Source: Alcanivorax sp. (GTDB lineage Bacteria > Pseudomonadota > Gammaproteobacteria > Pseudomonadales > Alcanivoracaceae). From it: a stretch of DNA of 32,355 nucleotides. Positions within the stretch are counted from its first letter, which is position 1. The number at the start of each line of letters is the position of its first letter. The notes below the pieces were generated by a model, which was not told the origin of the DNA, searched no databases, and worked only from the letters and a program-made list of their open reading frames with translations. A program made the position numbers and the translations under genes. The stretch is taken from assembly GCF_014762765.1 (NCBI RefSeq), contig NZ_JABURH010000064.1, positions 1-32,355 of the forward strand, written 5' to 3'. Shown here in pieces: positions 1 to 32,355 of this stretch.

Positions 1-1306
1 AGGAGGTATGAATATCCCCGGTGAGAATCACCACATTGTCGATGTTGTTGTCGTCGATGTGGTTGAGAATTTTCAGCCGGTCCGCCGCATAGCCATCCCA
101 TTGATCCATGTTGATGGCGGACAGATTGCCGCGCAGTTGCGCACTACGCTCATCCAGGGTCGGCAGCTCGGCAATGTTGAGCTGGGCAAACATGACCTGC
201 TGCCCAATGAAACGCCACTGGCTGGAGGAAGCGCTGAGGCTATCGAGCAGAAAGTCCATCTGCTCGGCGCTGATCAGATGACGGTCTTCATCGTTACGGG
301 CCGGGTCAGCAGGAATCGTCAGTTGCTCGTCACGACCCTCCAGACGCGTGTCCAGCATGGTGAGATCCAGCAGATCGCCGAACTGGAAACGGCGATAGAT
401 CACACTGTTATTACCCGGTTCGCGAGGTCGGATGGGCAGCCATTCGAAGTAGGCCTGCTGGGCAATCTGCTTACGGGTTTCCCAGTCCCCCTCGGTGAGC
501 GGCTGGTGATTCTCGGCACCGTCACGATAGCTGTCGTTGGTAGACTCGTGATCATCCCAGACAGCGATCATGGGGAATTGCTGATGAATGGCCTGCAGAT
601 CCTGATCGGTTTTGTACTGGGCATGGCGTTGACGGTAATCGCTCAGCGCCACCATTTCATGGGGCGGCTGGGGATCCCGCTCCGGGAAGTCGCCATATTC
701 ACCGGCGCCATATTCGTAAATGTAATCCCCCAGGTGCAGGACAAAATCCAGGTCCGCCTGATTGGCCACCGCCCTGTAGACGGAGAAGAAGCCGTTGGGG
801 TAATTGGAACAGGACACCACTGCGAAACGGGCGCGATCAACAAAACGATCAGAAGCCGGGAAAGTCCGGGTACGCCCTACCGGGGAGGTCTGTTCCCCCA
901 CCGAGAACCGGTAGTAGTACCAGCGATCCGCCTGCAGCCCGGTCGCATCCACCTTCACACAATAATCCGCTGCCGCTGAAGCGGTGGCCCCATAGGAGGC
1001 AACGGTCTGTTGCATGGCCGGGTCACTGGCAACAGTGACGGTCACAGCCACATCCTCACCGTTGCCCAGGTCCGGGGTGACCCGGGTCCACAGAATCACC
1101 CGGTCAGCAAGCGGATCTCCGGAGGCCACACCATGCAAAAAGGAGACGCCGGGCAAGGCATCAGGCTGATCCGGAACATCCGGCTGATTGGGTGTGGGCG
1201 TATTGACCGGTGTCGATGGCGAGCTGCTACCACCACCGCAGCCCGCCAGGCCCAGTGCGCTGCCTGCACCCAGTGCCTGCACCAGGCGACGTCGTTTGCG
1301 ATCCAT
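1..1306 (-). CDS. phoD: PhoD-type alkaline phosphatase/phosphodiesterase, Tat lipoprotein (3' end cut by window)
   Basis: Exported metallophosphoesterase of the PhoD family, expected to release phosphate from organic phosphoesters at the envelope. The reading frame runs from ATG 1306 to the window edge (435 codons visible). The N-terminus has a twin-arginine stretch KRRRLVQALG followed by lipobox LAGC (Cys23) and a Gly/Ser/Pro/Thr-rich linker to about residue 50, so a Tat-exported lipoprotein is likely. The PhoD N-terminal domain begins around GVASGDP (59-64). Metal-site blocks follow: VSCSN (164-168), HLGDY (191-195), a WDDHE block and GDIHTS (430-435) at the cut. GGGGGAAG precedes the start. 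It lies downstream of bioD in the same direction but behind a hairpin and a 194-bp gap, so it is probably transcribed separately. The C-terminal metal ligands are outside the window. No convincing Pho box was seen. The family call is firm; substrate is unknown. Confidence 0.88.
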   Translation of the reverse strand, partial: MDRKRRRLVQALGAGSALGLAGCGGGSSSPSTPVNTPTPNQPDVPDQPDALPGVSFLHGVASGDPLADRVILWTRVTPDLGNGEDVAVTVTVASDPAMQQTVASYGATASAAADYCVKVDATGLQADRWYYYRFSVGEQTSPVGRTRTFPASDRFVDRARFAVVSCSNYPNGFFSVYRAVANQADLDFVLHLGDYIYEYGAGEYGDFPERDPQPPHEMVALSDYRQRHAQYKTDQDLQAIHQQFPMIAVWDDHESTNDSYRDGAENHQPLTEGDWETRKQIAQQAYFEWLPIRPREPGNNSVIYRRFQFGDLLDLTMLDTRLEGRDEQLTIPADPARNDEDRHLISAEQMDFLLDSLSASSSQWRFIGQQVMFAQLNIAELPTLDERSAQLRGNLSAINMDQWDGYAADRLKILNHIDDNNIDNVVILTGDIHTS

Positions 1307-1464
1307 GGAACTTCCCCCTGATTGAATACCATCGCTTTACACGATGACGACTCAAGATTAGGCAGGAAATTGCATCGAAACAGTGGGCCTTGGGTAGTTG
1401 CACTGTAGTACTATGTAGCTACCTGTAAACGCCCAGTTAAAGGTGACAGAGGCATGAAAAGGCG

Positions 1465-1493
1465 TTGAACAGGTGATGATTTTCGCTGTTCAA
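1465..1493 (-). terminator. Stem-loop just after bioD, possible end of the bio operon
   Basis: A perfect 8-bp inverted repeat, TTGAACAG (1465-1472) and CTGTTCAA (1486-1493), with a 13-nt loop begins 7 nt beyond the bioD stop codon. On the minus strand it is followed by ACGCCTTTTC, a weak T-tract. It may be a weak intrinsic or factor-assisted terminator separating the biotin operon from the phosphatase gene. The role is inferred from position and shape only. Confidence 0.45.
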
Positions 1494-1500
1494 ACTGCAC

Positions 1501-2145
1501 TTACACCACAGCAAAGGCCCCGGGTAAATGCTGGCGCAAAGTGAGCAGGTTTTCTTCCTGAACCGCCATTGAACCAAAACAATTGGCCATTGTACCGGCA
1601 TAGCGCAACCCGTCTTTCTTTATCGCTTCAGCGGTAAGCAGGGCATGATTGATGCAGCCCAGCTTCATGCCCACCACCTGAATCACCGGCAGTTCCAGTT
1701 CGGCAGCAAGGCCGGACAACATCTCCCGATCATTAAGCGGCACCCGCCAACCACCGGCACCTTCGATCAGAATCAGGTCCGCCTTGTGGGCATTCAGGGC
1801 GCCACGTACATAGCCCGCCAGACGCGCCAGGGTAACCGCTTTGCCTTCCTGCTGGGCGGCGATATGTGGCGCTACTGGCGCTTTCAGTGCCACCGGATTA
1901 ACCAGCTCATAGGGCAATGTCACCGAACTGGCTGCCATCAGCTGCAGGGCATCGTCATTACGCCAGCCCTCCGCCGTTTCCTCACAACCCGCCGCCACCG
2001 GCTTGAGTCCATAGCAGCTCAACCCGGCCTCGCGGGCCCGCTCCAGCAGACGACAACTCACCCAGGTCTTGCCGACTTCGGTGTCGGTGCCGGTGACGAA
2101 GAAGACGCCCTTGAGGGCGGGAAGAGGTGGCTTCTGATTTTCCAT
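1501..2145 (-). CDS. bioD: Dethiobiotin synthetase BioD
   Basis: ATP-dependent carboxylation of 7,8-diaminopelargonate to dethiobiotin, the penultimate step of biotin synthesis; cytoplasmic homodimer. 214 aa, usual for the family. The P-loop GTDTEVGKT is at 19-27, and the IEGAGGWRVPL segment matches the family's GAGG motif. ATG 2145 is chosen because AAGGA lies 6 nt upstream and the protein then starts just before the conserved VFFVTGTD. A longer frame to 2220 would add an Arg/Asp-rich leader that runs through a REP-like hairpin and is probably not translated. It is the last gene of bioB-F-H-C-D, separated from bioC by 154 bp that hold REP-like DNA. Confidence 0.96.
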   Translation of the reverse strand: MENQKPPLPALKGVFFVTGTDTEVGKTWVSCRLLERAREAGLSCYGLKPVAAGCEETAEGWRNDDALQLMAASSVTLPYELVNPVALKAPVAPHIAAQQEGKAVTLARLAGYVRGALNAHKADLILIEGAGGWRVPLNDREMLSGLAAELELPVIQVVGMKLGCINHALLTAEAIKKDGLRYAGTMANCFGSMAVQEENLLTLRQHLPGAFAVV

Positions 2146-2193
2146 AGCTATCCTTGGATTGAACTTATCGCTTTGATCACCCTGCGGTCGATT

Positions 2194-2234
2194 CCGTGCT
2201 TCGCACGGTTCGTCCCTCAAGAGGAACTCCTACA
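2194..2234 (-). repeat. REP-like palindromic sequence between bioC and bioD
   Basis: Read on the minus strand, the stretch starts with TGTAGGAG, followed by a small hairpin (TCCTC-TT-GAGG), then CGAA and a second hairpin, CCGTGC-TTC-GCACGG at 2194-2208. GTAGGAG followed by a hairpin and CGAA is the layout of REP elements in Pseudomonas and relatives. The next 45 bp (to about 2280) hold another degenerate palindrome (GGCC/TAGAC arms). It lies inside the bio operon, so it would be part of the mRNA between bioC and bioD. Repeat status needs a genome-wide count. Confidence 0.5.
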
Positions 2235-2299
2235 AGCGGCCTCGTAGACACTTCAGCCCCCGCGAACGTCTAGGCCATTCTAAATCCAATCAGCGCAGC

Positions 2300-3121
2300 T
2301 CAAAGCTTTTCCGCTTCCAGAAACAGCACATTCCACGTCAACGGCAAGCCCTGACCGGTCCGTTTGGTTTCATACTCGGCCACCATGGCTTGCCAGGCAT
2401 GCTTGCCGGTCAGGCCGCTGGCGCCACTGACATGGTCGGCGCCGGTGGCCTTGAGGCGGCGGGCAATCTGTTTGACCGATTCGTAATATTCCACCATCAC
2501 CTGTTGCTGAATTTGCACGTCAGCAAACCCGACCCGCAGTGAGGCTTCTTGCCAGTCGCCCAACGTTGGCAAGGCATTCACATGGGGGCGATGATTCACC
2601 GCTTGCCAGCTCTGGCTCAATTCCCGCAGGGAGCCCGCCAACGGCACCGCCAGCAACAGTCGACCGCCCGGTGCCAGCACCCGATGCACTTCCGCCATCA
2701 CCCGGGTCGGGTCACACCATTGCAAGGCAAAACAGGAAAACACCAGCCCCTGGGACCCACTCTCCACGGGCAGCGATTCTGCATCGGCGCACAGCGGCTG
2801 GTAATGGTCGTTGAATCGACCCCGCTCGGCGGCCTCATTCAGCATATCGGAAGACAGATCCACCGCCTGCCACAATACGCCTGGCAGGGCCTGTTGCTGG
2901 GCGCGGGCAAACGGTGCGGTGGCGCAGCCCAGATCCAGTGCAGACGGTGTCACCAGCTGCGCCGGCAAGCGCTGCACCAGGGAGCGCCCTACCGCCAGCT
3001 GCAACGCCGCATGGGCATCATAGCTGCGCGCGGCACGACTGAAGTGCTGGCTGACCGCCGTCTTGACAGGTCTGTCCACGGCAGCCTCAGTGGACCAGTC
3101 GATGGTCGCGATAGAAGTCAT
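2300..3121 (-). CDS. bioC: Malonyl-ACP O-methyltransferase BioC
   Basis: SAM-dependent methyltransferase that methylates the free carboxyl of malonyl-ACP so that fatty acid synthesis can build pimeloyl-ACP methyl ester. 273 aa from ATG 3121. SAM motif I, ALDLGCATAP, is at 61-70, and the BioC N-terminal block FSRAARSYDAHAALQ at 27-41. The ATG start overlaps the 3' end of bioH by 35 bp and has only a weak GGGCGG upstream. A GTG at 3079 in the same frame sits 5 nt after TGAGG, which overlaps the bioH stop; it would give 259 aa, closer to E. coli BioC (251 aa). That GTG may be the true start. Function and operon position are clear. Confidence 0.93.
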   Translation of the reverse strand: MTSIATIDWSTEAAVDRPVKTAVSQHFSRAARSYDAHAALQLAVGRSLVQRLPAQLVTPSALDLGCATAPFARAQQQALPGVLWQAVDLSSDMLNEAAERGRFNDHYQPLCADAESLPVESGSQGLVFSCFALQWCDPTRVMAEVHRVLAPGGRLLLAVPLAGSLRELSQSWQAVNHRPHVNALPTLGDWQEASLRVGFADVQIQQQVMVEYYESVKQIARRLKATGADHVSGASGLTGKHAWQAMVAEYETKRTGQGLPLTWNVLFLEAEKL

Positions 3122-3899
3122 AGACCGCCCGGGTAAAGGTATCGGGAGCGGACAGGAAAGGCACATGGGCCACCTGCTCGATCAGTGCGGTGCGACCCTT
3201 CTGGATCAGGGGTTCCACCGCCGCCATGGCCGCCGCCGGTACGATATGGTCGTGCTCGCCAAACACCATCAGCACCGGCATGGATAACGCTGACAGGGTG
3301 TCACGCAGATCCGTATCGCGGAGGATATCAAGCCCGCCTCGCAGGGCTCTGGGCGCCGGCAGGCCGCAGAAATAGAGAATTTCTTTCAAGCGCGCAGTGT
3401 CTTCGCGCATGGCCGCGCTGCCCTTGCAGTTGAGGGCCAGGAAGCGCACCAGAGTACCTTCGTGGTCTTCATCGAACAGCTCGGCAAACTTGGCCAGGAT
3501 GTCCGCCTTCATGGCCGGCTCCCAGCCCGCTGCCGCGGTAAAGCGCGGCGAGGTGGCCACGGTGACCACGGACTGCACCCGCTGCGGCGCCTTCTCGGCC
3601 ATGGCCAGTGCCACCAGCCCGCCCAGGGACCAGCCCAGCAGATGGGCCTGTTCCGGCATGATGGCCAACACCTGGTCGGCGAGGAAGTCCAGGGTGTAGT
3701 CATCATTGGGCAGCGGGCTTTGCCCCATGCCCGGCAGATCCACCACGGTGACCCGGAACCGCTCCAGTAATGCCGGCACAATGTCGTCAAAGACAATGGC
3801 ATGCAGACCCCAACCATGGATCAGCACCACGTCCTGGGCATCCGCATCCGCGACGCCAGTGGCTTTGTAGGTGTTATGGAAAGGGATCAGCTTGGGCAT
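3087..3899 (-). CDS. bioH: Pimeloyl-ACP methyl ester carboxylesterase BioH
   Basis: Alpha/beta-hydrolase that removes the methyl group added by BioC, releasing pimeloyl-ACP for BioF. 270 aa. The oxyanion segment LIHGWG is at 26-31, the nucleophile elbow GWSLGG has Ser91, the acid is Asp217 in GEHD, and the catalytic His245 is in VAHVPF: a complete triad. AAGGA lies upstream of ATG 3899. A 75-bp gap from bioF carries one heptamer array (3913-3940), and the 3' end overlaps the annotated bioC start. The order bioB-F-H-C-D matches pseudomonads. Confidence 0.95.
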   Translation of the reverse strand: MPKLIPFHNTYKATGVADADAQDVVLIHGWGLHAIVFDDIVPALLERFRVTVVDLPGMGQSPLPNDDYTLDFLADQVLAIMPEQAHLLGWSLGGLVALAMAEKAPQRVQSVVTVATSPRFTAAAGWEPAMKADILAKFAELFDEDHEGTLVRFLALNCKGSAAMREDTARLKEILYFCGLPAPRALRGGLDILRDTDLRDTLSALSMPVLMVFGEHDHIVPAAAMAAVEPLIQKGRTALIEQVAHVPFLSAPDTFTRAVYDFYRDHRLVH

Positions 3900-3912
3900 T
3901 CGAGTTCCTTTG

Positions 3913-3940
3913 GTCAGACGTCTGACGTCGGAGGCCTGAC
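3913..3940. repeat. Heptamer array, GTCNGAC family (copy 1)
   Basis: Four phased 7-bp units on the plus strand: GTCAGAC, GTCTGAC, GTCGGAG, GCCTGAC. The first two form a 14-bp perfect palindrome. The array lies between bioF and bioH, ending 14 bp from the bioH start and covering part of its leader. A second array of the same family begins 40 bp away at 3980. Confidence 0.75.
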
Positions 3941-3974
3941 GACAAAAACAAACAACATAATCCGGCTATCGTGG

Positions 3975-5147
3975 TTAGCGTCCGACGTCAGATGTCCGAC
4001 ATCCGACCTTTTCCAGCGCCGCCAGCAACGCATCCACATCGCTTTCTTCATGGGCCGCCGACAGGGTGACCCGCAACCGGGCTTGCCCGTCCGGCACCGT
4101 GGGCGGGCGAATGGCGGTGATCAGAAAGCCCTGCTCGCGCAGTTGCTGGCTGAGGGCCATGGCCTGCTGATCAGCGCCGATCAGCAAGGGCTGGATCGGG
4201 GTAGCCGAGTCCATCAGGGTGAAACCCAATTGCGCGGCTCCGGCCCGAAAACGCTGAATCAACACAACCAGTTTTTCGCGACGCCAATGCTCTTCACGGG
4301 CCTTGGACAGACTCACCAGGGTGGCTGACGCCACCGCTGCCGGCATGGCGGTGGTATAAATATAGGTGCGCGCGAATTGTATCAGGATCTCGATCAATGC
4401 ATGGCTGCCAGCCACAAAGGCACCGGCGGTACCCAGCCCCTTGCCGAGCGTGCCCATCAGTACCGGCACCCGCTCATTGACGCCCTGTGCAACGACACTG
4501 CCACGCCCCTGGTCATCCAGTACGCCCAGACCATGGGCATCGTCCACCATCAACCAGGCATCATTGTCGTCGCAGGCAGCGGCATAGTCAGACAACGGCG
4601 CCACGTCGCCATCCATACTGAACACACCGTCAGTGACCACCAGCTTGCGGCGCGCATCACTGCGCTGCAGCTGACCCCGCAGGGCGGATGCATCGTTGTG
4701 GGCAAAACGGCGAAACCGGGCGCCACTGAGCAACCCGCCATCCAGCAGGGAGGCATGGTTCAGGCGATCATGAAAAACCGCATCGCCCTTGCCCAGCAAG
4801 GCGGTCATCACCCCCAGATTGGCCATGTAACCGTTGGAAAACAGCAACGCGCTTTCGCGACCGACATGGTCGGCCAGCGCCTCTTCCAGCTGCTGGTGGG
4901 GGCGCTGATGGCCGCAGACCAGGTGGGAGGCACCACTGCCGACGCCCCAGTCTGCCACGGCCCCCTGAAAAGCCTTGATCACCGCCGGGTCATTGGCCAG
5001 CCCCAGGTAGTCGTTGCTGCAAAAATTCAGATACCGGCGCCCGTCGACCACCGCATAACGGCCACAGGGGCCGTCCTGAATTACGGGTTGGCGGTAACGG
5101 TGCTGCTCACGGCGGGCCGCCAGGTCGGCAGCCAGATCGAAAGCCAT
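3975..5147 (-). CDS. bioF: 8-amino-7-oxononanoate synthase BioF
   Basis: PLP-dependent condensation of pimeloyl-ACP with L-alanine to 8-amino-7-oxononanoate. 390 aa. Visible are [10 protein letters not shown] (41-50), the substrate/PLP His131 in [13 protein letters not shown] with His205, and the Schiff-base lysine Lys236 in TLGKGLG. ATG 5147 lies 3 bp after the bioB stop, so the two are probably translationally coupled; the upstream Shine-Dalgarno is weak. Oddity: the last ten codons (peptide GCRTSDVGR and the residue before it) are read straight through a GTCNGAC heptamer array, so the C-terminal tail is repeat-derived and unlikely to be conserved. Confidence 0.95.
3980..4007. repeat. Heptamer array, GTCNGAC family (copy 2), inside the bioF 3' end
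   Basis: Four phased units on the plus strand: GTCCGAC, GTCAGAT, GTCCGAC, ATCCGAC. It codes the final residues of BioF and stops 3 bp short of the stop codon. The match in unit and phase to 3913-3940 rules out ordinary coding sequence as the source of the pattern. Confidence 0.75.
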
Positions 5148-5150
5148 GGC

Positions 5151-6314
5151 TCAATGTTCGGTGGCAGCGGGCCGGCCGGTGTCCTTGTCCAGCACATGTT
5201 TGGCCGGACGTTTGCCGCCCTCGCTCTGCGCCATGGCGTTATAGAACAGCCCGGCGTCTTCTGCCTGTTGCTCGGCCACCTGGGCCTTGATCACCTCTTC
5301 GTGGGCCTCGTCGGAGGCTTCATGGCGAAGGTCCAGAGGGTGAATACCCAGCCGGTTGAACAGCTGCTTGTCGTGGCTGGCTTCCGGGTTGTCCGTGGTC
5401 AACAACCGCTCGCCGTAGAAGATGGAATTGGCACCGGCCAGGAAACACAGGGCCTGGGCCTCATCATTCATCTCCTGGCGACCGGCGGACAGGCGCACAT
5501 AGGATTCCGGCATCAGAATACGGGCCACCGCCACGGTGCGGACAAACTCGAACGGGTCCAGATCATCCACATCCGCCAGCGGTGTCCCTTCGATTTTCAC
5601 CAGCATATTGATGGGCACGGATTCCGGATGGTGCGGCAGATTGGCAAGCTGCTGCAGCAGACCGACCCGGTCATCACGCTGCTCGCCCATGCCCACGATA
5701 CCGCCACAGCACACTTTCATGCCCGCATCGCGCACGTTGGCCAGGGTAGAGAGACGGTCGTTATAGGTGCGGGTTGTAATGACCTGGCCATAGTATTCCG
5801 GCGAGGTGTCCAGGTTGTGGTTGTAGTAATCGAGGCCGGCATCCGCCAACGCTTCCGCCTGCCCCTGATCCAGCATGCCCAGGGTCATGCAGGTTTCCAG
5901 TCCCAGGGATTTCACCTGACGCACCATATCCAGCACGTAGGGCATGTCCTTGTCGCGGGGGCTACGCCAGGCGGCCCCCATACAGAAACGCGAGGCGCCC
6001 TTGTCACGGGCGGCCTGGGCTTCTTCCACTACCCGCGCCACTTCCAGCAGCTTTTCCTTTTCCAGCTCGGTGTTGTAGTGGCCGGACTGGGAGCAGTATT
6101 TGCAGTCCTCCGGGCAGGCCCCGGTCTTGATCGACAGCAGAGTGCTCACCTGCACCGCGTTGGGATCGAAATGGGCCCGGTGCACGCTGGCTGCCTGAAA
6201 CAACAGATCGTTGAATGGCAGGGCAAACAGGGCGTCGATCTCACTGCGTTTCCAGTCATGGCGTACAGCAACGTCAGAGGCTGACGATTGGGCGGGGCTG
6301 GCGGTTGCGGGCAT
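5151..6314 (-). CDS. bioB: Biotin synthase BioB
   Basis: Radical SAM enzyme inserting sulfur into dethiobiotin to give biotin; carries [4Fe-4S] and [2Fe-2S] clusters. 387 aa against 346 in E. coli. The radical SAM motif is Cys67-x3-Cys71-x2-Cys74 ([11 protein letters not shown]). The extra length is an N-terminal stretch of about 20 residues and a polar C-terminal tail from about residue 350. ATG 6314 is preceded by GGAG 8 nt upstream. First gene of the operon, with a close divergent neighbour (comF, 42 bp away) and a candidate BirA-controlled promoter upstream. Confidence 0.97.
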
Positions 6315-6341
6315 GCTTCTTCTCCATTCGGGACTTCAAGC

Positions 6342-6370
6342 AGGCTAGGGAGCAATATGGCACCTGTCAA
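6342..6370 (-). promoter_or_regulatory. Candidate sigma70 promoter of bioB
   Basis: On the minus strand a perfect -35, TTGACA (6370-6365), is followed by 17 bp and the -10 TAGCCT (6347-6342), which keeps the key T, A and final T. A start near 6335 would give a leader of about 20 nt including the bioB ribosome-binding site. The -35 lies inside one half of the candidate BirA operator. Confidence 0.6.
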
Positions 6371-7085
6371 CCTGATAGAGGCAACAAAAGTTTACTGTCG
6401 ATCATTTTTCGACCAGAGCTGCCGATGCCTGTTTTGTGGTCAGACACAGAGCAGCCGGGTCTGCCCAGCCTGTCTGGCATTACTGGCGCGCCTGGAAGGC
6501 CCGCTGTGTCGATGCGGCCTGCCCCTCCCAGCTGGCAGCCCTGGCGATGAGCTTCCGGCACCGCTATGTGGGCGCTGCCTGCGTCGCCCGCCTCCTTTTA
6601 CCGCCAGTCAGGCGCCGCTGCGCTACAGCTTCCCGCTGGATCGGTTGATTCGCCGTTACAAGTACCGCGGTGATCTGGTGGCGGAAAGGGGTATCGAGCA
6701 ACTGCTGGCGGACACGCCCTGCCCTTGGCCGGACATGGATGCCCTATGCCCACTGCCCGCCCACTGGCGACGCCGCTGGCAGCGGGGCTTCGACCAGAGC
6801 CAGCGGCTGACCGATCGTCTCGCCGGCCTGTGGAAAATGCCATCCTTGCCCGCACTGCAACGTCAACAATCAACCCCCATGCAACAAGGCCTCAGCCGTA
6901 GCCAGCGGCGGCGCAATCTGCGTGGCGCCTTTGCCTGCGCTCGGCCAGTCAGCGGGTTGAAGCTGGTACTGGTAGATGACGTTATGACCACCGGCAGCAG
7001 TGCCCGGGCAGCCAGTGAATGTCTGTTGCGCCATGGCGCCGCGGAAGTGCGGGTATGGACCTTGGCACGGACTCCGGAGCGTTGA
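6357..7085 (+). CDS. comF: ComF family phosphoribosyltransferase-like protein
   Basis: ComF-family protein: an N-terminal zinc-binding part and a C-terminal phosphoribosyltransferase fold. In naturally competent bacteria ComF is needed for DNA uptake or processing; its chemical activity is unsettled. 242 aa from ATG 6357, preceded by AGGGAG. Cysteine pairs are C24xxC27, C36xxC39, C51xC53 and C71xxC74. The PRPP loop LVLVDDVMTTGSS is at 204-216, ending GAAEVRVWTLART. A longer frame upstream to 6288 would overlap the bioB start and lacks an obvious ribosome-binding site. A gene beside bioB in this position is common in gammaproteobacteria. The window also carries a type IV pilus cluster, which would suit a competence role, but that link is inference. 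Confidence 0.9.
   Translation: MAPVNLIEATKVYCRSFFDQSCRCLFCGQTQSSRVCPACLALLARLEGPLCRCGLPLPAGSPGDELPAPLCGRCLRRPPPFTASQAPLRYSFPLDRLIRRYKYRGDLVAERGIEQLLADTPCPWPDMDALCPLPAHWRRRWQRGFDQSQRLTDRLAGLWKMPSLPALQRQQSTPMQQGLSRSQRRRNLRGAFACARPVSGLKLVLVDDVMTTGSSARAASECLLRHGAAEVRVWTLARTPER
6364..6397. promoter_or_regulatory. Candidate BirA (biotin repressor) operator
   Basis: Inverted half-sites CTGTCAACC (6364-6372) and AGTTTACTG (6389-6397) are separated by 16 bp. The proteobacterial BirA operator is TTGTAAACC...GGTTTACAA; in the E. coli bio operator, as I remember it, the spacer is also 16 bp. Matches are 7/9 and 6/9. The site is 50-83 bp upstream of bioB and covers its -35, so bound BirA would block the promoter. 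It also lies within the first codons of comF if comF starts at 6357. Confidence 0.6.
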
Positions 7086-7110
7086 GGGGCCTCTGAAAAC
7101 GTCTTTTCTA

Positions 7111-7188
7111 CTGTGGGAAGGGATGCTTTCATCGCGAATAACGGCGGCCCTGACGGCACCTTCGCAATTCAAGCATCGCCTCCCACAG
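7111..7188. repeat. REP/BIME-like inverted repeat between comF and the next gene
   Basis: Arms CTGTGGGAAGGGATGCTT (7111-7128) and AAGCATCGCCTCCCACAG (7171-7188) are reverse complements at 16 of 18 positions. Each arm begins with GTGGGA and contains GATGCTT with a following CATCGCGAA-like or TTCGC sequence, the make-up of two REP units facing each other (BIME). It starts 26 bp after comF and probably forms a long hairpin at the mRNA 3' end. Confidence 0.65.
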
Positions 7189-7258
7189 AATCAGCTACCC
7201 GGACTGTATTTCAATCGCCTGTTAGGCATAATGATCCCTTGTTCACGGAGGGATACCC

Positions 7259-7801
7259 ATGAAAACAATAACAACCCTGATCACCCTGTTTTTGCTGGTC
7301 GGCACCCTTGCCAGTCACGCCTATGCCGAAGATCGATACAGCGGCGTCACCCTGATCCGCGGCACCGTCTTCTCGGTGGGCAGGGTGGATCCCACCGAAA
7401 ATGTGGACACCGGTTTTTTTGTTGATGCCAATTACAGCAGCGTGGCCATCAACGGAGGCATCGGCAGCAAGAAATTCGGCGACTCGCCGTTGCGCTCCGA
7501 CCAGCGTGAGGACGACCTTTCAGACGCGGATGGCGAACGGGTCAACAACGCTTACGCCGGCATTGGTTTCGGCCGTATCGTGCAGATCCAGTATGGCTAC
7601 GGTAACCACGGAGACCTGCTGCGCTTCCGTTCCGATTTCAACTATCGCTCGGTGGTGGATTTCTTTACCGGCAAACGCACCCCGAAAGACCGAATGACCC
7701 TGGGTGACCGCATCACTTTTACCGTTGCGGTGGAACAATACCAGGACAGCGATGAAGAGATTTTCGACAACGCAACCTGGGGCGTTGGTCTGTTGTTCTG
7801 A
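7259..7801 (+). CDS. Hypothetical exported protein, probable small outer-membrane beta-barrel
   Basis: 180 aa, not recognised as a named family. A Sec signal peptide (hydrophobic TLITLFLLVGTLA) ends at AYA, with cleavage likely after residue 23. The mature part alternates polar and hydrophobic residues with many Gly and Tyr (for example YAGIGFG, IQYGYG), and the last residue is Phe, as in outer-membrane barrels. Secreted soluble beta protein is the alternative. GGAGGG precedes ATG 7259. It stands 173 bp from comF behind the REP-like element and 25 bp before the ComB-family gene, with which it may be co-transcribed. Confidence 0.7.
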   Translation: MKTITTLITLFLLVGTLASHAYAEDRYSGVTLIRGTVFSVGRVDPTENVDTGFFVDANYSSVAINGGIGSKKFGDSPLRSDQREDDLSDADGERVNNAYAGIGFGRIVQIQYGYGNHGDLLRFRSDFNYRSVVDFFTGKRTPKDRMTLGDRITFTVAVEQYQDSDEEIFDNATWGVGLLF

Positions 7802-7826
7802 ACCAGCGCTCTGAAAAGGATCATCG

Positions 7827-8510
7827 ATGGAAGTCCATATTGCCCAAGGGCATAACCCCCCACACAACATTCATGGCATCACTGTGGTGATCGACGTGAT
7901 CCGGGCTTTCACCACCAGCCACCATGCTTTTCGTAGGGGGCTGCGCTGCATCTGGCCGGTTGCCAATGCTGAGCAGGCCTTTGCCCTGCGTGACGAGCAC
8001 CTGCCCGATGCCTTGCTGGCCGGCGAAGTGGAGGCCCTGCCGATAAAGGGCTTCGATTTCGGCAATTCCCCTTGGGAAATTGACCAGGCCGACCTGCAGG
8101 ACCGGGAACTGATCCTGCGCACCACCAACGGCGTGGTCGCCACCCTGAAAGCTCAGGATAGTAAGGAGGTGCTGGTGGCCGGGCTGGTCAACGCGGAAGC
8201 CACGGCCAACTATCTGCGCGAAAAGAATCCGTCCACCGTGGTGCTGGTGGCCTCCCACCCCACAGGTGACGAAGACGTGGCCTGCGCGGAGTACATCCGC
8301 CACCTGCTGGGCGGCGAAGGAGTCAGTTACGCTGCTGCCCGTGAACGCACCCTGAATGCCAAGGCCGCAAAAAAATTCTACGACGGCACTCACCCCCGTC
8401 TTCGCCCCGAGGATATTGAAGCGGCCGCCACCAGCGAAGGCCCCGGTGCCCTGATCATGCGGGTGCGCTTTGATCCGATTCCTTGCATCACCGCTCACCC
8501 GGCTCCCTAG
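7827..8510 (+). CDS. comB: ComB family protein (2-phosphosulfolactate phosphatase-like)
   Basis: Homologue of archaeal ComB, a Mg-dependent phosphatase that dephosphorylates 2-phosphosulfolactate in coenzyme M synthesis. 227 aa. Family motifs are DVIRAFTT (23-30), FGNSP (78-82), RTTNG (98-102) and EDVACAEYI (149-157). AAAGGA precedes the ATG. No other coenzyme M or sulfolactate genes are in the window and this organism is unlikely to make coenzyme M, so the substrate in this bacterium is open: sulfolactate metabolism or an unrelated phosphoester. The gene symbol follows the family, not a proven role, and is unrelated to competence comB. Confidence 0.85.
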   Translation: MEVHIAQGHNPPHNIHGITVVIDVIRAFTTSHHAFRRGLRCIWPVANAEQAFALRDEHLPDALLAGEVEALPIKGFDFGNSPWEIDQADLQDRELILRTTNGVVATLKAQDSKEVLVAGLVNAEATANYLREKNPSTVVLVASHPTGDEDVACAEYIRHLLGGEGVSYAAARERTLNAKAAKKFYDGTHPRLRPEDIEAAATSEGPGALIMRVRFDPIPCITAHPAP

Positions 8511-8581
8511 CAGGCTGCTGACCCGGGACGTCAAGATTTCCGTTCTTTTTGATCAATGCGGCCACCACCTCGGACTTGCTA

Positions 8582-8602
8582 CTGTTGAAACCAATTCAAC
8601 AG
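8582..8602. promoter_or_regulatory. Perfect 8-bp inverted repeat before the acyl-CoA dehydrogenase gene
   Basis: CTGTTGAA (8582-8589) and TTCAACAG (8595-8602) are separated by ACCAA. The palindrome ends 2 bp before the AGGA ribosome-binding site of the dehydrogenase gene. It could be the operator of a TetR-like fatty-acid repressor, or an mRNA hairpin next to the ribosome site. No regulator can be named from the sequence. Confidence 0.5.
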
Positions 8603-8615
8603 ACAGGATAGCCCC

Positions 8616-9857
8616 ATGATCCAGTGGTCCGAACAACAACAGATGATCCAGAAAATGGTGCGCGATTTCGTGGAAAAGGAAATCGTGCCGCAGCTGGACG
8701 ATATCGAGTACAACGGCGTGCCGCCCTACGACATCCTCCGCAAACTGATCAAGACCTTCGGCATGGATGTCATGGCCCAGCAGTCTTTCGAGAAACAGCT
8801 CGCCCGTGAGAAAGCCATTGCCGCCGGGGAAACCGTCGGGGAAAAGAAAAAAGACGGCCCTTCTGCCATGGCCGGCGAAGAGGCGGCCATGCGCATGATC
8901 CCCATTATTGAAATCTGCAAACATGCCCAGGGGCTTGTCACGGCCATGGGGGTGTCCATGGGGCTTGGCGGTGGCGCCATCATGAGCAAGGGTACCATCG
9001 AGCAGAAAGAGCGCTGGGCCCTGCCTCTGCTCACCCTGGAAAAAGTCGGGGCCTGGGCTATCTCCGAACCCAACGCCGGCTCCGATGCCTTCGGGCAGAT
9101 GAAGACGCTGGCCAGACGCGACGGCAATGGCGGCTATATCATCAACGGCAGCAAGACCTGGATCACCAATGGCCCCTACGCCGATACCATCATCCTGATC
9201 TGCAAGCTGGATGAAGAAGGTGTGCCCGCCGATCAGCGCAAGATTGTTTCCTTTATCCTCGACAGCGGCATGGAAGGCCTGGAGCAATCCAAACCCTTCA
9301 AGAAAATGGGCATCGGCTCCTCTCCCACCGGCGAGCTGTTCCTGTCCGATGTGAAGGTGGGCGCCGACCGGCTGCTGGGAGGCAGCGAAGACAGCTACGG
9401 TCGTAGCGGCGCCAAGGGCACCTTCATGCAGGAACGCGCCGGTGTCGCTGCCATGGCGCTGGGGATGGTGGAACGGGCGCTGCAACTGAGCACCCAGTAC
9501 GCTCATGACCGGGTCCAGTTCGGCCGGGCCATCGGGCAGAATCAGCTTATCCAGCTCAAGCTGGCCAGAATGGAAGTGGCCCGCACCAACCTGCAAAATA
9601 TGGTGTTCCGCTATATCGAAATGACCGCCGCGGGCCAGCAGATGACACTGGCCGAAGCTTCCGCCATGAAACTGTACGCCGCCCAGGCGGCCATGGAGGT
9701 GGCCACCGAAGCGGTACAGATCCATGGTGGTTACGGGTACATGCGAGAATCCCGGGTGGAACAGCTGATGCGTGATGCCAAGATTCTGCAGATCTACGCG
9801 GGGACCGACGAAATGCAGATCATCGCCATTGCCCGGGATCTGCTGGGTCGCGTGTAA
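8616..9857 (+). CDS. Acyl-CoA dehydrogenase (isovaleryl/long-chain type active site)
   Basis: FAD enzyme oxidising an acyl-CoA to the 2-enoyl-CoA, passing electrons to ETF; cytoplasmic. 413 aa from ATG 8616, AGGATAGCCCC upstream. Signature 1, AISEPNAGSDA, is at 148-158 and the C-terminal signature QIHGGYGYMRESRVEQLMRDA at 368-388. The position holding the catalytic Glu in medium/short-chain enzymes (YEGT) is Ala395 here (IYAGTDEMQ), while Glu273 in MQERAGVAA sits on the helix that carries the base in isovaleryl- and long-chain dehydrogenases. A Lys/Glu-rich insert at about 60-92 lengthens the N-terminal domain. A branched or long-chain substrate is likely; the exact chain is unknown. Confidence 0.92.
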   Translation: MIQWSEQQQMIQKMVRDFVEKEIVPQLDDIEYNGVPPYDILRKLIKTFGMDVMAQQSFEKQLAREKAIAAGETVGEKKKDGPSAMAGEEAAMRMIPIIEICKHAQGLVTAMGVSMGLGGGAIMSKGTIEQKERWALPLLTLEKVGAWAISEPNAGSDAFGQMKTLARRDGNGGYIINGSKTWITNGPYADTIILICKLDEEGVPADQRKIVSFILDSGMEGLEQSKPFKKMGIGSSPTGELFLSDVKVGADRLLGGSEDSYGRSGAKGTFMQERAGVAAMALGMVERALQLSTQYAHDRVQFGRAIGQNQLIQLKLARMEVARTNLQNMVFRYIEMTAAGQQMTLAEASAMKLYAAQAAMEVATEAVQIHGGYGYMRESRVEQLMRDAKILQIYAGTDEMQIIAIARDLLGRV

Positions 9858-9993
9858 GCAATTGACCATAAAGGTCGCAAGCTTTTTGCCTGTCGCAATG
9901 TCAGCATATTGACCATTGCGCCGGGCAGAATGGTTTTTGTGGTCTTCATCACACTCTGAATTACGACATACACTCAACCATTATTCGTAGTAA

Positions 9994-10011
9994 AGGCTGA
10001 GAAATCAGCCT
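9994..10011 (+). other. GNRA-capped hairpin before the desaturase gene
   Basis: AGGCTGA-GAAA-TCAGCCT gives a 7-bp perfect stem with a GAAA tetraloop, ending 11 nt before ATG 10023 and directly before the GGGTGG ribosome site. It could affect ribosome access or mRNA stability. The function is not known. Confidence 0.5.
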
Positions 10012-10022
10012 GGGTGGTTGAA

Positions 10023-10838
10023 ATGTTAGTACGCTATAGGGCTGATCGTGCCGCAGTTGCCCTGGTGTTGGCGGTGTTTTCCATTCAACTGGGCCTGTTT
10101 TTCTACAGTGACGGCCTGACAACCTGGCTGGCCATGCTGGCACTGTTACCGGTACAGGTATCCTGTGGTGCCATCTGCCACAACCATCACCATGTGAATG
10201 TGTTCGTCAGAAAGCCGTTAAACCGGTTGTTCGAGTGCATTCTCTACCTGCAGACCGGCACCAGCCCCCTGAGTTGGACCCTGCATCACAATATCGGCCA
10301 CCATAAGCATTATCTGGAGCCAGACAGGGACCCTTCCCCCTGGCAGCAGGCGGATGGCTCGTTGATGCCCCGCTGGCGCTATGTGCTGGTCAATACGCTG
10401 AGGGTCTATCCGGAAATCCACCGTATCGGACAAAAGCACCCTCTTTTGTACCGCCGCTTCCTTCGTTTGTTAGTGCTCGCAAACACCCCTCTGCTAATGG
10501 CGCTGCTATACGACCCGCGTAACGCACTGATTCTCTTCATCCTGCCCATGGCGGCCATGCTGTTCATGCTGCTGGACAATACCTATGGCCAGCATGCCGG
10601 CACCGGTTTCAGTGACCACTATCACGCCTCACGCAATGTAGAGCTGAAACGCTACAATCTGCCATCCTGGAATCTGGGCTACCACACGGCCCACCATATG
10701 CTGCCCGGGATCCACTGGAGCCAGCTACCGGAATTACACGACAAGATCCGCCATCGCATACCCGAGCATCTGATTACCGACAACATCCTGCTGCAGTGGG
10801 AACCCGCCCGTCAGCAACGCGGAGGAGTGCCCTCATGA
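10023..10838 (+). CDS. Membrane fatty acid desaturase family protein
   Basis: Di-iron integral membrane desaturase/hydroxylase. 271 aa. Three histidine boxes are present: HNHHH (53-57), HHNIGHHKHY (88-97) and HTAHH (221-225). Hydrophobic segments at about 11-29 and 34-50, and 147-185, give the usual hairpin topology with boxes on the cytoplasmic side. ATG 10023 follows GGTGG; a GTG at 10014 in the same frame has a poorer site. It is short for an acyl-lipid desaturase, so other substrates (sterol- or carotenoid-like compounds, alkyl chains) cannot be excluded. Its stop overlaps the next start (ATGA), so the two proteins are probably made together. Confidence 0.85.
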   Translation: MLVRYRADRAAVALVLAVFSIQLGLFFYSDGLTTWLAMLALLPVQVSCGAICHNHHHVNVFVRKPLNRLFECILYLQTGTSPLSWTLHHNIGHHKHYLEPDRDPSPWQQADGSLMPRWRYVLVNTLRVYPEIHRIGQKHPLLYRRFLRLLVLANTPLLMALLYDPRNALILFILPMAAMLFMLLDNTYGQHAGTGFSDHYHASRNVELKRYNLPSWNLGYHTAHHMLPGIHWSQLPELHDKIRHRIPEHLITDNILLQWEPARQQRGGVPS

Positions 10839-11236
10839 TACGTGGCCTGCTTGTCTGCCTGATCATGACCTGTGCTGCCATCGCCCGGGCCCAGGACTGC
10901 TACTACTACTGGGTGCACCAATGCATCGAGGTGGTCGACGCCAGCCAGAGACAGCTGCAGCAATATGTACTGATCTCACCGGCGGTGAACTACCTGCAGA
11001 CTCAAGGCCAGCAATGCAGCGACGCCGTCTCCGAGCGTCAACAGGTCATCTCCGCCGAGCTGCTGGCCCGCTTCAACCAGGCGGCCAGCGAGATCAGCGC
11101 CTGCCAGATCCCTGTCTCGGAACTGCCCGCGCGGGTCTACGACAAACCCCACCAGGCCACCTGGCATTACAATCGCAGCCGCAAGGCCAGCCAACAGAAA
11201 ACCGTGATCCCTCTGGAAGGCCTACCCATCCTCTGA
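10835..11236 (+). CDS. Small secreted cysteine-containing protein, coupled to the desaturase
   Basis: 133 aa, no family recognised. ATG 10835 overlaps the desaturase TGA (ATGA), with GGAGGAG at 10821-10827 as ribosome site. A Sec signal peptide covers residues 1 to about 20 (hydrophobic core GLLVCLIMTCAAIA, cleavage near ARAQ). The mature part has four Cys, enough for two disulfides in the periplasm, an aromatic start (DCYYYW) and a helical Gln-rich middle. The tight coupling suggests a shared job with the desaturase, but nothing in the sequence states what. Confidence 0.75.
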   Translation: MIRGLLVCLIMTCAAIARAQDCYYYWVHQCIEVVDASQRQLQQYVLISPAVNYLQTQGQQCSDAVSERQQVISAELLARFNQAASEISACQIPVSELPARVYDKPHQATWHYNRSRKASQQKTVIPLEGLPIL

Positions 11237-11279
11237 CCTCAAGAAGATCACTGCCAATCGCTGCACATGCGGTTGGTTG

Positions 11280-11288
11280 TGCTATGAT
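11280..11288 (+). promoter_or_regulatory. Extended -10 promoter candidate for the lipoprotein gene
   Basis: TG-C-TATGAT at 11280-11288 fits an extended -10 (TGnTATAAT) with one mismatch in the hexamer. The -35 region is poor (CTGCAC at 11261, spacer 16). A start near 11295 leaves a leader of about 23 nt. Confidence 0.45.
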
Positions 11289-11317
11289 CGACGGGCTTTT
11301 TCTATCCGGGGCGAATA

Positions 11318-12028
11318 ATGAAAACAATCAAAACTGCCGCGTTACTGATCTGCACCCTACTGCTCGCCAGTTGCCAGAATCTTCAGGGCGAACGACAAGG
11401 GGATTACTACTTCTCTCCCGCCGGCGCCTATATTCTGGACATGAGCATCAACACCTTCCGGGGTGAAGTGGTGCTGGACGAGCGTTGTGACCGTAATGGT
11501 GGCTCGACCACCTTCTGGGATGGTAGCGGACGCCTGTTCCGAGTGGACTATCTGAGCGCAGAAAACCATCCGATGATCCAGGCACCGCGATTTGCTTCCG
11601 ACCTGACCCTGCTTAACCTGACCCTGAACAGTTACCTGCGTGAAGTGGTTGCCAAGGCCCCCATGATTATCAGTGCGGAGGCCTCCTACCGGGAATTCCT
11701 GGAAGACGCCGATCCTCGCGCCCTGTTCGCCATCATTGGCATCAATGTGGATGCTGCCCAGGTGAAAGACAGCGAGGCGGAAAGCGGCACGTACTACTAT
11801 GGTTTCATGCTGTTCAAGCGTGGCGACCGCATCTATGTGCTGCAGCATCGCCAACCGGTATTGATGCCCGAAAAAATGAAGGCGGTACTGCTGAACCTGG
11901 CCGACGGCATGGAAATCCCCGGCCGTGTCCGCGACGACACGGACATGGAAAAGCTGCGCCGGCTCTTGAAGAAAATGGCCCCTGGCGGCACCGATGGTGA
12001 CCCGGTTCGACTGTGCGAACCGGCCTGA
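11318..12028 (+). CDS. Hypothetical lipoprotein
   Basis: 236 aa, no family recognised. A type II signal peptide with lipobox LASC (Cys19) is clear; the residue after it is Gln, so outer-membrane sorting is likely. The mature part mixes beta-like and helical stretches with no obvious repeat, and a basic helix (EKLRRLLKKM) lies near the C-terminus. A moderate GGGGCG site precedes ATG 11318. It appears to be a single-gene unit with its own promoter; a heptamer array starts 5 nt after its stop. Confidence 0.75.
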   Translation: MKTIKTAALLICTLLLASCQNLQGERQGDYYFSPAGAYILDMSINTFRGEVVLDERCDRNGGSTTFWDGSGRLFRVDYLSAENHPMIQAPRFASDLTLLNLTLNSYLREVVAKAPMIISAEASYREFLEDADPRALFAIIGINVDAAQVKDSEAESGTYYYGFMLFKRGDRIYVLQHRQPVLMPEKMKAVLLNLADGMEIPGRVRDDTDMEKLRRLLKKMAPGGTDGDPVRLCEPA

Positions 12029-12032
12029 AGTC

Positions 12033-12060
12033 AGTTGCCAGCTCAAAGTTAAAAGTTGCA
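12033..12060. repeat. Heptamer array, RCTTGNA family (minus orientation)
   Basis: Four phased units on the plus strand: AGTTGCC, AGCTCAA, AGTTAAA, AGTTGCA. Read on the minus strand these fit a degenerate RCTTKNA consensus. The array begins 5 nt after the lipoprotein stop and is followed by ACGAACA, similar to the CAACG edge of the element at 14204. Confidence 0.6.
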
Positions 12061-12096
12061 ACGAACAAGGGGCTTGGTGTGTACTGAATGGGTAAC

Positions 12097-12184
12097 AGCC
12101 CGCACCTCATAGCAGTAGCGCGGGCTCCATGAACCGAGAAAACAGCACAAAGACCTGACTGATTGGTTGTTGGTTTGTGCTGTT
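12097..12184. other. Two stem-loops in the phhB upstream region
   Basis: Stem 1: AGCCCGC (12097-12103) with GCGGGCT (12120-12126), 16-nt loop. Stem 2: AACAGCACAAA (12141-12151) with TTTGTGCTGTT (12174-12184), an 11-bp perfect match with a 22-nt loop. Neither is followed by a T-run, so ordinary intrinsic terminators are unlikely. Stem 2 ends exactly where the next heptamer array begins. Confidence 0.6.
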
Positions 12185-12212
12185 AACTATTCACTATCAA
12201 CCATTCACTGCT
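12185..12212. repeat. Heptamer array, AACTATT/CACTATC family, ahead of phhB
   Basis: Four phased units: AACTATT, CACTATC, AACCATT, CACTGCT. The pattern also reads as two 14-bp units differing at four positions. It ends 3 bp before the phhB ATG and fills the place where a Shine-Dalgarno sequence should be. Confidence 0.7.
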
Positions 12213-12215
12213 GTT

Positions 12216-12551
12216 ATGACTTCACTGACACAACAGAACTGCGACGCATGTCGAGCTGATGCCCCCAGTGTTACAGATCAGGAGCGCCAGGAACTGCATC
12301 CCCAGATTCCTGACTGGATTCTGGTGGAGGAAGACGGCATCGAAAAACTGCAACGGCCTTTCTCGTTCGGCAACTTTACCGAAGCCCTCGCCTTTACCAA
12401 TCAGGTGGCAGAGCTGGCTGAACGTGAAGGCCACCACCCGGCCATTCTCACCGAATACGGCAAGGTCACCGTCACCTGGTGGACGCACAAGATTGGCGGC
12501 CTACACCGCAATGATTTTATCTGTGCTGCCAAGACCGACGCGCTGCTCTAA
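12216..12551 (+). CDS. phhB: Pterin-4a-carbinolamine dehydratase
   Basis: Dehydrates 4a-hydroxy-tetrahydropterin during regeneration of the pterin cofactor used by phenylalanine hydroxylase; cytoplasmic. 111 aa. The N-terminal CDACRADAP segment is typical of Pseudomonas PhhB. Active-site block EGHHP is at 71-75, followed by [17 protein letters not shown] (84-100). ATG 12216 is chosen by homology; a frame extending to 12177 would read through the heptamer array. No purine-rich ribosome site is visible upstream. No phenylalanine hydroxylase gene is in the window, so the partner pathway must lie elsewhere or the protein has another pterin role. Confidence 0.92.
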
Positions 12552-12662
12552 GCACAAGTTACGTTTTTGGACAGGAGCGTCGAAAAAAGCTCCCGACGTT
12601 CTCTTCAACTTTGTCGTCAATATCGCGGGCAAGGCGCCATTCGGTTGGCACTGCCTCGTCCG

Positions 12663-12697
12663 CGTTGCAGCTTGAAACTTGTAGCTTGCAGCTCTTT
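12663..12697. repeat. Heptamer array, RCTTGNA family (plus orientation)
   Basis: Phased units CGTTGCA, GCTTGAA, ACTTGTA, GCTTGCA, GCTCTTT. It is entered through CGCGTTGCAG (12661-12670), close to the right edge CGCGTTGTAG of the element at 14204-14313. The preceding 100 bp after phhB hold short hairpins (for example GGAGC/GCTCC at 12574-12593) but no clear copy of that element. Confidence 0.7.
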
Positions 12698-12732
12698 TTG
12701 ACCTTTTCCTCCACCGCCATGATAAAAACGGC

Positions 12733-12763
12733 TTGCGGCAACAACTGTCGCCTTTGCTAGCAT
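12733..12763 (+). promoter_or_regulatory. Weak promoter candidate for the thioesterase gene
   Basis: An extended -10, TG-C-TAGCAT (12755-12763), with TTGCGG 19 bp upstream of the hexamer. It would give a leader of about 20 nt carrying the AGGAG site. The long spacer makes the -35 doubtful. Confidence 0.35.
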
Positions 12764-12788
12764 CCTTCTCAACCGAAGGAGAAACAGC

Positions 12789-13247
12789 ATGTCCCTTTCC
12801 GAAGAACAGAAAACCCTGATCAAAGCCGCCAGTGACAAGACCTTTCCGTTTGTAGAGCGCTGCGGAGTGAAAACTCTGGATGTGGAGCGGGGCTACTGCA
12901 AAATGATGATGCCCCTTGAACCCAATCTTAACCATGTGGGCATCATGTATGCGGGCGCGCTCTACACCATCGCCGAACTACCCGGCGGAGTAATCTACCT
13001 GACGTCCTTCGACACCAAACGCTTCTACCCCATCGTCAAGGACATGTCGATCCGCTTCCGCCGTCCGGCCACCACCGACATCACAGTGGAGGTTACCCTC
13101 AGCGAGGAGGAGATCTCACGCATCGAAAAGACCACGGAAGAGGTGGGTAAATGCGACTTCGAATGGGACGTGGAATTGAAAGACGCCAATGGCGAGGTAG
13201 TTGCCATCACCCATAACGTCTATCAGATGCGCAAGATCGGCGGGTGA
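12789..13247 (+). CDS. Hotdog-fold thioesterase (DUF4442/PaaI-like)
   Basis: Single hotdog domain, 152 aa, likely to hydrolyse an acyl-CoA or acyl-ACP thioester as a cytoplasmic oligomer. The block NLNHVGIMYAGALYTIAELPGG (46-67) fits the central helix region of the family, and RFRRPATTDITVEV is the following strand pair. GAAGGAGAAACAGC precedes ATG 12789, a strong site. The substrate is unknown; the nearby acyl-CoA dehydrogenase and desaturase point to acyl metabolism. It converges with the gene on the other strand across the 110-bp element at 13259. Confidence 0.82.
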   Translation: MSLSEEQKTLIKAASDKTFPFVERCGVKTLDVERGYCKMMMPLEPNLNHVGIMYAGALYTIAELPGGVIYLTSFDTKRFYPIVKDMSIRFRRPATTDITVEVTLSEEEISRIEKTTEEVGKCDFEWDVELKDANGEVVAITHNVYQMRKIGG

Positions 13248-13258
13248 TGCACGACAGG

Positions 13259-13368
13259 CCACAACGCGAATCCGGGGCTTGTCTGGTTTTTCCTCGCAGC
13301 CGCCGCGCCAGAGCTTTGGGCGCGGCCTCTTGCATTCAACATAGATAAAACAGGCAATCGTGTTGTAG
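13259..13368 (-). repeat. 110-bp palindromic repeat element, copy X
   Basis: Read on the minus strand it starts CTACAACACG and ends CGCGTTGTGG, imperfect terminal inverted repeats (8/10). A GC-rich hairpin (GCCGCGCC/GGCGCGGC) is central. It aligns without gaps to the inverted copy at 14204-14313 with about 88 of 110 identical positions by hand count; the hairpin loop is the most diverged part. It lies between two convergent genes, 11 bp after the thioesterase stop. Confidence 0.85.
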
Positions 13369-13388
13369 CTTGCGGCTTGCAGCTTGTT
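13361..13388. repeat. Heptamer array, RCTTGNA family, at the end of copy X
   Basis: Units TGTTGTA, GCTTGCG, GCTTGCA, GCTTGTT. The array starts inside the edge of element X and runs into the stop codon (13387-13389) of the gene on the minus strand. Confidence 0.75.
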
Positions 13389-14169
13389 ATTCTGCCTGCT
13401 CACAGAACCCGTTCGGCCCCATATTGACGGTAGTCGAGCATTGCCATTCCAGCCCGCGCACCCCGCCTTCCACCGGCCAGGTAGTCAGTTCATGGCCTTC
13501 CAGGCGACCGCCTAACTCCAGCTTCAGCATACCTTCGCGAAGCATGTAAGCTCGCTTGATGCGCTGTCCCACCACCTGCTCCGGGGCTATGCCCATATCG
13601 TTCAGGCTGCCCGGCCAGGTGCCACTGGACAGGTAGTACTCACTGATCTGCATTCGCAGCACCGACACCGTGCTGAATGTCTGCGCCAGGGCGGATCGGT
13701 CACGGCTACTACTGAACAGCTCCCAGGTCTTCGGGTCGATACCCGGTGGCGGCTCGTCCTGGTGCTGCGGACGGTTTGTCTGCGACTTCTCGGGAATCGG
13801 CACTCGTCGGGCCAGGGCATCAATATCCGCCTCATAGCGGGCCCGCAGCGTGCAACGCGAACCGCTCCAGCGACGCCCCTGCAGAGTGGGCTTTTCTTCC
13901 TGCAACTGACTGAGATAGGCATCTCTGAGCAGGGACTCCGATCGATCCTGCTCCTTGTAAGCCTGCATTCGCGTCTGATAATCATCGGTGGCAGCAATGA
14001 CACTGAGCAGGCTGGCGTGCAGCTCCTCAGTCATCATCTGCAGGGCCCGGTCACAGACCTGCTGCTCACTTTCCCCCTCCCCGGCCCGCTCCACCTTGGC
14101 CAGCGCCAGTGACATGGCCAGTGCCGGTGCTCCCCACACCAGTAACAGGACAGCTACTACAGTACGCAT
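13387..14169 (-). CDS. Secreted protein with type IV pilin-like C-terminal domain
   Basis: 260 aa, not a named family. A Sec signal peptide (core VVAVLLLVWGAPALA) ends near residue 18, unlike a prepilin leader. Residues 30-125 are helical with Cys39 and Cys106; a Pro/Gln-rich linker spans 125-150. From about 160 the sequence resembles the globular part of type IV pilins: a helix SVLRMQISEYYLSSGTWPGSL, then beta strands, then WQCS with Cys244 and Cys256 forming the usual C-terminal disulfide loop. The hydrophobic N-terminal pilin helix is missing, so it cannot enter a pilus by the normal route. GGGGGAAGG precedes ATG 14169. It is bracketed by inverted 110-bp repeats. A role linked to the pilus genes upstream is possible but unproven. 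Confidence 0.7.
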   Translation of the reverse strand: MRTVVAVLLLVWGAPALAMSLALAKVERAGEGESEQQVCDRALQMMTEELHASLLSVIAATDDYQTRMQAYKEQDRSESLLRDAYLSQLQEEKPTLQGRRWSGSRCTLRARYEADIDALARRVPIPEKSQTNRPQHQDEPPPGIDPKTWELFSSSRDRSALAQTFSTVSVLRMQISEYYLSSGTWPGSLNDMGIAPEQVVGQRIKRAYMLREGMLKLELGGRLEGHELTTWPVEGGVRGLEWQCSTTVNMGPNGFCEQAE

Positions 14170-14183
14170 TCCCCTTCCCCCCT

Positions 14184-14211
14184 TTTAAGCCTCAAGCTAC
14201 AAACTACAACG
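14184..14211. repeat. Heptamer array, RCTTGNA family (minus orientation), left of copy Y
   Basis: Units on the plus strand: TTTAAGC, CTCAAGC, TACAAAC, TACAACG. It merges into the left edge CTACAACGCG of element Y and mirrors the array on the right side (14306-14340). Confidence 0.7.
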
Positions 14212-14313
14212 CGCTTGAATGTTTTATCTGTTTTGAACGCAAGGCGCCGCGCCTAATCCCCCGGCGCGGCGCCTGCGACGTAAGACGAGACAAAACCCGG
14301 ATTCGCGTTGTAG
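14204..14313 (+). repeat. 110-bp palindromic repeat element, copy Y
   Basis: Perfect 10-bp terminal inverted repeats, CTACAACGCG (14204-14213) and CGCGTTGTAG (14304-14313). The centre is an 11-bp perfect stem, GGCGCCGCGCC (14243-14253) and GGCGCGGCGCC (14263-14273), around a 9-nt loop. Between ends and centre, GTTTTATCT and AGACAAAAC pair at 8 of 9 positions, so almost the whole element folds on itself. It sits between the hemE stop and the start of the pilin-like gene. No T-run follows the stem, so it is not a standard terminator. Confidence 0.88.
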
Positions 14314-14340
14314 CTTGCATCTTGAGGCTTGTAGCTTTGT
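14306..14340. repeat. Heptamer array, RCTTGNA family (plus orientation), right of copy Y
   Basis: Units CGTTGTA, GCTTGCA, TCTTGAG, GCTTGTA, GCTTTGT. It starts in the edge of element Y and ends on the first base of the hemE stop codon (14340-14342). Confidence 0.75.
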
Positions 14341-15401
14341 TATTTCCTGCTGAATTCCTGCACCGCTTCAATAAAGACACCCGCATGGGCCGGGTCCACC
14401 TGGGGTGTAATACCGTGCCCCAGATTGAAGATATGGCCCGGATGGTCGCCGAAATCTGCCAGTATCCGCTTCACTTCCGCACGGATGGCATCCGGGGACG
14501 CGTACAGCACCGCCGGGTCCATATTGCCCTGCAGGGCAACCTTGTTACCGACGCGACGGCGGGCTTCGCCGATATTGATAGTCCAGTCCAGGCCCAGGGC
14601 ATCACAGCCGGTCGCCGCCATGGACTCCAGCCACAGCCCACCGTTTTTGGTGAACAGGATCACCGGCACCTTGCGGCCTTCGTGATCGCGAATCAGACCG
14701 TCAACGATCTGCTGCATGTATTTCAGGGAAAACTGCTGGTAGGCCTCGGCGGACAGCGCTCCGCCCCAGGTATCAAAGATCTGCACCGCCTGTGCACCAT
14801 GGCGAATCTGGGCATTCAGATACGAAGTCACCGACTGGGCCAGCTTGTCCAACAGGGCATGGGCCAGCTCCGGCTGGCTGTACACCATGGCCTTGAGGTG
14901 GCGAAAGTCCTTGCTGGAACCGCCTTCCACCATATAAGTGGCCAGCGTCCAGGGGCTGCCGGAAAACCCGATCAGAGGCACCCGACCATTGAGTGCGCCA
15001 CGAATGGTGCTGACCGCCTTCATCACATAACCCAGATCACTTTCCGCGTCCGGGATCGGCAACGCCGCCACGTCTGCTTCCGTGCGCACTACCTTGCGGA
15101 ATTTCGGTCCCTCTCCGGTCTCGAAATACAGCCCCAACCCCATGGCATCGGGGATGGTCAGGATATCCGAGAACAGAATGGCGGCATCCAGCGGGTAACG
15201 TTCCAGCGGCTGCAGGGTGACCTCGCAGGCCAGGTCCGCGTTCTGGCACAGATCCATGAACGAGCCAGCATGCTCGCGACTGGCCCGGTATTCCGGCAAA
15301 TAGCGCCCGGCCTGGCGCATCATCCACACCGGAGTCTGATCCACAGACTCACGGTTGAGGGCACGGAGAAAACGGTCGTTTTGTAGAGGAACGAAGGTCA
15401 T
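14340..15401 (-). CDS. hemE: Uroporphyrinogen decarboxylase HemE
   Basis: Removes four carboxyl groups from uroporphyrinogen III to give coproporphyrinogen III in heme synthesis; cytoplasmic dimer without cofactor. 353 aa. Signature [15 protein letters not shown] is at 24-38, followed by [14 protein letters not shown], which carries the active-site Asp, and [16 protein letters not shown] 15401 has AAGGA 7 nt upstream; the frame is open to 15461 but the family start fits 15401. It lies downstream of gltBD but beyond a strong terminator, so it probably has its own promoter. The stop codon abuts a heptamer array. Confidence 0.97.
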
Positions 15402-15500
15402 GAGTGATCCTTTGGGTCTGACGCCGAAGATCTGTGGACGGCGCTCTGAAACAATCGGCAATAGTCGGCAACTTTACCCTATTGAGCCCGTTGTGCGCAT

Positions 15501-15527
15501 AACAAAAGGGCCCGCATTGCGGGCCCT
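15501..15527 (-). terminator. Rho-independent terminator after gltD
   Basis: On the minus strand a 9-bp perfect stem, AGGGCCCGC/GCGGGCCCT (15527-15519 and 15515-15507, loop AAT), is followed directly by TTTTGTTAT. It begins 22 bp after the gltD stop: a textbook intrinsic terminator for the gltBD transcript. Confidence 0.9.
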
Positions 15528-15549
15528 CCCTGTCACACTTTCGACTTTC

Positions 15550-21446
<5,897 letters not shown>

Positions 21447-21528
21447 CAAAACCTTTCCTCTTGAAATTCAGAGACTTACAGAAGGCGAATGGCGTCAGGA
21501 TAGTGGTGACGGCAAAAAAGGGATATGC

Positions 21529-21557
21529 ATTCTACACATTGCGCCCTCGGGCGACAA
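21529..21557 (-). promoter_or_regulatory. Candidate sigma70 promoter of gltBD
   Basis: On the minus strand -35 TTGTCG (21557-21552), 17-bp spacer and -10 TAGAAT (21534-21529). The leader would be about 75 nt. The -35 overlaps one arm of an inverted repeat, GGGCGAC (21549-21555) and GTCGCCC (21566-21572), that could end the upstream transcript or bind a regulator. Confidence 0.55.
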
Positions 21558-21589
21558 ATTGAACAGTCGCCCAAGGGGTAATTTGGTTT

Positions 21590-23191
21590 TCAAAGTTCGC
21601 CGCGAATATCGGCCATCTTGCGGGGAAATGGCCCTGCTGAGCGCAACTTTGCAGGCAACGTCGACTTTGCATCCAGTGCTGCCTGGCGGCTGGAATAGTC
21701 CCCGGAGAGCACCAGATAAACCGCTTTTCCGTTACGTTCGGCGCGATAATAGGCCCCCTTGCGCTCCAGCTGGTCCAGCACTCCCCGAGCATTGGCTTCC
21801 TGGCTGGTGACAGTAATCTGCAGAAACCAGCGATTATCGTCCAGGGTCGCCAACCAGTCTTCCTGCTGATAGCCCAGCTCGGCATCAAGGCCACTAAGGA
21901 CCGGCGCACTGGCAGGCACCGTATCCTGCTCCTCGGCGGACTTTTGCGCCACTGCTTCTTGCGTCGTTTGCGCCTCCGGTTTGGACTCTTCGGCGGGGAC
22001 AGCCGTAGACTCCTGCGCCACGCGAACTTCCTGCTCTTGTCTGGCCGGGGCAGATTGCATGACCGGATCCGTTACCGGCGCCAGGGACACATTGGTGGAT
22101 TCTTTATCGACTTGCGGATCCTGCTCTGAAGCCTGGCGCTCCGGAAGATCCTCCAATCTCGCCACCGGCTCCATGGAAGATGTCAACGGGCGCGCAGGTG
22201 CATCTTCACCGCCAGCATCTGCATCCACCTCAGCGCCGGATTGCTCGGGAACCGGCAGAGCAAGCTGACGAGATTCTCCCTGCACCGCCCCGTCATCACT
22301 GCCGCCGGAAAAGACCGACCAGACAATAACCACGACAACCAGCAGCCCGACAACGGCCGCCACGTGACGCCATGGCGGGGTCACCGCGGCACGGTGATCC
22401 TGATCGTCATCCTGATACTCCTCATCATCACCCTCGACACCATCCTCAACCTCATCCGCTTCCGAGGAAGAAAGGTGCAGCTCTGCCTGGGAATTATCAT
22501 CAGCCGGACGCGATGCAAATACAGGAGCGGGCTCGGCGTCCTCTTCCTCTGGAGAAGCGGACATCATCATCGGTGCGCCGACATCCTGGCTACGAAGCAC
22601 TTCCAGAAGGCGGGCAATATTGCCATCACTATCATGCCGCAGGCGGTCTGCCTGACCTTCATCAAGCTCCAGCCCAAGTACAAACCAGGCAAAATCCTGA
22701 ATGTCGTCGGCAACCAGGGAGGGCAGATCAAGCACGTCATCCAGCGCCAGATCCGCTCCCTTCAGCTTTTCCACTGTACCCGGCAAACCACCGAACAGAT
22801 ACCCAAGCCGGGCGCCCAGCTTCTGCTTCAAGGCTGCCATGGTAGCGATGGCTTCATCCAACAGATCTTCGCTGTTATCCACCACCACCAGTATGCGACC
22901 GTCAGTCAGGGTTTCCCGAAGCTTTTCAGGAAGCGCAGCCCGATCGATGTCAAAATGCCGCAACAAGGCCTCAACAACCACATTGGCATTATGCTCGGCA
23001 GAGCCATCAATCCTGACAATCTCCATGTCGCCAAGCAGCGCCATCACCGTGTGGCCGAGCAAGGTGGATACGCCACTACCGCTATCGCCCTCCAGCGCAA
23101 CTACGGAGCCCAGGCCGGCATGGGCAGTCAATGCATCCAGATAATCGCCACGGGATGCACCACTGAAAAAACGATCATCATCATATTCCAC
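21590..23191 (-). CDS. damX: DamX-like protein: degenerate ATPase domain, membrane helix, SPOR domain
   Basis: Inner-membrane protein expected to bind denuded septal peptidoglycan through its SPOR domain. 533 aa from GTG 23191, chosen because GGAGG lies 6 nt upstream; it overlaps the aroB stop by 11 bp. The N-terminal cytoplasmic domain (1-205) has a P-loop-like GDSGSGVST at 35-43, but the Walker lysine is Val41, with a Walker B-like ILVVVDN at 100-106. An acidic stretch runs over 212-267, a single membrane helix 277-294, an acidic Pro/Gln/Ala linker to about 450, and the SPOR domain 451-533. Position after aroKB matches E. coli damX, but no dam gene follows; gltB does. The symbol is by position and architecture. 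Confidence 0.8.
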
Positions 23192-24260
23192 AAAAAGCCT
23201 CCAGCGTCTGGCGCAATACCACCGCATCGTAGTCTGCAGTGACCACAGCCTCGCCCAGCTGTCGCAGCAACACAAGACGCAGCTGGCCATTCTGTACTTT
23301 CTTGTCCAGCGCCATCAGATCCATGAACTGATCCGGGGTCATCCCCGGAGGAATCGTGACCGGTAATTGCCACTGCGCCAGCAGATCTGCAAGGCCAGGC
23401 TCCAGCGACGCATCCACCCAGCCAAGCCTGACCGACATATGCACTGCCATCAGCATGCCGACCGCTACCGCCTCACCATGGAGCCACTGACTGTAGCCAG
23501 TGGCCGTCTCTATCGCATGGCCGAAGGTATGCCCCAAATTGAGCAGGGCACGATTACCCTGCTCGGTTTCATCATCGGCCACCACCTGCGCCTTGTTTTC
23601 GCAACTGCGATAGATGGCTTCGGACAACGCCTCTGTATCTCTGGACAACAATTTTCCGTTGTTGGTTTCCAGCCAATGGTAAAAACCGGGATCGCGAATC
23701 AGGCCATACTTGATCACTTCCGCATAGCCTGCCGCCAGTTCGCGCTGCGGCAATGTAGCCAGCACATCGGTGTCAATCAGCACCAGACGCGGCTGGTGAA
23801 ACGCACCGATCATGTTCTTTCCGCGAGGGTGATTAACGGCCGTCTTTCCGCCCACCGACGAGTCCACCTGGGCCAGCAGCGTAGTGGGCACCTGAATAAA
23901 GTCCACCCCTCGCTGATAACAGGCGGCAGCGAAGCCGACCATGTCGCCAATCACGCCGCCACCCAAAGCAATAAGAGTAGTAGTTCTCGAGTGGCGCTTG
24001 GCCATCAGGGCATCAAAAATGCTTTCCAGAGTCTCCAGCGTCTTGAACTTCTCCCCATCAGGCAGAACCAGAGTATCGCACTGGGCTGCGGAGAAATGCC
24101 GGGTCAGACGCGCCAGATACAACGGGGCGATGGTCTCATTGGTAATGATCATCACCTGATTGCCGCGCACCTGCTCAGCAATGGGGAAGGTGTCGAGCAG
24201 ACCGGCACCGATATGGATCGGGTAACTACGCTCGGCCAAGGCCACCTGAAGTGTTCGCAT
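23181..24260 (-). CDS. aroB: 3-dehydroquinate synthase AroB
   Basis: Second step of the shikimate pathway, DAHP to 3-dehydroquinate, with NAD and a divalent metal. 359 aa. NAD-binding [15 protein letters not shown] and the [20 protein letters not shown] block are intact, as is [13 protein letters not shown] with the metal-binding Glu. GGAG lies 5 nt before ATG 24260; the frame stays open to 24377 without a good site. It is 76 bp downstream of aroK, and its last codons carry the ribosome site of the DamX-like gene. Confidence 0.96.
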
Positions 24261-24336
24261 TGGATCTCCGTTGAATAATGTCGCATGCAACATGGAAGAC
24301 TGGCACCTTACGAGCGCCAACAGTTGCGCGGTTACA

Positions 24337-24870
24337 TTATCCTTGCCGGTGAGACTCCAAACAAGCCAACACGTCATCCGCCACTTTTTTCAGGTTGCCG
24401 GAAGCAGTAGACACCACATGATGGGACACCTGCCGGTACAGCGGATCGCGTTCGGCGAACAGTGTCTCCAGCCTGGCCCGCGGGTCCGCGGTTTGCAGCA
24501 GGGGCCGGTTCTTATCATTACGAGTACGGGCGAGCTGAACGTCGACAGGGGTCCATAGGTAGACCACACAACCACGCTCATGCAGAAGGTCACGATTCTC
24601 CGGTGTCACCACAACACCGCCACCGGTCGCCAGAACGATGCCATCCTGACGGGTGAGCTCATCGATTGCCTCATGCTCGCGACGCCGGAAACCCGCTTCG
24701 CCCTCCATATCGAAGATCCACGGGATATCTGCCCCCGTCTTTTCCTCAATAACCCGATCAGAATCGAAGAAGGGATAATCCAGTATCTGGGAAAGGTGGC
24801 GACCCAGGGTGCTTTTTCCAGCACCCATTGGGCCAACCAGTATCAGAGAGGGGTTAGTCGTCTTGGTCAC
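24337..24870 (-). CDS. aroK: Shikimate kinase AroK
   Basis: Phosphorylates shikimate at the 3-OH using ATP. 177 aa. Walker [10 protein letters not shown] is at 13-21, shikimate-binding Asp36 in FFDSDR, FRRRE at 61-65 and the GGG motif at 83-85; the LID arginine is in NRPLL (121-125). It starts with GTG 24870 that overlaps the pilQ stop (GTGA), so it is probably coupled to pilQ translation; no strong ribosome site is seen. pilQ-aroK-aroB order is typical of gammaproteobacteria with type IV pili. Confidence 0.95.
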
Positions 24871-27026
24871 CGATTCGCCAAAGCATCCTTCATCAACCGT
24901 GGCGTAATAAAAATCAGCAACTCCTGCTTGTTATCACGCTTCACGGTCTTCTTGAACAGATTGCCAATCCACGGCAAGTCACCCAGGAAAGGTGTCTTGG
25001 TCACAGAGTTGACCTTTTCCTGCTGAAAGATACCACCAAGCACCACTGTCTCGCCATCACTCACCAAAACAGAAGTCTCTACGCGATTGGTATTGATAGC
25101 CGTTGTACCGGAAGGGTCAAAGGAATCGTTATTCACTTTCAGTTCCATGATGATATTACCATCAGGGGTAATATGAGGAGTCACTTGCAAGCTCAACTCA
25201 GCTTCAACAAACTCAATCGCGGTAGCACCGGAAGCCGTAGCGGTTTCGAAAGGCACCTGCTGCCCCGAAGCGATGATAGCAGGCTGCTGATCCGCTGTGA
25301 GAACCTTCGGCGTGGCCACCAGCTCACCATGCCCCTCAGCCTCCAACGCTGAAAGCTCAAGCTCAATCAACCCTGAGGCCAGGGACGTGAAGCCAATTGC
25401 GAACCGTGAGGCATCGGCAGAATCCACGCCTAGATCGACAATCAGATCATCGCCATCTTCAGGCTCTTTAAACGTGAAGTCATCCGGACCGAAGTCCACA
25501 TCATCAGGATCAATCCCCGGCGTAGCCTGAAAAACGGTTGAGTCAACATTCGACTGGTGAAGATTTCTCAGAGACTGAAGGCGGCCAGACACCCCGAAAG
25601 TGCGCTTGTCTTGCAGCATGGACTCACCATCAAATCCAAGCCCCCCCCAGCGCACGCCGAATTCATCAGCCACATTATTACTGGCCACAACCACGCGAGC
25701 TTCGATCAGTACCTGACGAACCGGCACATCCAGCGTATCAATCAGGTCGCGAATTTCCTGAAGCTTGGCCTGGGTGTCCTGTATAATAAGAGTGTTAGTA
25801 CGCTGATCCACGACAACCGAACCTCGATTGGAAACCAGCGCATCGCCTTCCCCCCCAGCATTACTTATGAGCTCTTTCATATCAGAGGCGTTGGCATAGT
25901 TAATGCTGATGTACTCTGTGCGAAGAGGAGCAAGTGCTTCAATTTTTTTCTGGCTTTCCAGCTCGAGTTGTTCTCGCGCGGCAATTTCATCAGCCGGGGC
26001 CACCAGCAATACATTGCCGACCTGGCGCCTATCCAACCCCTTGGTTTTGAGAATCAATTCCAGCGCCTGATCCCATGGCACGTTCTGCAGACGCAGGGTA
26101 ATACGTCCATTCACAGTATCCGAAGCAACCAGATTCAAACCTGTAAAATCAGCAATCAACTGGAGAACTGCACGAACCTCAATATCCTGGAAGTTCAGGG
26201 AAAGCTTCTCCCCCGTATAGGCAAAATCTTCCTTCTTTTGGCGCTCTGCTTCCGCGCGAGTCAATGGCTTCACATTGATACTAAACTCATTATCTGCCTG
26301 ATAAGCCAGGTACTCCCAGGTTCCTGTAGGCTCAACAACCACTAAAACACTGTCATCACTGGACCTTGTGTCCACCATTTTCACTGGCGTGGCAAAATCC
26401 GTGACATCCAGCTTCCTTATCAACTCATTGGATATACCGGCACCCACAAACTTCGCAATAATCTTTCCACCCTCTTCCTGCACGTCCACAGGAATTGAGG
26501 CCTTTGACAAACCGATAACAATTCGACCCTCTCCAGCATCTCCACGCCGAAAATCAATACTCTTGACGGAGGCATCCCCTTCAACCTCATAACCATCCTT
26601 TGCAACCGAGTCCTGCTCCTCCCCGAGCATCACAATCAGACTACTGCCCTCGACTCTAGTGGAATACCCTGTGAGCGATTCAAGATTGAAGATCAGGCGG
26701 GTGCGGTCCTTGGCCTCGACAATGGTGACACTCCGGGCATTTCCCGTACCAAGGTTTTGCTGCTTACCAGCAACGTCACTGTCAGCACCGATAAGATCAA
26801 GGGCAATTCTGGCAGGCTTTTCAATACTGTAGCCCTTGGCCTCCGGAACCCCTCCTTCGAACTTCAGACGGACTTCCATTCCATCGCCGGACAACGAGTT
26901 CGCCTCTATGGATTTCAGAGTGTCTGCCCCCGCAAAAGAAGCAGACAGCGACAGGAGCCCGCATAGCAGTAGTCCCGAAAAGCGCCGGGAAGCATTATTT
27001 GTTGTTGTCAGTGTTGCAATATTCAT
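24867..27026 (-). CDS. pilQ: Type IV pilus secretin PilQ
   Basis: Outer-membrane channel through which the pilus passes. 719 aa. Signal peptide to about 34 (ASFAGA). Two AMIN domains (about 37-135 and 150-255) for peptidoglycan binding, an STN-like N0 domain (275-345), an N1 domain (365-435) and the secretin core (about 440-712) with VPFETA near 591 and TPFLGDLPWIGNLFK at 678-692. An unusual Asp/Glu-rich insert lies at 504-540 in the secretin core. ATG 27026 follows GGGGAT. Last gene of pilMNOPQ, 20 bp after pilP and overlapping aroK. Base composition is visibly lower in G+C than gltB downstream. Confidence 0.96.
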   Translation of the reverse strand: MNIATLTTTNNASRRFSGLLLCGLLSLSASFAGADTLKSIEANSLSGDGMEVRLKFEGGVPEAKGYSIEKPARIALDLIGADSDVAGKQQNLGTGNARSVTIVEAKDRTRLIFNLESLTGYSTRVEGSSLIVMLGEEQDSVAKDGYEVEGDASVKSIDFRRGDAGEGRIVIGLSKASIPVDVQEEGGKIIAKFVGAGISNELIRKLDVTDFATPVKMVDTRSSDDSVLVVVEPTGTWEYLAYQADNEFSINVKPLTRAEAERQKKEDFAYTGEKLSLNFQDIEVRAVLQLIADFTGLNLVASDTVNGRITLRLQNVPWDQALELILKTKGLDRRQVGNVLLVAPADEIAAREQLELESQKKIEALAPLRTEYISINYANASDMKELISNAGGEGDALVSNRGSVVVDQRTNTLIIQDTQAKLQEIRDLIDTLDVPVRQVLIEARVVVASNNVADEFGVRWGGLGFDGESMLQDKRTFGVSGRLQSLRNLHQSNVDSTVFQATPGIDPDDVDFGPDDFTFKEPEDGDDLIVDLGVDSADASRFAIGFTSLASGLIELELSALEAEGHGELVATPKVLTADQQPAIIASGQQVPFETATASGATAIEFVEAELSLQVTPHITPDGNIIMELKVNNDSFDPSGTTAINTNRVETSVLVSDGETVVLGGIFQQEKVNSVTKTPFLGDLPWIGNLFKKTVKRDNKQELLIFITPRLMKDALANR

Positions 27027-27046
27027 AACTGGATCCCCAGCGACTG

Positions 27047-27583
27047 TTATTCGGAAATAGTGACGTTACTGGACCGCTCTACCCAACCGTCACGCCCATC
27101 TGGCACAATTTCCACAAGACTCACTTTGGCCTCTGTCACATCTTTGACTCGACCAAAATTTTTCCCCATATAGCTACCCGGCTTTACCCGCGTCACTGCT
27201 CCAGACGGGTCTGATATTAAAGCCTCAAGGTCCCCACCTGGCCGACTGATCGTCCCTACCATTTTCAGAGCATCCAGAGGAAAACGCTCAAGATATTCCT
27301 TCGGGCGACCAATATCCGGCTCCACCTTTCTTCCATCGGTTACCGCTATCAGCTCCTGCTCCATTGGAGCAACAAACGGCGAACGGAGCTGATGGCTCGC
27401 ATAAGCATAGGTAGCGATCGGTTTGAATTCCGGTGGCGGCTCAATTCGCCCCCGGGGCCTTGCCTTGATCTCTTGCAGCCGAGCATCAAGCTCACCCAGA
27501 TTGGCACCGGAACCGCAACCCGCAAGACCGAACACAAAGATCGCAACCAGAGGAAACGCAGCATACCTGTTACAAGACATCAT
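27047..27583 (-). CDS. pilP: Type IV pilus assembly lipoprotein PilP
   Basis: Inner-membrane lipoprotein linking PilNO to the N0 domain of PilQ. 178 aa. Lipobox LAGC with Cys23, a flexible Pro-rich region (47-60), then the beta-sandwich domain from about 90 (MVGTISRPGGDLEALI, VKPGSYMGKNFGRV). GGGAGGG is followed by two ATGs; the second (27580) has better spacing (7 nt after GGAGG), so the protein may be one residue shorter. Nine bases separate it from pilO. Confidence 0.94.
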   Translation of the reverse strand: MMSCNRYAAFPLVAIFVFGLAGCGSGANLGELDARLQEIKARPRGRIEPPPEFKPIATYAYASHQLRSPFVAPMEQELIAVTDGRKVEPDIGRPKEYLERFPLDALKMVGTISRPGGDLEALISDPSGAVTRVKPGSYMGKNFGRVKDVTEAKVSLVEIVPDGRDGWVERSSNVTISE

Positions 27584-27592
27584 CTGCCCTCC

Positions 27593-28266
27593 CTATTTGC
27601 GACCGGAGGCCGGTTTATTATTCGGAGAAACACCGCCCTGACTGGAGTAACGATAGGTCTTTGCAGTGATGTTCATTTTCAGCAAACCCAAAGTCTTCAA
27701 CTCTTTCTCATTATCCTTGGGCCAGGCAATGACGAAATCATGAAGGGTAACAATTCGCGGTAAAGCGGCCACACCGGAAACAAACGACCCGAAACCGTGA
27801 TAATCCCCGATCACCTTGATATCAATAGGGAGCTCGGCATAAAACTCTTTCTCCACTTCGCTCTTGAGCTCGATTTCCTCGAATTCCAGACCACTTCCCA
27901 AACCGGTATGAGTGATATCCTCAAGCAGACCAGGGACTTCGGTATCTTTAGGCAACTGCTTCAAAAGGGCCCCGAAAGTCTGCTCCATCTCGGCAAGCTG
28001 CGCACGAAATTGATCAAGATTGTGAGCTTCAAATGCTTTCTTTTCATAGCTTTGGAGTAGCGTTTTTTCCTCTCCACGCTGCTGTTCAAGAGAAGCATTC
28101 AAATCCTTAATCACGAAAAAATAGCCCAACGCCAAAACAAGCGCCAAAACTATGATGGCTGCTCCAAACTTGATCGGTGTCGGCCACCCCCCCACATTCT
28201 CGAAATCGAGACTATTCAGCTCGTCAATCAGCTCTCGCAAATCCATGTTTTTCAGCTCAGAGGCTT

Positions 28267-28270
<4 letters not shown>
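27593..28270 (-). CDS. pilO: Type IV pilus alignment protein PilO
   Basis: Bitopic inner-membrane protein that pairs with PilN. 225 aa: a cytoplasmic N-terminal stretch (1-33), one membrane helix (35-54), a coiled coil (about 56-100) and a periplasmic ferredoxin-like domain (about 110-205). The start ATG overlaps the pilN stop (ATGA). The C-terminal tail is polar and Ser/Gly-rich. Confidence 0.94.
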
Positions 28271-29918
<1,648 letters not shown>

Positions 29919-29925
29919 TTATTAT

Positions 29926-29983
29926 TAAAGTGTTTTTTCTTGATAAAGATACACTTACACGTTTTTTATGTCGAATCACTTTA
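29926..29983 (-). promoter_or_regulatory. AT-rich pilM upstream region with promoter candidate
   Basis: Minus strand: -35 TTCGAC (29975-29970), 18-bp spacer and -10 TATCTT (29951-29946). TAAAGTG (29926-29932) and CACTTTA (29977-29983) form a wide inverted repeat around it, and ACACTTACAC (29951-29960) repeats part of the motif. A regulator site is possible. No sigma54 -24/-12 pattern was seen. Confidence 0.35.
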
Positions 29984-30032
29984 GGTGTAGTAATAGCAGA
30001 ACAGATATTAGATCACAACAACCTTTCCACCA

Positions 30033-30038
30033 TATAAT
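30033..30038 (+). promoter_or_regulatory. -10 element of the probable ponA promoter
   Basis: A perfect TATAAT at 30033-30038; the -35 region around 30010-30015 (AGATCA) is poor. The transcript would have a leader of about 55 nt. Confidence 0.5.
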
Positions 30039-30098
30039 GACCCACTTCACGGGCCCGCTAGGCCTTTCTACCGATCCCAGCCAGTAGTTGTCGAAAAC

Positions 30099-32355
30099 AT
30101 GCGCTTACCCTCCTGGACCCGATACCTGCTCCTTCTCCTGATTGCCGGCACCGGTGGCGGGCTATCCATTCTGGCCGCCAGCTATTTGTATCTGGCCCCG
30201 CAACTTCCACCCGCCAGCCAGATACGCGAGGTGGAATACCAGATTCCCCTGCGCATTTACAGCAAAGATATAAAACTTATTGCTGAGTATGGGGAAAAAC
30301 GCCGACAGCCGGTATCCTACGACGAATTGCCGGAAACCCTGGTTCAGGCCGTTCTCGCCGCCGAGGATGAACGCTTTTTCAGGCACAACGGCGTTGACCT
30401 CAAGGGCCTGGTGCGGGCTGCCGTAGAGCTGGCCCGCTACCGGGAAATCCGCTCCGGCGGCTCCACCATCACCATGCAGGTAGCGCGCAACTTTTTCCTC
30501 AGCCGGGACCAGCGCTTCCTGCGCAAATTCAACGAGATTGTCCTTGCCATCCAGATTGAGCGAGTACTCAGCAAGGAGGAAATTCTCGAGCTATACCTGA
30601 ACAAGATCTATCTGGGCCACCGGGCCTACGGGGCCGAGGCCGCCGCCCAGGTCTACTACGGCAAATCCGTCGGCGATCTCAATATCGCCCAACAGGCTAT
30701 GATCGCGGGGCTACCCAAGGCGCCCTCCGCCTACAACCCGATCACCAATCCGGAGAGGGCACGGGTGCGGCGTAACTGGATCCTGTTCCGCATGGAAGAA
30801 ACCGGCGCCCTCACTCCCGAAGAACGCGAAGCCGCCCAGGCAGAACCTGTCAGCGCCCGTTTCCATGCCGCCCAACCAGAGGTAGATGCCGCCTATGTGG
30901 GCGAGATGGTCCGCTTGCAAGCCGCCCAACTGGTGGAGCAGGACATTTTTACCGACGGCATTCGCATCATCACCACCATCGACAGCAACCGCCAGACAGC
31001 AGCCGTCAAGGCACTGCGGTCCGGCCTGCACAGCTATGACGAACGCCATGGTTATCGCGGCCCGGTAGCACAGAAAGATGTCAGTGCGGCTCCGGCATTG
31101 CCAGCCATAAACATCTCTGACAGCGAACAACCGCCAGCGGAAGAGAGCGAACTACCTGCTCAGGCAGAAAAAGCGGAAATAGAGAAGACCATTACCGGGC
31201 TGGACCCGAAGGTCGCCAGCTGGGTCAATATGATTCGCGACCAGCAACGAATTGGCCCCCTGCAACCAGTGATTGTCACCCGCGTGGGCGAACAGGATGC
31301 CGACATTCTGTTCCGCGACGGCAAGCGCGCCCGGCTGGCCTGGGATGATATTCGCTGGGCCCGACCCCAGCTCAACAACAAGTATGTCGGCGAAGAACCC
31401 CAGCAGGCAGCCGACGTACTGACCCGGGGCGACATCGTCCGCGTCCGTCCCGTAGGCCCCGACGAAAGTCGCCGCTGGCGCCTCGCCCAGCTACCCAAGG
31501 CACAATCCGCCCTGATCTCTCTGGACCCGGCCAATGGGGCAGTGGTCGCCATGCAGGGCGGCTACAGCTTCTCTGCGTCGAACTTCAACCGGGCCGTACA
31601 AAGCGAGCGCCAGGCCGGCTCCGTGTTCAAACCCTTTATCTATACCTCGGCCATGGAAAACGGCTTCACCCCCGCCTCCATCATCAACGATGCGCCGGTG
31701 GTGTTCGATGACGACAAACTGGAAACCGCCTGGCGTCCCACCGGAGCCAGCGGCAAGTTCTACGGCCCCACCCGCATGCGCGAAGCACTCTATCGCTCGC
31801 TGAACCTGGTCTCCATTCGTATTCTGCGCCAGATCGGCATCAGCCAGGCCATGAACACCCTGAAACGCTTCGGCCTTCCTGCTGACGGCTTCCAGCGCGA
31901 CCTGTCCCTGGCACTGGGCAGTGCAAGCGTCACCCCGATGGATATCGCCACCGCCTACAGCGTTTTTGCCAACGGTGGTTACCGGGTCACCCCCTGGGCC
32001 ATTCAACGTATCGAGAACGCCGATGGCGACATCCTCTGGCAGGCACCGGAAGTGATACTCTGCGAACCTCCCTGCCTGCCCCCCCTGGCGCTGACAGACG
32101 ACAATATCGAACCGGCCTCCCCGGAGGACTCCAGCCTGGACAGCGAGGACAGCGCCGACGAGCCAGTGGTGACAATACAGCCTGACCCGGTAATGGCCCC
32201 CCGGGTACTGGATCCCCGTATTGCCTGGTTGATGGACTCCATGCTGCAGGACGTCATCCGCGCAGGGACCGGCAGCAAGGCAAGGGCTCTGGGTCGCGAT
32301 GACCTGGCCGGCAAGACCGGCACCACCAACGACCAGGTGGACGCCTGGTTCTCCG
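30099..32355 (+). CDS. ponA: Penicillin-binding protein 1A (3' end cut by window)
   Basis: Bifunctional peptidoglycan glycosyltransferase/transpeptidase anchored in the inner membrane. 752 codons are visible and the frame is open at the edge. A short cytoplasmic start and membrane helix (about 9-33) are followed by the glycosyltransferase domain with catalytic Glu89 in AAEDERFF and GGSTITMQVARNFF. An OB-like insert domain separates it from the transpeptidase: SVFK (Ser508, Lys511), SLN (567-569) and KTG (739-741). Two acidic low-complexity inserts occur at about 328-366 and 656-696. ATG 30099 has no strong Shine-Dalgarno. Divergence from pilM is the common arrangement in gammaproteobacteria. 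Confidence 0.95.
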   Translation, partial: MRLPSWTRYLLLLLIAGTGGGLSILAASYLYLAPQLPPASQIREVEYQIPLRIYSKDIKLIAEYGEKRRQPVSYDELPETLVQAVLAAEDERFFRHNGVDLKGLVRAAVELARYREIRSGGSTITMQVARNFFLSRDQRFLRKFNEIVLAIQIERVLSKEEILELYLNKIYLGHRAYGAEAAAQVYYGKSVGDLNIAQQAMIAGLPKAPSAYNPITNPERARVRRNWILFRMEETGALTPEEREAAQAEPVSARFHAAQPEVDAAYVGEMVRLQAAQLVEQDIFTDGIRIITTIDSNRQTAAVKALRSGLHSYDERHGYRGPVAQKDVSAAPALPAINISDSEQPPAEESELPAQAEKAEIEKTITGLDPKVASWVNMIRDQQRIGPLQPVIVTRVGEQDADILFRDGKRARLAWDDIRWARPQLNNKYVGEEPQQAADVLTRGDIVRVRPVGPDESRRWRLAQLPKAQSALISLDPANGAVVAMQGGYSFSASNFNRAVQSERQAGSVFKPFIYTSAMENGFTPASIINDAPVVFDDDKLETAWRPTGASGKFYGPTRMREALYRSLNLVSIRILRQIGISQAMNTLKRFGLPADGFQRDLSLALGSASVTPMDIATAYSVFANGGYRVTPWAIQRIENADGDILWQAPEVILCEPPCLPPLALTDDNIEPASPEDSSLDSEDSADEPVVTIQPDPVMAPRVLDPRIAWLMDSMLQDVIRAGTGSKARALGRDDLAGKTGTTNDQVDAWFS

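Follow-up and report, generated by a model that had tools for sequence, protein, structure and literature searches.

What does it mean for a repressor site to lie within the first translated codons of the gene next door, and does that site also serve the gene in which it lies? These questions are raised by a window of 32,355 nucleotides from Alcanivorax sp. (the whole stretch of DNA analyzed; contig NZ_JABURH010000064.1), in which bioB and comF are divergent, with ATGs at 6314 and 6357, respectively, and 42 bp between the two. We propose, with a probability of roughly 85%, that positions 6364-6397 represent the BirA operator of the bioBFHCD operon and that this operator is nested in, and constrains, the translated start of comF. 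The features concerned are as follows:

6342-6347, reverse strand: predicted bioB -10, TAGCCT, at 17-bp spacing, the top bioB-strand promoter match
6348-6352, forward strand: probable comF ribosome-binding site, GGGAG, abutting the bioB -10
6357-7085, forward strand: comF (ComFC-like, phosphoribosyltransferase fold, zinc cysteines), divergent from bioB; Pribosyltran 28.4 bits, cut-off 26.3
6364-6397, no strand assigned: putative BirA-type operator, CTGTCAACC-N16-AGTTTACTG, matching TTGTAAACC-N-GGTTTACAA at 13/18 and assigned on this match plus conservation
6364-6372, no strand assigned: left half-site CTGTCAACC, holding the bioB -35 and falling in comF codons 3-6, giving Val-Asn
6365-6370, reverse strand: predicted bioB -35, TTGACA, inside the left half-site
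6389-6397, no strand assigned: right half-site AGTTTACTG, holding the comF codons GTT TAC (Val-Tyr)

On direct reading of the window the half-sites are separated by 16 bp, and the operator overlies both the predicted bioB -35 and comF codons 3-14. A sequence-only reading had placed operator, promoter and comF at these positions, and all of its coordinates are correct; its equation of the operator with comF codons 3-14 is confirmed by the comF ATG at 6357. The letters of the operator are less telling than its position. Its bare consensus score of 13/18 is mediocre and is shared by a second place near 15845 of the window. When the window was resampled 30 times as a first-order Markov sequence and the best dyad score of each resample taken, that score was 12 in 11, 13 in 18 and 14 in one; since 13 or more was reached in 19 of 30, the sequence alone is no better than chance would give in 32 kb. 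Complementarity between the half-sites extends to 6/9 bases, a level found at 455 of 32,321 window positions, and a strict consensus search of the window returned no match. In the published summary the consensus is TTGTAAACC-N14/15-GGTTTACAA, and among the variants predicted is TTGTcAACC-N14-aGTTgACAA (PMC545781); the present spacer is one base longer than this range, and the match weaker. The core GTHAACY-N16-RGTTDAC, a pattern composed after seeing the site, occurs once in the 3.5-Mb genome of the organism, and the same core with N14-15 has no occurrence there. It is through its place and its conservation, not its bare sequence, that the dyad becomes convincing.

Regarding its place, the operator overlaps the predicted promoter of a biotin biosynthesis operon. 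The promoter was called by a scan with a hand-entered weight table, and its -10 is weak, with the T, the A and the final T alone fitting; the best bioB-strand match falls at this place in 17/17 same-genus loci (TAGCCT in 16, TAGTCT in L019). The genes of the operon, of which those after bioB are named from their order and family, run as follows:

5151-6314, reverse strand: bioB (biotin synthase), the first gene of the operon; BATS 6.4e-30, Radical_SAM 5.4e-23
3975-5147, reverse strand: bioF-like aminotransferase class I/II
3087-3899, reverse strand: bioH-like alpha/beta hydrolase
2300-3166, reverse strand: bioC-like methyltransferase
1501-2220, reverse strand: bioD-like AAA_26 protein, start codon provisional

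Among the matches listed, the nearest named loci by BioB are those of Alcanivorax sp. 24 (87% identity) and of an Alcanivoracaceae MAG (78%). Upstream of the organism's own bioA, which appears to be divided between two contigs, no second BirA site was found, the best score there being 10. The regulon thus gains no support from a second BirA site in the genome, which counts against it; the missing site does agree with P. aeruginosa, where bioBFHCD form an operon and bioA lies elsewhere and is described as exempt from BirA (PMC9894557).

Conservation was scored over 250 bp upstream of bioB in 97 loci, comprising 17 of the same genus (the present one included) and 80 named ones; one fragment without a bioB start (L020) and five loci with weak radical-SAM matches (L022-L026) had been left out. 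A dyad of at least 12 was found in 93/97 of these regions and of at least 13 in 84/97, as against 123/1869 and 16/1869 for other windows of the same loci and 225/1940 and 29/1940 for Markov resamples, although the loci in these and all later counts are related and probabilities are inflated as a result. Four loci score below 12 (L058, L064, L089 and L097), and in L064 a 16-match dyad sits farther upstream. The sequence GTCAAC, the reverse of the -35, stands in the left half of 91/97 loci, and in 90/97 a dyad scoring at least 12 has GTTGAC as the core of its left half-site. Within the genus, the operator and its 16-bp spacer are kept in 17/17 loci, with the first 8 of 9 bases of the left half-site invariant and AGTTTAC in the right half-site throughout. 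The site is therefore conserved upstream of orthologous bioB genes, in a palindromic series whose members mostly score 12-16/18, and the earlier assignment of a BirA-type operator to the bioB -35 draws its support from there.

Across the order, the exact pattern CTGTCAACY-N14-16-RGTTWAC occurs in 125 of 293 genomes, and the reversed pattern, a control counted by eye, in 9. From the pattern places listed, 87 regions were hand-picked and fetched, leaving aside the own genus and some others, so that they are not a random sample. The 2-kb stretch contained bioB in 81 of them, and 79 of the 81 carry the pattern at most 300 bp upstream of bioB in the expected orientation, the exceptions being L172 and L174. 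Because these regions were chosen by the operator pattern, they are uninformative on how common the operator is.

Several loci depart from the usual arrangement. In L064 (Pseudomonas sp. SJZ079) 289 bp separate the operator from the HDWK motif of BioB, compared with about 150 bp usually; the bioB leader may have received an insertion, or BioB may have a longer N-terminus. L172 carries a dyad by bioB in the opposite orientation, its TTGACA half facing the far side, and has no adjoining comF. A second BirA-like dyad stands 55-63 bp from the main one in L035 and L036 (Marinobacter), L190, L191, L069, L074, L082, L173 and L174, an example being CTGTTAACC-N14-GGTTTACGG (14/18) in L035, L036, L190 and L191; these may possibly be tandem operators. 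Two bioB frames hold one internal stop each (G324:C34, TGA; G314:C77, TAG), reflecting sequencing errors or decay.

An operator of this type calls for a BirA that can bind DNA. The genome encodes one (L001:1162-2166), with an N-terminal DNA-binding domain (HTH_11, 8.6e-14) followed by BPL_LplA_LipB and BPL_C, and it scores 73.1 bits against the curated TIGR00122 model (cut-off 70). With this helix-turn-helix present, an objection to the sequence-only reading from loss of the domain falls away, as does one from non-conservation, the half-sites being present in the orthologous gaps of all 17 same-genus loci. No operator pattern was found at the birA gene itself when the core was searched with N14-16. 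Besides the intact birA on C82, G000 has at the end of contig C197 (L002) a further match to the biotin-ligase family that contains an internal TAG; it is perhaps assembly redundancy or a remnant.

Pairing of BirA and operator across the order cannot be read from TIGR00122. At E <= 0.001 the model matches 236/293 genomes, of which 43 score above its curated threshold; the pattern is missing from many of the genomes that match, and of the 57 that do not match 20 were listed, so that the survey is no test of co-occurrence. The operator pattern is present in 7 of those 20 (G020, G028 and G036, which are 99-100% complete, and G027, G069, G083 and G098). In these seven, the organism's own BirA gave no match as a full-length query run without a positive control, and the ligase family PF03099 gave three weak matches, LipB-like in size. 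The probable cause is a gap in the assembly or a gene that was missed, although a very divergent ligase may be present instead. Since no birA was recognized in them at all, the seven genomes neither exemplify a BirA without its DNA-binding domain nor support the pairing.

The second half of our proposal, that comF is translated through the operator, depends on where comF begins. The protein bears the Pribosyltran domain and N-terminal zinc cysteines of the ComF/ComFC family, with CxxC pairs present and a DZR_2 match of 24.2 bits that is under the cut-off of 27. In the window its start lies 7 bp before the operator and its frame runs through it; in three relatives (L016-L018) AAGGAG stands at the position of GGGAG. 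A divergent comF is found in 78/97 loci of the first set, with the likely start before the operator in 56, inside it in 12, in the right half in 1, after it in 7 and far away in 2. Another 114 loci, made up of 27 picked by family and the 87 picked by operator pattern, include 108 with bioB and 96 with a divergent comF; in these 96 the start is inside the operator in 51, before it in 18, after it in 21 and far away in 3, while 2 have no start and 1 no in-frame CxxC.

After removal of 2 duplicates and of 7 loci with an operator score below 12 or no CxxC in the 200 bp past the operator, pooling gave 164 distinct loci with an operator and a nearby ComF body. Here a start is defined by rule, as an in-frame ATG, GTG or TTG from 40 bp before the operator. 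On this definition 135/164 loci have a likely comF start that precedes the operator or falls inside it (same genus 17/17, named 50/58, family 17/22, order 51/67); the codon is ATG in 125, GTG in 5 and TTG in 5. Most often, in 34 loci, the start is at +22 and the spacer is 15 bp long; the right half-site then opens with the G of the start codon, and the first residues of ComF are Met-Val-Tyr or Met-Val-Asn. The -5 start is the Pseudomonas type (32 loci) and the -7 start that of this window (15 loci); other positions among genera include -21, -15 and +10. In 19/28 Pseudomonas-type loci an in-frame stop stands directly ahead of the -5 ATG, and there is no other start before the zinc cysteines. 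Shorter spacers bring variants of their own: in L071 and L079 (Stutzerimonas; 14 bp) the only start is at +21, within the spacer, and L061 (Azotobacter; 14 bp) has in-frame ATGs at -30 and +15, its ATG at -5 meeting a stop in its own frame.

The reading frame supports true translation of comF through the operator. From the right half-site to the first CxxC the distance varies widely, and a single frame is kept in 128/135 loci (the exceptions being L027, L118, L119, L120 and L149 in frame 0 and L080 and L140 in frame 1). Among half-sites open in all three frames, 85/91 keep this frame, compared with 12/17 at loci whose comF begins past the operator (Fisher p 0.014, the loci being related). Moreover, 108 of the 135 have no further start codon before the first CxxC.

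If comF is so translated, the operator should have left its mark on the protein, and the comparison across loci supports this expectation, which the sequence-only reading had also voiced. Translation passes through the left half-site CTGTCAACC in each of the three frames, giving Val-Asn in Alcanivorax and kin (exact in 14/21 loci of that phase), Cys-Gln-Pro mostly in Pseudomonas (32/33) and Leu-Ser-Thr in Marinobacter-, Marinomonas- and similar loci (13/16), with unnamed loci assigned to groups by likeness. It follows that what is conserved is the DNA and not the protein. Indeed, in 28 Pseudomonas-type loci the left half is invariant at every base and codon position, and the spacer varies at all three codon positions. 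In the right half-site the codon GTT is used in 123/128 loci, as against 205/1434 Val codons in ComF bodies, and is followed by TAC (Tyr) in 87, AAC (Asn) in 40 and GAC in 1. A separate observation concerns position 39 of the Pseudomonas type (operator first base = 0), which is A in 28/28 loci although a third codon position; it sits in an A/T-rich run (TGGTTAAAAAAC), often giving the Leu codon TTA, and is perhaps a further DNA-level signal past the right half-site.

By the E. coli paradigm, when biotin is plentiful BirA-biotinyl-AMP would dimerize and bind both half-sites, and the bound repressor would cover the bioB -35 and shut off the operon. The operator would at the same time be translated, fixing ComF codons (Val-Asn and Val-Tyr here) that the protein must tolerate. 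A comF translated from 6357 would have to be transcribed from a point upstream, across the operator. Because comF is read through the operator, bound BirA would, by our conjecture, obstruct the RNA polymerase making comF mRNA or cover the comF promoter. Our proposal accordingly divides into two, according to whether such an effect on comF is of any consequence.

One version, which we judge rather probable, holds that crowding alone has put the operator into the comF codons, with no meaningful effect of BirA on comF. The 42-bp gap between the ATGs speaks for it, as do the freely varying amino acids of the spacer and a start codon that slides about the operator, its place tracking spacer length (the +21 starts of L071 and L079 at 14 bp). 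The operator is also retained where no divergent comF adjoins, scoring at least 12 in 17/19 such loci and at least 13 in 13/19, which shows that it does not need comF. Crowding does not by itself explain, however, a start in or before the operator in 135/164 loci, since a start directly past the operator, as the other 29 show, would avoid the conflict.

The other version, possible but in our view doubtful, is that BirA regulates comF together with bioB by roadblock or promoter occlusion, so that DNA handling by ComF is gated by biotin and the overlap kept for that reason. In its widest and equally tentative form, BirA would sit on the translated comF start across much of the order and gate comF by biotin status, a single stretch of DNA serving as operator, bioB -35, ribosome-binding region and coding sequence. 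The overlap does recur in many genera with comF starting at many positions; Shine-Dalgarno-like 4-mers precede the start in 88/135 loci, compared with 28% of shuffles, and one lies inside the operator in 22/34 loci of the +22 type. There is precedent, too, in the single E. coli operator that represses genes on either side (PMC5438404). Against this, no comF-strand promoter was recognized at a place shared between genera when 78 loci were scanned with a hand-entered weight table, and the operator survives where comF is non-adjacent or displaced. In L037, L053 and L203, which may represent a single event, comF starts 442-472 bp from an operator scoring 15, and the N-terminus of its protein differs and lacks Val-Tyr. 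We also considered a -10 that is shared or symmetrical and found no support for one.

That comF instead starts downstream of the operator, the open frame through the operator being accidental, is quite improbable. Later starts are the only ones in 29/164 loci, and L005 and L006 have an ATG and a TTG, respectively, just past the operator; yet the 108 loci without a start codon between the right half-site and the first CxxC, and the indels in that interval that preserve the frame, are hard to reconcile with such a start. Least credible of all is a chance dyad with no BirA site behind it, since the score, though ordinary for a randomized 32-kb window, leaves position and conservation unaccounted for.

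On our reading, in which the operator is nested in the comF start, a repressor site has been preserved even though it is translated in three different frames, and this would be a clean natural case of a DNA-level constraint on a protein terminus. For annotators, it suggests that an operator dictates the first residues of many ComF proteins (M-V-Y, M-V-N, CQP...VY). Should BirA also govern comF, Pseudomonas and its relatives would have a member of the DNA-uptake gene family linked to their vitamin status.

The founding study of BirA regulons by comparative genomics is reportedly that of Rodionov in 2002. Such regulons have been described for gamma- and deltaproteobacteria (PMC5343134), and the predicted proteobacterial ones (PMC5343134, PMC545781) share with the present case the consensus and the biotin-gene targets, as well as the lack of a pattern at birA reported there for most groups; the portions of these texts available to us mention neither comF nor overlap with coding sequence. 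Pairs of bioH and comFC (gntX) likewise set a comF-family gene divergent from a biotin gene, but there the neighbor is a freestanding bioH, in E. coli said not to be BirA-regulated (PMC5438404), whereas here it is bioB of a bioBFHCD operon. A gene-neighborhood figure (PMC9302846, Fig 1) places ComF in bioH neighborhoods with dots for BirA/BioQ motifs, its legend being silent on an operator inside comF. Among the matches listed from the open literature, as far as their accessible text goes, we found no description of an operator nested in the first codons of comF, and we claim no priority; the operator itself appears to be of a known kind and its nesting in the comF start an apparently undescribed feature. 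The closest known system is the bioA/bioBFCD operator of E. coli, where one operator over the bioB promoter is likewise bound by dimeric BirA-biotinyl-AMP (PMC5438404). The E. coli operator lies between two divergent biotin genes, whereas in the window bioB diverges from comF, whose coding start contains the operator.
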